Notes under the pieces: model-generated
Told to the model about the DNA's origin: nothing
What the model saw: the letters and a program-made list of their open reading frames with translations, nothing else
The model's database searches: none
Made by a program: the position numbers and the translations under genes
Origin: Acidihalobacter sp.
GTDB lineage: Bacteria; Pseudomonadota; Gammaproteobacteria; DSM-5130; Acidihalobacteraceae
Direction: 5' to 3'
Assembly (NCBI GenBank): GCA_027013225.1
Contig: JALUXU010000058.1
Location: 62,001-126,000 of the forward strand
DNA length: 64,000 bases
Part shown: in pieces, positions 1 to 64,000 of the stretch
Position numbering within the stretch: the first letter of the stretch is position 1
Layout: every line of letters starts with the position of its first letter

Positions 1-25
1 ATGACATACCCAGGAGTCGAAGATT

Positions 26-970
26 ATGATCATGCGAAGGTTCGTTAAGTTTTTGATGTTGAGCTTCTGTCTGGCGTTTGTGCTGAGCGCCCAGGCCGCA
101 GAAACCACGGTGCAGCCTTTCGTGCTCGCCTATATCAGCAATAGCGATTTCAAATCCACGGTCAAGACCGTCGAGCAGAAATTACAAAAGGGCGGTTTCA
201 AAATCGTAGGCGTATACAATCTCGATTTGAAAAAATTTCATCCCTACCAGGCAGCGACGGTCATCTGCGTGACCAGCCCGGCGTTGCTCGCGGCGGCGGC
301 GAGAACCTCTCACGGCGGATATGGCGCGGTGGAATCGGTGTCGGTGACGAAGACCGACGGCCAGATCCAGGTCGCCTACCTCAATCCCGTCTATTATTCC
401 TACGCCTATCGCATGCATGCCGATTTGCAGCCGGTGTTGGAGCATTTGGGCAAAACGCTGGGGATGGAGCAGGCCTTCGGTAAGAAAATGACGCCCAAGT
501 CGCTTGAAAACTATCACTACACCTTCGGCATGGAGTATTTCAATGAGCCTTTGCATTTGAAAACCTATGCCTCGCACGCGCAGGCGGTGGCGGCGGTCAG
601 GAAGAATCTGCAGGCCGGAAAGCAACACACCCGTTTCGTCTATGAGGTCAATGTACCCGGCACCGATCAAACCGTGTTCGGCGTGGGGCTGGACAATCCC
701 AACAACGGCAACGTGAACGACGCCCACATCATGCAGGTGGTGGATTTCAAGAAGCTCAAGGGCACCGCCTATCTGCCCTATCAGATTCTGGTGATGGGCA
801 ACAAGGTCGAGGCTTTGAACCTTCGTTTCCGGTTGGCGGTGTTTTTCCCGGGCTTGTCGATGATGGGGGGGCATTCCTTCATGTCGCTGATGTCCGCGCC
901 CGACGCGATCAAGAATGCCTTGACAAAAATGGCGGGCGGCAGCGTCTCCTCCGGTTTTTCGCTATTCTGA
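26..970 (+). CDS. Secreted protein, possibly DUF302-like (314 aa)
   Basis: The first 25 or so residues form a clear Sec signal peptide (positive MRRFVK, hydrophobic core, AQAAE cleavage region), so the product should be periplasmic or outer-membrane associated. The mature part seems to hold two related alpha/beta halves (FKSTVKTVEQKL... and HAQAVAAVRKNL...), reminiscent of DUF302 domains, but I cannot confirm the family. An AGGAGT ribosome binding site lies 9 nt before ATG 26; ATG 32 is an alternative start. The gene is followed at once by a strong terminator, so it ends its transcription unit. Function unknown. Confidence 0.75.
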   Translation: MIMRRFVKFLMLSFCLAFVLSAQAAETTVQPFVLAYISNSDFKSTVKTVEQKLQKGGFKIVGVYNLDLKKFHPYQAATVICVTSPALLAAAARTSHGGYGAVESVSVTKTDGQIQVAYLNPVYYSYAYRMHADLQPVLEHLGKTLGMEQAFGKKMTPKSLENYHYTFGMEYFNEPLHLKTYASHAQAVAAVRKNLQAGKQHTRFVYEVNVPGTDQTVFGVGLDNPNNGNVNDAHIMQVVDFKKLKGTAYLPYQILVMGNKVEALNLRFRLAVFFPGLSMMGGHSFMSLMSAPDAIKNALTKMAGGSVSSGFSLF

Positions 971-992
971 GAATTTACGGCGTAAATTTGTG

Positions 993-1018
993 ACCCCGGC
1001 TTGTCCGGGGTTTTTTTT
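993..1018 (+). terminator. Rho-independent terminator
   Basis: A GC stem CCCCGG/CCGGGG with a short CTTGT loop is followed by eight T residues, 23 nt after the stop codon of the secreted protein gene. This is a textbook intrinsic terminator. Confidence 0.9.
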
Positions 1019-1068
1019 GTCCCCATCTTTGGCGAGAATGCGGCAAATATCTTCAGGAGTCAGTTTTG

Positions 1069-1485
1069 ATGAAATCGATCAAAGTCACCAATCTGGGTGA
1101 AATCCGCAATGAGCTGAACAAGTACAAACGCGGCAAGAAATTTGACATACATCAGTTCAACCAGGTGGCGCGATTGGCATGGCTTGGCAAGATCGTAATG
1201 CATCCGCTGGACAGGGAAGATGCGGAGTGCAAGGCTTTTTTGCTCTATTGTGACTTTCCGGACGAGTTTCAGAATCATTTTCTGGACGTCGATCAGGATC
1301 TGGTAGGTCAGATGCATATCGTCGATGGCGAGCAGGCCGAAGCCCTGGCGCAGATTCTTCGCCAAGGGATCGAAGAGCGGGCCCAGTTGTATCAAGGATT
1401 GCGGCAAAGGGATTTCTATTTCGATCAATTTTACAAACCGCGCGACAAGAAGAAAAAAAACGAGACAGATGAAGCAGGAAACTGA
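1069..1485 (+). CDS. Hypothetical cytoplasmic protein (138 aa)
   Basis: No signal peptide or membrane segment. The protein is mixed alpha/beta with an acidic middle (LDREDAECKAF, LDVDQDLVGQM) and a highly charged Lys-rich tail (KPRDKKKKNE). An AGGAGT site lies 8 nt before ATG 1069; the TTG at 1066 in the ORF track is less likely. It ends 9 nt before the lipoate-ligase-like gene, so the two are almost certainly co-transcribed and may work together. I considered and rejected DsrC/TusE. I do not recognise the family. Confidence 0.7.
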   Translation: MKSIKVTNLGEIRNELNKYKRGKKFDIHQFNQVARLAWLGKIVMHPLDREDAECKAFLLYCDFPDEFQNHFLDVDQDLVGQMHIVDGEQAEALAQILRQGIEERAQLYQGLRQRDFYFDQFYKPRDKKKKNETDEAGN

Positions 1486-1494
1486 CGCGGAAAA

Positions 1495-2508
1495 ATGAAC
1501 GTGACGGGCCTGCGCCTGTTGCATCTGGGCCATGTTGACCCTTTTTATTTGCATGCCGCCTATTCAGGCTTGGCGGAATCGCTGCATGAGGATGACCCTG
1601 GCTGGTTGTTGTTGGCGCGCAGCGCACGCGGCCATGTGGCTCTCGGAGCCAGTCAGTATGCGGATGCGGAATTGGATATCGAAGCCTGCCGACGCTTGCA
1701 GACGCCGATCGTTCAGCGTCCCCTGGGCGGAGGCAGCGTATGGGTCGACAAACATCAACTATGCGTGTTCTTCATCGTCCCCCGCCGTGAAAGACAACAG
1801 GATTTCTTTTCACGTTGTCTGCGCGTTCTAAGGGCAATGTATAGCGAGTTGGGCGTTGCGGCAAAAGTGGTCCGCGATCAGGATATTTGGGCAGGGGGAT
1901 CAAAGCTGCTTGGCAGCGGCGGGGCTTCAATCGGCAAGGCGCAGGTGTTCGGGGCCAGTATTATCGAACTGTTCGCCGCCGAACAATTCGCCGCCTGTGT
2001 CACGGCGCCCAGTCAAGGCTATCGAGCGTGGCTGGAGACGTTGCTGCTAGATCACATGACCGATCTCGGGCGTCTCGGCGTCGAGGCCGAAGAGGAAAAA
2101 ATTGTCGATGCTCTCAAAAAAGCCTGTGAAAGCGAATGGCAGCTGTGCGCAGCCAAGGGCATCGAGGCGCCCGAACAGGCGGCGATAGACGCGGCCTTGA
2201 AGGAGCTGAAGGAACCGCTGGAAACAGGCGGCATACGGCGGATTCGCCATGGCATCAAGATCAATGCCCAAACCTATTTATTCGAGGATGCAGCGTCTCC
2301 ATGGATTCGTGTGGTCTGGCGGGCAGGCGCACTGGTAAGGAGCGATTCCCAAGATACGAAGATCCATGAGGTGCTCCATGGCATTCTTGAACAGCCTCTT
2401 TTGCCGGGGATGGTGATGCGCCAGGCATTGCAGCTGGGAATCGCGGAAAAAGAGGCGCGATCGTTGGATCAACGTATCGTGACTTTGGTACAGGATGCAG
2501 GCAAGTGA
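1495..2508 (+). CDS. Lipoate-protein ligase A-like protein
   Basis: A BPL/LplA-type catalytic domain covers about residues 30-210. The motif QRPLGGGSVWVD matches the family RRxxGGGxVxHD lipoyl/ATP loop, and DIWAGGSKLLGSGG supplies the invariant catalytic lysine context (family consensus DIxxxGxKIxGSA). A C-terminal accessory segment follows (about 240-337). The family activates lipoate with ATP and attaches it to a lysine of a carrier domain. No carrier protein, 2-oxoacid dehydrogenase or glycine cleavage gene lies nearby. LplA homologues of this kind accompany lipoate-binding proteins of the sHdr sulfur-oxidation pathway, so a dedicated sulfur role is plausible but inferred. It sits between two small unknown genes in one apparent operon. 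Confidence 0.8.
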   Translation: MNVTGLRLLHLGHVDPFYLHAAYSGLAESLHEDDPGWLLLARSARGHVALGASQYADAELDIEACRRLQTPIVQRPLGGGSVWVDKHQLCVFFIVPRRERQQDFFSRCLRVLRAMYSELGVAAKVVRDQDIWAGGSKLLGSGGASIGKAQVFGASIIELFAAEQFAACVTAPSQGYRAWLETLLLDHMTDLGRLGVEAEEEKIVDALKKACESEWQLCAAKGIEAPEQAAIDAALKELKEPLETGGIRRIRHGIKINAQTYLFEDAASPWIRVVWRAGALVRSDSQDTKIHEVLHGILEQPLLPGMVMRQALQLGIAEKEARSLDQRIVTLVQDAGK

Positions 2509-2529
2509 ACTGATACTGAATGGAGAGTG

Positions 2530-2922
2530 ATGACGATGACGGTACCCACGATAGCCGACAGACTGAAGCGGAAATATGTGGTGATGACTACGGATCAGGA
2601 GATGATCGATCGCCTGCGGGCCGCGGCGCCTGAGGAGTGGACGCAGGTGGTATGCACCGACCTTGAACAGCTCGGTGACTGGAACGAGGTCTTGCTCAAC
2701 CGTTTCTTGTTACTGGATCTGGATGAGTGGGAGGCATTCGATCCCATCGATGTGATCCGCATCTTGCGGATGCAATATCAAATCAATACGCCGGTATTTT
2801 GTTTCGGCGGAGATGAAGACATCCAGGACGAGATGCGGCTTGCACGTGCCGACCGGTTTTTTGACAGGGAAGAAATGATTGCGCGATTGCCGGAATTTAT
2901 CAGGCAATGCGACTGGGGGTGA
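2530..2922 (+). CDS. Hypothetical protein, receiver-like fold (130 aa)
   Basis: The alternating pattern (KYVVMTTDQEM, FLLLDLDEWEAFDPIDVIRILR, TPVFCFGGDED, ADRFFDREEM) resembles a degenerate response-regulator receiver domain: FLLLDLDEW sits where the phospho-acceptor Asp strand would be, and ADRFF where the conserved Lys strand would be, but that Lys is missing. No output domain is present. The start could be ATG 2530 or 2536; a GGAGAG site lies just upstream. It follows the lipoate ligase gene by about 20 nt and ends the operon before a hairpin terminator. Specific role unknown. Confidence 0.65.
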   Translation: MTMTVPTIADRLKRKYVVMTTDQEMIDRLRAAAPEEWTQVVCTDLEQLGDWNEVLLNRFLLLDLDEWEAFDPIDVIRILRMQYQINTPVFCFGGDEDIQDEMRLARADRFFDREEMIARLPEFIRQCDWG

Positions 2923-2931
2923 TAAATGAAA

Positions 2932-2957
2932 GCCGGCCCGTCAAAGGACGGGCCGGC
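2932..2957. terminator. Bidirectional hairpin terminator between convergent genes
   Basis: A perfect 11-bp stem GCCGGCCCGTC / GACGGGCCGGC with loop AAAG lies between the convergent ends of the flanking genes. The left flank is A-rich, giving a short U run when read from the minus strand. Confidence 0.7.
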
Positions 2958-2978
2958 AGGAGAGGGTATGGCTATTGT

Positions 2979-3296
2979 TTAGCCGATCCACTCGTGCTCG
3001 ACGACATCGATACGGATGTTCTGACGATAGGTTTCGCCATGGCCTTCAATCACCAGCTCGCCGATATGCGTATCGGCCTGTGGAAACTTGAATTTGCACT
3101 CGAAGGTTCCCGGTAATTGCACAGTGCTTTCACACAGGGTTTTACCATCGACAGTAAAACTTGCTTTGGCGCTGCCTTGACCGTCCAGCAAAGCCTGAAG
3201 ACGGAATTCCTTGTTGACCGGGCGACGGTAGACGTTTGGGTCCCGATTGGGGTTGTACTGCAGGTTGTTGAGTTTGACCAATTTGACCAGTTTCAT
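2979..3296 (-). CDS. Hypothetical small beta-rich protein (105 aa)
   Basis: Preceded by an excellent ribosome binding site (AGGAGG, 4-5 nt from ATG), so it is a real gene. There is no signal peptide. The sequence alternates short hydrophobic and polar strands (FRLQALLDG, AKASFTVDG, FECKFKF, GELVIEGHG, NIRIDVVEH), suggesting an immunoglobulin-like beta sandwich, with two cysteines (about residues 54 and 66). Length and fold resemble the sulfur-carrier SoxZ only superficially, and I do not see SoxZ sequence motifs. Transcribed alone, divergently from the unknown gene at 3495, with a 198-nt intergenic region between them. Confidence 0.65.
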   Translation of the reverse strand: MKLVKLVKLNNLQYNPNRDPNVYRRPVNKEFRLQALLDGQGSAKASFTVDGKTLCESTVQLPGTFECKFKFPQADTHIGELVIEGHGETYRQNIRIDVVEHEWIG

Positions 3297-3494
3297 GGGG
3301 CCTCCTGCTGATGTGGTTGGATGGTGTTTTCGATCACAGCCTGCTCACACTGACTAAATCACGCGCTGCCGTAAGCTGCGCTTCACAGCCGCACAAGAGC
3401 GTCTTATTCAGAAACGAGCAGACCCTCGTTAAGATTGAGTATGATATAAAGGATTAACTATACCACACCAGATTTATATTGAAATCAGAGCCCC

Positions 3495-3929
3495 ATGTCC
3501 ATACATGATTTAACTCCCTCAGCCATTGATGGCACGCTATACAAGCGCTTCAAATCGATTGATAAACGTATCGTCGATTTGGAAGCATCCGTACGCACCA
3601 CGCCGATAGCTGGCCTTGATTTGTCCGCTTTGGTGGAGAAGGCGATCGAAATCATCAATGAATTGATGCGTGCCTATGCCGAGGATGCTGGCAAGCCGAT
3701 GCCAAACACCGAAGATCCGCTGCAAGTATTCAAAGCCTTTGTGAAGGGCGACCCGAGCCTTAATGCAATCCGCGATAATGTGCGCGAGCTGGTGTATTAC
3801 AAAAACTGCCTGGCCGAGGGAAGAGAAGACGCGCTGCCCCGGAATCCGGCGCTGATGACCGCACATACGGCGCGTCACATTTATCTGTATTTGAGCAGCC
3901 GCTGCATTCAGGAAAAAAGATTCGATTGA
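3495..3929 (+). CDS. Hypothetical protein upstream of cbbQ (144 aa)
   Basis: A soluble, mostly helical protein with regular charged heptad-like stretches (YKRFKSIDKRIVDLEASV, LVEKAIEIINELMRAYAED). No recognisable motif. It lies 53 nt upstream of cbbQ on the same strand and probably opens that operon. The spacer has no obvious terminator, so co-transcription with CbbQ/CbbO is likely; it could be a partner or substrate adaptor of that machine, which is inference only. The upstream region contains AT-rich promoter-like sequence (TATGATATAAAG) but no clear -35. Confidence 0.6.
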   Translation: MSIHDLTPSAIDGTLYKRFKSIDKRIVDLEASVRTTPIAGLDLSALVEKAIEIINELMRAYAEDAGKPMPNTEDPLQVFKAFVKGDPSLNAIRDNVRELVYYKNCLAEGREDALPRNPALMTAHTARHIYLYLSSRCIQEKRFD

Positions 3930-3982
3930 AAGCCGCAGGGCGGTTTTTGCGCCCATGCTTTTAACATGAAGGAGAAATCATC

Positions 3983-4825
3983 ATGAATAATCCGACGCGT
4001 GGTGTCGAACACGACATCATCCAGCGACCTGATGGCGGTAAGGCGCCGTTTTACATTCCGCAGAAAGATGAGGTCGAAATCTTCCGCGCGGCCTGGACGA
4101 AACGCCTTCCGGTCATGCTCAAGGGACCGACCGGCTGCGGAAAGACCCGGTTTCTCGAGTTCATGGCCTATACCCTGCGCCAGCCATTGGTCACGGTGGC
4201 CTGTCATGAGGACTTGACCAGCTCCGATCTGGTGGGAAGATTTCTGCTCCAGGGCGATGAAACCATTTGGCAGGATGGGCCGCTGACCAAGGCGGTCAAG
4301 GAGGGCGCGATCTGTTATCTGGATGAAATCGTGGAAGCGCGCACCGATACCACGGTCATCATCCATCCATTGACCGACCATCGGCGTCAGTTGCCTCTAG
4401 ACAAGAAAAGCCAGATGATCGACGCCCATCCCGACTTCATGCTGGTTATCTCCTACAACCCCGGCTACCAGACCGCTCTCAAGGATCTGAAACCGTCCAC
4501 CAAGCAGCGCTTCATCGGTATCAATTTCGATTACCCCGACGAGGCGCTGGAACGCAAGATCGTGGCCGGCGAGTCGGGATGCCAGAAACCCGAGCTGGTG
4601 GAAAAGCTGGTCGCCGCTGGAAGGCGCGCCCGCGCACTCAAGGATCATGGCCTGGAAGAAGCGACCTCCACACGAGCCCTTTGTTATGCCGCCGAATTGA
4701 TGAGCGCCGGGCTGGCGCCTCTCGCCGCCGCGCGCGCGGCCATGATTTATCCATTGACCGATGATCCTGCCTTGGTCGAGGCATTGGAGGAAATCATAGA
4801 ATCCCATTTCGGTGAGGCGGCCTGA
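3983..4825 (+). CDS. cbbQ: CbbQ/NorQ-family MoxR AAA+ ATPase
   Basis: Single AAA+ domain with Walker A GPTGCGKT (residues 48-55), Walker B CYLDEI (about 111-116), and the family C-terminal helical CbbQ_C-like region. The length, 280 aa, is usual for the family. AAGGAG lies before the ATG. CbbQ hexamers work with CbbO as a RuBisCO activase; the sister NorQ/NorD pair matures nitric oxide reductase. No RuBisCO and no NO reductase gene is in the window, so the client cannot be read from context. The family call is secure; choosing CbbQ over NorQ rests on overall resemblance. Confidence 0.85.
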   Translation: MNNPTRGVEHDIIQRPDGGKAPFYIPQKDEVEIFRAAWTKRLPVMLKGPTGCGKTRFLEFMAYTLRQPLVTVACHEDLTSSDLVGRFLLQGDETIWQDGPLTKAVKEGAICYLDEIVEARTDTTVIIHPLTDHRRQLPLDKKSQMIDAHPDFMLVISYNPGYQTALKDLKPSTKQRFIGINFDYPDEALERKIVAGESGCQKPELVEKLVAAGRRARALKDHGLEEATSTRALCYAAELMSAGLAPLAAARAAMIYPLTDDPALVEALEEIIESHFGEAA

Positions 4826-4832
4826 ATTCTCT

Positions 4833-7361
4833 ATGAGCGAAAAAGAAGCATTGGTAGAAATCGAGGAGATACTGCAACAGCTCGATGCCATCAGTTTCGT
4901 CGCGCAACGGGATGCCCGCGAGGCGTTGCCGATGTTGGCCAAAGAATCTCCGGCGATCCGTCTCCAATGGCTTCGCGCCGCCAGAGATCTTTTTTTTCAT
5001 GATCGAGAAGCCGGTAAAGCGTTCATGCGCGCTACTCCATCCTTGTATGCCCTATGGGGCGATGTGCAGGTCTGGACGACGCAGGCGTTGGCGTTTGCGC
5101 GCTGGGTCAATTCCTGGCGGGCGCTGGAAGGCTTCATGGATCAGGCGGGCGATGTGTATGCCGAATTCGGCGAACATGGCGAGCGTCAGTGGTATGCATT
5201 GGGTATGCGCTGGTGCGAGCGAAGCGTAGAGGATGGCCGCGCTTATTTCTGCACTGATTACCGCAAGCTTGCCGATGATGAAGGAATCGATGGCATTGAG
5301 TCCTTGCTGGCGCCCGCCACGGCGCTGGCTGACAAATCGCGCCTTACTCTGAAGACTTACCTGCCGGGCGCGATGATCGCCCGCCGCGTGATTGGCACAC
5401 CCGGACTTAAAACATGGGCGCAACGCGGCGCCGATCTCATGCAAACCGGACGGGCTCGCGGTGAGGCCTATTTTCGATTGGAAAACGCCGAGGGCGTGCG
5501 CCATTTATTGGATGAATTGCCCGGTTATCGCCCACGCCGCCACAGCCGCTTTCTGCAACTGTTGCTGCTGGCCTGGTTCGATGAGGAAATTCCGCTGGCG
5601 GACAGCGATTGGCGGCCTGGACGCGGGCGGCCGGCTATGGAATGCGATGGGCGCAGTATTTTTATGCCCGCTGTGCTGAGCAATCGCGACGAAGCGGTTG
5701 TCGCCGCGTTGCACACCGCGGGCCATTTACGTTATGACACCTATGCTCTGGAGGAAATTGAGGCATTATTTGCTTATAGGGGAAGCGAGCACCCTCCTGT
5801 GGATGCGGATCAGCGCATCACCTGGCGGCCCCTGTTTGCGCCCTATGAAGCGCGCATGTTCCGTTTTCAGATATTGTTCGATCTGTGCGAGGATTTGCGT
5901 GTCGATGCCCGCTTGATCGCTTCCTTGCCGGGCTTTGCTAGCCGCTTGAGCCGTTTACTGGAAAGCACTCAACCGCCCGCCGGCGCCGCGGGCGCTTACT
6001 TCGAGTTTGCTTTTTCGCAATACCAGAAGTTGTTGCGCGGCGAAGCGCTGGACCCCCGTTTGGACCCCCTGTGTGACGAATCGGCGCGTTTGCTGGATGC
6101 ATATAAGGCGGCTGAGCTGCTGTTCGCCGACGAGCGTTTCACGCCCATAGATATCGACGCGCGCAGCGAAGCCTATTTGCCCGGCCATGGCGTGAATACC
6201 GGCCGCCCTGTCTATCCGCGTCGCCGTTATGACGAAATCCACGATGCGCCTCATGCGGATGCCTATGCAGGTAACAAGCAGACCAAGGACAAGCAAAAGG
6301 GCAAGACGCCACCTCATTCGCCTGAGCAACGCCAGAACGATCCCGATGCCGATATCAACCTGCCGCGTGAGAACACGAGCGGCACGGGAGGAAGGATAGG
6401 CGTTGGCATCCCAATGCCCTCGAAAGAAGTGCTAAACCGGGGAGCGACGCGGGCGGAAGGCGAGGGGATTGTGCCTTATCACGAATGGGATTATCGCGAG
6501 CAACGGTATTTGCACGACTGGGCGAAAGTCATCGAACGCACGCTCGATGACAGCAAACCCAAACGTGCGGCAAGGATACTCGAAAAACACGCAGGTGCGC
6601 TGAAGCGTCTGCGCGCCGTGCTTGAAATGCAAAAACCTGCGCGCTTGGCGCCGCAGCGACGCCAGCCTGAGGGTGAGGAGCTCGATATCGAGGCGACGAT
6701 TTCATATGTGGCCGACAAGCGCGCAGGGCTGTCACCGGAAGGTAATATCTATCGCCGCCGTGCTGTTCAGCATAGAGATACGGCGGTGTTGTTGCTGGCT
6801 GATATGTCCACCTCGATCATGGCCCGCCATCCTGGCGGCGATGGCAAAATCGTGGATCACATCCGCGCCGGGCTGATTCTGTTTTCAGAAGCATTGTCCA
6901 GCCTTGGCGACACGTATGCGATCACCGGTTTTGCCTCCAAGTACCATGACAATGTGAATTATTATGTCATCAAGGATTTCGACGAAAGCGGTGGGGCGGG
7001 TGTAAATGCCCGTCTGGCTGGGATCTCCGGACGTCTTGCCAGCCGCATGGGGGCGGCCATACGCCATTCGATCAAGCGTTTCGAAACCGTCGACGCGCGG
7101 CATCGCCTGCTCTTGCTGCTCACCGATGGCCGCCCCGCTGATTACGACGATGGCGGCGATCCCCGCTATCTCAACGAGGATACCCGCATCGCCATGAAAG
7201 AGGCTGTAGACGCCGGTGTGCATCCATTTTGCATCACTCTGGATCCGCGTGGCGGAGAGTATTTGCCGGCGATTTTCGGGCCCGGTCATTACACGGTCCT
7301 CGACCACATGGATGATCTTCCCGCCCGTCTGCCCGAAATCTATTTGAGGTTGCGGCGATGA
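4833..7361 (+). CDS. cbbO: CbbO/NorD-family VWA protein
   Basis: Large (842 aa) partner of CbbQ. The N-terminal two-thirds is helical (CbbO/NorD N-domain), followed by a low-complexity charged linker (KQTKDKQKGKTPPHSPEQRQND, about 480-510). The C-terminal von Willebrand A domain has an intact MIDAS: DMSTS (about 656-660) and TDGRPADYDD (about 763). In the characterised pair the VWA domain binds the client and CbbQ supplies ATP-driven remodelling. The start is uncertain: GTG 4812 overlaps cbbQ, ATG 4833 lies 8 nt after it, and neither has a strong RBS. The 3' end overlaps the deacetylase gene by 4 nt (ATGA). Confidence 0.85.
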   Translation: MSEKEALVEIEEILQQLDAISFVAQRDAREALPMLAKESPAIRLQWLRAARDLFFHDREAGKAFMRATPSLYALWGDVQVWTTQALAFARWVNSWRALEGFMDQAGDVYAEFGEHGERQWYALGMRWCERSVEDGRAYFCTDYRKLADDEGIDGIESLLAPATALADKSRLTLKTYLPGAMIARRVIGTPGLKTWAQRGADLMQTGRARGEAYFRLENAEGVRHLLDELPGYRPRRHSRFLQLLLLAWFDEEIPLADSDWRPGRGRPAMECDGRSIFMPAVLSNRDEAVVAALHTAGHLRYDTYALEEIEALFAYRGSEHPPVDADQRITWRPLFAPYEARMFRFQILFDLCEDLRVDARLIASLPGFASRLSRLLESTQPPAGAAGAYFEFAFSQYQKLLRGEALDPRLDPLCDESARLLDAYKAAELLFADERFTPIDIDARSEAYLPGHGVNTGRPVYPRRRYDEIHDAPHADAYAGNKQTKDKQKGKTPPHSPEQRQNDPDADINLPRENTSGTGGRIGVGIPMPSKEVLNRGATRAEGEGIVPYHEWDYREQRYLHDWAKVIERTLDDSKPKRAARILEKHAGALKRLRAVLEMQKPARLAPQRRQPEGEELDIEATISYVADKRAGLSPEGNIYRRRAVQHRDTAVLLLADMSTSIMARHPGGDGKIVDHIRAGLILFSEALSSLGDTYAITGFASKYHDNVNYYVIKDFDESGGAGVNARLAGISGRLASRMGAAIRHSIKRFETVDARHRLLLLLTDGRPADYDDGGDPRYLNEDTRIAMKEAVDAGVHPFCITLDPRGGEYLPAIFGPGHYTVLDHMDDLPARLPEIYLRLRR

Positions 7362-8593
7362 GTCGAGCCGTGCTTATCGCCGCGTCGCGCTACCGGCGGC
7401 ATAGCTACGGAAACAATCATCCCCTGGACATTCCCCGGGTTTCGCTTGCCGTCGACCTCATTCGTGCCTACGATGCTCTGGAGCCCGATGAGTATCTGGA
7501 ATCGCGCCGTGCCCTCACGAGCGAGCTGGAATGGTTTCATGCCCGCGACTATGTGCGCGCCATGCAGCGTTGTGAGGCCTTGGGCAAGGTGAGCGACAAA
7601 TACCGCCAGCGGCACAATATCGGCAATTACGAAAACCCCTGGTTTCATGATTTTTTCAGTACCCCCGCTACGGCTACCGGCGGCAGTATCCAGGCGGCCG
7701 AACAGGTGCTTGCCGGCCGGATGGCATTCAGCCCGGCAGGCGGAATGCATCATGCCTTGGCCGATCGCGCCCAGGGTTTTTGTTTTTTCAATGACACCGC
7801 ATTGGCCGTGAAGCGTCTGCGTAGGGAAGGCCTGCGGGTGCTCTATGTCGATATCGATGCCCACCATGGCGACGGGGTGGAAGTGGCGCTGCGCGAAGAC
7901 GATCAGGCATTCACCCTGTCCCTGCACATGGACAGCGCTTACGCCTATCCTTTCAGTGGAGGACGCATCGAGGATTGGGGGCCGCTCGCCAATGCCTTCA
8001 ATCTGCCCTTGCCAGTCGCTACCAATGACAGCGAATATCTCCATGCATTCTCCCGCGTATGGCCGGCCGTGCTTGAGGCTGTGCATCCCGAAGCCATCGT
8101 GTTGCAGGCCGGCACCGACCCGATCATGCCTGATCCATTGGGCAAATTCCGCCTCTCAACGCAAGCGTTTCTTAAAGTGGTCGCGCAACTGATCGCCGAT
8201 GCGCCCACGCATGCAGATGGGACGCCGAGGGTGGCCGTCACCGGAGGAGGCGGTTACCATCCGCTGGTGCTCGCCCGCGCCTGGGTGGGCGTGTGGGGGC
8301 TTTTGAGCAACCGCGAATTGAGCGAAACCTTGCCCCCTCAGGGGCGTGAATTGCTGGCGGCCGTTGAGTGGGGCGCGGACGAATTCGACGACGATGATGA
8401 AGAAGAGGAAATAGTACGCGCGGGCACGCCCTATGTTGAATTGCTCAAGAGGCGTATCGATCGCCCCCAGGAAGGCGAAATTCGGCCTGAAATAGACAAG
8501 CGCGTGGATGCGTTGCTGGACTTGCATCCCCGTTTGCGATCGCCTTTGCATGCCAAGGCGATGCCGGCCCGTTCGGCCTTTACCGCGGTTTAA
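7358..8593 (+). CDS. Histone deacetylase-fold (arginase/HDAC) hydrolase
   Basis: All active-site elements of zinc-dependent deacetylases are visible: the His-His dyad in GGMHHALADRAQGFCFFND (about 131), zinc ligands in DIDAHHGDG (about 166-168) and GTDPIMPDP (about 253), and the catalytic Tyr in GGGGYHP (about 300). It should therefore be an active amidohydrolase; bacterial members act on acetyl-lysine, acetylpolyamines or small amides. The end carries an acidic insert (DEFDDDDEEEE). The ATG overlaps the cbbO stop codon (ATGA), implying translational coupling to the CbbQ/CbbO machine. The substrate is unknown; deacetylation of the CbbO client is an attractive but untested idea. Confidence 0.85.
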   Translation: MSRAVLIAASRYRRHSYGNNHPLDIPRVSLAVDLIRAYDALEPDEYLESRRALTSELEWFHARDYVRAMQRCEALGKVSDKYRQRHNIGNYENPWFHDFFSTPATATGGSIQAAEQVLAGRMAFSPAGGMHHALADRAQGFCFFNDTALAVKRLRREGLRVLYVDIDAHHGDGVEVALREDDQAFTLSLHMDSAYAYPFSGGRIEDWGPLANAFNLPLPVATNDSEYLHAFSRVWPAVLEAVHPEAIVLQAGTDPIMPDPLGKFRLSTQAFLKVVAQLIADAPTHADGTPRVAVTGGGGYHPLVLARAWVGVWGLLSNRELSETLPPQGRELLAAVEWGADEFDDDDEEEEIVRAGTPYVELLKRRIDRPQEGEIRPEIDKRVDALLDLHPRLRSPLHAKAMPARSAFTAV

Positions 8594-8719
8594 TAGCAGT
8601 CTTCCGGATTTATATGATCTTAGCGAGGCGATTGGATATTCGAAGCGATTCTGGAGCGATGGAGAGCAAGCGATTTCTGATCAAATTGGCCTCAGAACGT
8701 GGATATTGGAACTTAGAGT

Positions 8720-9901
8720 ATGGAAAAAACCGTGACTCATCATTCATCTGCTCCAAAATTGATACCAGGTTTTGCCAATCCCAAGGCGACGCGCGAATAC
8801 TCAGAAACACATCAACAGGCCGGTCATGCGGCGGTTGGCCATTACAGCGAATACCTGCGCGCGCGTATCCGATTGTCCAGCCTGGGTATAGGCTCCTTTG
8901 GAGGCGCCGCCACCCCCGCAGTGGACGCCAAGATCGCGGCGGTGGTGGCGCGTGGTTTATTGGAGGGCATCAATGTGGTCGACACCGGTGCTCACTATCG
9001 CTACGGCCGTTCTCTTGCCGCCGTGGGCGCCGGGATGCGTACCGCTCTGGCGCAAGGCGTACCACGTGAGGCGATGTTCCTGATTTCAAAAGGGGGTTTT
9101 CTGACTTTGCGGGGCGGGCCGCCGGACGACATGGAGGACTGGTTTGAACGCGAGATCGTCACCCAAGGCCTCGGCACGAAAGAGGATCTTGCCAAAGGTG
9201 CGCACGTGCTCACTCCTGATTACATCAATTATCAAATTGAGCTGTCCCGTCAGCTCATGGGCGTAGAGACACTGGATGCTTTTCTGGTCGATCAGCCGGA
9301 GGTGCATATTCCCGAAATTGGCAAAGAGGCGACCCAGCGCAAGCTGGGGAAAGTGTTTGAATTGCTGGAAAGGGCGGTGTCTGAAAACCGCTTGCGCAGT
9401 TACGGTATTACGACTTTTGAAAGCTTGCGGGTCGAAACCGACGATCCCATGTTTCTCTCTCTCCCCGCCCTCGTCGGTCTGGCTGAGAACGCGGCCCGCA
9501 TCGTGACCGGTGAAGAAAATGCCCGCCATCATTTTCGTATTGTAACGCTCCCGTTTAATCCGGTGATGCCGGAAGGATTCACGCGTTTCAACACGGCGAC
9601 GGGGGAGGGCAATATCGCCTCACCGATTCAGGCGGCATATCAACTCAAACTGTATGTGATCGCCTCCCACGTCATGTTCAAGGGCCATTTGGCACGACAA
9701 TCCCTGGAAGGTCTGGAGCAGGCGATGCCTTGTCTTCTCAATCCGGCGCAACGCGCCTTGCAGTTTGCTCGCTCCACCCCAGGGATTGGTACGGCGCTCG
9801 CCGGTATCAGCCAGCCGGAACATCTTGATGATCTCCTGGCAGTGGCCCGCACGCCGCCCATGGAGCGAAAAATATATTTGGCCATGTATCAAAAGGCCTG
9901 A
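8720..9901 (+). CDS. Aldo/keto reductase-like protein with altered tetrad
   Basis: An AKR-type TIM barrel, 393 aa. The family tetrad Asp and Tyr appear in VVDTGAHYRYGRS and the Lys in FLISKGGF, but the barrel strand that normally reads LYLIHxP here reads AFLVDQPE, so the catalytic His seems to be Asp. The protein is longer than typical AKRs, with a 40-residue N-terminal extension and inserts after the Lys strand. It may be a variant enzyme or a non-oxidoreductase homologue. It lies 126 nt after the deacetylase gene and 11 nt before the MutS-like gene. The RBS is weak. Confidence 0.75.
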   Translation: MEKTVTHHSSAPKLIPGFANPKATREYSETHQQAGHAAVGHYSEYLRARIRLSSLGIGSFGGAATPAVDAKIAAVVARGLLEGINVVDTGAHYRYGRSLAAVGAGMRTALAQGVPREAMFLISKGGFLTLRGGPPDDMEDWFEREIVTQGLGTKEDLAKGAHVLTPDYINYQIELSRQLMGVETLDAFLVDQPEVHIPEIGKEATQRKLGKVFELLERAVSENRLRSYGITTFESLRVETDDPMFLSLPALVGLAENAARIVTGEENARHHFRIVTLPFNPVMPEGFTRFNTATGEGNIASPIQAAYQLKLYVIASHVMFKGHLARQSLEGLEQAMPCLLNPAQRALQFARSTPGIGTALAGISQPEHLDDLLAVARTPPMERKIYLAMYQKA

Positions 9902-9912
9902 GGGCAGGGAGC

Positions 9913-11529
9913 ATGCAAGCTGATCTCAAACCCATCGAATTCAATGCCATCCGTAAATTTCTGGAGCGCCTGGCGTTTACCCCTTATGGCGCGGATGCGG
10001 CGCGCGCGCTTGAACCTGCACCCAGTTTGGAGGTGGCGCGGCAGATGCAAGCCGCAGTCAGTGCGGCACGCCGTTTCCACGACAGCGGTCAACGACTGGA
10101 CATAGGCGCTTTGCCCGATGTTCGTCCGGCTTTGCGTCAGTCGGCTTCGGTGGGTGCCTCGCTCTCAGGGCAGGCGCTTTTCAACCTGCAACAGGTCATG
10201 CAGGCCTGCGCGCGCTTGTATGAGCTGTTGCAGACGTACACTGAAATCTATCCCGGATCACTGCAAGACCTGTTGCCGCCGCCTGCGGTGGTTGAGCGTT
10301 TGTCACGCACCCTCGTCGGCGCAGGCAGCTTGCGCGACGATGCGACTCCCAAACTGGCTGAATTGTTCGCTGAACGCAGCAAATTGCGAGCCGAAGCAGA
10401 ACGTGTCGTCTTGCAACGCATGGAGCGCTTTGATCTGCGCGGCTTGATCAAGGATGAAAAAAAGGTCGCCTGGCACCATGAACGCGCCGTACTAACAATC
10501 CCGGCGAAGGAAAGCGATCGAGTCAAGGGGGTGCGGCGGGATACGCGCCTGGGGGGGCGGGATGTGCTGGTCGAACCCATGGAGGCCGTACAGGTGAACA
10601 ACCGCCTGGAAGCACTCAATGGACAAATCGGCACTGAACAGCAGCGCCTGTTTAGAAGTATTACGGCATTGGTGCGCGAGCATCTGGACGCCTTGCAAAA
10701 AATGATTTCTGCACTTACCTGGATCGATCTTGCGCTGGCCGCAGGGCGGCTCAGTCAGGCGATGAATGCACACGCGCCGCGCCTTGTAGAAACGCCCGAA
10801 CTCGTGTTGCACGAAGCCTATCACCCTCTGCTGTTGATTCAGTTCGCCGAAGGCAAGGGGCCACAACCGGTGCCTTTGACGCTCGCTTTGGACAAACAAG
10901 ACCGACTGTTGGTGATTACCGGCCCTAACACTGGCGGCAAAACGGTCGCGCTGAAGACTTTGGGATTGCTTACGACGATGGCGCACTGTGGGCTTCATAT
11001 CCCTGCAGAACGGGATTGCACCATTGGAGCGTACCGCCGGGTGATCGTCGATGTGGGTGACCATCAAAGCCTTTATCATCAACTATCGACCTTCGCCGGC
11101 CATGTCGAAGTATTGAAACGGGTTCTCGAGATGGCCGATGGAGAAACGCTGGTATTATTGGATGAATTGGGTACCGGCACCGATCCGGAAGAGGGCGCGG
11201 CGCTGGCCATGGCCGTACTCGATGAGCTCCTGGGACGAGGCGCGCAGGGTGTGGTTAATACCCATTTGGCGCCTCTTAAGGAATACGCATCCGGTCATCC
11301 GGGGGTGAGAAACGCCTCCATGCGTTTCGATCCAACCACTTTGCGCCCTACCTATGAACTATGCGTCGGAAGGCCGGGCGAATCGCTTGGATTGATCATT
11401 GCAGAGCAGAATGGTCTCCCTGAGACCCTGGTGAAACGGGCTCGGGAACATCTTCTGGCTATCAAGGGTCAAGAAGCGAAGCCATCCTTGCCGGAACATG
11501 AGCGCATGCACTCGCCGCGGTGGCGTTAA
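9913..11529 (+). CDS. MutS2-like ATPase lacking the Smr domain
   Basis: A 538-aa protein with MutS lever/clamp region and a C-terminal MutS ABC ATPase: Walker A GPNTGGKT (about 337-344) and Walker B LVLLDELGTGTDPEEGAALA closely match MutS2 rather than MutS. It ends shortly after the ATPase (tail QEAKPSLPEHERMHSPRWR), whereas full MutS2 continues with a long helical region, KOW and Smr nuclease domains (about 780 aa). No mismatch-recognition domain is present. MutS2 acts in recombination suppression and rescue of collided ribosomes; without Smr this protein could only provide clamp/ATPase activity. GGGAG lies upstream of the ATG. Confidence 0.85.
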   Translation: MQADLKPIEFNAIRKFLERLAFTPYGADAARALEPAPSLEVARQMQAAVSAARRFHDSGQRLDIGALPDVRPALRQSASVGASLSGQALFNLQQVMQACARLYELLQTYTEIYPGSLQDLLPPPAVVERLSRTLVGAGSLRDDATPKLAELFAERSKLRAEAERVVLQRMERFDLRGLIKDEKKVAWHHERAVLTIPAKESDRVKGVRRDTRLGGRDVLVEPMEAVQVNNRLEALNGQIGTEQQRLFRSITALVREHLDALQKMISALTWIDLALAAGRLSQAMNAHAPRLVETPELVLHEAYHPLLLIQFAEGKGPQPVPLTLALDKQDRLLVITGPNTGGKTVALKTLGLLTTMAHCGLHIPAERDCTIGAYRRVIVDVGDHQSLYHQLSTFAGHVEVLKRVLEMADGETLVLLDELGTGTDPEEGAALAMAVLDELLGRGAQGVVNTHLAPLKEYASGHPGVRNASMRFDPTTLRPTYELCVGRPGESLGLIIAEQNGLPETLVKRAREHLLAIKGQEAKPSLPEHERMHSPRWR

Positions 11530-11570
11530 AACGATGATATTTTCTTGTCAACATATTAGTATTGTATGTT

Positions 11571-11587
11571 TCACCCCATCAGGGGTG
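11571..11587. other. Small hairpin in the ilv leader region
   Basis: TCACCCC-ATCA-GGGGTGA forms a 7-bp stem with a 4-nt loop between the MutS2-like gene and ilvI. No T run follows, so it may be a leader structure or a weak terminator. No leader peptide rich in Leu/Val/Ile codons was found, so classical attenuation is not supported. Confidence 0.35.
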
Positions 11588-11663
11588 ATGAACGGTTCAA
11601 ACATTGATATAAAACCGAGGCGATTACCAAAAATGCCTTGGTCTGCGAGTTGGAGAACACTCT

Positions 11664-13358
11664 GTGGAAATGACCGGCGCGGAAATTTTCGTGCGTTGCC
11701 TGAAAGAAGAGGGCGTGGACATACTCTTCGGTTATCCGGGCGGCGCTGTCCTGCATATCTATGATGCCTTGTATCAGCAAAAAGACGTCAGCCATGTGTT
11801 GGTGCGTCATGAGCAAGGAGCGGTGCATGCTGCCGAAGGGTACGCCAAATCCACAGGACGGGTGGGCGTGGCCCTGGTCACTTCCGGGCCGGGGGCGACC
11901 AATGCGGTGACAGGGATCGCGGACGCGTATATGGATTCGGTTCCTATGGTGGTGTTCACCGGGCAGGTGCCTACCAGCCTGATAGGCAATGATGCTTTTC
12001 AGGAAACCGATTCTATCGGCATCACCCGGCCAATCGTAAAACACAATTTTCTCGTCAAGGATGTGGCCGATTTGGCTGCGACCATCAAAAAAGCCTTCTA
12101 TATTGCCTCGACGGGACGTCCGGGGCCGGTGGTGGTTGACTTGCCCAAGGACGTAACCGCGGCCAGAGGGCCGTTCAAATACCCCAAATCCGTACACTTG
12201 CGTTCTTACAAGCCGACGGTAAAAGGTCATCCTGGCCAGATCAAACGCGCTTTCGATCTGATCATCAAGGCGGAAAGACCCATTATCTACGCGGGTGGTG
12301 GCGTCATACTCGGTAAGGCAGCCGATGAGTTGACCCGGTTTGCTAAAACATTGGGTTATCCTGTGACCAACACCCTGATGGGATTGGGTGGTTTCCCAGG
12401 CAGCGATTCTCAATTCCTGGGGATGCTCGGCATGCACGGCACCTACGAGGCCAATATGGCGATGCATCATGCCGATGTGGTCATCGCAGTAGGCGCGCGT
12501 TTCGATGATCGGGTGACCGGCAATGTCGAAAAATTCTGTCCCCATGCAAAAATTGTCCACATGGACGTTGACCCCGCCTCGATTTCAAAAACCGTCAAGG
12601 TCGATGTGCCCATCGTGGGCGAGGTGAAGGAGATTCTTAAAGATCTGCTCGTCTTGCTGCATGACTCGGGGAAAAAACCCAATGCCTCGGCGTTGCAGAA
12701 CTGGTGGAAGCAGATCGAGGAATGGCGCGCTCTGGAATGCCTCAAGTATGACCGTGACAGCGAGTTGATCAAACCTCAATTTGTGATCGAACGCCTGCAT
12801 GCCCTCACCGGCGGCGACGCCTATGTCACCTCGGATGTCGGTCAGCATCAGATGTGGACTGCGCAATATTACAAGTTCGACAAGCCGAACCGCTGGATCA
12901 ACTCAGGAGGGCTGGGCACGATGGGGGTGGGATTGCCCTATGCCATGGGCGTGCAAATGGCTCATCCCGACGAGACGGTGATCTGCGTGACGGGCGAGGG
13001 CAGTATCCAGATGTGCATTCAGGAGCTTTCCACCTGTCTGCAATACGGGCTTCCGCTCAAGGTCGTGCTGCTCAACAATCGTTATCTCGGCATGGTGCGC
13101 CAATGGCAAGAGTTTTTCTACCAGGGACGTTACGCCATGTCATACATGGACGCTCTTCCGGATTTCGTCAAATTGGCCGAAGCCTACGGCCACATCGGCA
13201 TGCGCATCCAGCATCCCCAGGATGTGGACGGCGCGCTCAAGGAGGCATTATCGATGAACGACCGGCTGGTATTCATGGATTTCATCACCGACGAGCGTGA
13301 AAATGTCTATCCGATGATTCCGGCAGGTGCCGGTCAGAACGAAATGATCCTGATCTGA
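11664..13358 (+). CDS. ilvI: Acetolactate synthase large subunit
   Basis: Catalyses thiamine-diphosphate-dependent condensation of two pyruvates (or pyruvate plus 2-oxobutyrate), the first common step of valine, leucine and isoleucine synthesis. The 564-aa sequence shows the N-terminal ThDP pyrimidine-binding part with catalytic Glu ([15 protein letters not shown]), the central FAD-binding region and the C-terminal GDGSxxN-type metal motif, here [14 protein letters not shown]. The GTG start at 11664 has GGAG 8 nt upstream and gives the usual N-terminus (MEMTGAE); ATG 11670 is too far from the RBS. First gene of an ilvI-ilvH-ilvC-psd-pssA-leuA operon. Confidence 0.95.
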
Positions 13359-13371
13359 GGAGTTGTCATCC

Positions 13372-14923
<1,552 letters not shown>

Positions 14924-14935
14924 CCCACGAGCAGC

Positions 14936-14964
14936 GAGGCGGCCCCTACGGGTGACGCCGCCTC
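14936..14964. other. Intra-operon hairpin after ilvC
   Basis: GAGGCGGC...GCCGCCTC forms an 8-bp GC stem enclosing a smaller CCC-TAC-GGG hairpin, 13 nt after the ilvC stop codon. There is no T tract. It could protect ilvC mRNA or partly terminate transcription before the psd-pssA part of the operon. Confidence 0.55.
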
Positions 14965-14977
14965 CTTGAGGTAGTTC

Positions 14978-15574
14978 ATGCCTTTTGCACGTGAAGGCCA
15001 CTGGGTACTGGCTGGACTCTTGGCTCTGGCGTTGGGAATCGGGGCCTTCGTGTCTTGGCTTGTCAGCATTCCGGTTTGGATTGCCTTGTTGCTGGCGGCG
15101 TTCGTTTTCCGCCAGCCACCGCGGTCGGTGGAAGCCGCGCCTCTCGATATTCTCAGCCCGATCGATGGGCGGATTCACAGTGTGGCTGAAGCAAACGATC
15201 CTATACGCGGACGCACGAGCAGGCGCATCACCTTGCGACAAAACCCATTCGGTCCCTATATTGTCTATGCGCCCGTAGAAGGCCGGCTGGAAGATGTCGC
15301 AGGCACTTGGTCCGTTGCCTTGCTGATACAGACTGATGAGGGCGATGAGGTGGTGATGGAATTCGTTCGCAGCCGTTCACTGCGATATCTGCATTGTCAT
15401 GTGTCCGCCGGCGAACGGTTGCGACAGGGCGGCATCTGTGGATTCGGCGGATTTGGCCGTACCTTGCACCTATACATTCCCCTATCCAGCCGCATTGAGG
15501 GGGTTGTCGCGGGAAAAGTGCGTGCCGGCCAGACACTCGCCCGTCTGGCACCTCATGAGGTGGGAATCCAATGA
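14978..15574 (+). CDS. Phosphatidylserine decarboxylase homologue, cleavage site missing
   Basis: Position (ilvC-psd-pssA-leuA), length (198 aa), N-terminal membrane segments and the motif SPIDGRI match the short-type Psd family that makes phosphatidylethanolamine. Family members self-cleave at FGS(R) to create the pyruvoyl cofactor. Here the aligned segment reads GFGRTLHLYIPLSSR, so the Ser is replaced by Arg. The catalytic-loop His of NVHVNRxP is also absent (FGPYIVYAP). The protein should therefore not form a pyruvoyl enzyme. It may be a catalytically dead paralogue with a structural or regulatory role, or use an undescribed cleavage. GAGG precedes the ATG; the 3' end overlaps pssA (ATGA). 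Confidence 0.75.
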   Translation: MPFAREGHWVLAGLLALALGIGAFVSWLVSIPVWIALLLAAFVFRQPPRSVEAAPLDILSPIDGRIHSVAEANDPIRGRTSRRITLRQNPFGPYIVYAPVEGRLEDVAGTWSVALLIQTDEGDEVVMEFVRSRSLRYLHCHVSAGERLRQGGICGFGGFGRTLHLYIPLSSRIEGVVAGKVRAGQTLARLAPHEVGIQ

Positions 15575-16380
15575 ATGGGTCTCGTGATCCCGGCCGCAGC
15601 TTACGGCATAGACGCGGCATCTATCTGTTGCCGAATCTGTTTACCACCGGTGCCTTGTTTGCCGGCTTTTATGCCATCGTCACAGCGATGGATGGGCATT
15701 TCGTAGCCGCTGCCATCGCCGTCTTTGTGGCTATGGTCTTGGATGGAATTGATGGGCGGGTGGCTCGCATGACCCAGACGCAAAGCGCCTTTGGGGCGGA
15801 ATACGACAGCCTTTCGGACATGGTGTCGTTCGGGCTGGCTCCTGCGCTCGTGATGTATCAGTGGTCATTGATACATCTGCATGATTTCGGCTGGTTCGGT
15901 GTCAAAGTAAGCTGGCTGGTGGCTTTTTTCTATGCGGCGGCGGCGGCCTTGCGATTGGCGCGTTTCAATACTCGCATCGCGGTGGCCGACAAGCGCTTTT
16001 TTCAGGGGCTGCCTAGTCCTACGGCGGCGGCGGTGATGATGGGTACGGTATGGGTGGCAGAGCAGTTTCGGATTTCAGGTGAAAGCCTGATGTTGCCAGC
16101 CATTGCCATCACTCTGCTGACCGGGGGCTTGATGGTCAGCAACCTGAGCTATTACAGTTTCAAGGACATCGATCTACGCAAGCGCGTGCCTTTCATGGCC
16201 GTATTGAGCGTGCTCGGCGTATTTGTCCTGATCGCGTTGTGGCCATCCATCGTGCTCTATGCTTTATTCATGGCCTACACCTTGTCGGGGCTGCTTTTGA
16301 GTGTGTGGCGGCATTGGCGCAAACGCCGCAGGCGAGCCGCCGAAGACAGCCCATCCGAGGATTCGCATCCACACAGTTGA
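15571..16380 (+). CDS. pssA: CDP-diacylglycerol-serine O-phosphatidyltransferase
   Basis: Membrane enzyme making phosphatidylserine from CDP-diacylglycerol and serine. The CDP-alcohol phosphotransferase signature DG-x2-AR-x8-G-x3-D-x3-D is intact ([26 protein letters not shown], about residues 54-78). Six to eight hydrophobic helices follow, and the C-terminus is basic then acidic ([16 protein letters not shown]). The length (269 aa) fits the pssA type II family. It overlaps the psd-like gene by 4 nt, yet that neighbour seems unable to decarboxylate the product. Confidence 0.92.
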
Positions 16381-16393
16381 CCCTGGAGATCCA

Positions 16394-17938
16394 ATGAGTT
16401 CGCATTCGCTAATTATATTCGACACCACCTTGCGTGATGGGGAACAAAGCCCCGGCGCATCCATGACCCGAGATGAGAAGGTACGCATCGCGAAAGTGCT
16501 CGAGAGGATGCGCGTTGATGTTATCGAGGCAGGTTTCCCTATCGCCAGCCCTGACGATTTCGAGGCGGTGCGCGCCGTGGCTGTTACCGTCGAAGATAGC
16601 CGCGTTTGTGGGCTGGCCCGGGCGCTCGAGAAGGACATCGAACGGGCCGGAGAAGCGCTCAAGGAAGCCGTAGCTCCCCGCATCCACACCTTTATCGCCA
16701 CCTCGCCGATTCACATGCAGCGCAAGTTGCGTATGCAGCCCGAACAAGTCATCGAACAGGCGGTCAAGGCGGTCAAATGGGCACGCAATCGTGTCGATGA
16801 TGTCGAGTTTTCAGCAGAGGATGCGGGGCGCTCCGATCCTGATTTTCTCTGCCGCATCATCGAAGCGGCGATCGACGCCGGCGCCTCCACCATCAATATT
16901 CCGGATACGGTTGGATATAATCTGCCCGAGCAATTCGGCCACCTCATAGCCACTTTGATCGAGCGCGTAACGAATGCCGATAAAGCGGTATTTTCCGTGC
17001 ACTGTCACAATGATCTTGGTCTGGCAGTGGCCAATTCACTGTCGGCGGTGCGGCAGGGTGCCCGTCAGGTCGAATGCACGATCAATGGCTTGGGCGAGCG
17101 GGCTGGCAATGCCGCGCTGGAAGAAGTGGTAATGGCCGTAAGAACGCGTCAGGACGTGTTCGATTGCGATACGCGTATCGATACCACTCAGATCGTGCCG
17201 GCCTCGCGGCTCGTATCTACCATCACAGGGTTTCCGGTGCAGCCCAACAAGGCTATTGTTGGAGCCAATGCTTTTGCCCATGAATCCGGTATCCATCAGG
17301 ACGGGGTGCTCAAATCACGCGAAACCTACGAAATCATGCGCGCGGAGGATGTCGGCTGGAGCGCCAACCGCATTGTCCTTGGCAAACACTCGGGACGCAA
17401 CGCATTCAGAACCCGGCTCAAAGAGCTGGGCATCGAGTTCGATTCAGAGGAAGAACTCAACGCCGCTTTTGCCCGCTTCAAGGAACTGGCGGACAAGAAA
17501 CACGAGATCTTCGACGAGGATCTACAGGCGCTGGTTTCAGAGACTGAAGCGGCAAACCGCGAGCGGCATGCGCTCGTTTCCATGCGTGTCTGTTCTGAAA
17601 CGGGAGAAACGCCACTGGCCCGCGTTACCCTCTCGATCGATGGCGCCGAACGGCAAGCAGAAGCCACTGGCGGCGGGCCGGTGGATGCCACCTTTCGTGC
17701 CATTGAGGCGATCGTCGAGAGCGGAGCCCGACTCAAGCTGTATTCGGTCAATGCGATAACCAGTGGTACGGACGCGCAGGGCGAAGTTACCGTAAGGCTG
17801 GAGAAAGCAGGACGCATCGTCAATGGTCAGGGCGCTGATACGGATATCGTCATCGCCTCGGCGCGGGCTTATCTGAATGCGCTGGACAAGCTCATGCTCG
17901 AAGCCGGACGAGCACATCCGCAGTTCAGCCACGTCTGA
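16394..17938 (+). CDS. leuA: 2-isopropylmalate synthase
   Basis: Catalyses the first committed step of leucine synthesis (2-oxoisovalerate plus acetyl-CoA). The HMGL-like TIM barrel starts [16 protein letters not shown], with metal ligands in the barrel ([10 protein letters not shown]), and a C-terminal LeuA allosteric dimer domain for leucine feedback occupies about residues 390-510. The 514-aa length is standard. Start ATG 16394 has CTGGAG upstream; the ORF-track extension to 16301 overlaps pssA. This is the last gene of the operon; leuCDB are in a separate locus 14 kb away. Confidence 0.96.
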
Positions 17939-18096
17939 CAGGGATTGAAAGTGGAGCTCAGGGAAGCGGCGAGGCATCAGAAAATTCATGTCGGCCACTT
18001 TTTCCTCTATCTCGTTCGCCTGAAGATCAACTCCAACGCTCATTGGCTGCCTTGTAGAGGCTACAATCGATTCATAAGTTCCCCGGCTTTTTTTGC

Positions 18097-18822
18097 GTGA
18101 ACCGAAGAAAATCACATTATCTCGATGCCATGGGGATTCAGCGTTGGGAATTGCGTCCAGAATGGCGCGTTTCAAACCAAATGAGCATTGCACCGGTTGA
18201 AACCGTCAATAAGACGATTTCCGATGACAATCAGGCCGCCTGCACGCCCGGGTCGATCGCCACACTGGGTTGGACAGCCCTTGAACAATGCGTCGTTGCC
18301 TGCCAACGGTGTGATCTTCATCTGGGAAGAACGCACACTGTATTCGGCTCAGGTTCCCACTCGGCAGAATGGATGATTATCGGCGAGGGGCCTGGCGCGG
18401 AAGAGGACCGCCAAGGTGTTCCCTTCGTAGGAAGAGCAGGTAAATTGCTCGATAACATGATTTATGCGATCGGTCTTCGACGCCAAGAGGTTTATATAGC
18501 CAATGCCGTCAAATGCCGCCCACCTGAAAACCGCGACCCTAAACCGGAGGAACTTGCCACTTGCCTGCCCTATCTGGAACGTCAGATTGAACTACTCAAT
18601 CCGCGAATTTTGCTCGTATTGGGACGCGTAGCTGCGCAAAGCCTGTTGCAAACGAAATTGCCGCTGGCTAAATTGCGCGGCAAGGTGCATCACTATGCTT
18701 CCAGACGCATTCCGCTCGTGGTCACCTACCATCCCGCTTATTTGCTGCGCAGTCCGACACAGAAACGGATCGCTTGGAAAGATCTGCGATTGGCCAAAGA
18801 ATTGTTGGAGAGAGGGGGGTGA
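18097..18822 (+). CDS. Type-4 (family 4) uracil-DNA glycosylase
   Basis: A FeS-containing UDG that removes uracil from DNA. Motif GEGPGAEEDRQGVPFVGRAGKLLD (water-activating region) and the late VTYHPAYLLR motif are present, as are four cysteines for the 4Fe-4S cluster (CQRCDLHLGRT, KCRPP, ATCLPYL). The N-terminus SHYLDAMGIQRWELR matches a conserved segment of proteobacterial members, supporting the GTG start at 18097. It overlaps or abuts rimI, an arrangement common in proteobacteria. Confidence 0.9.
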   Translation: MNRRKSHYLDAMGIQRWELRPEWRVSNQMSIAPVETVNKTISDDNQAACTPGSIATLGWTALEQCVVACQRCDLHLGRTHTVFGSGSHSAEWMIIGEGPGAEEDRQGVPFVGRAGKLLDNMIYAIGLRRQEVYIANAVKCRPPENRDPKPEELATCLPYLERQIELLNPRILLVLGRVAAQSLLQTKLPLAKLRGKVHHYASRRIPLVVTYHPAYLLRSPTQKRIAWKDLRLAKELLERGG

Positions 18823-18824
18823 GC

Positions 18825-19286
18825 GTGCATATCCGGCGCAAAGAACGGCTCATTCGGCCTTTGCAGGTGTCCGATCTGCCATTGCTCATGGCGATCGAAG
18901 TGCGTGCTTATACCCATCCTTGGACCGAAGGGATTTTTCGCGACTGCCTACGCACGGGATACATTTGCTGGGCGTTGACGGTAGATGAAATCTTTACCGG
19001 CTATGCCGTCACCTCTGTGGCTGTTGGCGAATGTCATTTGCTCAACTTGACTATCGACCCTGCCGCCCAAGGGCAGGGACTTGGCCGCTATCTTTTGCGC
19101 CAAGTGTTACAACGCGCCATTGAGTCTGGCGCTGATATTGCCTTTCTGGAAGTGCGGCCATCCAATCTGACCGCAAGACATCTTTACGAAAGCGAAGGTT
19201 TCAATGAGATTGGAAGGCGAAAGAATTATTATCCTTCTGGCAAGAGGCAGCGTGAAGATGCTTTGCTCATGGCCAAAAAACTTTAG
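18825..19286 (+). CDS. rimI: Ribosomal protein S18-alanine N-acetyltransferase
   Basis: A GNAT acetyltransferase of about 153 aa. The acetyl-CoA motif A reads LTIDPAAQGQGLGRYLL, and the RimI-typical end LYESEGFNEIGRRKNYYPSGKRQREDALLMAK is present. RimI acetylates the N-terminus of S18. The exact start is uncertain: GTG 18825 has a purine-rich AGAGGGGGG site 6 nt upstream, and GTG 18819 overlaps the UDG stop. The ORF-track start at 18774 lies inside UDG and is unlikely. Confidence 0.88.
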   Translation: MHIRRKERLIRPLQVSDLPLLMAIEVRAYTHPWTEGIFRDCLRTGYICWALTVDEIFTGYAVTSVAVGECHLLNLTIDPAAQGQGLGRYLLRQVLQRAIESGADIAFLEVRPSNLTARHLYESEGFNEIGRRKNYYPSGKRQREDALLMAKKL

Positions 19287-19406
19287 TCAGTATTTCTTTT
19301 ATAGCGGAGGTCAATATTTTCATTGACGGGTATTCATCGCTTGGGTATTATCCCCGATCTGTGCGGTGCCGCCCGAAATCAATCGGTAGCCGGTGCAACA
19401 GGCCGC

Positions 19407-19483
19407 CGGGGTATAGCGCAGCCTGGTAGCGCGCCTGCTTTGGGAGCAGGATGTCGGGGGTTCAAATCCCTCTACCCCGACCA
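19407..19483 (+). tRNA. tRNA-Pro (anticodon TGG)
   Basis: Full cloverleaf with acceptor CGGGGTA/TACCCCG, anticodon stem CCTGC/GCAGG with loop TTTGGGA, T arm GGGTTCAAATC and encoded CCA. First of seven tRNA genes. Confidence 0.97.
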
Positions 19484-19505
19484 AATACTCCTGCAGGAAG
19501 ACGAA

Positions 19506-19582
19506 GCGCCCGTAGCTCAGCTGGATAGAGCATTCGCCTTCTAAGCGAACGGTCGCAGGTTCGAGTCCTGCCGGGCGCGCCA
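19506..19582 (+). tRNA. tRNA-Arg (anticodon TCT)
   Basis: Acceptor GCGCCCG/CGGGCGC, anticodon loop CTTCTAA, T arm GGTTCGAGTCC, encoded CCA. It lies 22 nt after tRNA-Pro, probably in the same transcript. Confidence 0.97.
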
Positions 19583-19612
19583 CATGATTAACCCTCGAAA
19601 GAGGATGACTAT

Positions 19613-19689
19613 GGTGGGCGTAGCTCAGTTGGTAGAGCCCTGGATTGTGATTCCAGTCGTCGTGGGTTCGAGTCCCATCGCCCACCCCA
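19613..19689 (+). tRNA. tRNA-His (anticodon GTG)
   Basis: The extra 5' G(-1) pairs with C73, as expected for tRNA-His. Acceptor GTGGGCG/CGCCCAC, loop TTGTGAT and encoded CCA are present. Nearly identical in layout to E. coli tRNA-His. Confidence 0.97.
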
Positions 19690-19705
19690 TATAATCCGCA
19701 GTTGC

Positions 19706-19781
<76 letters not shown>

Positions 19782-19954
19782 AACCTTTCTTTCATTCTTG
19801 TTAAACCAGCATCATGCCATTGATCTCATCTCCCGCATTCAAGAGTGGATGCGGATTTGTTTTCAGGCGATGGGAATAAATCACATCTGCAGTGTTATCA
19901 GCTCTGTTGAATCGTTTGGAGGATTTGGTATTCCATAGGGTCTGTTTAGGGGGG

Positions 19955-19983
19955 TTGACGTAATTTTGTTACATCATTAGAGT
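19955..19983 (+). promoter_or_regulatory. Sigma-70-like promoter for tRNA-Ala/Glu
   Basis: TTGACG, a 17-nt spacer, then TAGAGT, about 20 nt upstream of tRNA-Ala. The 220-nt gap after tRNA-Lys is otherwise empty, so a new promoter here makes sense. Confidence 0.55.
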
Positions 19984-20002
19984 ACGCACTTTCCCATTTA
20001 AT

Positions 20003-20078
20003 GGGGCTATAGCTCAGCTGGGAGAGCGCCTGCATGGCATGCAGGAGGTCGGCGGTTCGATCCCGCCTAGCTCCACCA
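20003..20078 (+). tRNA. tRNA-Ala (anticodon GGC)
   Basis: Acceptor GGGGCTA/TAGCTCC with one G-T pair, anticodon stem CCTGC/GCAGG with loop ATGGCAT, T arm GGTTCGATCC, encoded CCA. Confidence 0.97.
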
Positions 20079-20139
20079 ATTTCAATCCGATATTCAAAGT
20101 GATCGCATGTATCGCGAGCACGGAAACCTTGTTAAAGAC

Positions 20140-20215
20140 GTCCCCATCGTCTAGAGGCCCAGGACACCGCCCTTTCACGGCGGTAACAGGGGTTCGAATC
20201 CCCTTGGGGACGCCA
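20140..20215 (+). tRNA. tRNA-Glu (anticodon TTC)
   Basis: Acceptor GTCCCCA/TGGGGAC, anticodon stem CCGCC/GGCGG with loop CTTTCAC, T arm GGTTCGAATCC, then GCCA with encoded CCA. Confidence 0.97.
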
Positions 20216-20266
20216 TTTATAAAATTCATTAGCGAAGGCGAGTACGTTTCGCGATGGATGTATTAG

Positions 20267-20306
20267 AAGCAAAAGAGCGGATCGCTTGCGATCCGCTCTT
20301 TTGCTT
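20267..20306 (+). terminator. Strong hairpin terminator after tRNA-Glu
   Basis: A perfect 18-bp inverted repeat (AAGCAAAAGAGCGGATCG / its complement) with a CTTG loop lies 51 nt after tRNA-Glu. The right arm ends in a T-rich stretch (CTCTTTTGCTTT). It should end the tRNA-Ala/Glu transcript and works as a symmetric barrier. Confidence 0.85.
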
Positions 20307-20487
20307 TGGTTAGGTGGTTCTCTTGATGAAATCAACGCGAGAGTGTAAATAGTTTCTGATGATATTCGAATCTTTAATTTCTGAGAAAAGGATGGTTGTA
20401 GAAAACTATCAGAAGGGGTGTCCGCTTTTATCGGTTCTGATTTCATGATCATCCATTGAATAGGCCATTTATTAAGATTTCTTACAA

Positions 20488-20573
20488 GCCCGGGTGGCGA
20501 AACAGGTAGACGCAAGGGACTTAAAATCCCTCGGCTTTGGGCCGTGCCGGTTCGAGTCCGGCCCCGGGCACCA
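20488..20573 (+). tRNA. tRNA-Leu (anticodon TAA)
   Basis: An 86-nt class II tRNA with long variable arm (TCGGCTTTGGGCCGT), acceptor GCCCGGG/CCCGGGC, anticodon loop CTTAAAA and encoded CCA. It stands alone after the terminator. Confidence 0.97.
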
Positions 20574-21035
20574 ATAAAATCAATAAGTTGCATCGTTACT
20601 CGAAGTACGTGTTTCCTGTTTGGGACACTGTATTTTCCCAGGTTCCCAAATAGCGCCAGCCTCGCCGAACGTGACCGTCGCCCACATCCATATGCATCGG
20701 TGGCTATTTTTTCGATCATGTCTTGAGGTATTGGTGTGGTCGGCCCCTTGCGACTCAAGCTACTCAAGATCGGCGCGGTCGTTCTACGCAATACGCGGCG
20801 GATCCGCTTGCTCCCGTCGAGTACCTGTTTCTATCAGACTCTCTTATAGGCGGTCACCAAGCGACGGGTCTCGGGATAGTCCTTGATAACTGAAACCCTA
20901 AGCCTTTTTAATTGCTTCTCCAGGCGCCGGTGGGGCGAACGACCCCCTTTCAAGGCGCGAATCCCCTGTAAACAATCTGCATGCGGTCCACCATAAAGTG
21001 ATCAAAATCTCTTTACGCCAAAAAAAGATCATTTA
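20574..21035. other. Intergenic region without a convincing gene
   Basis: About 460 nt between tRNA-Leu and the reductase promoter. On the minus strand a short open frame ending near 20834 reads GIRALKGGRSPHRRLEKQLKRLRVSVIKDYPETRRLVTAYKRV, which looks protein-like but has no clear start, so it may be the tail of a decayed gene. tRNA-Leu genes are common integration sites, but I see no integrase or duplicated tRNA end. Confidence 0.4.
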
Positions 21036-21049
21036 TTGATCTGGATCAA
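21036..21049 (+). promoter_or_regulatory. FNR/ANR box
   Basis: TTGAT-CTGG-ATCAA is a perfect match to the FNR/ANR consensus TTGAT-N4-ATCAA. Its centre (21042.5) lies 41.5 nt upstream of the start point predicted from the -10 at 21072-21077, exactly the class II activation geometry. It predicts oxygen-limited induction of the molybdoenzyme operon. Confidence 0.85.
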
Positions 21050-21071
21050 TAACCATTTCGCTTTATAAGCC

Positions 21072-21077
21072 TATAAT
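21072..21077 (+). promoter_or_regulatory. -10 element of the reductase operon
   Basis: A perfect TATAAT hexamer. No -35 is needed because the FNR box occupies that position. Predicted transcription start is about 21084, leaving a leader of about 170 nt. Confidence 0.75.
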
Positions 21078-21128
21078 TGATAATTAACATCATGCCTCTT
21101 TAGGAGATGCATGTACTTGATGCAAGCA

Positions 21129-21181
21129 AAACTCAGCCATCAAGCATGAAACCGAATGGATTTCCCATGATGGCTGGGTTT
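21129..21181 (+). other. Stem-loop in the leader of the reductase operon
   Basis: AAACTCAGCCATCA and TGATGGCTGGGTTT pair over 14 nt with one mismatch around a 25-nt loop. The right arm runs into TTTCATTTATT. It lies inside the predicted 5' leader and could act as an attenuator or mRNA stabiliser. I do not recognise it as a known riboswitch. Confidence 0.5.
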
Positions 21182-21255
21182 CATTTATTCATAACGAAGA
21201 ATGATTGGATTTGTAGTTTCGATCATTTGATGCAGACATGCGAGGTAATGGATCG

Positions 21256-24030
21256 ATGAGTTGGAAGTTTCCAAAGATGACCCGCCGCACCTTTCTGAAA
21301 GGCAGCGGGGCCAGCGTGCTGGGCTTGACGACGTTTCGCCCGGAATGGATTAGATTGCCTGGCCCGACCAAGGATGTGGTCAAGGACTGGGGCCAGGAAT
21401 GGAAGTTTCATGAGGTTTATTCCATCTGCTACTGGTGCTCTTCCTTTTGCTCCCTGCGCGCCACGGTGGAAGAGAAAAACGGCAAGCAGCGCATCACCAA
21501 GCTCGGTGGCAACCCGAATTCGACCTTGAATGGCGACAAGCTTTGCGCCCGCGGTCAGTCCGGTTTCCGCCAGGTTTACAATGTAGACCGCATCAAGACC
21601 CCGATGATCCGCGTACCGGGCACGAAACGCGGCGAATGGGCCTTCCGTAGCGTGAGCTGGGAAGAAGCCTATGCCTACATCGCCAAGAAGGCCAAAAAAA
21701 TAAAGCCGCATGAATGGACTGTCTATGGAGGCTGGGCGACCTGCTCGTTCTATATCCCCGAGACCTTCACCTTTAACCTGGCCAACCACATCCCCAACCT
21801 CATCACATCGCCTACCCAGAACTGCGTGTACAACGGCCATCTAGGCACCAATTCGGTTACCGGCAATTACGTGGTGCATGCCGAAGTCATAGAGGATTAC
21901 GGCAATTCCGATTACATCGTGCTTTGCGTTGGCAACGCCTCAGTCGGCGGCGTGTCCACCTGCCGCGCGGTACGTTTCGGTGAAGCCAAGGAAAAAGGCA
22001 CCAAGGTCGTCGTCCTCGATCCCCGCGCCTCGGAAACGGCGACCAAGGCCGATGAATGGTTGCAGCCACGGCCCGGAACGGATCTGGCTTTCATGCTGGC
22101 GATGCTGCGCGAGATGATGGAAAACGGCCAATACCACGAGACCTTCGTGCTCCGGCACACCAATCTGCCCTTCCTCACCTATCGCAATGCGCAAGGCGTG
22201 CTCGAACTGTATCGCTCGCCGCAAGGCGAACCGGCAGTTATAGACCAGGTCAGCGGCGAGATTCGATTCCTGCCGGCAGTCAGCAACCGCAATGATCGCG
22301 ACGTAAACGGCAAACCGGTCAAGCCGGCGTTACATGCGCCCAAGGGATTCGTCCACGACGGCAAGACGCTGATCACCGTGTTCGACGCACAACTGGCTGA
22401 ACTCGAACCTTACACCCTGGATTGGGCGGAGAAGATCACCACCATTCCAGCGACGACCATTCGTCGTATCGCCGCTGAATTTGGTGCTGCCAAACGCCCT
22501 TTGCTGCAACCCGGCTGGTCCGGCGCGCGCTATGGAAACATCCAGATGCTGCGCCGCACCATGGCAATGATCCAGGGCTTGGTCGGCGGCATCGACCGTC
22601 CTGGCGGCTGGATCTTTGGTGCGGACTACCGCAACCAGGTGGTCTATATGCAGGATCACGAAAAGCAGCCGGATTTTCCGCCGCTGGCCCGCGCCGGCAT
22701 GCCTTTCGTCTATTTCTCCGAAGAACTGTTTTCCAATCCCAAGACTTTCGGCCATGGGTGGCCGTCCTGGGCGGCGGTGCATCGTGATAGCGTGCCCAAG
22801 CTCAAGGATCACTGGGCGGCTTTGCCAGTCTCGACCGATGTCGGCTTCCTGTCAGCAGTCAAGAGGCAGCTCAAATACAAGGGCAGACCCTATTTGGCCA
22901 AAGCGGTTCTGATCAACGGCACCAACCCCATGCGCGATGCGCGGGAGAAAATATGGAAGCAAGCCTTGACCGATCCGAACATGGAGCTGGTGATTGTCAT
23001 GGATGTGACGGCGTCGGACACGGTCGCCTATGCCGACGTCATTCTGCCCGAAGACAGTTACCTGGAACGCGATGCCCCAGCCCTTTATGGCAACGGCGTC
23101 AATCCTGACGACATGCTGATCACCCGCCACAAGGCGGTCGACCCCTTATTCGACACCTCCGTCCTGCCGGATGTCTTTTTGCGCCTGACCGGCATATTGA
23201 GCGGCGACGAAAACAACTATCCCCGCGCGCTGGAACGTTATGCCGGCCTGCCCGCGGATCGCCTGATCAAACTCACGGCGAAGTATCGTAAGCAGAAAGT
23301 GCGCGACCCTTTCAATCAGGCGTTGCGGCAGGTGCGATTCGAAGCCAAAGCCAAGGAACTGGGGACGTCTGAGAAACACCTGCGCCAAACGCTGCGTGAC
23401 AAGGGCGTCTATTTGGTAGCCAAGGCGCAGGAACTGCTGGACACGCAAGCTATGCCGTGGAATCGTCCCTTGCCGACGCCCAGTGGACGCGCTGAATTTT
23501 ACAGCAATCTCTACGGCGATCTGCGCGACAAATACGGGCTCTACAACAGCCCCTATTTCGATGTATTGACAACCTGGATCCCCCCCAAGGAACGGCCGAA
23601 CGTTCCGGTCGAGGAGCCGCTGGCCAAGGACGAGTTCTTCTTCATCTTCGGCATGGTGCCTACGGTGTCACACTGTTCGCCCAACAACGATTTCCTGCCC
23701 CTTGTCGGCATCAACGCCTTCCGCGGGGATGTCTACCACGGCGTATGGATACATCCGGAACGGGCGGCACAGTTGGGGATCAGGCAGAAGCAAAAAATCG
23801 AGTTGCACAACGTACAATCGGGTGAACGAGTTGAAGCCCATGCATACCTGACCCGCTTGGTGCGACCCGATACCTTATTTATGTATGCCGGCTTCGGCGT
23901 TCAAACCAAGGCACTGCAATACGCCTATCACGTCGGTACTCCGCTCAACGCAATCACCGGTGATTTGACCGAGCCGGTGAGCGGCGGCACCAGTAACCAG
24001 GAATTTACCGTGCGCGTGCGCGCATTGTGA
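21256..24030 (+). CDS. Tat-exported molybdopterin oxidoreductase, PsrA/PhsA/SreA-like
   Basis: A catalytic subunit of the DMSO-reductase superfamily, 924 aa. A twin-arginine signal (MTRRTFLKGSGASVLGL) directs it to the periplasm. The N-terminal 4Fe-4S motif reads CYWCSSFC...LCARG (about residues 58-98). A probable Mo-ligand cysteine lies in PTQNCVYNGHLGTN (about 190), favouring the polysulfide/thiosulfate/tetrathionate/arsenate type over the Ser-ligated DMSO reductases. A molydopterin dinucleotide-binding domain ends the protein. The Tat signal argues against cytoplasmic SoeA. Possible substrates are sulfur/polysulfide, thiosulfate, tetrathionate or arsenic oxyanions. Start ATG 21256 has GAGGT 9 nt upstream; the ORF-track ATG at 21238 lacks a site. 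Confidence 0.85.
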   Translation: MSWKFPKMTRRTFLKGSGASVLGLTTFRPEWIRLPGPTKDVVKDWGQEWKFHEVYSICYWCSSFCSLRATVEEKNGKQRITKLGGNPNSTLNGDKLCARGQSGFRQVYNVDRIKTPMIRVPGTKRGEWAFRSVSWEEAYAYIAKKAKKIKPHEWTVYGGWATCSFYIPETFTFNLANHIPNLITSPTQNCVYNGHLGTNSVTGNYVVHAEVIEDYGNSDYIVLCVGNASVGGVSTCRAVRFGEAKEKGTKVVVLDPRASETATKADEWLQPRPGTDLAFMLAMLREMMENGQYHETFVLRHTNLPFLTYRNAQGVLELYRSPQGEPAVIDQVSGEIRFLPAVSNRNDRDVNGKPVKPALHAPKGFVHDGKTLITVFDAQLAELEPYTLDWAEKITTIPATTIRRIAAEFGAAKRPLLQPGWSGARYGNIQMLRRTMAMIQGLVGGIDRPGGWIFGADYRNQVVYMQDHEKQPDFPPLARAGMPFVYFSEELFSNPKTFGHGWPSWAAVHRDSVPKLKDHWAALPVSTDVGFLSAVKRQLKYKGRPYLAKAVLINGTNPMRDAREKIWKQALTDPNMELVIVMDVTASDTVAYADVILPEDSYLERDAPALYGNGVNPDDMLITRHKAVDPLFDTSVLPDVFLRLTGILSGDENNYPRALERYAGLPADRLIKLTAKYRKQKVRDPFNQALRQVRFEAKAKELGTSEKHLRQTLRDKGVYLVAKAQELLDTQAMPWNRPLPTPSGRAEFYSNLYGDLRDKYGLYNSPYFDVLTTWIPPKERPNVPVEEPLAKDEFFFIFGMVPTVSHCSPNNDFLPLVGINAFRGDVYHGVWIHPERAAQLGIRQKQKIELHNVQSGERVEAHAYLTRLVRPDTLFMYAGFGVQTKALQYAYHVGTPLNAITGDLTEPVSGGTSNQEFTVRVRAL

Positions 24031-24041
24031 GGAGCTAACCC

Positions 24042-24671
24042 ATGACTCATTACGCAATGGTGATCAACATCGATACCTGTGTGGGCTGCAATGCCTGCAT
24101 GGCCGCCTGTTCGCAGGAAAATCAGACTCCCGTCTGGGATCCAAGTAAATTTCGCACTTATGTTCATGATGAGGAATTTCAAAAAGATGGGCGCTGGGTG
24201 AGGCAGTTCTTTCCGCGTCTTTGCAACCAGTGCGACAATCCGCCATGCGTCACCGTATGTCCCACCGGCGCGACATGGAAAGAACCGAGCGGCCCGGTGC
24301 GCATCGATCCGGATATCTGTATGGGTTGCGAAGCCTGCGCCAATGCCTGTCCCTATGACGCACGCTACCCCATCACACGGGAGGATGTAGCCAAAGCGCG
24401 CGAATACTACGGTGCTGAATTTCTGCGCCGTCCGGCCGCGGCCGAAGATAAATGCGATTTCTGCTGGGACCGCCTGCAACGTGGTCTGGAACCAGCCTGC
24501 GTCGAGACCTGCGTCACCCACGCCCGCATATTCGGAGATCTGGACGATCCCAACAGTCTGGTGAGTAAGATCGTGGCCACGGGCAAGACCCAGACCCTGC
24601 TGCCCGAATTGGGTACGGGGCCTAACGTGTTCTATATCAATAAACTTCCGGAGGGATTGGCCAATGAATGA
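24042..24671 (+). CDS. 4Fe-4S ferredoxin-type electron-transfer subunit (PsrB/TtrB-like)
   Basis: A 209-aa protein with four cysteine clusters for four 4Fe-4S centres: CVGCNACMAAC, CNQCDNPPCVTVCP, CMGCEACANACP and CDFCWDRL...CVETC. It carries electrons between the molybdenum subunit and the membrane subunit. It has no signal of its own and is presumably co-exported with the Tat-tagged partner. GAGGAG lies upstream of the ATG; it starts 11 nt after the catalytic subunit and overlaps the NrfD gene by 8 nt. Confidence 0.92.
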   Translation: MTHYAMVINIDTCVGCNACMAACSQENQTPVWDPSKFRTYVHDEEFQKDGRWVRQFFPRLCNQCDNPPCVTVCPTGATWKEPSGPVRIDPDICMGCEACANACPYDARYPITREDVAKAREYYGAEFLRRPAAAEDKCDFCWDRLQRGLEPACVETCVTHARIFGDLDDPNSLVSKIVATGKTQTLLPELGTGPNVFYINKLPEGLANE

Positions 24672-25686
24672 TTCGGTGCATCTGGTCGTGACCACGGCGA
24701 CCCAGGACCGCTGGGCCGCATTGGTGATCTGGTATCTGTTCCTGGGCGGGCTCGGCGCCGGGCTGACGGCGATTTCGGTGCTCTCTCACCGCTATTTCAA
24801 GGCATCGACCGCGCTCACACTGTGGGGCGTTTTCGCAGGCGAGGCCGCTATGGCGATCGGTTCCATCTTGCTCTTGTTCCACTTGCTGGATCCGCTGCAT
24901 GTTTGGCGGGTGCTGGTGCCCTGGAATATTTTTCTGAATCCCACAGCCTGGATCACGTGGGGTACCCAGTTTTTGATATGGGCGATGGTGTTCGCGATCC
25001 TGTATGTTTGGCCCTTGCTGTACCGGGCCGAAGCCTTGCGCCGGATTCCGGGTCTGAACTGGTGGTTCGAAATTGGGATCGTGCGCTGGAGCGCTGAGAT
25101 TTGTGAACGTTTTGCTACCCTGCTGGCTTGGCTGACCGTCATTCTTTCGCTCGCCGTGGCGGTTTATACCGGCCTGCTGCTGCGTTCTTTCCCGGCCGTG
25201 AGCCTGTGGCACAATCCGATCGTGCCGGCCCTGTTCACGGTCTCGGCGCTGTCCACGGCCCTTGCGTTCCTGTTGCTGGTGCAGTACGCCGTTCTGCGTG
25301 ATCATGGCCCATTGGCGCATGCCTATGAACGATCCGACATGGTCTTGATCGCCATCGAGATGGGTCTGATCGCCTGGCTGCTCTATGGGTTCCTGCCGGC
25401 CACGGGATCGGGTCGAGCGAGTTACGAGCTGCTCATGGGCAATATGGGTTGGATCGTTGGCTTCTTGATCTTTGGACTGGCCGTTCCATTTTTGATCGAA
25501 CTGGTTGGCAGCCTGCGCTCCTGGCATTCTCCCGTGCCGGTCCTGGCCGCTGCCGTGCTGGTGCTGATCGGCGGTTTCCTGTTGCGGCATTATTTCCTGC
25601 AATACGGCGTGTATGACTTCCCCTGGGGCAATGCCTCGCATCTGGGTATCCTAGGATCAGATGTGGTGCAGCATGTCATCCGCTGA
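24664..25686 (+). CDS. NrfD/PsrC-type membrane quinone-interacting subunit
   Basis: A polytopic protein (340 aa) with eight or more hydrophobic helices, starting WAALVIWYLFLGGLGAGLTAISVL, a hallmark of NrfD/PsrC N-termini. It anchors the complex and exchanges electrons with the quinone pool. This is not the DmsC fold. Together with the two preceding genes it forms a complete three-subunit CISM oxidoreductase. Confidence 0.9.
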   Translation: MNDSVHLVVTTATQDRWAALVIWYLFLGGLGAGLTAISVLSHRYFKASTALTLWGVFAGEAAMAIGSILLLFHLLDPLHVWRVLVPWNIFLNPTAWITWGTQFLIWAMVFAILYVWPLLYRAEALRRIPGLNWWFEIGIVRWSAEICERFATLLAWLTVILSLAVAVYTGLLLRSFPAVSLWHNPIVPALFTVSALSTALAFLLLVQYAVLRDHGPLAHAYERSDMVLIAIEMGLIAWLLYGFLPATGSGRASYELLMGNMGWIVGFLIFGLAVPFLIELVGSLRSWHSPVPVLAAAVLVLIGGFLLRHYFLQYGVYDFPWGNASHLGILGSDVVQHVIR

Positions 25687-26233
25687 ACAAGCAGCCAAGG
25701 CAGAAGGTGAAACGCTCGCCGCAGAACTCGCGTTCTGCGCGAGCTGTCTTGCCGAGCCTGCCGAGGACTCCCTTGAAATTCTGCGCGAAATGCTGGATTG
25801 GCAGCCCTGGCTGAAAGAGTCTCTGAATGAACTCGAGCAAGTGGGTTTGGCGGTGTGGCAGGGTGAGCACACACGTTTGTTTGTGATGCCCGCTGTGGCG
25901 GCACCTTTTGCCTCGGTTCAGCGAGGCGGCATGATCAACGGGGAGGCCGCGGGCATGGCCGAAACTTTCTATGCCCGCCATGGAGTGCAATTCAATCCCG
26001 GTTTGCCTGGAGATTATCTCGGCAGCCTGTTCGAATGTCTGGCCTGGCTGATGGCCAGTGATCGGGTGCGTGAGGCGGTGTCTTTCAGGGAGAATTTGCT
26101 GGACGATTGGTTGCCCAAATACGCTGAAAGCGTTGTCGAACAAAGCCGGCTACGATTTTATCGCGATTTGGGGCGGCGCCTCGATGAGATGCATCAATCA
26201 TTGAAGCGAATTCATTCTGATGAACGCGAATGA
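25673..26233 (+). CDS. TorD-family molybdoenzyme chaperone
   Basis: A soluble helical protein of about 186 aa. The segment EHTRLFVMPAVAAPFASVQRGG and the later GDYLGSLFECLAWLM fit the TorD/DmsD family pattern (ExxRLF...P..S). Such chaperones bind the twin-arginine signal and help cofactor insertion before export. The ORF overlaps the NrfD gene end. ATG 25661 is an alternative start. Its presence supports export of the catalytic subunit. Confidence 0.8.
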   Translation: MSSAEQAAKAEGETLAAELAFCASCLAEPAEDSLEILREMLDWQPWLKESLNELEQVGLAVWQGEHTRLFVMPAVAAPFASVQRGGMINGEAAGMAETFYARHGVQFNPGLPGDYLGSLFECLAWLMASDRVREAVSFRENLLDDWLPKYAESVVEQSRLRFYRDLGRRLDEMHQSLKRIHSDERE

Positions 26234-26813
26234 AAACATGACGAGTGGGACTCCGGATGGATGGCAGATTCCTCTGCCCAAGGCTAGTTTGGAGGCGCGC
26301 TTCGATGCTCTGCTGGAAGCATTGCACCGCATCGGGGAGTCACAACTGGCAAATGCCGATTTTGTCCAACCTTCAATTGGTTACGATTACCGCGGACTGC
26401 ACACTGCCGACGAGTGGGATATCGGCTATGTCCTCACTCCGTGGATGCTGGCCCACATTTTCCTACCACGGAGGCCTCCAGCGCCGCCGTCCGCCGTCTT
26501 GCCTGCTGATTGGCATGCCAATGTGCGCAAAAACAAGCTCTTCCAATTGCTCGGCCCGGCGCTCGATTTCGTGGTTGGAGAAGAAATGCCGAGTCTGCAT
26601 GTCCAATGGATTGCCGACTTCGGGCATTTCCTGTTTCAGCCATTGATTCTCAAGCTGTCGCGCTATTCTGACGCCGAAGCCGTCTGGAAAGCACAGAGTG
26701 ATGTGCTCGAGGCCCGCGAACGGGCTAGCCGGGAGCGTCTGGCGGAGATGAAAAAACAGGATGCGCAACTTGACCGCCGTGCTTTTCTTCGACGCATGCT
26801 GGGAAATGGATAG
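26220..26813 (+). CDS. HybE-like assembly chaperone
   Basis: A 197-aa protein. The segment WDIGYVLTPWMLAHIFLP closely resembles the HybE family signature (GvLiTPWFMNLvLLP), and the C-terminus RRAFLRRMLGNG fits the family's FLRG-type end. HybE proofreads Tat export and maturation of [NiFe]-hydrogenase 2, but no hydrogenase gene is in the window. As the fifth gene of the operon it more likely serves the molybdoenzyme, or links it to a hydrogenase elsewhere. It overlaps the TorD-like gene by 14 nt. An alternative start is ATG 26238. Confidence 0.65.
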   Translation: MNANENMTSGTPDGWQIPLPKASLEARFDALLEALHRIGESQLANADFVQPSIGYDYRGLHTADEWDIGYVLTPWMLAHIFLPRRPPAPPSAVLPADWHANVRKNKLFQLLGPALDFVVGEEMPSLHVQWIADFGHFLFQPLILKLSRYSDAEAVWKAQSDVLEARERASRERLAEMKKQDAQLDRRAFLRRMLGNG

Positions 26814-26904
26814 CTCCAAAAGAGCCCTTCTCGCAAAAACATTGTCTGCAACAATCAAAAATCTGCGGATTCGCCGGATTTGAATGCCAAACCACTGATC
26901 TGGA

Positions 26905-27570
26905 TTAAGGCTGAGGCGGGCTTATATCAAAAGGATAAGTGGCCAATGCATGGTGGAGATTCATCAAGGCGGTGGCGAGTTTGCTGAGGTTGCTGGCTGC
27001 CATCAGGTTATTGCCGATGATCAGGGATTTGGTGGTTGCTTGCAGGTCATGTTCGGTGTTTTTCAATGGTGGCGTGAGATAGGGATTGTTGAAGGCATTG
27101 TCGGCTCTTGAAAGAGCCCGAAGGGCGGCTGCGCGGTTTGGTTTTCTTAGATCTTTGCGGGCTTGAAGGAGTGCCGCCCGCGCCTGCAGGGTGGGGGCGA
27201 TTTGAGGGAGGTCGTCCAGGGAATGAAAGAGGCGGGGAAATAGGGCAAGCACCTGTTTGTTGTCCTCAAAGTTGATCACAGCATAGATGGCTCTAAGCAT
27301 GGCATGGAATTCAGCAGCCGGCATTCGTGAGCGGATGAGCTGGACGAGTGTCTGCACCCTACCCACATAAAAAGTGACCTGAGCGGAATTTCCATCATGC
27401 CAGGCGGCGCGCGCTTGCTCGTCGTCGGCCAAGGCTTCAGCTGTCAAAATTTGCATCCGGTTCAAGGCGTGAATGCTTGGTTGCAAAACCAAGACTTTTG
27501 CACTCGCAAAGGCGCTTGCCGTGGCGAGAAGCACAAACAAAAAAAGGTGGGCGAATGTTCTGGAGCGCAT
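26905..27570 (-). CDS. Secreted YfdX-like protein
   Basis: Signal peptide MRSRTFAHLFLFVLLATASAFASA, then an all-helical domain. The segment AALRALSRADNAFNNPYLTPPLKNTEHDLQATTKSL aligns in pattern with YfdX family proteins (…LRLAGVGVxENQYLxPLKQTRxALxxAxxLL). YfdX proteins are periplasmic and linked to acid and antibiotic stress; their mechanism is unknown. It is the last gene of the Mla-type operon, 4 nt after the lipoprotein gene, so it is co-expressed with the lipid transporter. True start is 27570, not the ORF-track start. Confidence 0.55.
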   Translation of the reverse strand: MRSRTFAHLFLFVLLATASAFASAKVLVLQPSIHALNRMQILTAEALADDEQARAAWHDGNSAQVTFYVGRVQTLVQLIRSRMPAAEFHAMLRAIYAVINFEDNKQVLALFPRLFHSLDDLPQIAPTLQARAALLQARKDLRKPNRAAALRALSRADNAFNNPYLTPPLKNTEHDLQATTKSLIIGNNLMAASNLSKLATALMNLHHALATYPFDISPPQP

Positions 27571-27574
27571 CGGT

Positions 27575-28243
27575 TCAGGGCGCCTTGGTTTTGCACAATC
27601 CGCTGGCACGCATCTCATGGCGCAGCCAGCGAGTCAATTGCAAGCTCCATTTGCCGACGGCTGTTTCGGTTGCGATCACGCCTGAGGCCGGGTCGGGTTG
27701 GCTGGGCACGATCACCGAAAAACGCTGCGCGGCGATCTGGCGCTGTTGAATCATGTTGCTCAAACTGTTGCGTATCACCAGATGGATTTCGCTTCGCTTT
27801 CCCTCGATATGTTGATCCAGCTCGATCAGTCGGGTGTTGAGCTGTAGACTCGATGTGGCCGGCGCATCCGGTCCAAGGACGGTTCTGAATAATCCAGCGT
27901 CACTCAAGGTTTCAATCAGGATGGGTTGGAGCATGCTCGCCGGTGCGGTTGCCCACTGGTGATAGGCATAACTTTCAACGACATAGGGGGCATTAGAATA
28001 ATGAATCGATGTTCCGCCGTACCCACGATCGGCGATGGGTTCCGCGACCCGCAGGGAAGGGCAAAGCAGCTGGGTATGGCTTTTATATACCGGGGCGGGC
28101 TTCGGTGGGAGCTGATATTGAGTGATGGCCGGGGCGTTGCCGCCAATAACGGCACAGCCTCCGAGAGCGGCTGCAGATAAGACGAGGGTTCCGAGAGCCA
28201 TTCGTCTTTGCAAGCGAAATGCGTAAAAGCGGTTTTCAGACAT
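27575..28243 (-). CDS. ABC-transport auxiliary lipoprotein (PqiC/COG3218-like)
   Basis: An N-terminal lipobox LSAAALGGC marks an outer-membrane or inner-membrane lipoprotein of about 220 aa. The body (YQLPPKPAP..., PYVVESYAYHQWATAPASMLQPILIETLSDAGLF) fits the auxiliary component found with MCE transporters, which bridges the MlaD-like ring to the outer membrane. AGGAGA sits 7 nt before ATG 28243, so this start is preferred over 28249. It overlaps or abuts the MlaD gene. Confidence 0.8.
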   Translation of the reverse strand: MSENRFYAFRLQRRMALGTLVLSAAALGGCAVIGGNAPAITQYQLPPKPAPVYKSHTQLLCPSLRVAEPIADRGYGGTSIHYSNAPYVVESYAYHQWATAPASMLQPILIETLSDAGLFRTVLGPDAPATSSLQLNTRLIELDQHIEGKRSEIHLVIRNSLSNMIQQRQIAAQRFSVIVPSQPDPASGVIATETAVGKWSLQLTRWLRHEMRASGLCKTKAP

Positions 28244-28245
28244 GC

Positions 28246-29166
28246 TCATTCTCCTGGGCCGGGGCGCGGTTTGGGGGCCCCAAAGATCAAGGCGTTCGGG
28301 TTGCGCTGTAGTTCCTGCCCGAGTCGTCGATAGGTGGCGGCAGTGCCATCGAGTTGGCGCAGGGTACGATCGAGTTGAGGGACGGTTTTTTGAATCCCGA
28401 TTGCGGCAAGACTGACATTGTTGGCCGCTTGGTTGAAAATTTGTGTGCTTTGATTGAAGTTGGCGATCGCATTCGGCAAGGGTTTCAATCCTCGGTTCAG
28501 ATTCCCCAGTATGGAGGGCAGCATGAGGCTGCTTTGATGGAGCTGCTTCAAGGTAGCGTCGAGTTGCCGGATGGCGTCGTCGATGCGCCCGCTTTCGGCG
28601 GCCAGTGATCCGCTGAGCATATCCAGATTGGCCAAGGTGGCGTTGAGATGGCGAATGTTTTGCGCGCTGAGCACTTCATTGATGCGTTGACTGGCTTGCT
28701 CAAGGCTACTGCCCGTTTGGGTGGCGATGTCACCGAGTTGGGCGAACAGCGAGGGTTTGAAAGGAATGACAGGATAGGGTTGGCCTGCTTTTGCGATCAA
28801 GGGCGGGGTCTTGGGTGAGCCACCACTCAATCCAATGTAGCTGATTCCGGTGATCCCCTGGCTTTTAATGGTGGCGCGTACGTCCTCCCTGATCGGAGTC
28901 CCTTTTTTGATATCCAGGAGGATGCGCACCTTTTGTGGATCGTTTGGCTCAAGTTCGATGGAAGCGACGCGGCCCACGCGCACTCCATGATAGAGTACTG
29001 GCGCGCTCTGATTGAGACCCGCCACCGATTCCTTGGTATAGATGAGATAGTGTTCATAAGCCGGCTTGGGGCCGCCGCCCGCCAGCCATAGCAATAGCGC
29101 GATGCCTGCAGCCCCGAGAATCAGAACGAATGCGCCTATCAAGGCATAATTGATGCGTGAATCCAT
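28246..29166 (-). CDS. MCE-domain lipid transport protein (MlaD-like)
   Basis: One N-terminal membrane helix (ALIGAFVLILGAAGIALLLWLAGG), then an MCE/MlaD domain (YHGVRVGRVASIELEPNDPQKVRILLDIKKGTPI, about 60-95; KSQGITGISYIGLSGG). A long helical C-terminal tail of about 170 residues (repeated LxxLxxQ patterns) probably forms a periplasmic channel or coiled coil. 306 aa. Binds phospholipid as part of an MlaFED-type complex. Confidence 0.9.
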   Translation of the reverse strand: MDSRINYALIGAFVLILGAAGIALLLWLAGGGPKPAYEHYLIYTKESVAGLNQSAPVLYHGVRVGRVASIELEPNDPQKVRILLDIKKGTPIREDVRATIKSQGITGISYIGLSGGSPKTPPLIAKAGQPYPVIPFKPSLFAQLGDIATQTGSSLEQASQRINEVLSAQNIRHLNATLANLDMLSGSLAAESGRIDDAIRQLDATLKQLHQSSLMLPSILGNLNRGLKPLPNAIANFNQSTQIFNQAANNVSLAAIGIQKTVPQLDRTLRQLDGTAATYRRLGQELQRNPNALIFGAPKPRPGPGE

Positions 29167-29239
29167 GGGTCACCTCAATAATTCTTTACACTTCGATGCG
29201 TGATTACTTCGGCGTCGAAGCGCAAAGGTATGCAATTTC

Positions 29240-30046
29240 TCAAACGGCGCGCGGCGATTCTTCATTTGTGCTTTCAATGACCTCGACTCTGTCCGCCAAG
29301 GCCTGCACATCGAAGAAGCGGCGAACGTCTGCATTTGTACTGACCGCCATCTCAGCGGGCGTGCCTGAGGCAAGAATGCTTCCCTCACCGAGAAGAAGGA
29401 CGCGGTCGGCGATGTCATTAACCGTCGCCATGTCATGAGTGATCATGATAACGGTCAGGCCCAGCGCTGATCGTAATTCATACACCAGTTCATCAATGGC
29501 GCGGGCACTGGGAGGATCAAGGCCCGAGCCCGGCTCATCCAGAAACAGAAGTTCGGGATCCAGAGCCAAAGCACGTGCCAGCGCCGCCCGTTTGCGCATG
29601 CCACCACTCAGTTCGCTTGGGTAGAGCGTAGCCGCTTCATGCGGCAGGCCGGTGAGCGCGATTTTCAAAGTAGCAATCTGGCAAACGGTGGCTTCATGCA
29701 GACGGGTATGTTCTTCCAGCGGCAACATGGCGTTTTCCAGAACGGTCAACCCCCCGAAAAGAGCCCCGGATTGGAACAACACTCCCATGCGCTTGCGCAA
29801 CTCTACTTCTGCATGCGTTCCGTGGCGGATATCGCGTTGTCCCAGAATTTCAATGTGACCGGCATCGGGTTTTCGCAGCAAAAGCATCTCACGCAACAAG
29901 GTGGTCTTTCCGGATCCCGATCCGCCGACAATGGCGAGGATCTCTCCGCGACGCACCTCAAGATCGATGCCGGAATGGATGATGCGTTTGCCGTAGCGGG
30001 TCTCAATTCCGCTCAATCGCAGCACGACTTCGGGATGCCCAGCCAT
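29240..30046 (-). CDS. MCE/Mla-type ABC transporter ATPase (MlaF-like)
   Basis: A complete ABC ATPase (268 aa): Walker A GGSGSGKT (about 37-44), signature LSGGMRKR, Walker B LLFLDEPGSGLDP and switch His ITHD. It energises lipid transfer by the permease encoded just upstream; the gene starts where the permease gene stops. A 73-nt gap separates it from the MlaD-like gene. Confidence 0.92.
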   Translation of the reverse strand: MAGHPEVVLRLSGIETRYGKRIIHSGIDLEVRRGEILAIVGGSGSGKTTLLREMLLLRKPDAGHIEILGQRDIRHGTHAEVELRKRMGVLFQSGALFGGLTVLENAMLPLEEHTRLHEATVCQIATLKIALTGLPHEAATLYPSELSGGMRKRAALARALALDPELLFLDEPGSGLDPPSARAIDELVYELRSALGLTVIMITHDMATVNDIADRVLLLGEGSILASGTPAEMAVSTNADVRRFFDVQALADRVEVIESTNEESPRAV

Positions 30047-31182
30047 CAGATGCCCAGCCAGTTGAAAAGAATGGACAAGGCGGCATCTGCGACGATGACG
30101 ATGAAGATTGATTGCACTACGCTTTGGGTGGTGCGAAGGCCGACGCTTTCAGCGCTGCCCTGTACCTTGAAGCCCTGATAACACCCTACCGTGGCGATGA
30201 CCAGGGCGAATATCGGTGCCTTGGCCAGCCCTACCAGATAACTGGATACATTCAGGGCTTGGGCGAGTTGCTCAAGGAAGCTGGACAGGTTGATGCCGAG
30301 CACTAGCTTGCCGATCAGGGCACCGCCGAATATCCCGAGAATGTCGGCGAACAGGGTCAACAGGGGGAGAGCGATGATCAGCCCCAATACCTTGGGTAAT
30401 ACCAGAATTTCTATGGGGCGAATACCCATAGTGCGCAAGGCATCGATTTCTTCGGTGACCATCATGGTGCCGATCTGAGCGGTGAAGGCCGAGCCGGTGC
30501 GGCCCGCCACGATGATGGCTGTGAGCAAAGGCGCAAGCTCGCGCGCCATGCTGATGCCCACCAGGTTGGCGAGAAAATAATTGGCCCCGTACTGGCGCAA
30601 AAAAACCGCGCTTTGATAAGAGATTACCACCCCGATGAGGAACGACAGCAAGCCGACGATCGGCAAGGCGGCTACGCCCGCCTGCTCTATGGTCTTCAGA
30701 ATCATCCGAGGGCGCAGTCGTCTGGGAATGGGAAGCGCGTGCAGGGATGTCAGAGCGCTTTCGCCGAGGAAACTGAGAAATTCGTATGCGGTATGCAAGG
30801 TCTGGACGCTGCGTCTGCCGAGCGTTTCCAGAAAAGGTGGAGGTTCGCGTCGCCCACTGCAGCCACGCGGGTCTCTTTGTTTGGCAATGAGACTCAAAAG
30901 CGCGGCGGATTCGGGGTTCGCCGATTTGATTTCAACGGCTTTTCCCATCTCCTTGAGATCGCTTACAAGGCGCTGCACCAGCCAGGCGCCACCTGCGTCA
31001 AGCCGCTCGACGTCGCTTAGATCGATGACAAGGGTGTCAGCAGGAACAGCAATAGGCCGACGTAGGTGCTTATCGACGGATTCGAGCAGATCCACTGTCC
31101 AGCGGCCGCGCAAGCGCAAAGTGCTGTCATCTAACTCGAACTCGGGAAGAACTATCGCGCTCATGGCATCACTTTGACTCAA
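30046..31182 (-). CDS. STAS-MlaE permease fusion
   Basis: 378 aa: the first 110 residues form a STAS domain (FELDDSTLRLRGRWTVDLLESVD, VIDLSDVERLDAGGAWLVQRL), which in E. coli is the separate protein MlaB. The rest is the MlaE permease with five or so membrane helices (GREL-type motif MARELAPLLTAIIVAGRTGSAFTAQIGTM). It is the first gene of the operon. STAS-MlaE fusions are known. Start could also be the internal ATG at residue 7. Confidence 0.9.
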   Translation of the reverse strand: MSQSDAMSAIVLPEFELDDSTLRLRGRWTVDLLESVDKHLRRPIAVPADTLVIDLSDVERLDAGGAWLVQRLVSDLKEMGKAVEIKSANPESAALLSLIAKQRDPRGCSGRREPPPFLETLGRRSVQTLHTAYEFLSFLGESALTSLHALPIPRRLRPRMILKTIEQAGVAALPIVGLLSFLIGVVISYQSAVFLRQYGANYFLANLVGISMARELAPLLTAIIVAGRTGSAFTAQIGTMMVTEEIDALRTMGIRPIEILVLPKVLGLIIALPLLTLFADILGIFGGALIGKLVLGINLSSFLEQLAQALNVSSYLVGLAKAPIFALVIATVGCYQGFKVQGSAESVGLRTTQSVVQSIFIVIVADAALSILFNWLGI

Positions 31183-31284
31183 AACGGGCTTTTCGGCAAC
31201 GTCTCTGAAGATAATGAAGATAATAACGCATACCTCTCAGGCATGGATCGCCCCGCTGGCGGCTGGGAAGTTTTTTCTCGCCAA

Positions 31285-32157
31285 TCATTCATTCTCCGTA
31301 AGCGCGGATCGGATCAGGGCGCGTGCGGCATTCGACAGGGTTCGGCCCTGATGGCGGATAAAGCCGAGCTGGCGTTTCATTTTCATTTCGGGCACGTCGA
31401 TGACGCGCAGACGTGCATCGAGCATGGTCAATGGCAAGGTGCTCCATCCCATGCCTATGGAAACCATGCTGCGTATGGTTTCCAGGTAATTGGTTTCCAG
31501 CCGGATCATGGGCGACAGATGATGGGGTTTCATGGCCCGGTCGATCAATGCCCGGGTGTAAGTGCCGGCGGCGGGAAGAATAGCGGGATGATCCGCCAGC
31601 GTCGCGCAATCGGCCACAGGGCACGCCGTTAGAGGATGATCTGCCGCCACCATGATCATCAGCGGATCATCCCATACCGGCGTCGACAAGAGCGCATCGG
31701 GCGTTTTGATGGGTAGCGTGACCACGGCGAGTTCCAGATCGCCCTTCTCCACCAGCCGGCAGCCGGTTTCCGAATCCAGAAACTGCAGGTCGAGATCGAC
31801 TTCGGGAAAGGTGCGGATAAAGCGGCGTAGAAGGGCCGGAAGGCGATGCAGTCCGATATGGTGAGAACTGCCAATGCTAAGCCGGCCAGTGACGCGATCC
31901 GTTAATTGCGATAGTCGTCTGCGGCTCTCTTCAACTTCGAGAAGGATTGCGCGGGCGCCCGGCAGCAAGGCGCGGCCGGCTTCGGTCAAATGGACGCGGC
32001 GCGCGAGGCGGTTGAAGAGCCGTTGTCCAAGCTCGTCTTCGAGTTGCTTGATGCGCTTGCTCACCGCCGGTTGGCTAAGGTGCAGCTGTTCGGCGGCGGT
32101 AGAAAAGGAAGTGTGTTCGGCAACGCTCAGGAAGGCGCGTAATGCATCGATATTCAT
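31285..32157 (-). CDS. LysR-type transcriptional regulator divergent from leuC
   Basis: A 290-aa LTTR: N-terminal winged helix-turn-helix (LRAFLSVAEHTSFSTAAEQLHLSQPAVSKRIKQLEDELG) and C-terminal effector-binding domain. It is transcribed divergently from leuC with a 117-nt shared region that contains a T-N11-A dyad. Pseudomonas species carry an LTTR in the same position next to leuC, so control of leucine genes is likely. The ligand is not deducible. Confidence 0.92.
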   Translation of the reverse strand: MNIDALRAFLSVAEHTSFSTAAEQLHLSQPAVSKRIKQLEDELGQRLFNRLARRVHLTEAGRALLPGARAILLEVEESRRRLSQLTDRVTGRLSIGSSHHIGLHRLPALLRRFIRTFPEVDLDLQFLDSETGCRLVEKGDLELAVVTLPIKTPDALLSTPVWDDPLMIMVAADHPLTACPVADCATLADHPAILPAAGTYTRALIDRAMKPHHLSPMIRLETNYLETIRSMVSIGMGWSTLPLTMLDARLRVIDVPEMKMKRQLGFIRHQGRTLSNAARALIRSALTENE

Positions 32158-32192
32158 AGTGAGATGGGCGGGGTATGTATTCCAGAGAGTAA

Positions 32193-32205
32193 TTCATTTA
32201 ATGAA
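32193..32205. promoter_or_regulatory. Probable LysR-type operator (T-N11-A dyad)
   Basis: TTCATTTAATGAA is a 13-bp dyad with the LTTR consensus T-N11-A, located between the divergent starts and centred about 52 nt upstream of the predicted leuC transcription start, where LTTR recognition sites usually lie. Confidence 0.6.
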
Positions 32206-32215
32206 AAAATACCAT

Positions 32216-32244
32216 TTGAGTTATGAATTCAAGGGCGCTATCGT
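32216..32244 (+). promoter_or_regulatory. Probable leuC promoter
   Basis: TTGAGT, a 17-nt spacer and TATCGT, 31 nt upstream of the leuC ATG and just downstream of the LysR dyad. A weak -10 is typical for an activator-dependent promoter. Confidence 0.5.
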
Positions 32245-32274
32245 AGTTCACGGATTGTATAAGGGGTTGCCGAT

Positions 32275-33678
32275 ATGTCCGGAAAGACACTTTATGACAA
32301 ATTATGGGATGCTCATGTGGTGCGAAGCGAAGAGGATGGCACCGCCTTGCTGTATATCGACCGGCATCTGGTGCATGAGGTGACCAGCCCTCAGGCATTC
32401 GAAGGCCTGCGTCTGGCGGGGCGTCATCCATGGCGTACTGACAGCGTGTTGGCAGTGGCCGATCATAACGTGCCCACCACCGATCGCCGTCATGGCATTA
32501 CCGATCCGGTGTCTCGGCAGCAGGTGGAGACGCTCGACGAGAATTGCCGCGTCTTTCACATCACCGAATTTCGCATGGACGATACCCGCCAGGGCATCGT
32601 CCACGTTATTGGCCCTGAACAGGGCGCGACACTGCCTGGAATGACTGTGGTGTGCGGTGATTCGCATACTTCCACGCACGGCGCATTCGGTGCTCTGGCG
32701 CATGGCATCGGCACATCGGAAGTCGAACATGTACTCGCTACTCAATGTCTCTTGCAGAAAAAATCCCGCAATATGCGGGTACGTGTGGAAGGAAAGGTGG
32801 CCAGCGGCGTGACCGCCAAGGATATCGCCCTGGCCGTGATCGCTGAGATCGGCACCGCCGGCGGCACGGGTTACGCTATCGAGTTTGCGGGCGAAGCGGT
32901 GCGCGCGCTGTCAATGGAAGGGCGCATGACGCTATGCAATATGGCGATAGAAGCGGGCGCGCGTGCCGGGTTGGTGGCGGTGGATCAAACCACGATCGAT
33001 TACCTCAAGGGGCGTCCCTACGCCCCAAAAGGGGCGTTGTGGGAGGCCGCTGTCGCCGCATGGGCCGACCTGCACAGCGACGAAGACGCCATGTTCGATC
33101 GGGAAGTGGTGATCGATGCCGCGGAAATACGGCCCCAGGTGACCTGGGGCACTTCGCCGGAAATGGTGGTGCCCGTGGATATGGCCGTGCCCGATCCGGA
33201 TGCGGAGCCGGATCGGGTCAAGGCCGAGAGCATGCGGCGGGCGCTGGAATACATGGGATTGAAGGCGGGCATGCCGATTACCGAGATTGCGATAGATAAA
33301 GTGTTCATCGGCTCCTGCACCAATTCGCGTATCGAGGATCTGCGCGCTGCCGCCGCCGTGGTAAAAGGGCGGCATGTGGCCGACAACGTCAAATTGGCGA
33401 TGGTGGTGCCGGGATCCGGGCTGGTCAAGCGTCAGGCCGAGGAGGAAGGCTTGGATGAGATTTTCATCGAGGCGGGTTTTGAATGGCGCGAACCCGGGTG
33501 TTCGATGTGCCTGGCGATGAATGCCGATCGCCTGGAGCCCGGCGAACGCTGCGCCTCGACCTCGAACCGCAATTTCGAGGGACGCCAGGGGCAGGGCGGG
33601 CGCACGCATCTGGTCAGTCCCGCGATGGCTGCGGCTGCCGCCGTGGCCGGCCATTTCGTCGATGTGCGTGAATTTTAA
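32275..33678 (+). CDS. leuC: 3-isopropylmalate dehydratase large subunit
   Basis: Aconitase-family FeS isomerase converting 2- to 3-isopropylmalate with LeuD. 467 aa, starting [16 protein letters not shown]. Cluster cysteines are visible in [15 protein letters not shown] (about 347) and GCSMCLAMN (about 407-410); the substrate motif [30 protein letters not shown] is intact. First gene of leuC-leuD-leuB-asd. Confidence 0.97.
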
Positions 33679-33691
33679 GGAGGCAAGCAGG

Positions 33692-34336
33692 ATGCGAGCA
33701 TTCACCACCCTCACCGGGAAAGTCATCCCGCTGGATCGGGCCAACGTAGATACCGACGCCATCATTCCCAAACAGTACCTGAAATCGATCAAGCGTAGCG
33801 GTTTTGGACCCAACCTGTTCGACGACTGGCGCTATCTCGACCCCGGCGAGCCGGGCATGGACAACAGCCGCCGCCGGCCGAATCCGGATTTTGTACTCAA
33901 CGACCCACGCTATGCGGGCGGTAGCATTTTGCTTGCGCGCAAGAATTTCGGTTGCGGCTCCTCGCGCGAACATGCCGTGTGGGCGCTGGACGACTATGGT
34001 ATCCGCGCGGTGATCGCGCCAAGTTTCGCCGATATCTTCTTTAACAACAGTTTCAAGAGCGGATTGTTGCCCATCGTGCTCGACGAAACTGAAGTCGATG
34101 CACTGTTCGCCGCTGTGACGGCGACACCCGGATATACGCTGACCATCGATCTGGAAGCGCAGGCCGTGAGCACACCGGAAGGGCGGCGTTTCTATTTCGA
34201 GGTCGATCCATTCCGCAAGCATTGCCTGTTGGAAGGGCTGGATGACATCGGCCTCACTCTGCAGCATGCCGACGAGATTCGCGCCTACGAGGCGAAGCGG
34301 CGGCAGGAAGCGCCGTGGCTGTTCGCCGCCGAATGA
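33692..34336 (+). CDS. leuD: 3-isopropylmalate dehydratase small subunit
   Basis: The swivelling domain of isopropylmalate isomerase, 214 aa, with [15 protein letters not shown] and [15 protein letters not shown]. Start ATG 33692 has AAGGAGG upstream; the ORF-track extension overlaps leuC and is wrong. It lies 13 nt after leuC. Confidence 0.97.
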
Positions 34337-34472
34337 ACCCCGCTGTCCACGATCCGGTGGGCCTTGCCGCATGGATGCCGGTTACGATCGCGGCCGCGAT
34401 ATTCCGGGTCTGGCGTACCGCGCTGCAGACAATATAGAGCATCTTTATGATCAATAACGAGTTGAGACAACT

Positions 34473-35549
34473 ATGACCCATAAAATTTTGGTTCTACCGG
34501 GTGACGGTATTGGCCCTGAGATCATCGCCGAGGCGGTGAAGGTCATCGATGTGCTGAAGTCCAGGCACGGGCTGGATGTGGAACTCGACGAGGCGGCTAT
34601 CGGCGGCGCGGGCTACGATGCGGCGGGCCATCCGCTGCCCGAGGAAACCCTCGCCAAGGCCCGGCAGGTCGATGCCGTGCTGCTCGGTGCAGTTGGCGGG
34701 CCTCAGTACGACGCTTTGGAGCGCGCGTTGCGGCCGGAGCGGGGGCTGCTGGGCATCCGCAAGGAACTCGGCCTGTTTGCCAACCTGCGCCCCGCGCTGC
34801 TCTACCCTGAATTGGCGGATGCCTCGACGCTGAAACGCGAGGTGGTCGAAGGTTTGGACATCATGATCGTGCGAGAGCTGACCGGCGGAATCTACTTTGG
34901 TGAACCGCGTGGCATATGTACGCTGGAAAACGGTGAACGCGAAGGCTTCAACACGCTCGTTTACAGTGAACACGAGATCGAGCGTATCGCCCGAGTGGCG
35001 TACGAAACGGCGATGAAGCGCGGCAAGCGGCTATGCTCTGTGGACAAGGCCAATGTACTGGAAGTGTCCGAACTGTGGAGAGAGGTCCTCATCCGCGTGG
35101 GTCGGGAGTACCCCGAAGTCGAGCTTGACCACATGTATGTCGACAATGCAGCCATGCAACTGGTACGGGCGCCCAAGCAATTCGACGTGATCGTCACCAC
35201 GAATATGTTCGGCGACATTCTCTCCGATGCCGCCGCCATGCTGACCGGATCCATCGGCATGCTGCCCTCGGCGTCGCTCAACGAGAAAGGACAGGGCATG
35301 TATGAACCCATCCACGGCTCGGCACCCGATATCGCCGGCCAGGGTATGGCCAATCCCTTGGCAACGATTCTGTCCGTAGCGATGCTATTGCGCCATTCCC
35401 TCGGGAATGCCGAGTTGGCCGAGCGGGTGGAGAAGGCGGTGGGAGCGGTATTGCGCCAGGGCCTGCGCACCGCCGATCTCGCCAAGCCTGGCGAGTCCGC
35501 GGTCGGCACGGCAGCGATGGGCGATGCCGTGGTCGCGGCGCTGGGATGA
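34473..35549 (+). CDS. leuB: 3-isopropylmalate dehydrogenase
   Basis: NAD-dependent oxidative decarboxylase, 358 aa. Key elements: [34 protein letters not shown], the catalytic Tyr region [13 protein letters not shown], and the NAD loop [16 protein letters not shown] 136-nt gap separates it from leuD, with no clear terminator. Confidence 0.97.
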
Positions 35550-35560
35550 GGGGGCGGGCG

Positions 35561-36673
35561 ATGCAACGGGTTGGTTTGGTGGGTTGGCGTGGAATGGTCG
35601 GATCGGTGCTGATGCAGCGGATGCGCGAGGAGAACGATTTCGCGCTGATCGAACCCCATTTCTTCAGTACTTCCAATGCGGGAGGGCGTGCCCCCGACTT
35701 CGGCGGCGGAGGCACGCTCGCTGATGCCCGGGATATAGACAGTCTAAAGCAGATGAACATCATCATCAGCTGTCAAGGAGGCGACTATACCACCGATATC
35801 TATCCTCGATTGCGTACCGCCGGCTGGAAAGGCCACTGGATAGACGCGGCTTCGACGCTGCGTATGGAAAAGGACGCCGTGATTGTTCTCGATCCGGTGA
35901 ACCGCGATGTCATTGATGCCCGTCTGGCCAGCGGCGGCCGTGCCTGGATCGGGGGCAATTGCACGGTCAGCCTGATGTTGATGGGGCTCGGCGGCTTGTT
36001 CCGTGCCGGCCTGGTCGAATGGATGAGCGTTATGACCTATCAGGCGGCCAGCGGTGCCGGTGCCCGCCACATGCGCGAATTGCTTCGACAAATGGGGAAA
36101 TTGCATGAGAGCGCGGCTTCCGAGCTGGATGATCCGGCCGCTTCGATTCTCGAGATCGATGCAAAGGTCAGCGCCCAGATGCGCTCTCATGAGTTCCCTC
36201 AGGAGTATTTCGGAGCACCGCTGGCCGGAAGTTTGATTCCGTGGATAGACAAGGCCATGGAAAACGGCCAGAGCAGGGAAGAATGGAAGGCGCAGGCCGA
36301 AACCAACAAAATCCTGGGGCACGAATCCGAGCCGGTGCCCATAGATGGAATGTGCGTGCGTATCGGCAGCATGCGCTGCCATTCCCAGGCGCTGACCATC
36401 AAACTCAAGCGGGACATGCCGATCGATGAGGTCGAAGATCTGATTCGAAATGCCAATGAATGGGTGCGAGTGGTCCCCAATGAGCGCGAGGCCAGCATCA
36501 GGGAGCTTACCCCCGCCGCCGTCAGTGGTCGCCTGGAAATTCCGGTGGGCCGCTTGCGCAAGCTCAACATGGGGAGTGAATTTGTCGGTGCTTTTACATG
36601 CGGCGATCAGCTGTTATGGGGAGCGGCCGAACCCTTGCGGCGCATGCTCAGGATTTTGCTCGAACAGGGCTGA
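35561..36673 (+). CDS. asd: Aspartate-semialdehyde dehydrogenase
   Basis: Reduces aspartyl phosphate to the semialdehyde for lysine, threonine, methionine and peptidoglycan precursor synthesis. NADP fold [18 protein letters not shown], catalytic cysteine in [16 protein letters not shown] (about 135), and His/Arg motif [15 protein letters not shown]. 370 aa, the Gram-negative type. GAGGGGG precedes ATG 35561; ATG 35546 overlaps the leuB stop. Confidence 0.95.
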
Positions 36674-36735
36674 AGTGAAGAGAGTGGCGTCTGTTGCAGG
36701 GTGCCTTGTTTGTCTCACATACAGAGCGTGCCAGT

Positions 36736-36755
36736 ATCTCGGCAGGTGCCGAGAT
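36736..36755. other. Inverted repeat between asd and the PLD-like gene
   Basis: ATCTCGGCA-GG-TGCCGAGAT is a perfect 9-bp dyad between convergent genes. Without a T tract, it is a possible weak bidirectional terminator. Confidence 0.45.
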
Positions 36756-36780
36756 GAGGATGACTGCATACCGCCGGGTT

Positions 36781-37731
36781 TCATTTTTGCATGGGTCGGG
36801 AGGTTTTCCAGTCACGATCGAACTGTTGGCGCAGCATCTTCACAGCACGACCGCGGAGGATGATTCCCACTTCCCGGTTGTGGTGCAGACTGACCCAGCT
36901 GATGTTCTGTGAGCCGATGAAGGCGAGACGGTTGCCAACGAGCATCTTTGCGTGCGGATAGGGCTTGTTCATAAATCGCACCTGGACGCCATGGTGTATC
37001 AATGGAGCCAGATTCCCACGGTCATAGGCGCTCAAGTCGGCGGGTACGATGATTCGCGCCAATTTTCCCTTGCGTTCGAATACATAGTTTATGCGTGGGA
37101 TATAGCCGAATTCCATGCTTTGCATGTCGATGGGCCCCGGTTGTTCGATGACTTCGATCAGCGCTTTTTCGCCTCCGGGTGAAATCACCAGGTTCGGGAC
37201 GCTGCGCGCTACGGCTCCTGCATGGCGGCGGTTCCAGTCAGCCTGAAAGACTTTAGCCAGAACACGGGCGACGGTGGGATTGTGGCTGATCCATAAATAA
37301 TCCCGATTTTTATGGAATCCGGCATATGTGAAATTCGCTGTGCTAATCAAGGCGGGCCCTTTGCCGTTGTCATCGACAATGTACTTGGCGTGGTCTTGGG
37401 CGAAGCGATGGGTGAAACGGGGAGGCGCCCAGCGCAATTGGGCGCCAGCGGCGGCCAGAAGCTGATATTCCCTGACCACCCGCATGTAAGGCACTCCTTG
37501 AGGGAGGCTTTCGGCGATGACCTGTACGTTTACGCCCCTGCGGGCATCGCTGCGGATGGCATTGATAATGGCGCGGTCATCTATCAGCCAGGCGTTGATT
37601 TCGACGCTGTGACGGGCTTGCTGGATAACTTTTACGACCGGCTCGACGCCGGCGTTGGGTTCGATGTAGAGCATGCGGATCCTCTCAACAGCATGGGCGC
37701 CCTGCGAAACGCATCCTGAAGTGGAAATCAT
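36781..37731 (-). CDS. Phospholipase D-like protein
   Basis: Two PLD half-domains in 316 aa. The first HxKxxxxD motif is intact (DHAKYIVDD, then STANF). The second reads PHAKMLVGNRLAFIGSQNIS, with Asn in place of the usual Asp. The N-terminus has a single Cys near the start (MISTSGCVSQ) but no clear lipobox. Family members include phospholipases, cardiolipin synthases and nucleases. The substrate is not evident. Confidence 0.85.
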   Translation of the reverse strand: MISTSGCVSQGAHAVERIRMLYIEPNAGVEPVVKVIQQARHSVEINAWLIDDRAIINAIRSDARRGVNVQVIAESLPQGVPYMRVVREYQLLAAAGAQLRWAPPRFTHRFAQDHAKYIVDDNGKGPALISTANFTYAGFHKNRDYLWISHNPTVARVLAKVFQADWNRRHAGAVARSVPNLVISPGGEKALIEVIEQPGPIDMQSMEFGYIPRINYVFERKGKLARIIVPADLSAYDRGNLAPLIHHGVQVRFMNKPYPHAKMLVGNRLAFIGSQNISWVSLHHNREVGIILRGRAVKMLRQQFDRDWKTSRPMQK

Positions 37732-37773
37732 GTAAGCTCAGGAAAACTAAAAGATGAGTTTTTCTGAGCTTTG

Positions 37774-38640
37774 TCAGTTTCCCGCGAATGATTCATAACT
37801 GGCTTTCCCCGCCCAATCACGCGCGAATTGAACCGCCACCCGACCGCTGCGTGAGCCGCGTTCCAGAGCAAAGCGCAGCGCCTCAGCGCGTACGCCATCC
37901 GCATCGGGATACAGATTCAAGCGGCGCAGAGTGTCGAATACGACTGCCAGGTATTCTTCCTGACCGAAAGGGTGAAACGCCAGCCATAAGCCGAACCGCT
38001 CGGATAGCGATATCTTCTCCTCGGTGGCTTCGCCTGGATGGATCTCGCCGTCGATGGCGCGAGCTTCTTGATTGTCGCGCTGGTATTCGGGCAGCAGATG
38101 GCGTCTGTTTGAGGTGGCATAGATCAGCACGTTCTCGGGGGTGGCGGCCACGGAACCGTCGAGGGCGGCCTTGAGCGCCTTGTAGCTGGCATCGTCCGCT
38201 TCGAAGGAGAGGTCGTCGGTGAAAAGGATAAAACGTTCGGGGCGTTCGTACAGCGGCTCGACGATGTCCGGCAGATCGATAAGATCGCGGCGTTCCACCT
38301 CGATCAGGCGCAGTCTCTGGTCAGCGAACTCCTGCAGCATCGCCCGGATTAGCGAGGATTTGCCGGTGCCGCGCGCCCCCCATAACAGGGCGTTGTTCGC
38401 GGGCAGGCCGCGCACGAACTGAGCGGTGTTGCGTGCCAGGCGCTGTTTTTGTCGCTCGATTCCGAGCAGGGCCTCCGCCTCGAGGAGGTGGGGATGATTG
38501 ATGGCTTGAAGGTAGCCGGGACGGCGCCAGCGATAGGCGAGCGCGCTCCAATCGGGCTCTGTGTGCCGCGGCGGCAGCAATGGCTCGAGACGGTCGAGCA
38601 GGGTATCGAGACGGTTGAATAGACGGTCGATATCGGTCAT
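37774..38640 (-). CDS. DUF815-type AAA ATPase
   Basis: 288 aa, with Walker A LLWGARGTGKSS (about 82-93) and Walker B RFILFTDDLSFE, matching the DUF815 family of small proteobacterial AAA proteins. Family function is poorly known. It follows ettA by 19 nt on the same strand and is probably co-transcribed. Confidence 0.85.
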   Translation of the reverse strand: MTDIDRLFNRLDTLLDRLEPLLPPRHTEPDWSALAYRWRRPGYLQAINHPHLLEAEALLGIERQKQRLARNTAQFVRGLPANNALLWGARGTGKSSLIRAMLQEFADQRLRLIEVERRDLIDLPDIVEPLYERPERFILFTDDLSFEADDASYKALKAALDGSVAATPENVLIYATSNRRHLLPEYQRDNQEARAIDGEIHPGEATEEKISLSERFGLWLAFHPFGQEEYLAVVFDTLRRLNLYPDADGVRAEALRFALERGSRSGRVAVQFARDWAGKASYESFAGN

Positions 38641-38659
38641 GGCGAGGTTGGGCTTTGGT

Positions 38660-40327
<1,668 letters not shown>

Positions 40328-40461
40328 TGAATTTCGATGCTGGTAGGATGGTATGCATATTATCGCGGTTCGGAAGGCGGCTTGCAAAGAAGCGGTCTTG
40401 CGCTAAGATAATCCAAGAGCAGATTGGCCCCAAAGACGAGGCGGCAGGTAATTACTAAAAG

Positions 40462-41982
40462 ATGAATGAAAATACGTCCGCAGAATTAGATCAGATGTTG
40501 AAGCGCGCCGCCGCCAAGCTGCCCACTTTGCCAGCGGTTGCCACCCGAGTTCTGGAGCTCGGCGAAGACCCGTATGCGGGGTCGTGTGAGCTCGCAAGCA
40601 CCATTGCGCCCGACCCGGCCTTGAGCGCACGCCTTCTCAAGGCGGCCAATTCGCCGCTCTATGCCCAGAGGCGCGCTGTGGACAACTTGCGTCAGGCGAT
40701 CAGCCTGCTGGGTTTCAACACAGCCATCACCTTGGCCTTGAGTTTTTCCCTCCAGCCGTCCGACAATGGTGGATGCGTGGACAAACGCGCCTACTGGCAC
40801 CGATCCCTCACCGCCGCCATCAGCGCGCGAGCGCTGGCCGAACTATCGAACGCCGGAGACTCCGGCCGTTTTTTTCTTGCCGCTCTCTTGCAGGACATCG
40901 GTATGCTGGTATTGGAACAGACCGATCCAGAAGAGTATGCCCGTTTGCTCGACGCAGCGACCAGTCACGGTGAGCTGGCGCGGTTGGAAATAGATGCTTT
41001 CGGCTTCGATCATGCTCATCTGGGCGCCCGTCTTCTGGAGCAATGGAACCTACCTCACCCCATCTGTCAGGCTGTCGAAACCAGCCATCATTTTTGTTTG
41101 GGCAAAGAAGAGTCGCCGCAGTCGCTGCTGGAAGGCTGTGTGGCGCTTTCAGCGCCTCTCGCCGATTATTGGCTCGGCCGGCGCTCCGGAGAAGAAGAGG
41201 CGCTTTTGGAGTTTGCACATTGGGCGCATCAAAATCTGCATATCGATGCGCGTGGATTCGATGCTGTCATGAACAGGATCGCTGCACTGTTGCCTGAATA
41301 TGCCCGCTTGTTCGAGGTCGATTTGCCCGATGCACAAGAAGCAGCGCGATTACTGGCCGAAGCGCGCGATCTTCTCATGTTGCGCAATCTCAAGGCCCTG
41401 CAGGAAGCGCGTGAATTCAAGGCGCGCAACGAATTTCTCGAGGCCAATAACCGCGAGCTGCAACGCCAATCCAAAACCGATCCCCTGACCGGCTTGTATA
41501 ACCGCCGTCATTTGATGGAAGAAGCGCAATCCGAGTTTCAAGCGGCTCAAAAGGAAGGCTGGCCGTTGACGGTGGCTTTTTTGGATATTGACTATTTCAA
41601 GCGCGTCAACGATACCTACGGTCATGAGGCTGGTGATGTCATTCTGCGGGAACTCGCCCTGCTTCTTAACCAACAGTTGCGCTACAGCGATGTGATGGCC
41701 CGCTATGGTGGTGAGGAATTCGTGGTGTTGCTGCTAGGCACGCGGGAGGTGGAAGCCTACGGCCTGATGGAGCGCTTGCGGAAAGCGGTCGAGGCTTCGG
41801 TCTTTTCCTATGGTGACCAAGAGATCAAGGTCACGATTTCCAGTGGCCTTGCCAGCATGCTCGACGGAGCGGAAGATCATTTTGACACGGTCGAGGCGCT
41901 GCTGCGCGCTGCCGACCGCGCTCTGTATGTGGCCAAGCGCGAAGGCCGCAATCGCACCGTGATCTACGGCAAGTCGAACTAA
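40462..41982 (+). CDS. HDOD-GGDEF diguanylate cyclase
   Basis: 506 aa. An N-terminal HDOD domain (PTLPAVATRVLELGEDPYAG..., about 15-215) and a helical linker are followed by a C-terminal GGDEF domain with intact active site RYGGEEF (about 415-421) and the inhibitory I-site RxxD (RYSD) five residues before it. It should make cyclic di-GMP with product inhibition. HDOD domains sense or bind partners without enzymatic activity. Divergent from ettA. Confidence 0.92.
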   Translation: MNENTSAELDQMLKRAAAKLPTLPAVATRVLELGEDPYAGSCELASTIAPDPALSARLLKAANSPLYAQRRAVDNLRQAISLLGFNTAITLALSFSLQPSDNGGCVDKRAYWHRSLTAAISARALAELSNAGDSGRFFLAALLQDIGMLVLEQTDPEEYARLLDAATSHGELARLEIDAFGFDHAHLGARLLEQWNLPHPICQAVETSHHFCLGKEESPQSLLEGCVALSAPLADYWLGRRSGEEEALLEFAHWAHQNLHIDARGFDAVMNRIAALLPEYARLFEVDLPDAQEAARLLAEARDLLMLRNLKALQEAREFKARNEFLEANNRELQRQSKTDPLTGLYNRRHLMEEAQSEFQAAQKEGWPLTVAFLDIDYFKRVNDTYGHEAGDVILRELALLLNQQLRYSDVMARYGGEEFVVLLLGTREVEAYGLMERLRKAVEASVFSYGDQEIKVTISSGLASMLDGAEDHFDTVEALLRAADRALYVAKREGRNRTVIYGKSN

Positions 41983-41993
41983 GGCCAATGTTT

Positions 41994-42025
41994 CATCCCG
42001 AGGACACGATGATCGTGCCGGGATG
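41994..42025. terminator. Hairpin between convergent genes
   Basis: CATCCCG...CGGGATG encloses a second stem CACGAT/ATCGTG, giving a long interrupted hairpin between the diguanylate cyclase gene and the OYE gene. It probably terminates both transcripts. Confidence 0.6.
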
Positions 42026-42076
42026 GGTTCTCTCGAGTCGCTGCTAGAGACGGGAGGCGATATCTCTTGAGGGTTC

Positions 42077-43147
42077 CTAGATTTTGGCGCGCTCGTATTG
42101 GTGGGGCCACTCGATTTCCGTCCCCAGGGCGTGGGCGGCATGCAGAGGCCAATACGGGTTTCGCAACAGTTCTCGCCCGAGGAACACCGCATCGGCCTGT
42201 TCTGCCACCAGAGTTTGTTCTGCCTGGGCCGGAGTAGTGATCAGACCCACCGCCGCAGTGGGAATTTCGGATCGCTCGCGGACCGCCTCGGCAAAAGGGA
42301 CCTGAAAGCCGGGGGCGGCGGGGATTTTGGCATCGGGCGTTAACCCGCCGCTGGAACAATCGATGAGATCGATGCCCAGCGCTTTGAGACGTTCTGCGAA
42401 AAGGATGGACTGCGGAAGATCCCAGCCGCCGTCCACCCAGTCCGTGGCCGAGATGCGCACGAACACCGGCCACTCCTTGGGCCAGATTTCGCGCACCGCG
42501 TGGGCGACCTGCAAGGGCAGGCGCATCCGGTTTTCCAGGCTTCCGCCCCAGCGATCCTGCCGTTGGTTGGAAAGCGGAGAAAGGAAACTGTGCAGCAAAT
42601 AGCCATGGGCGGCGTGAATTTCCACTACCTCGAAACCAGCGCTTAAAGCGCGTCTTGCCGCTTCGACAAACTGTTGGATGACCGTTTCTACCCCCTCTTC
42701 GTCCAGTACGGCGGGTATGGGGTGAGATGGGGAAAAACGCACTGGACTGGGCCCCATCGGCGTCCATCCGCCTTTATCCGTACCGATAGTCCCGCCTCCC
42801 TCCCATGGGGGCGTGGTCGATGCCTTGCGTCCGGCGTGGGCCAGCTGAATGGCCGGCGCGGCGCCCTGGGCGCGAATGAATGCGGCGATAGGCGCAAGAG
42901 CCTCGGCTTGGGCATCGTTCCAGAGACCGAGATCGGCGGGGCTGATGCGTCCTTCAGGGCTGACGGCAGTCGCTTCACTCATCACCAGACCCGCGCCGCC
43001 CACGGCGCGGCTGCCGAGATGGACGAGATGCCAGTCGCTGGCCATGCCTTCCGGACTGCTGTATTGGCACATGGGGGAGACGAATACGCGATTGGGAAAT
43101 GTCAGATCGCGAAGACGCAAAGGGGAGAATAATTTGCTGGCGTGCAT
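42077..43147 (-). CDS. Old Yellow Enzyme family NADPH:flavin oxidoreductase (YqjM-like)
   Basis: FMN-dependent ene-reductase barrel, about 356 aa. [11 protein letters not shown] carries the FMN-proximal cysteine typical of the thermophilic-like/YqjM class; IQLAHAGRK contains active-site His; [31 protein letters not shown] is the barrel signature. It reduces activated alkenes and electrophiles. Start ATG 43147 has GGAG 6 nt upstream. Last gene of a NemR-like operon. Confidence 0.92.
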
Positions 43148-43175
43148 CGGTGGCTCCATTCTCCGCTGGCAGCGG

Positions 43176-43523
43176 TTAGAAACTCATCAGCTGATAACCC
43201 CGCTCGACCGCACTGACGAGATCGGCGCCGATGGCCTGCATCTGAATTTCCGTGCGCTTGAGCGTTTCTTCTTCGCCTAGTCCACGGGCATTGTAGATAC
43301 ACGCCAAAACGGCGATGCCGCTGGTCAGCAGCTCTTGGAGCAAGGGGCCAAGATTGGGATCGTTCTCGATCTGGCCAGGGACGCGCACGCCGGGTCCGAA
43401 GAAGAAAAAGCGGATGTCTTTCAGGCGGTTCTGCTGTTTGGCCACGAGCGCAAAGCGCATGGACATTTCCACCTTTACCGGATCTTTCATGTCTGACAGC
43501 AGTACGATAGCAAGTTTTGCCAT
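43176..43523 (-). CDS. DsrE-family small protein
   Basis: 115 aa with the DsrE/TusD fold pattern: an opening strand ([13 protein letters not shown]), a middle [13 protein letters not shown], and a conserved-position cysteine in [15 protein letters not shown] (about 80). DsrE proteins relay sulfane sulfur or assist thiol chemistry. It sits 4 nt after the hydrolase gene and 28 nt before the OYE gene, with AGGAGA upstream. In this context a thiol/electrophile stress role is more likely than sulfur oxidation. Confidence 0.8.
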
Positions 43524-43527
43524 GGGC

Positions 43528-44256
43528 TCAGTCTCCTAAGTATTGAGCGAAAAAGTCCAGGGTTCTATGCCAGCCCTGGCTGACGGCATCAGGGTCATAG
43601 GAGGGGCGGTCGTCGCAGAAAAACCCATGTCCAGCCCCGGGATAAAGATCCAGAGAATAGCGTTTGTTCGCTCTGCCGAGCGTCTCGACGATACGCGCAT
43701 GTTCATCCGGTGCGATCGATGGGTCGGCGCTCCCGTACTGCAATAGAAGAGGGGCTTTCATTTCAGGCACCCGATCGAGAAGAGGCTTGCGACCCAGTCT
43801 GTCTTGTTGTGGTGCGATGCCTCCGCCATAGAATGCTACTACAGCGCGCAGGCGTTGGTTATGCTCGGCGTTGGCCATGAAGGCATAGCGGCCATCCATG
43901 CAAAAACCGAGAACCGCCGGCAAACCGGAAACATGCGGATCGTTTTCCAGGTAGTCAAGAGTTGCTTCTGCCTCACGCATCACCTGGGTATCGTCTAGGG
44001 TTTTGAGATGCTCGATGGCGTGTTGTTGATCGGAATAGGGGTGGACGTGGCCGTGATAAATGTTGGGCACAATGGCGGCGAAACCCGCTTCGGCCAGGCG
44101 TTCTGCCAGGCGTCTGAAATGCGCGTTGACTCCATACGCCTCGATGAAAACCATCACTGCGAAATGCGGTTTGTCATCTCCCGGATGGGCAAACCACGCA
44201 TTCTAGTCAGGAGTCACTGAGATCCAGTCCTTTTGTACAGAGCTGTTGGTCGTCAT
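43528..44256 (-). pseudogene. Dienelactone hydrolase-family gene interrupted by an in-frame TAG
   Basis: The full frame runs from ATG 44256 (GAGG upstream): MTTNSSVQKDWISVTPD, then TAG (44205-44203), then NAWFAHPGDDKPHFAVMVFIEAYGVNAHFRRL and the rest of a dienelactone hydrolase. The frame is continuous and protein-like on both sides of the amber codon. The catalytic triad is intact: Cys in GFCMDGR, Asp in SADPSIAPD, His in AGHGFFCDD. Possible explanations are a nonsense mutation, a sequencing error, or reinitiation downstream (ATG 44157 would remove the first beta strand). Co-operonic with the TetR and OYE genes. Confidence 0.8.
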
Positions 44257-44366
44257 GGCGCGAGTCCTCAAGGTATAAACAGACTGGTTGGAATGTATAT
44301 CGATCGGAAAAACATTGTCAATAAGCCCGGAGCTTGTGTTTGGCCAATACTGTAATCTCAGCATTG

Positions 44367-44981
44367 TCAGTTGACGCGCAAGGCCTGCAGATAATCCTTG
44401 ACGCCGTCCAGACAGCCACGGTAGTCCTCGATGCTGCGTTGATTCTTGCTCAAGCCAGTGCAGCCCTCGATCGCGGAGACGAGAAACAAAGCCGTACGGG
44501 CGCAATCGATCTCGGGTCTGATTTCTCCCTTGGTTTGAGCGCGGGCGAGGGCGGTTTCCATCGATTTTCTCCATCTTTTGATCAGGTTCGCGAGCGAATG
44601 GCGAAACGCCTCATCCAATGGACTCATTTCCTGTATGAGATTGTTCAGGTCGCAACCCAGGCGAATCGATTCGGCATCGGCATCGGCCTGCTTGCGGGCA
44701 ATGATTTGCAGCAGCGCATCCACAGGCTTGGCCGCATGTTCCAAAGGCTCGATCCATTCGCGCCTCAAACGTTCACCGATGACCTCTTCGACCACCGCAA
44801 TCCCCAGCGCCTTCTTGGCGCTGAAGTGATGATACAAGGCGCCCTTACTGAGGCCGGTCTCGCTAAGGATGCGCTCCAGGCTGGCGCCTTGAAAGCCATG
44901 CAAATAAATCTCACGGTGAGCAGCCTCCAGCAAGCGCTGGCGTGTCAGCTCAGGGTGGCGAATTTGTCGGGTAGCTTGCAT
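44367..44981 (-). CDS. TetR-family regulator, NemR-like
   Basis: 204 aa: N-terminal HTH (TRQRLLEAAHREIYLHGFQGASLERILSETGLSKGALYHHFSAKKALGIAVVEEVIGERL) very like the NemR/YcdC-type consensus. Two or three cysteines lie in the ligand domain (GCDLNN, CARTALF, GCTGLS, GCLDG), suitable for sensing electrophiles. Downstream genes on the same strand encode a hydrolase, DsrE and OYE, matching the logic of E. coli nemRA. Start ATG 44981. Confidence 0.88.
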   Translation of the reverse strand: MQATRQIRHPELTRQRLLEAAHREIYLHGFQGASLERILSETGLSKGALYHHFSAKKALGIAVVEEVIGERLRREWIEPLEHAAKPVDALLQIIARKQADADAESIRLGCDLNNLIQEMSPLDEAFRHSLANLIKRWRKSMETALARAQTKGEIRPEIDCARTALFLVSAIEGCTGLSKNQRSIEDYRGCLDGVKDYLQALRVN

Positions 44982-45039
44982 CAACGAGAGTGTAAATTAT
45001 TTTTCTATGGATTGAATAGATTTAATCACAAGCCGCAGG

Positions 45040-45200
45040 ACCACGTCATCTAACCGTGGCGGGGCGGGCGGTCTGCCCGGAAAAACGCCGTGAATACATC
45101 CCTGTAGGCTCGACGGCGGCCTCCTTGCCGCCTGTGTTTTCCGAGCAGACGCTCGCTCCACTTTTCAACGGCTTACGAATTTAAGATGGCAGGGCCCTGT
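45040..45200. repeat. Dispersed palindromic repeat, copy 1
   Basis: About 160 bp sharing high identity with the stretch at 55016-55174 in the same orientation. Contains the outer arms GTCTGCCCGGAAAAACG / CGTTTT(C)CGAGCAGAC-type pair, an internal hairpin GGCGGC-CTCCTT-GCCGCC, and ends in GGCAGGGCCCTGT around the palindrome AGGGCCCT. This copy lies in the 425-nt intergenic region between divergent tetR and the phosphomannomutase-like gene. The remaining part of that region (45201-45406) shows no other feature I can support. Confidence 0.9.
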
Positions 45201-45406
45201 CACAAGCCGGATTGCCAGTCATCTGGCTTCAATGCTTCATCTTGCGGACGCGATGGTCGTGCCAAGCTGAGCACTCCAAAGAAGTGGCGACTGGTCGGAA
45301 GAAAAACTCTGACCTGTAACCTGAGTTGCTGCAGGACATTGGCGGGTGGATACACTGCCATTAGACTAACACCAACGGCGGAAGCCACGATGAAGGAGAT
45401 ACGCGA

Positions 45407-46531
45407 ATGAACACGCACGCCAACCGCGAGACATTGATGGCCCTAGTGAATGGGTATACGATCCGAGGGCAGACTGACAAATCTTTCGATTGCCCTCAGG
45501 CGATGATGCTGGCCCGCGCCTTCGGTGATTTTCTGGCGCCCGGAGACGGCACGTTGGCCATCGGCCATGACATGCGCGCCTCTTCCGCCCCGCTGGCCGA
45601 AGCGGTCAGCCTGGGTTTGCGCTCGGGCGGCCATCATGTCACCCACATCGGCTCCTGTACCACGCCGGCGTTGGAGTGGTACATCGACGAGGAAGAACTC
45701 GATGGTGGTATTATGATTACCGCTGGCTGTCTGGCGGCCGAATACAACGGCCTGCGCTTTTACGGTCCGCGCGCCGATCCGGTCCGACCCGAACAGGTGG
45801 TCGAGGTGGGATGGATACAGAAACTGGATGCCTTGTTTCAAGCACCCTGCAATTCCACCTTGCGCTACGATCGTCCCTTACCTCACTATGCCGCATGGCT
45901 GCGCCAGCCATTGCGCGAAGTGAATGGGCAAGTAAAGCTCGCCATAGATGCCGCAAATGGCGGTGTGGCGGTCGAACTGGAAGAAGTGCTTGCTCATTTT
46001 CCCAACATGCTGGTGGAACGCATCGGTTTCTCCCCTGATCCTTCTCTTTCCCGTCGCCCTCTCGATCCTTTGTCGCCGCAGGCGCAGACCGAAACCAGCC
46101 AACGAGTCAAGGCGCGCGGATGCGCTCTGGGGGCGGTGCTGGATGTGGACGGCGACCGCCTGGCGGTCATCGACGAGCGCGGTCAGCCGGCCGATCCCTA
46201 TGCAATCGGCATCTTGTTGGCGGAAGAACGGGCAAAGAGCCGAACGAAACTGCAGGTGCTGCATGCCGAATCGGCACCGGCCTTCGTCGATGCCGCCCTT
46301 CACCGGCTTGGGGTGAAGGCGGAAAAGGCGCCGGGGACGGCATTAAGTTTGTGGCACCGGATTCACGACGTCGGCGCGGTGCTGTATTTCGATGATCGTG
46401 GCCACTACAGTTACAGCGACTTTCCCGGCAGCGCCAACGCCCTGTTGGCTTTGTTCCGCTTGATCAAGAGTCTGTCCAAAGTGGGCCAGCCTTTGTCCGA
46501 ACGCGTGGCCGCAGTGCAACAGGCCGATTGA
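45407..46531 (+). CDS. Phosphomannomutase-like protein without catalytic serine
   Basis: 374 aa, homologous to the first three domains of alpha-D-phosphohexomutases (AlgC/ManB). The N-terminal GYTIRG motif, the metal loop DVDGDRLAVID (about 245-255) and a sugar-loop equivalent (YFDDRGHYSYSDFPG) are recognisable. But the phosphoserine loop, normally T-x-SHNP-x-x-YNG, reads TAGCLAAEYNG (about 102-112), lacking Ser, His, Asn and Pro, and the phosphate-binding fourth domain is absent. It is probably not a mutase. AAGGAG lies before the ATG; the stop overlaps the methyltransferase region. Confidence 0.8.
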   Translation: MNTHANRETLMALVNGYTIRGQTDKSFDCPQAMMLARAFGDFLAPGDGTLAIGHDMRASSAPLAEAVSLGLRSGGHHVTHIGSCTTPALEWYIDEEELDGGIMITAGCLAAEYNGLRFYGPRADPVRPEQVVEVGWIQKLDALFQAPCNSTLRYDRPLPHYAAWLRQPLREVNGQVKLAIDAANGGVAVELEEVLAHFPNMLVERIGFSPDPSLSRRPLDPLSPQAQTETSQRVKARGCALGAVLDVDGDRLAVIDERGQPADPYAIGILLAEERAKSRTKLQVLHAESAPAFVDAALHRLGVKAEKAPGTALSLWHRIHDVGAVLYFDDRGHYSYSDFPGSANALLALFRLIKSLSKVGQPLSERVAAVQQAD

Positions 46532-46533
46532 GC

Positions 46534-47100
46534 ATGCCGCGCTCGGGGCCATTTGAACGTCACGCTGTACGTTACGACAACTGGTTCGATCGCCATGCGG
46601 CCGCTTATCAGGCGGAATTGCTGGCCTGCCGCGCCTTGTTGCCCTGGGTGGGCCTGGGGCTTTCCATCGGCGTGGGCACGGGGCGGTTCGCCGCGCCTTT
46701 GGGCGTGGCCATCGGTCTTGACCCGGCGCGTGCCGTACTGGCCTATGCACAGCGCCGCGGTGTCTTGGTGGTTCAAGGCATCGCTGAGTCATTGCCTTTC
46801 GCCGATCATTGTTTCGATTATGCGCTGAGCGTCACCACCTTGTGTTTCGTCGATGATGTCGATGCCATGCTGCGGGAGGCGCGGCGCGTACTCAGGCCCG
46901 AAGGCGTGCTCGTGCTTGGCTTCATCGATCGCGACAGCGCGCTGGGGCAACACTATCTCGCCCACCAGCAGGAAAACGTGTTCTATCGCCAGGCGACTTT
47001 TTTCTCCGCAAGGGATGTCAAACATCGCCTGCGCGTGAATGGGTTTACCCCTCTTGACTGGATGCAAACCCTGTTTGCCCCCCCTGGAAAGTATCAATAA
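46534..47100 (+). CDS. SAM-dependent class I methyltransferase
   Basis: About 188 aa, with SAM-binding motif I LSIGVGTGRFAAPLG and methyltransf_11 features (VQGIAESLPFADHCFDYALSVTTLCFVDD, LREARRVLRPEGVLVLG). It begins 2 nt after the phosphomannomutase-like gene (TTG 46528 would overlap), so they are co-translated. The substrate is not evident; small-molecule methylation is typical for this family. Confidence 0.85.
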   Translation: MPRSGPFERHAVRYDNWFDRHAAAYQAELLACRALLPWVGLGLSIGVGTGRFAAPLGVAIGLDPARAVLAYAQRRGVLVVQGIAESLPFADHCFDYALSVTTLCFVDDVDAMLREARRVLRPEGVLVLGFIDRDSALGQHYLAHQQENVFYRQATFFSARDVKHRLRVNGFTPLDWMQTLFAPPGKYQ

Positions 47101-47210
47101 GATCGAGCCAGCCCGTCGCGGCTATGGCCAAGGCGCTTTCGTCGTTGTCAGGGCGCTGTTGCAAAAGAAGCCGTATCGCTCCTCGGCATGAGCTTCGTGA
47201 CAGGCGGCGC

Positions 47211-48215
47211 TCACGGCGGTGAGAGCCGGTTTTCGCTCTCCCTTCCGGCGAGAAAAGCCGCCGCGTTGTGTACGGTGGTCTCGGCGATGGTCTGCAAGGC
47301 TTCACGGGTGAAGTAGGCCTGATGCGCGGTCACCAAGACGTTGGGGAAGGTGAGCAGGCGCTCGAACACATCATCCGGAATCACTTCGTCCGACAGGTTG
47401 CGGAAATACAGATCACCCTCTTCTTCATACACATCCAGCGCCACGCCGCCGAGATGGCGCGCCTTGAGCGCATCGATGAGCGCCCTGGCATCCACCAGCG
47501 CGCCGCGCGAGGTGTTGATGAGCATGGCCCCGTCCTTCATTTGCGACAGCGCTGCCGCGTCGATCAAATGCCGGGTATCCGGAGTCAGCGGCGCATGCAG
47601 GCTGAGGATGTCCGTCTCGACCAGCAAGTTCGGCAGGGCGACGTATTCCACACCGAGCGTTTCGAGTTCGGGGTTCCTGACGGGGTCGAAAGCCAGCAGG
47701 CGGCAGCCGAAGCCGTGCAGTATTTTCGCCAGAACCGAGCCGATCTTGCCGGTGCCGACGATGCCCACCGTCTTGCCGTGCATGTCGAAGCCGAGCAGGC
47801 CGTCGAGCAGGAAATTGCCTTCGCGCACCCGGTGCCAGGCGCGGTGAATCTTGCGGTTGAGAGACAGCATCAGGCCGACGGCGAATTCGGCTACCGAATG
47901 AGGCGAGTAACGGGTGACGCGCATCACCGTGAGGCCGAGTCTCGTCGCGGTCGCGAGATCGACGTTGTTGTAGCCGGTGCAGCGCAGCAGGACGAGCTTC
48001 ACTCCGGCGCCAGCGAGGGCCTCCAGCGTGGGCCGCGCCAGATCGTCGTTGACGAAGGCGCACACGGCCTCATGGCCCTTGGCCAGCACGGCGGTGGCCG
48101 GGTTGAGCGGCGCTTCGCAGAACTGCCAGTCCACGGCAGGCGCTTGCTTCGCCTTGGCGGCGGCCTCGAGGAATTCGCGGTCGTAGGGGCGGGTGCTGTA
48201 GACGAGTATATTCAT
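47211..48215 (-). CDS. ldhA: D-lactate dehydrogenase (fermentative)
   Basis: 334 aa D-2-hydroxyacid dehydrogenase. NAD motif GIVGTGKIGSVLAKIL, catalytic Arg (NTSRGALVD), Glu (DVYEEEGD) and His (VTAHQAYFT); the segment DVYEEEGDLYFRNLSDEVIPDDVFERLLTFPNV is characteristic of LdhA. Reduces pyruvate to D-lactate, regenerating NAD under oxygen limitation. Overlaps pfkB by 4 nt, coupling hexose phosphorylation to lactate formation. Confidence 0.93.
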   Translation of the reverse strand: MNILVYSTRPYDREFLEAAAKAKQAPAVDWQFCEAPLNPATAVLAKGHEAVCAFVNDDLARPTLEALAGAGVKLVLLRCTGYNNVDLATATRLGLTVMRVTRYSPHSVAEFAVGLMLSLNRKIHRAWHRVREGNFLLDGLLGFDMHGKTVGIVGTGKIGSVLAKILHGFGCRLLAFDPVRNPELETLGVEYVALPNLLVETDILSLHAPLTPDTRHLIDAAALSQMKDGAMLINTSRGALVDARALIDALKARHLGGVALDVYEEEGDLYFRNLSDEVIPDDVFERLLTFPNVLVTAHQAYFTREALQTIAETTVHNAAAFLAGRESENRLSPP

Positions 48216-49186
48216 GGTTGGCTCTCCAGACAGGTTTCGTCGCGGCTCACTTCAATTTCCCGAAGCAAGGATTGCATTTGATTGTAGCCGAACAATTGCG
48301 TACCGGGCTGGGCGGCGGTGCCGCTGCCGCAGGCCAGCCCCAGGCGCAACGCCTCGGCAGGGCTCTCGCCGCGGGCCAGGGCGGCGACGATGCCCGCCAG
48401 CATGGAATCGCCCGCGCCCACGGTTGACTTGACTTCGACCTTGGGTGCGGCTGCGTGGTAGCTGTGCTTGTCGTCCACCAACAGCGCCCCTTCGCCGCCC
48501 ATGGACACGCACACATAGTCGATGCCGCGCGCCTGCAATTCGCACGCGGCGCGGCGCACGTCCTCAAATTCGGGCAGTGGGTGGCCCACGAGTTGCTCCA
48601 ATTCATAGCGATTGGGCTTGATCAGAAAGGGGTGGGCGTCGATGGCATGGGCCAGCATGGGGCCGGGCGCGTCGATCACCGGATGCGCGGCCTGCAAACG
48701 CAGTTCGCGCGCGACATCGGCATAGAAGTCCTGGCCGACACCCGGACAGAGCGATCCGGTCAGCACGGCATAGCCGCTGCCGGCAAGTCCGAGCACTTCG
48801 TCCACCAGATCCTGCAAGGCCAGCTTGCTGAGCGGCGGGCCGATGCCGCTGATCTCGAACTGGGCGCGCGGCTCCTGTTGCTGCAAGGTGACATTGATGC
48901 GCGTCTCGCCCTCGATACGCTGGCAATGCGGATGATCCAGCTCGTGGGCCACCAGCCGCTCCAGCAATTCGCCGATTTCGCCGGCGACTACGCAGCAGGC
49001 ATGGGCCGGCACATGCAGGCGTTTGAGTGCGCGCGCGACATTGATGCCATTGCCGCCGGGGTCGTAACGGGTGGCGGTGGCATGGACTTTCTGATCCTCG
49101 ATAAGATGTGGGATATCATAGCTCACATCCACGCACGGGTTGAGCGTCAGGGTCACGATGGGTGGGAGAGATGGGGATGTCGTCAT
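48212..49186 (-). CDS. pfkB: PfkB-family hexose-phosphate kinase
   Basis: 324 aa, ribokinase-like fold. N-terminal LTLNPCVDVSYDI and YDPGGNGINVARAL, C-terminal anion-hole motif STVGAGDSMLAGI with catalytic Asp. Most like 1-phosphofructokinase / 6-phosphofructokinase II / tagatose-6-phosphate kinase; the symbol follows the E. coli Pfk-2 analogue. As no phosphotransferase system is nearby, fructose-6-phosphate is the likely substrate (inference). Confidence 0.85.
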   Translation of the reverse strand: MTTSPSLPPIVTLTLNPCVDVSYDIPHLIEDQKVHATATRYDPGGNGINVARALKRLHVPAHACCVVAGEIGELLERLVAHELDHPHCQRIEGETRINVTLQQQEPRAQFEISGIGPPLSKLALQDLVDEVLGLAGSGYAVLTGSLCPGVGQDFYADVARELRLQAAHPVIDAPGPMLAHAIDAHPFLIKPNRYELEQLVGHPLPEFEDVRRAACELQARGIDYVCVSMGGEGALLVDDKHSYHAAAPKVEVKSTVGAGDSMLAGIVAALARGESPAEALRLGLACGSGTAAQPGTQLFGYNQMQSLLREIEVSRDETCLESQP

Positions 49187-49363
49187 GGCTGTTATCTCTA
49201 GGTTGAAAGCGCATGTGGAAAATTGTGAGCAGAAGCGATTCGGAATAGACTACTAATAGCCCATGGCCTATACACGGCCCATTTCCATGCTGCTGCCCGC
49301 CGTATTTGGGCTATATCGGCAAGCAGGGCGGCGGCACTGTAAACACTTGGAAGGAGTCCGATC

Positions 49364-49738
49364 ATGTCAGAACAAGCCCCTGATCTCGTCATCATTCTCA
49401 TTACCGGAAAGGAAAATCCCAAGCGCCTGCCGTCGGCGTTCTTTCTGGCCTCCACCGCCGCTGCCATGGAGCAGGACGTGGTGATGTATTTCACCGGACC
49501 CGCCACCGAGCTGCTCAAGGCCGGTGAGGCGGAAAAGATCTTTCCTCTCGAAGGCGGAAAGAACGTCAAGCAGTTCATGGAACTCGCCCTGGAAAACGGC
49601 GTGCGCATGATCGGCTGCCAGCAGTCACTGGATCTCAACGGCATGAGCAAGGACGATCTTGGCATGGATTTGCCCCTGCTCAACCCGAGCAATGCGCTGC
49701 CGACATTGGGCGCGGCGGGCAAGGTGCTCACCTGGTAA
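49364..49738 (+). CDS. DsrE-fold protein
   Basis: 124 aa, with DsrE/DsrF-like alternation (DLVIILITGKENP, AAAMEQDVVMYFTGPATELL, VRMIGCQQSLDLNGM). The single cysteine in GCQQS occupies the position of the sulfur-carrying cysteine of the fold. AAGGAG lies upstream. It is the only plus-strand gene between pfkB and glgX, so it is transcribed alone. It belongs to a different subgroup from the protein at 43176. Confidence 0.8.
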   Translation: MSEQAPDLVIILITGKENPKRLPSAFFLASTAAAMEQDVVMYFTGPATELLKAGEAEKIFPLEGGKNVKQFMELALENGVRMIGCQQSLDLNGMSKDDLGMDLPLLNPSNALPTLGAAGKVLTW

Positions 49739-49790
49739 CAAGGTCATTACTCATGGCGCGGCGCACCCCATGCGTGCGCCGCGTTGTTTT

Positions 49791-51884
49791 TCAATGCTCA
49801 TCCGCGGCGAGCAGGATCGCGCTGCTGCGACCTTCGCAGCGATAGTTGCCCTTCACCTCGCGAGGCACTGTGGCAGCATCGATCACGGCTGCAGAGGGTT
49901 CTTCAAAAGTATCGACAAGCACGCTCCAGCGGCGGGCGCCCTCTCCGGGAAGCGCGAAATCCACTCGTTCGCACCCGGCATTGAACAGTAGGCACAGATC
50001 ACCGGTGGAGGCCAAGATATAAACGCCCAGGCGGCGGGCGGTAGGCTCATTCCATTCAGGCTGTTCGCCATCGGGAGCGAAGAAGCGTATGTCTTGCTCG
50101 CTGTACCAGGCATCCCGCGACAGCACGGGATGCGCCCGTCGCAGAGCGATAAGCGCCTTGACGAAGCGGTGTAGTTCCCGGTTTTTTTCCAATAATGACC
50201 AGTCGTACCAGCTGATTTCATTGTCCTGGCACCACGCATTGTTGTTGCCCTGTTGGGTGCGGCGGAATTCATCGCCGCCTAGCATCATGGGCACACCGCG
50301 CGAGACCAGCAGGGTCACGAAGAAATTTTTTATCTGCCTGAGACGCAATGCATCCAGGTCTGGATCGTCGCTGGGGCCTTCCACGCCATAATTGTCGCTG
50401 TAGTTGGCATTCTCGCCATCCTGGTTGTTTTCACCATTGGCTTCGTTGTGCTTGTGCGCATAACTGACCAGATCGTTGAGGGTGAAACCATCGTGGCAGG
50501 TGACGAAATTGATGCTCGACGACGGGCTCTTTCCCGTTGGGCGGTACAGATCCGAGCTGCCGCAAAGGCGGGTGGCGAAGTCACCCATCAGGCCGTCGTC
50601 GCCGCGCCAGAAACGGCGTATATCGTCGCGAAAGCGGCCGTTCCATTCGGCCCAGCGGGTATTGGAAAAGCGCCCCACCTGATAGGCGCCCGCGGCGTCC
50701 CAGGCCTCGGCGATTAGTTTGGTGCCGCGCAGCACCGGATCGGCGGCAATGCGTGCTGGCAGGGGCGCATCCTCGGGCAAGGTGCCTTCCTGACTGCGCG
50801 CCAGTACCGAGGCCAGATCGAAGCGGAATCCGTCCACCCGCAGCTCGCACACCCAATGCCGCAGCGCTTCGATGATGAAGTCCTGCACGGCAGGATGGCT
50901 GGCGTTGATGCTGTTGCCAGTGCCGGAAAAATTGCGATAGTGTTCGCGCTCGGGCTCGAGCAGGTAGTACACGGTGTTGTCCAGCCCACGCAGGTGCAAG
51001 GTGGGGCCAGACTCATCGCTTTCTGCGCTGTGATTGAATACCACGTCGAGAATGATCTCGATGCCGTGGCCGTGAGCCGCCTCCACCAGTTCCCGGAAAG
51101 CCTCTATGGGGTCATCGTCGCAGGCATAGTTCGCCTTGGGCGCGAACCAGGCGACGGGGTCGTAGCCCCAATAGTTGCGCAGATGCTCGCCGGTTTCGGG
51201 ATGGCGCACCTGCGTGCCCCATTCATTGAACTCGAACACGGGCAGCAGCTCGATCGCGGTCACTCCCAGGTCGGCCAGGTAGGGCAGCTTTTCGATCACG
51301 CCGCGGTAGGTGCCAGGATGGTCCACCCCGGAGGAAGGATGAATGGTCAGGCCGCGCACATGGGTTTCGTAGATTACCGTTTCGTTCCAGGGTCGGCGGG
51401 GAAACGGCGCCACTTTCCTTGGCGTGCGACGGGCGGCGACTATGGATTTGGCCATTTGCCCAGCATCGTCCCTGGAGTCCGGGCGTCCTGTGTCCCGCCC
51501 TTCGGCATCCACTTCATAACCGTGGGCGGGTTCGAAATCCCAACGCGGCGGCGAAACCACCCAGCGGGCGCAGGGATCAAGCAGCAGTTTGTGGCGATTG
51601 AAACGCAACCCCTCTTCAGGGCGGTAGGGACCGTCGGCGCGAAAACCGTAAAGTTGCCCCGCCTTAAGGCCTGGAATCCAGATATGCCAAACGTCGCCGG
51701 TGCGATGCTGGGCGGGATCGAGTTCGTATGCCTTGCTTGGGTGAGCGTCCTCGACATGGTCATAGAGCTCCACCCACATACGCTCGGCGTGTCGGCTGTA
51801 AACGGCGAAGTTGACGCCGGTTTCTTCCACCTGTGCACCGAGTGGATAAGGGAAGCCGGCGTGTGGTGTGTCAGTGTTGTTCAT
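49791..51884 (-). CDS. glgX: Glycogen debranching enzyme
   Basis: GH13 isoamylase-type enzyme, 697 aa, with an N-terminal CBM48 (YPLGAQVEETGVNFAVYSRHAERMWVELYD) and catalytic residues in DGFRFDLAS, LIAEAWDAAG and TCHDGFTLND. Cleaves alpha-1,6 branches of phosphorylase-limit glycogen. The true start is MNNTDTPHAGFPYPLG at 51884, overlapping the DUF202 gene stop (ATGA); the 107-residue ORF-track extension is the other frame of that gene. Confidence 0.95.
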   Translation of the reverse strand: MNNTDTPHAGFPYPLGAQVEETGVNFAVYSRHAERMWVELYDHVEDAHPSKAYELDPAQHRTGDVWHIWIPGLKAGQLYGFRADGPYRPEEGLRFNRHKLLLDPCARWVVSPPRWDFEPAHGYEVDAEGRDTGRPDSRDDAGQMAKSIVAARRTPRKVAPFPRRPWNETVIYETHVRGLTIHPSSGVDHPGTYRGVIEKLPYLADLGVTAIELLPVFEFNEWGTQVRHPETGEHLRNYWGYDPVAWFAPKANYACDDDPIEAFRELVEAAHGHGIEIILDVVFNHSAESDESGPTLHLRGLDNTVYYLLEPEREHYRNFSGTGNSINASHPAVQDFIIEALRHWVCELRVDGFRFDLASVLARSQEGTLPEDAPLPARIAADPVLRGTKLIAEAWDAAGAYQVGRFSNTRWAEWNGRFRDDIRRFWRGDDGLMGDFATRLCGSSDLYRPTGKSPSSSINFVTCHDGFTLNDLVSYAHKHNEANGENNQDGENANYSDNYGVEGPSDDPDLDALRLRQIKNFFVTLLVSRGVPMMLGGDEFRRTQQGNNNAWCQDNEISWYDWSLLEKNRELHRFVKALIALRRAHPVLSRDAWYSEQDIRFFAPDGEQPEWNEPTARRLGVYILASTGDLCLLFNAGCERVDFALPGEGARRWSVLVDTFEEPSAAVIDAATVPREVKGNYRCEGRSSAILLAADEH

Positions 51885-52255
51885 ATCAATATCTCTCGCA
51901 CGATATAGGCGACTAGAAACAGGCCCATGAGGGCGACCGCGCCACCCAGGGCGAGGTTGAGCCAGGTGCCGCTGTAGATCAAATGATCCTCGCTGTCGAT
52001 CAGGCGGCGGTTGCGGATGAAGTTCCAGGTGGACAGGGCCACCAGGATCAGGCCGGTGAGTATCATCACCAGGCCGGCGCCTTCGGCACGCAAGCCGGGG
52101 GATTTGATGTGCACCGAGGTGGCGAGACTGATGTAGCGCAGGAAAAGATCGAATTTTTCGATCACGAAACCGAACGCCATCAGCGCGATGGCGGTACGTA
52201 TCCACGCGAGATAGGTTCGCTCGTTGGCGGCGTGGTCACGGAAATTTTCGATCAT
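51881..52255 (-). CDS. DUF202/YidH-family membrane protein
   Basis: 124 aa. NERTYLAWIRTAIALMAFGFVIEKF is the DUF202 signature, followed by two more membrane segments. Function unknown. It overlaps both glgX and the universal stress protein gene by 4 nt, so it is tightly co-expressed with them. Confidence 0.9.
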   Translation of the reverse strand: MIENFRDHAANERTYLAWIRTAIALMAFGFVIEKFDLFLRYISLATSVHIKSPGLRAEGAGLVMILTGLILVALSTWNFIRNRRLIDSEDHLIYSGTWLNLALGGAVALMGLFLVAYIVREILI

Positions 52256-52737
52256 TCGCGGGGTTCATCGTCAGCAGCAGGAGCGGCGGCGGGTATGGCC
52301 AACAAGGGCAGAGTCAGGCCGTGGAGCAGAGATTCGGTGGTACTTCCGGAGAGCCAGCGTGACAAGCCGTGGTGCCCATGCGTGCCGAGCACCAGCAGGT
52401 CAGCACCCCAGCGCATCGCTGCCTCCCGGATGTGTTGGGCCACTTGGCCATCCGGCGCTTCGATGAGTTCGTACTCCGGCTCAAGACCGGCTTTTTTGGT
52501 CAGATTGACTGCTTCGTCCAGCACATGCTCGGCGCCGCTCTTCAGGTTGGCGTCCAGGGTTTGGGGATCGATCCAGCCGAGTTCGGCGCCGCCAAAGGCT
52601 TCGCTGGCTTCGTCGACCACAGTGATGATTTTGAGGGCCGCGCTTTGATCCAGCGCAAGGTCGATAGCCGCGCGCAGGCCGGCGTGCGCGGCCAGACTGT
52701 CGTCGATGGGAACGAGGATGCGTTGGTAAATGCTCAT
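52252..52737 (-). CDS. Universal stress protein (UspA family)
   Basis: 161 aa, starting YQRILVPIDDS; the ATP-binding signature G-x2-G-x9-G-S/T is present (GTHGHHGLSRWLSGSTTESLL). Usp proteins aid survival during energy or oxygen limitation. First gene of a Usp-DUF202-GlgX unit. Confidence 0.93.
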   Translation of the reverse strand: MSIYQRILVPIDDSLAAHAGLRAAIDLALDQSAALKIITVVDEASEAFGGAELGWIDPQTLDANLKSGAEHVLDEAVNLTKKAGLEPEYELIEAPDGQVAQHIREAAMRWGADLLVLGTHGHHGLSRWLSGSTTESLLHGLTLPLLAIPAAAPAADDEPRE

Positions 52738-52761
52738 ATGTGTGTCCTTCCTGTCATTCGC

Positions 52762-53547
52762 TCATGGATAGGTGCCGTGTGGACGGTGGTCCACGTCGTG
52801 ATGCAGGGGGCGGCCCGCAATCTCATGCAGGCCCAGCAAGAACAGCAGCGCGGCGAAGATCCAGCGCAGCATTTTCTCCGGCATGTGTACCGCGAGCAGA
52901 CCACCGATCACAGTGCCGATGATGATGCCAATCGCCAGCCAGGGCAAGGCCCGCCACCGCACCGTGCCTTCCCGCCAGTCTTCGGCCACCCCGCTGGCGA
53001 TCGCCGGCAGGCGGGAGACCAGAGAGGATCCCTGCGCCAGTTGTTGTGGCATGTTCATCCCCATCACGAACAAGGGTGCCAGCACCGGTCCGCCGCTGAT
53101 GCCAACTACGCCGGCGATGATTCCCGCCACTATACCCACAAGAATCAGCCAGGGAACCGGCCAAGCCGAGGCAAAACCGGCATGTGCCGAATGTTTGAAG
53201 ATCAGCGCGGCAGCGCCCAGCAGCACGATGACGCCGAAAAACCGCCGTAAGCTGAGCTGCGGCCAGCCGGCGCTCAAGCGCGCCGCGATAGGCGCGCAGA
53301 TCATCGCGGGAATGCCCGTCCACAGCACGGTATCCCAGTTTACGCTGCCATGCAGTCCATAGGTAAGCGCACCGGTAATGGCGGTGAAAAACGCCGCCGC
53401 CATGGCGGTGCCGCGCGCTTCGAGCTGGCTCATGCCCACCCATTCGGTGAGCAGCGGGATCAAGAGCGTGCCGCCGCCCAGGCTGGCCAGCCCGCCGCCG
53501 AAACCGGTGATCAATCCGCTCACCAGGAGCCGCGGCGCGCGTTTCAC
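52762..53547 (-). CDS. TauE/SafE (TSUP) family membrane permease
   Basis: 261 aa, about eight hydrophobic helices in two related halves (GLITGFGGGLASLGGGTLLIPLL and AGIIAGVVGISGGPVLAPLFVMG). TSUP members export sulfite, sulfoacetate and similar anions, a plausible role in a sulfur organism. It starts with GTG overlapping the stop of the beta-CASP hydrolase gene (GTGA). Confidence 0.9.
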   Translation of the reverse strand: MKRAPRLLVSGLITGFGGGLASLGGGTLLIPLLTEWVGMSQLEARGTAMAAAFFTAITGALTYGLHGSVNWDTVLWTGIPAMICAPIAARLSAGWPQLSLRRFFGVIVLLGAAALIFKHSAHAGFASAWPVPWLILVGIVAGIIAGVVGISGGPVLAPLFVMGMNMPQQLAQGSSLVSRLPAIASGVAEDWREGTVRWRALPWLAIGIIIGTVIGGLLAVHMPEKMLRWIFAALLFLLGLHEIAGRPLHHDVDHRPHGTYP

Positions 53548-54917
53548 AGGGTGATTTCCGCATCTTTTTCCGGCATGCTCACTTCGGTGTCATGCAGGTG
53601 TTGGGCGAAGCTGCGCATGGCCTTTTCCTCGCCATGCACGAGAATGGTCTTCGCCGGCGAAAGGGCCTGATGCCAGGCGAGCAGTTCATTGCGATCGGCA
53701 TGGGCGGAAAAGCCGTTGATGGTATAGAGACGGGCGCGCACGGGAATTTGGTCACCGAACAGTTTCACCGTCTTCGCGCCGTCGATGATAATCCGCGCCA
53801 GCGTGCCGGGGGCCGCATAACCCACGAAAATTACACTGGAATCATTGCGCCACAGATTATGCCGCAGGTGATGGCGCACCCGTCCGCCGGTACACATGCC
53901 GGAGCCCGCCATGATCACCGCGCCTCCGGCGAGCTGGTTGAGGGCGATGGAATCCGCAGTTTGGCGAGTGAACTTCAAGCCGGGGAGAGCGAATGGATCC
54001 TTGCCGCCATCGAACAGGGCGAGAGTCTCGGCGTCGTAACATTCGGGATGATGGCGAAAGATTTCTGTGGCCGAGATCGCCATGGGAGAATCGAGGAACA
54101 CCGGCAGGTGCCGGGGCAAGATCTTTTTTTCCACGCCTTCGCGCAGGTAAAAAAGAATTTCCTGGGCGCGTTCCAGCGCGAAGGTGGGGATGATGACATT
54201 GCCGCCGCGTTCAAGAGTGTCGTTGACGGCGCCATAGAGTTCATCTATTGAGGGCCCCAATGGTTTATGAAGGCGATCGCCATAGGTGGTTTCCATTACC
54301 ACCGCATCGGCGCGCGGCGGGATCTGAGGATCGCGCAGAATGGGGCGCCCGCTGTTGCCCAGGTCTCCCGAGAAGATCACTGAAGCGCCATCTTTTTCTT
54401 CGATGCGGATGCTGGCCGAGCCGAGGATGTGGCCGGCGTCATGGAAAGTGGCCGTAAGGCCCGGAGAAAGTTCCAGGGTTTTGCCATATTCCGCACTGCG
54501 ACCAAAATAGTCCATCGCATTGAGGGCGTCCAGAGTAGTATACAGCGGTTCGCGCGGCGTCTTGCCATGACGTAGGGCGTGGCGCAAGTGACGTTCGTTT
54601 TCCTCTTCCTGTAGGTGCGCGGAATCCAGCATGACCACGCGGGCTAGTTCGCGGGTGGCTGAGGTGGTGATGATTTCCCCACTGAAGTCGCGTTTGACCA
54701 GAAGCGGAATACGGCCACAATGGTCGAGGTGGGCGTGAGTCAAAAGCAGGATATCGATGGTCTTGGGATCAAAACCGAAGTCTTCGCTATTTTCTTCGTC
54801 GAGTTCGCGGCCGCCCTGATACATGCCGCAGTCGATGAGAATGCGTTTGCCTGCGGCTTCGAGAAGGTGGCAAGAACCGGTTACATTGCGGTCGGCGCCG
54901 TGGAAGGAAATTTTCAT
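53544..54917 (-). CDS. Metallo-beta-lactamase/beta-CASP hydrolase
   Basis: 457 aa. MBL zinc motif THAHLDHCGRIPLL (about 58-71) and a beta-CASP region with FSGDLGNSGRPIL, SGMCTGGRVRHHL and FSAHADRNELLAW, as in the YSH1/CPSF-like RNA nuclease family (COG1236). Proteobacterial members are often found with Usp and PEP synthase in stress clusters; their substrates are unproven. GGAGAACG lies upstream. Confidence 0.92.
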   Translation of the reverse strand: MKISFHGADRNVTGSCHLLEAAGKRILIDCGMYQGGRELDEENSEDFGFDPKTIDILLLTHAHLDHCGRIPLLVKRDFSGEIITTSATRELARVVMLDSAHLQEEENERHLRHALRHGKTPREPLYTTLDALNAMDYFGRSAEYGKTLELSPGLTATFHDAGHILGSASIRIEEKDGASVIFSGDLGNSGRPILRDPQIPPRADAVVMETTYGDRLHKPLGPSIDELYGAVNDTLERGGNVIIPTFALERAQEILFYLREGVEKKILPRHLPVFLDSPMAISATEIFRHHPECYDAETLALFDGGKDPFALPGLKFTRQTADSIALNQLAGGAVIMAGSGMCTGGRVRHHLRHNLWRNDSSVIFVGYAAPGTLARIIIDGAKTVKLFGDQIPVRARLYTINGFSAHADRNELLAWHQALSPAKTILVHGEEKAMRSFAQHLHDTEVSMPEKDAEITL

Positions 54918-55015
54918 GGTCGTTCTCCTTTTGCAGTTGTGTTGTTTTCAAGGAAGCTTCATTTCTTCAAACCACGCGTGCCGGAAAGTCAACGTCAGCC
55001 CTTGAGGTAACCAGA

Positions 55016-55174
55016 ACCACGCCATCTAACTGTGGCGGAGCGGGTGTCTGCCCGGAAAAACGCAGTGAATACATCCCTGTAGGCTCGACGGCGGCCTCCT
55101 TGCCGCCGACGTTTTCCGAGCAGACGCCCGCTCTGCTTTTCAACGGCTTAGGAATTAAGATGACAGGGCCCTGT
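55016..55174. repeat. Dispersed palindromic repeat, copy 2
   Basis: About 159 bp, near-identical to 45040-45200 and in the same orientation. Arms GTCTGCCCGGAAAAACG and CGTTTTCCGAGCAGAC are complementary with one mismatch; an internal GGCGGC/GCCGCC hairpin and the terminal 12-bp perfect palindrome ACAGGGCCCTGT are present. It lies between the beta-CASP and alpha/beta hydrolase genes, and its right edge encodes the last residues and stop codon of the latter. Confidence 0.9.
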
Positions 55175-55778
55175 TGAGGTAACCCAGAATGGTTTGCACC
55201 AGTCTGGAACCCAAGTCAGGATCGTTGAAATAGGCATGAGCATGTAAGGCCGAGGCTTGTACCCGCACGTCCACGGGAAAGGGCAGTTTCTTGACGATTG
55301 CGGCGCAGGCGGCGGTATAATCTTCCTGTTCGCCATACCACAGCAGGGCGTCGCGGGCCTTGTCTTTCAGGCAATCATAGCCGCTCGGCGGCTCCCAGGC
55401 CGGTGATAGCAGCACCAGATGAGCGATGGGGCGTTCGAGCAGACACAGGCCGGTGAGCAGGGTCGGGCCGGCCATGCTGGCACCAAGCGCCGAGACCCGT
55501 TCACAGCGGCCTTGCGCGTATGCGAGAACGGCGGCCGCGTCGATGGCGTATTGATCCGCGCCCGCCGATCCTGCGGTGGAACGACCATATCCCCTGAAAT
55601 TGGGCGCATAGACGGAAAAGCCTGCGCCAAGCAGATCATCCACGAAGCCGTCCCACACATTTTTGTCGAAGCGTTTGCCATGAAACAGGCAAACGGCATG
55701 TGGCCCGCCATGGAAGACATCGGTTTCGATCCGGCCACCGTCGGCGGTGTCGATGAATATCGTGGCGGCTTCGTTCAT
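55155..55778 (-). CDS. Alpha/beta hydrolase
   Basis: 207 aa; nucleophile elbow ALGASMAGP (G-x-S-x-x-G, about 96), HGKRFDKNVWDGF near the oxyanion region, and a His late in the protein (SALHAHAYF). Substrate unknown. The last five residues and stop (RALSS*) are encoded inside the dispersed repeat, so the gene end was shaped by the element. Its start overlaps the stop of the LOG-family gene by 4 nt. Confidence 0.85.
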   Translation of the reverse strand: MNEAATIFIDTADGGRIETDVFHGGPHAVCLFHGKRFDKNVWDGFVDDLLGAGFSVYAPNFRGYGRSTAGSAGADQYAIDAAAVLAYAQGRCERVSALGASMAGPTLLTGLCLLERPIAHLVLLSPAWEPPSGYDCLKDKARDALLWYGEQEDYTAACAAIVKKLPFPVDVRVQASALHAHAYFNDPDLGSRLVQTILGYLNRALSS

Positions 55779-56725
55779 CGGCTTGCTCCTTTTTCTTTCG
55801 CGAGTGGCGTTCCGTTGCGCTCATGCCACAAGAGGATGCCTTCCCAGGCTTCTTGCGCGGTTTCTGCGTACCAGAACAGATCGCAGTCTTCCTCGTCTAT
55901 ACTCCCGGCCTCGGCGAGGAAATCTGCGTCGAACACGCCGCGCCAGTACGCCTCGCCGATTAGCACCACCGGAATGGGTGCCGTCTTGCGGGTCTGGATG
56001 AGGGTGAGCGCGCCGAACAACTCATCCAGGGTGCCGAATCCCCCCGGCAAGGCAACAAGCCCTACAGCGCGTTTCATGAAATGCAGCTTGCGCATGGCGA
56101 AGTAGTGGAACTGCATGCATAGCCCGGGGGTGAGATAGGGATTGGGATACTGCTCGCGCGGCAGTTTGATGTTCAGGCCGATGGTGGGAGCGCCCGCATC
56201 GAAAGCGCCGCGATTGGCCGCTTCCATGGCGCCCGGGCCGCCGCCGGTCATCAGCGCCAGGCCGGGAATATTAGCGTCGCCGACGAGACGGCCGAATTCG
56301 CGGCCGACCTCGTAATAACGCGACAGTTCCATGCGCCTTTCGGCCAGGCGCAGGGCCTTGAGCCGAAGCGGGTCGCCGGGATGGTCGGCGGCATCGCGCT
56401 TCGCCGCTTCCAGCTCGCGCCGCGCGGTGTCCGGCTCGCGCAGGCGGGTGCTGCCGAATACCACGATGGTGCGTTCTATGCCGGCCTGAGCGAGGAGGGT
56501 TTCGGCCTTGAAGTAGTCGAGCTGCAGGCGCACGCCACGGGTTTCGTCGCGGTGCAAAAACTCTACGTCGCGATCAGCCACTTCGTAGCTGGGATGTTGC
56601 ATGATCGCGGCCAGGCGCGCTTCGACCTCGCTTTCCTCCGCTGCCGGCTTGGGATGCTCCCAGGGCAGGGGTTGGTGCCGCCGCAGGGGATGCGGCGGCT
56701 GAGGGACTTTGGGTGTGCGGCTCAT
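55775..56725 (-). CDS. LOG-family (TIGR00730-like) Rossmann-fold protein
   Basis: 316 aa, with LMTGGGPGAMEAANRGAFDAG and LPGGFGTLDELFGALTLIQT, matching the PGGxGTxxE motif of LOG cytokinin-riboside-monophosphate phosphoribohydrolases and lysine-decarboxylase-like proteins. Bacterial members probably hydrolyse AMP or similar nucleotides. It has a longer N-terminal part (about 90 aa) than plant-type LOG. Overlaps ppsA by 4 nt. Confidence 0.88.
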   Translation of the reverse strand: MSRTPKVPQPPHPLRRHQPLPWEHPKPAAEESEVEARLAAIMQHPSYEVADRDVEFLHRDETRGVRLQLDYFKAETLLAQAGIERTIVVFGSTRLREPDTARRELEAAKRDAADHPGDPLRLKALRLAERRMELSRYYEVGREFGRLVGDANIPGLALMTGGGPGAMEAANRGAFDAGAPTIGLNIKLPREQYPNPYLTPGLCMQFHYFAMRKLHFMKRAVGLVALPGGFGTLDELFGALTLIQTRKTAPIPVVLIGEAYWRGVFDADFLAEAGSIDEEDCDLFWYAETAQEAWEGILLWHERNGTPLAKEKGASR

Positions 56726-59139
56726 GCGCTATGCCCCTTGCCGCGCGGCGCTCGGCCCAGACGTTTCTCTACTTCAAGCACATGCTGGGTGGTGGCGATC
56801 ACCGTATCGGGATTGAGACTCATCGAATCGATGCCGAGCTCGACCAGATATTCGGCCATTTCCGGGTAATCCGATGGCGCCTGTCCGCACAGGCCGGAAT
56901 GGATGTGATTGCGTTTGCAGCCCTCCACCGCCAGCCGGATCATTTCCTTCACGCCATCGTCACGCTCGTCGTAGTCGAAGGCGACGATTTCACTGTCGCG
57001 GTCCACGCCCAGGGTGAGCTGGGTGAGGTCGTTTGAGCCGATGGAGAAACCGTCGAAGCGCTTGGCGAACTCATCGATGAGGATGACGTTGTTCGGAATC
57101 TCGCACATGGCATAGACCTTGAGGTCATTCTTGCCGCGTTCAAGACCGAATTCGGCCATCTTGGCGAGCACGTCATCGGCCTCTCTGACGCGGCGCACAA
57201 AGGGAAGCATGAGAATGACGTTGGACAGTCCCATTTCCTCGCGTACCCGTTTCATCGCCAGGCACTCCAGACGGAAGCCTTCGGCATACGCGGGATGGGC
57301 GTAGCGGGATGCGCCGCGGAAGCCGATCATCGGATTGTCTTCCTGGGGCTCGAAATCGGTGCCGCCGACCAGGCTGGCGTATTCGTTGGACTTGAAGTCG
57401 GACATGCGCACCACCACGGGCTTGGGCCAGAAGGCGGCGGCGATGGTGCCTATACCTTCTGAAAGGCGCTGCACGAAGAAGGACTCGCCGTCCTCATAGC
57501 CGCAAAGGATCTGGTCGATGATTTTTCGGGCCTTGGCATCGCTGACCTTGTCGGGATGCAGCAATGCCAGTGGATGTGCCTTGATGTATTCATTGATGAT
57601 GAACTCCATGCGCGCCAGGCCGATACCGTCATTGGGCAGAAAGGAGGTTTTGAAGGCCATTTCCGGATTTCCCAGATTGATCATCACTTCGGTGGCCGGC
57701 CTCGGCAGGTTCTCCACGTCTGTCTTCTCCACATGGAAAGGCACTTCGCCGCGATACACCTTGCCGGTGTCGCCTTCGGCGCAGGACACGGTGACTTTCT
57801 CGCCGCTGGGAACCGTAGTGGTGGCGTCGTCGGCGCCCACTACGGCCGGTATGCCCAGCTCGCGGGCGATGATGGCGGCGTGGCAGGTGCGTCCACCGCG
57901 GTTGGTGACGATGGCCGAGGCGATTTTCATCACCGGCTCCCAGTCGGGCGTAGTGGTGTCGGCGACCAGCACCTCGCCGGCTTTGAACTCGGGCAGGTGG
58001 GCGACATCGGGGATGACATGCGCCGTGCCGGCAGCGATCTTTTCGCCCACAGAGCGGCCGGTGGCGAGCACTTCGCCGCTGCCGTCCAGCACATAGCGTT
58101 CGAGTTGTGTGGGCCGACGTTGCGAGGCCACCGTCTCCGGGCGGGCCTGCACGATGTAGATCTTGCCGTCCACACCGTCCTTGGCCCATTCCATGTCCAT
58201 GGGGCGGCCGTAGTGATTTTCGATCTTGATCGCGTAATCGGCCAGCTCCAGCACGTCGGCGTCGCTGATGCAGAAACGGATGCGGTCTTTTTCTGGGGTG
58301 GGAATATTGCGCGTGGTATGCCGCGTCTCGCCCTCGACGTAAACCATCTTGATGGCTTTTTCGCCGAGCGCGCGGCGCAGCACCGCGCGGTGACCGGCGG
58401 TGAAAGTGGGTTTGTGCACATAGAATTCATCGGGATCGACGGCACCCTGGACCACATTCTCTCCGAGGCCGTAGGAAGCGGTGATGAACACCACGTCGCG
58501 AAAGCCCGATTCGGTGTCCAGTGAGAACATCACGCCGGAGGCGGCCAGATCGGAGCGCACCATCTTCATGATACCCACCGACAGCGCCACCTTGAAGTGA
58601 TCGAAACCCTGATCGACGCGGTAGTGGATGGCACGGTCGGTGAACAGGCTGGCGAAGTCGCGGCGCACGGCGTCGAGCAGGCTCTCATCGCCCTTGATGT
58701 TGAGATAGGTGTCCTGCTGGCCGGCAAAACTGGCCGTCGGCAGGTCTTCGGCGGTGGCCGAGCTGCGCACCGCCAGACTCACATCCTCGCCGTATTCTTC
58801 CTGCAGCTTGCGGTAGCCCGCAATGATTTCGGCGGCCAGATCTTCCGGCAGGCCGGCGCCATAGACGATTTCCCGCGCCTGTTTGCCGCGGCGGGCGAGA
58901 TCCTTGACGTCATTGGGATCGAGGTCATCCAGGGCGGCATGCAGGGCGTCCCAGGCGCCGGCCGCATCCATCATGTAGCGGTAGGCGTCGGCGGTGATGG
59001 CGAAGCCGTGCGGAATGCGTACGCCCTGTTCGGTCAGTTTGCGGTACATCTCTCCCAGCGAGGCGTTCTTGCCGCCCACCAGCGGCACGTCCTCGATGCC
59101 CAGATCTTCGAAAAAACGGATGTATTTGAAGTCACTCAT
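56722..59139 (-). CDS. ppsA: Phosphoenolpyruvate synthase
   Basis: 805 aa; makes PEP from pyruvate and ATP for gluconeogenesis. N-terminal ATP-grasp domain (GGKNASLGEMYRKL), phosphohistidine domain GGRTCHAAIIARELG with catalytic His, and C-terminal PEP-utilising barrel with CGQAPSDYPEMAEYL. Start ATG 59139 (AGAGGAG upstream) rather than the ORF-track start, which is inside the neighbouring gene. In this cluster it would route pyruvate back to sugars or glycogen. Confidence 0.96.
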   Translation of the reverse strand: MSDFKYIRFFEDLGIEDVPLVGGKNASLGEMYRKLTEQGVRIPHGFAITADAYRYMMDAAGAWDALHAALDDLDPNDVKDLARRGKQAREIVYGAGLPEDLAAEIIAGYRKLQEEYGEDVSLAVRSSATAEDLPTASFAGQQDTYLNIKGDESLLDAVRRDFASLFTDRAIHYRVDQGFDHFKVALSVGIMKMVRSDLAASGVMFSLDTESGFRDVVFITASYGLGENVVQGAVDPDEFYVHKPTFTAGHRAVLRRALGEKAIKMVYVEGETRHTTRNIPTPEKDRIRFCISDADVLELADYAIKIENHYGRPMDMEWAKDGVDGKIYIVQARPETVASQRRPTQLERYVLDGSGEVLATGRSVGEKIAAGTAHVIPDVAHLPEFKAGEVLVADTTTPDWEPVMKIASAIVTNRGGRTCHAAIIARELGIPAVVGADDATTTVPSGEKVTVSCAEGDTGKVYRGEVPFHVEKTDVENLPRPATEVMINLGNPEMAFKTSFLPNDGIGLARMEFIINEYIKAHPLALLHPDKVSDAKARKIIDQILCGYEDGESFFVQRLSEGIGTIAAAFWPKPVVVRMSDFKSNEYASLVGGTDFEPQEDNPMIGFRGASRYAHPAYAEGFRLECLAMKRVREEMGLSNVILMLPFVRRVREADDVLAKMAEFGLERGKNDLKVYAMCEIPNNVILIDEFAKRFDGFSIGSNDLTQLTLGVDRDSEIVAFDYDERDDGVKEMIRLAVEGCKRNHIHSGLCGQAPSDYPEMAEYLVELGIDSMSLNPDTVIATTQHVLEVEKRLGRAPRGKGHSA

Positions 59140-60049
59140 GGCGATTCTCCTCTGTGATGTGGCGTAATAATGACTGCCGGGCGCCGAGCGCCTGCCAGGT
59201 ATCCCAAAGCGTGGCCAGCGCGCCATGACGCGCGCCGAAACCACCCGATGGGTGTTGCAACAAGCTGATTTGCGCGGCGATGGCCGCCGGATGGCGCAGC
59301 GGCAGGCTCAGAACTTCGGCGGTGATCAGTCCGCCATTCAAGGCGGTGGCGGAGGTTGCGGCCGCTGACGGCGCCAGCCGCAGACCCAATTGTGGGTCTT
59401 CACACTGTCGCCACCACTGCGCAATCCGCTCGTGGTCTATGCGCAAATCAGCCAGTCGCGCGAGCCGCAAAGCGATGCCGGTGGTTTCGAGATCGGGACC
59501 GGGACGGGCCCACACGCCTTCAGGCATGGCGGCCGCGTCGAGCCGTTGTTGCAGCGCGGGTCGCGCTTCTTCAAGCAATTCCGGCGCATGTAGGCGACAC
59601 AGGCGGGCCAGGCGCAAGCCGTCCACGAGCGTGCCGCCCCAGTGGCGACTGTCCGCTGCCTGCGGCTTCCTGGTCATGCGTTTTAGTAAGCGGTCGAGCC
59701 AGCGGCGTGGATCGCGCCGGGGAACGTGCCTAAGCAGGCGCAAGCCCTCGCAGGCGGCCCAGCCAATGGTTAGGGTGGGCCATCCGCCATCGTCGGATTG
59801 AAGATTCAGCAGCCAGTTGACATGCCGCTGGGAATCGGGAGGAGAAACATCGAGCAGGCGCAGAGCCGCAAGGGCGGCAAAGGTATCCGGCGCGCTCGGT
59901 TCATCCACGCCCCATTCGGGCGTGCGATAGAAGGAAAACCCCCCTTGTGCGCATGCCCGGCCAAGGATGTAATCGCGTGCGCGTTCGAAATCGATGGCAA
60001 GCGGCAGGGAAAACTCGGTCTGGCTCATGGGCAGGAAGCGAATATTCAT
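59132..60049 (-). CDS. Prenyltransferase/terpene-cyclase-like alpha-toroid protein
   Basis: 305 aa. Repeated motifs of the squalene-hopene cyclase / prenyltransferase beta-subunit fold are visible: LLNLQSDDGGWPTLTIGW, LLQHPSGGFGARHGALATLWDTWQAL and an early CAQGGFSFYRTPEWG. There is no DxDD cyclisation motif and no prenyltransferase zinc triad that I can see, so the activity is unclear. The start (ATG 60049) overlaps the preceding mutase-like gene stop (ATGA), and its end overlaps ppsA by 8 nt. Confidence 0.7.
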   Translation of the reverse strand: MNIRFLPMSQTEFSLPLAIDFERARDYILGRACAQGGFSFYRTPEWGVDEPSAPDTFAALAALRLLDVSPPDSQRHVNWLLNLQSDDGGWPTLTIGWAACEGLRLLRHVPRRDPRRWLDRLLKRMTRKPQAADSRHWGGTLVDGLRLARLCRLHAPELLEEARPALQQRLDAAAMPEGVWARPGPDLETTGIALRLARLADLRIDHERIAQWWRQCEDPQLGLRLAPSAAATSATALNGGLITAEVLSLPLRHPAAIAAQISLLQHPSGGFGARHGALATLWDTWQALGARQSLLRHITEENRHE

Positions 60050-61198
60050 TGCAGCGTCTCCTTGGTATAGCGGTCCTTGGCTGGCCATGCGTCAGCGATC
60101 AAGGAAGACAAGGGTGTTTGCTGGCGCGTCAACTGGCTGAGAAGCTTCATCAGCGCCAGCAGGCCATCCGCGTTGCCCGGGGAATCGCTGAAGCCATAAT
60201 GTCCACGGCTGTCGAAGTAGAGAGCCGGCGCGCCTGGGTGCAGGTCTTTCCAGACGCCACACCGATCAGTGGTCAAGGTTCGCGCCTCGATGCCCTTGCG
60301 GTGCAGGAAATCGTCTATGTCGGCAGGCGCCGCCTGTGCGTCGTGGATCACGCGAAGATCGGCGTGTTCCCTGGACAAAATGTCGGCCAGAAACATGCCC
60401 AGGGCATAGGGGTCTATGGCGCGGCCTCTTTCGTCGAGCACGGCGAGGCGGTCGCCGTCCATGTCGAGTACGGCCCCCAGCTCGCCGCCGTGGGCGATGA
60501 CGCAGTTGTAGACATCGCCCTGTGCCTTGGGAGCGAGCGGATCGGGGTCGCGCCGCGACAGCAGCGGGTCGGGGTTAAAGCCGATGCGCCACAGGCGCAG
60601 TTGCTGGAAATGCGCGCTGACTGCCTCGATCACGGCGCCTGCCATGCCGTTGCCGGCATCGAGACAGAGTTTGCACGGACGGGAAAGATGCAGGTGCTGG
60701 CGCAGCCAGGCGGCATAGTCGTTCAAGGTGTCGTCATAACGCAGCACCGGGTTGCAGGGTTTGCTTAACAATTCGTCCAGCTGCTGGAGGCGAACGGATG
60801 CGATCACCTCGGCGGCGGGCAACGGCTGGCCGCTGCGCCGATAAAACCGCAGGCCGTTATAGGGCGCAAGCGCGCTTCCTCCGGTAATCATGAGGCCACC
60901 GTCCAGGCCTTCATTGGCAATGTACCACTCCAGCTCCGGGGTGGTGCAGGCACCGATATGGATCACGTGGTGTCCGCCCGAGCGCAAGCCCAGGCTGGCC
61001 GCCTCGGCCAGCGAGGGAGAGCTTTCTCGGACATCGTGGCCGATGCAGAATTCGCCGTCTCCGGCCTTAACGAGATCCCCAAAGGCGCGCGCCAGCACGA
61101 TGGATGGCCTGGCGGCAACGCAGGGCTTCGCCGACACGGCCACGGACAATGTGGCCCTGAATCAGGGATGTCAGTGACAGCGGGCCCGCATACCTCAT
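60046..61198 (-). pseudogene. Phosphomannomutase-like paralogue with a 4-bp duplication frameshift
   Basis: From ATG 61198 (AGGAG 7 nt upstream) the frame reads MRYAGPLSLTSLIQGHIVRGRVGEALRCRQA, matching the N-terminus of the 45407 paralogue (LVNGYTIRGQTDKSFDCPQA). The match then continues in another frame as IVLARAFGDLVKAGDGEFCIGHD and on to residue 374-equivalent. A tandem GATGGATG (61099-61106) explains the shift: removing one 4-bp unit restores the alignment exactly. Like its paralogue it lacks the phosphoserine (TGGSALAPYNG) and the fourth domain but keeps DMDGDRLAVLD. The ORF-track start at 61149 is an internal artefact or restart. Confidence 0.8.
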
Positions 61199-61266
61199 GA
61201 TTCATCTCCTCTTGCCTCCCATTTTTTACGCATGTGCCTGGTCCGGACGTTGATCGAGAGGCGGCC

Positions 61267-63918
61267 TTAACGGCCACCTCTCGAACCCGGACGCAGATAA
61301 CCGAGGGCCCGGTGCAACAGACCTTTCGCGGCGGCTTCTTCCTGATGCACGCGCATCACCGCCGGTTGTAACGAAGCGTTCACCGTGCGCAGGAAGCGGC
61401 TTTGATGTACGGCCTTGCTGTCCATCAAGCGGTGCATGCCGAGCTTGCCGAAGTCGGCGCAGATCATCCAGATGAGGTTGTATGCCCACACCAGGCCGAT
61501 CACTTCCCATGGAATGGCGGGCATCAGCCAGCCGAAGCCGGCCATGGCCACGCCCACCAGCTGGGTGCCGAGGATCGCCATCCACAGCGGCTTGGCAGGA
61601 TAGGGCGGGCGCCAGAACGGGCCGCGCACGCGGGTCAGGAACAGCATCAGATGGCCTCCGGCGATGAGCTGGAGGAACATCACTGTTTGCGCTTGATCAA
61701 CAGGCAGCTGGTACCAGAAGCGGGCCAGCAGGTAGAGCACGAAGGTGCCGCCGAAGGCGAAAAAGCCCATCACGGAAGAAACGCCGAGCACGCGGCCCAT
61801 TTCCCAGTGCACCGGATTTTTTTGGAGCTCGGTGTTGTCCCAGGCGATGGTCATGATGGGAATGTCATCCAGCAGTGACAGCAGCACCACCATAATCGCG
61901 GTCAGTGGATAATTATTGAAGATGAGCATGGTGACGACGACGAAAAACAGGATGTCCAGCGTCATGGCGATGCGGTACACGGTGTAGCTCATCATTCGCT
62001 CGAAGATGCGGCGTGCTTCTTCCACCGCGCGGACGATGACGCCAAGGCCGGGCGCAGTGAGGATCAGAGACGCCGCCGCGCGGGCGGCGTCGGTGGCGCC
62101 GGAGACCGCGATGCCGACATCGGCCTGTTTGAGGGCGGGCGCGTCGTTCACGCCGTCGCCGGTCATGGCCACCAGATGGCCTTTTTCCTGCAACGCCTTG
62201 ACGATGGCGTATTTGTGTTCCGGAAACACCTGGGCGAAGCCGTCGGCCTTTTCGATGCGCTCGGCGGCGTCGGAGGCCAGATGCCCTTCCTTGGCCGCCT
62301 GGCCGATCAGCTCGTCGGCGGGCTGGATGTTCTTTCCAAGCCCCAGTTGTCCGGCGATTTCGCGCGCGATGGCGACGTTGTCTCCGGTTACCATTTTCAC
62401 CTTGATGCCGTGCGCCATGGCCTCGGCGATGGTCTGGCGTGAATCTTCGCGCGGTGGATCAAACAGCGGCAGGATGCCGAGGAAGGTCCAGGTCTTGCCG
62501 TCGTCGTCGGAGCGGGCCACGCCCAGGGTGCGGTAGCCGCGGGCGGCGGCGTCTTCCACCACTTTCTCGGCCTTGGCTTTTTCATCGCCGGAAAGCCCGG
62601 CCATGTCCATAATCACCTGCGGCGCGCCCTTGGTGACGCGGAAGGTTTTGCCGTCGGCCGTCTTGATGGTGGCTTCGGTGCGTTTGGAAACGGGGTCGAA
62701 AGGCACGAACTTGACTTGCTCAAAACCGGCAAGTTGCTGTTCGCGGTTTTGCAGGCCGTTCAGCACGGCGGTGTCGATGGCGTCGGCGTCCTCTTCCTTG
62801 GAAGCCAGAGAAGCGGCGAGGATGACTTCCTGCGCATCCTTGGCATTGAACACGGCCGTTTCGCCCAGGGTGAGCTTGTTCTGGGTCAGGGTGCCGGTCT
62901 TGTCGGAGCACAGGATGTCCACGCCGGCCATTTCCTCGATGGAGGTCAGCTTGGAGACGATGGCCTTCATTTTCGATAGCGCCAGCGCGCCCAGCGCCAT
63001 AGTCACCGACAGCACCGCCGGCATCGCCACCGGGATGGAGGCGACCACCACCACCAGTACGAAGGCTAACAGCTCGAGGAAAGTCAGGCCGCGGCTGAGC
63101 TCGACCACGATCAGGATGATCGACAGCACGATGGCCAGAAAGATCAGAAAGTTACCGATGGAAATCACCGCTTTCTGGAAATGCGACACTGGCGCGGCGT
63201 GTTCCACCAGGCTGGCGGTGCGGCCGAAGAAGGTGTTGCCGCCCGTGGCATAGACTACGGCCACCATCTCGCCCTGTTTGGCGATGGTGCCCGAATAGGC
63301 GACATCACCGACTTTCTTGCTCACCGGCAGCGATTCGCCGGTGAGCGCCGATTGGTCCACCGAGAGGTAATCGCCTTCGATCAGCTTGACGTCGGCGGGC
63401 AGAATGTCGCCCAGCCGCACGCGGATGACATCGCCGGGAACCAGCTGCGCGGCGTCGATTTCCTGCCACTGGCCGTCACGCAGCACGCGCGCCTTGAGCG
63501 CGAGTTGCTGCTTGAGCGCCTTGAGTGCATCCTGAGCGCCTTTTTCTTCCCAAAAGCCGATGCCGCCGTTGATCACCAGCATGGCGAAGATGACGCCGAA
63601 GCTCTTCCAGTCACTGTTCACTGCCGAGAGGATGGCAGCGATCTCGATCATCCACGGAATGGGCCCCCAGAAATAGGAAAGCAGTTTGCGCCACAGGGGG
63701 ACTTCTTCTTCTTCCAGAGCATTTGGTCCGTACTTGGACAGGCGCTGGGCGGCCTCGCTGGCACTGAGGCCCTGGGAACTGCTTTGCAGTTTTTTGAAGG
63801 TCTCATCGACCGGCAATTTTTCGAACGGATCGATGCTGCCGCCTGTTTGTGCAGGTGATTTAGCCGTTTGATCCGCAGACTTTAGCGGAGCGGGGGTTGG
63901 AGTATCGGTTTGTGCCAT
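61267..63918 (-). CDS. Plasma-membrane proton-efflux P-type ATPase (P3A)
   Basis: 883 aa. Phosphorylation motif CSDKTGTLTQN (about 335), TGES loop LTGESLPVSKK, hinge MTGDGVNDAPALKQADVGIAVSGATDAARAAA, and ten hydrophobic helices, as in the H+-ATPases of plants, fungi and some bacteria (TIGR01647). Pumps protons out with ATP, useful in acid or when the respiratory chain is idle. Start ATG 63918 has GAGGAG upstream. A Pro/Ala-rich N-terminal tail precedes the first domain. It lies upstream of the mutase-like, toroid and ppsA genes. Confidence 0.93.
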   Translation of the reverse strand: MAQTDTPTPAPLKSADQTAKSPAQTGGSIDPFEKLPVDETFKKLQSSSQGLSASEAAQRLSKYGPNALEEEEVPLWRKLLSYFWGPIPWMIEIAAILSAVNSDWKSFGVIFAMLVINGGIGFWEEKGAQDALKALKQQLALKARVLRDGQWQEIDAAQLVPGDVIRVRLGDILPADVKLIEGDYLSVDQSALTGESLPVSKKVGDVAYSGTIAKQGEMVAVVYATGGNTFFGRTASLVEHAAPVSHFQKAVISIGNFLIFLAIVLSIILIVVELSRGLTFLELLAFVLVVVVASIPVAMPAVLSVTMALGALALSKMKAIVSKLTSIEEMAGVDILCSDKTGTLTQNKLTLGETAVFNAKDAQEVILAASLASKEEDADAIDTAVLNGLQNREQQLAGFEQVKFVPFDPVSKRTEATIKTADGKTFRVTKGAPQVIMDMAGLSGDEKAKAEKVVEDAAARGYRTLGVARSDDDGKTWTFLGILPLFDPPREDSRQTIAEAMAHGIKVKMVTGDNVAIAREIAGQLGLGKNIQPADELIGQAAKEGHLASDAAERIEKADGFAQVFPEHKYAIVKALQEKGHLVAMTGDGVNDAPALKQADVGIAVSGATDAARAAASLILTAPGLGVIVRAVEEARRIFERMMSYTVYRIAMTLDILFFVVVTMLIFNNYPLTAIMVVLLSLLDDIPIMTIAWDNTELQKNPVHWEMGRVLGVSSVMGFFAFGGTFVLYLLARFWYQLPVDQAQTVMFLQLIAGGHLMLFLTRVRGPFWRPPYPAKPLWMAILGTQLVGVAMAGFGWLMPAIPWEVIGLVWAYNLIWMICADFGKLGMHRLMDSKAVHQSRFLRTVNASLQPAVMRVHQEEAAAKGLLHRALGYLRPGSRGGR

Positions 63919-63928
63919 GACATTCTCC

Positions 63929-64000
63929 TCAGGGTGCAATCATGCCGTTGTCGAGATAGGTTTCATCATAAAAGAACACCAGCGACGGATCGGGCTGGGC
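63929..64000 (-). CDS. Partial CDS, C-terminus of an unknown protein
   Basis: Open to the window edge, encoding ...PSLVFFYDETYLDNGMIAP and a TGA, 10 nt upstream of the H+-ATPase start, whose ribosome binding site follows the stop codon directly. Too short to identify. Confidence 0.5.
   Translation of the reverse strand, partial: AQPDPSLVFFYDETYLDNGMIAP

Follow-up and report, generated by a model that had tools for sequence, protein, structure and literature searches.

The locus examined here, in the 64-kb window (the whole 64,000-nucleotide stretch of an Acidihalobacter sp. contig that was analyzed), places a five-gene molybdoenzyme (Mo) operon behind a perfect FNR box. This raises the questions of which signal activates the operon and which reaction its product catalyzes. 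We consider it fairly probable that the locus as a whole represents an FNR-activated, Tat-exported, NrfD-anchored Mo reductase of an extracytoplasmic acceptor. The parts are ordinary and of known kinds; it is their combination that is informative (Table 1).

Table 1. Promoter, leader, and operon features, with positions numbered along the window
Feature	Position	Strand	Details
FNR/ANR-type box, perfect	21036..21049	+	TTGATCTGGATCAA; class II position; read directly
-10 hexamer TATAAT, perfect	21072..21077	+	22 bp 3' of box; predicted start 21083-21086; no -35
Leader, about 170 nt, with 13-pair hairpin	21084..21255	+	z = -2.9 vs shuffles
Mo catalytic subunit A, 924 aa	21256..24030	+	Tat motif MTRRTFLK; 4Fe-4S Cys58/61/65/97; Mo ligand Cys190
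Fe-S subunit B, four-cluster	24042..24671	+	NCBIfam matches DsrO (best) and TtrB (second), each under its cut-off
Membrane anchor C, NrfD/PsrC-family (quinone side)	24664..25686	+	
Chaperone D for Tat enzyme, TorD/DmsD-like (Nitrate_red_del)	25661..26233	+	
Chaperone E, HybE-family	26220..26813	+	C-terminus RRAFLRR

The sequence-only reading had described a perfect FNR box followed by a perfect TATAAT, and direct reading of the DNA bore out both, together with their positions. TTGATCTGGATCAA is the sole perfect TTGAT-N4-ATCAA in the window, where a first-order Markov model expects 0.07 perfect boxes per 64 kb; under the same model, P = 0.002 for a perfect box in the 685 bp that separate the last tRNA gene from the ORF. 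The distance from the box center (21042.5) to the first base of the -10 hexamer is 29.5 bp, corresponding to class II spacing. The center position of -41.5 given by the same reading holds exactly only if transcription is assumed to begin at 21084 (a T), with the last TATAAT base taken as -7; initiation at the neighboring A at 21083 or 21086 would move the center to -40.5 or -43.5. No sigma-70 -35 hexamer was found at the operon promoter, a lack that fits dependence on an activator. Two weaker -10-like hexamers, TATAAG at 21064 and GATAAT at 21079, overlap here, and a -10 hexamer with at least five of six matches occurs at 21-24 bp for 0.55% of positions drawn at random from the window and for 1.9% of those in this intergenic region. 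With its predicted start site, the promoter has the class II arrangement of TTGAT-N4-ATCAA near -41.5 and a sigma-70 -10 hexamer; in E. coli, a class II center near -41.5 is the commonest single activating FNR position (PMC7349173). Its consensus box, good -10 hexamer, and lack of a clear -35 hexamer are common features of class II FNR-activated promoters such as those of E. coli dmsABC and Ideonella cld (PMC7349173), from which this predicted promoter differs in that its site may also serve a DNR-like regulator.

The genome (2.27 Mb, 99.97% complete) carries a gene for an FNR protein that scores 260.6 bits against an NCBIfam cut-off of 228. Its Fe-S cysteines follow CxxCx5C, with one further, central Cys, and its recognition helix is VETISR (E..SR), as looked for in an activator of a class II FNR promoter. 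Genome-wide, 12 perfect boxes were found, compared with about 2.5 expected from the Markov model of the window; several lie inside apparent coding regions, e.g., sucC and alr. Four of the 12 are followed at 22-23 bp by a -10 hexamer with at least five of six matches, for which the chance is 0.5-2% per position. These precede the Mo operon, hcp, cydA, and a thioredoxin-like gene, and the spacing shared at four genes makes the class II layout a pattern of this genome. Further perfect boxes precede the gene of a small membrane protein and one of cytochrome b type.

Between promoter and operon, the leader contains a hairpin of ~13 pairs within 21130-21180 (arms AAACUCAGCCAUCA / UGAUGGCUGGGUUU), and its fold was equaled in one of 200 shuffles. 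An Rfam search returned tRNAs only and thus no known riboswitch in the leader. Seven tRNA genes (Pro, Arg, His, Lys, Ala, Glu, and Leu) occupy 19407-20573, directly upstream of the operon region. When compared with a congener, the mla side was syntenic and the tRNA side was not; owing to the latter, an empty-site analysis gave no clean insertion junction.

The five genes overlap or nearly do so. The start of the Mo subunit was assigned to 21256 rather than 21238 because homologues begin with M-[AST]-W. Full-length homologues, 44-76% identical, come both from the same class and from at least one other class of the phylum. In 15 relatives with sufficiently long contigs, which span at least two classes, all five genes stand in the same order. 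No full-length homologue was found in one congener and three genomes of the same family, where the best matches are SoeA-type proteins of about 25-27% identity. The Tat signal and the Cys-type Mo ligand of the sequence-only reading were both recovered: the twin-arginine motif is present in all family members with an intact N-terminus, and Cys190 falls at the position of PsrA Cys173, which is Cys in all members within the motif SPxQxCVxxGHLGTxxxTGN. Together with the 4Fe-4S site and the NrfD anchor, these are PsrA-type features. PsrA His145 is not conserved in the family; the segment that holds it in PsrA carries an invariant Cys163 (Mo subunit numbering; motif GGWxxC), a possible second active-site thiol.

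We then placed the Mo subunit by phylogeny and profile scores. Its family forms one clade with support of 100 in a quick tree (56 rows) and 100/100 in a careful tree (28 rows). The nearest outgroup in the quick tree is PhsA/Psr-like (PhsA plus a Tepidibacillus protein; SH-aLRT 97), and the careful tree supports no particular sister group; Wolinella and Thermus PsrA lay outside the row set. Thermus PsrA is the best PDB match. The best NCBIfam match is PhsA PRK15488, at 302.7 bits far under the cut-off of 694; an E. coli plasmid PhsA reaches 1361 bits. Scores were 38 bits for TtrA (PRK14991 cut-off 1750), whose TtrA-like rows form their own clade, and 96 bits for NCBIfam ArrA (cut-off 1600). The family search found no ArrA references, and the lone ArrA/ArxA-type row (L093; 431 bits to ArrA) sits elsewhere in the careful tree. 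The sequence-only reading had suggested a periplasmic reductase of polysulfide, tetrathionate, thiosulfate, or arsenate; the Tat signal agrees with the periplasmic location, and the scores for PhsA, TtrA, and ArrA all fall far short of their cut-offs.

Among characterized systems, PsrABC and PhsABC share the Tat-exported, Cys-ligated Mo subunit and multi-cluster Fe-S subunit, and PsrABC also the NrfD-type anchor, whereas PhsC is a cytochrome b. The present operon differs from both in its separate clade, its longer Mo subunit (924 vs about 757-765 aa), a score well under the PhsA cut-off, the unconserved PsrA His145, and additional TorD and HybE genes. SreABC clusters (Acidianus ambivalens; Acidithiobacillus ferrooxidans AFE2177-81) likewise consist of five genes and include a Psr-like enzyme for which sulfur reduction has been proposed, and AFE2177-81, with its Acidianus-like gene order (PMC2621215), may well belong to the same family as the operon here. 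Expression of sreAC was higher anaerobically in one study (PMC12016491), in conflict with a report of repression in strain CCM 4253 (PMC8790237).

Regulation appears to differ among relatives. An FNR box with fewer than two mismatches was found in none of 17 other family upstream regions searched within 500 bp, including that of the 76% orthologue. Several relatives from another class carry a divergent gene just upstream, which in all four tested encodes a PAS/sigma-54 activator (L060, L063, L066, and L067). Sigma-54-like promoter matches lie about 70-115 bp upstream of the Mo gene in six (L060, L063, L065, L066, L067, and L070). Given the missing box and these activators in the relatives examined, FNR control seems specific to this lineage and may have arisen by promoter change.

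This lack of conservation in homologues, together with the two overlapping -10-like hexamers, is what could be expected if the box were a chance match and the real promoter lay elsewhere. We rejected this idea as highly improbable, given that 0.07 boxes are expected in the window, that the spacing is exactly class II, and that the geometry recurs at hcp, cydA, and the thioredoxin gene. A better contender, though still unlikely, is that the main user of the box is a DNR-like CRP/FNR regulator whose gene lies downstream of hcp; the operon would then respond to nitrogen oxides rather than to oxygen loss. That regulator (L002) has an ETLSR recognition helix with the same E..SR DNA-contact residues as FNR, which renders NO and O2 control indistinguishable by sequence, and the same box is common to FNR- and DNR-type regulators. 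A perfect FNR box precedes the cluster that its gene forms with hcp and a ferredoxin-type gene (L087; G000:C9:45642-49152). Against its being the main user stand the canonical FNR encoded in the genome and the boxes before cydA and other genes without a tie to NO. The anaerobic induction predicted by the sequence-only reading accordingly keeps its class II promoter and bona fide FNR gene, but the DNR-like (NO) regulator could use the same box, and the activating signal could be NO as well as loss of O2.

As for the enzyme, identity with SoeABC, the cytoplasmic sulfite dehydrogenase, would account for the Mo/Fe-S/anchor plan and the Cys ligand, which are common to both, and the AU test does not reject (p-AU 0.18) a topology in which the family and the SoeA-type rows form sister clades. 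However, SoeABC is located on the cytoplasmic side (PMC8076601, PMC6397845) and is Tat-less with a DmsC-type anchor, whereas the Mo subunit here bears MTRRTFLK and its anchor is NrfD. The genome also encodes a separate SoeABC-type operon elsewhere (a Tat-less 966-aa Mo protein, an Fe-S gene, and a DmsC-family anchor, the latter two as expected of SoeABC), and its SoeA-type protein shares only ~27% identity with the Mo subunit. In both trees, the family lies outside the SoeA-type clade, which includes that 966-aa protein and is labeled by Tat absence, motif, and DmsC neighbor rather than by a biochemically proven SoeA. We therefore rejected the SoeA assignment, which has very little probability left. 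The catalytic-subunit phylogeny, named by the sequence-only reading as able to overturn its case against SoeABC, instead upholds it; its appeal to the Cys-type ligand fails, as all SoeA-type rows, that of this genome among them, share the Cys. More plausible than SoeABC, yet still improbable, is a periplasmic oxidase or dehydrogenase (quinone-reducing, ArxA-like or a reversed Psr) whose anaerobic induction serves electron donation. NrfD-anchored Mo enzymes work both ways in the superfamily (PMC8076601), and in two relatives the neighbors are probable cbbR/rbcL genes or a gene for a pyridine-nucleotide-disulphide oxidoreductase that could oxidize sulfide. This reading is countered by the class II FNR promoter, which is typical of reductases, and by the position of the sole ArrA/ArxA-type reference elsewhere in the tree. 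The direction of catalysis does not follow from gene content by itself, and ArxA- or Soe-like oxidation is possible in this superfamily; the operon probably encodes a sulfur-compound reductase.

For the FNR-activated reductase that we favor, the box, -10 hexamer, spacing, FNR gene, gene order, Tat motif, Cys ligand, and clade are read from the DNA, and the proposed mechanism adds anaerobic activation, quinol-to-periplasm electron flow, the reductive direction, and a sulfur-type acceptor as its putative parts. Upon exhaustion of O2, [4Fe-4S]-FNR would bind 21036-21049, possibly helped or replaced by the DNR-like NO sensor, and would bring in sigma-70 RNA polymerase at the TATAAT (21072), yielding a single five-gene transcript. 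The TorD-like and HybE-like chaperones would mature the Cys-ligated Mo enzyme, which would be exported by Tat and stay attached to the periplasmic side of the membrane through the NrfD anchor. The quinol pool would supply electrons, which the Fe-S clusters of subunit B would relay to the extracytoplasmic acceptor. The likeliest acceptors are sulfur compounds (polysulfide or elemental sulfur, thiosulfate, or tetrathionate).

The HybE-like gene has no apparent hydrogenase partner: no uptake [NiFe] hydrogenase was found in the genome, where a PF00374 search gave one weak match of 30 bits. The HybE-like C-terminus is twin-arginine-like in all 15 operons compared (the window gene and L056-L069), nearly always of the [STD]RRxxF type. 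A claim of novelty for this motif was dropped, as E. coli HybE also ends GRRALLFGRR. In a broader and distinctly tentative reading, which we regard as possible rather than probable, the operon would represent a distinct uncharacterized family of periplasmic sulfur-type molybdo-reductases, in which TorD-like and HybE-like chaperones are always present, the HybE-like protein works without an uptake [NiFe] hydrogenase, and control was rewired in this lineage from an inferred sigma-54/PAS system to FNR.

Together, these findings describe a molybdoenzyme cassette conserved across classes, with probable FNR control in one genome and, by inference, sigma-54 control in others. They also carry a warning for annotation, as this Tat-exported family should not be annotated as SoeABC. 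The presence of a HybE-like gene without a detectable uptake [NiFe] hydrogenase suggests that HybE-family chaperones also serve molybdoenzymes. For the organism, anaerobic respiration is predicted in a lineage that also has a separate SoeABC-type operon.
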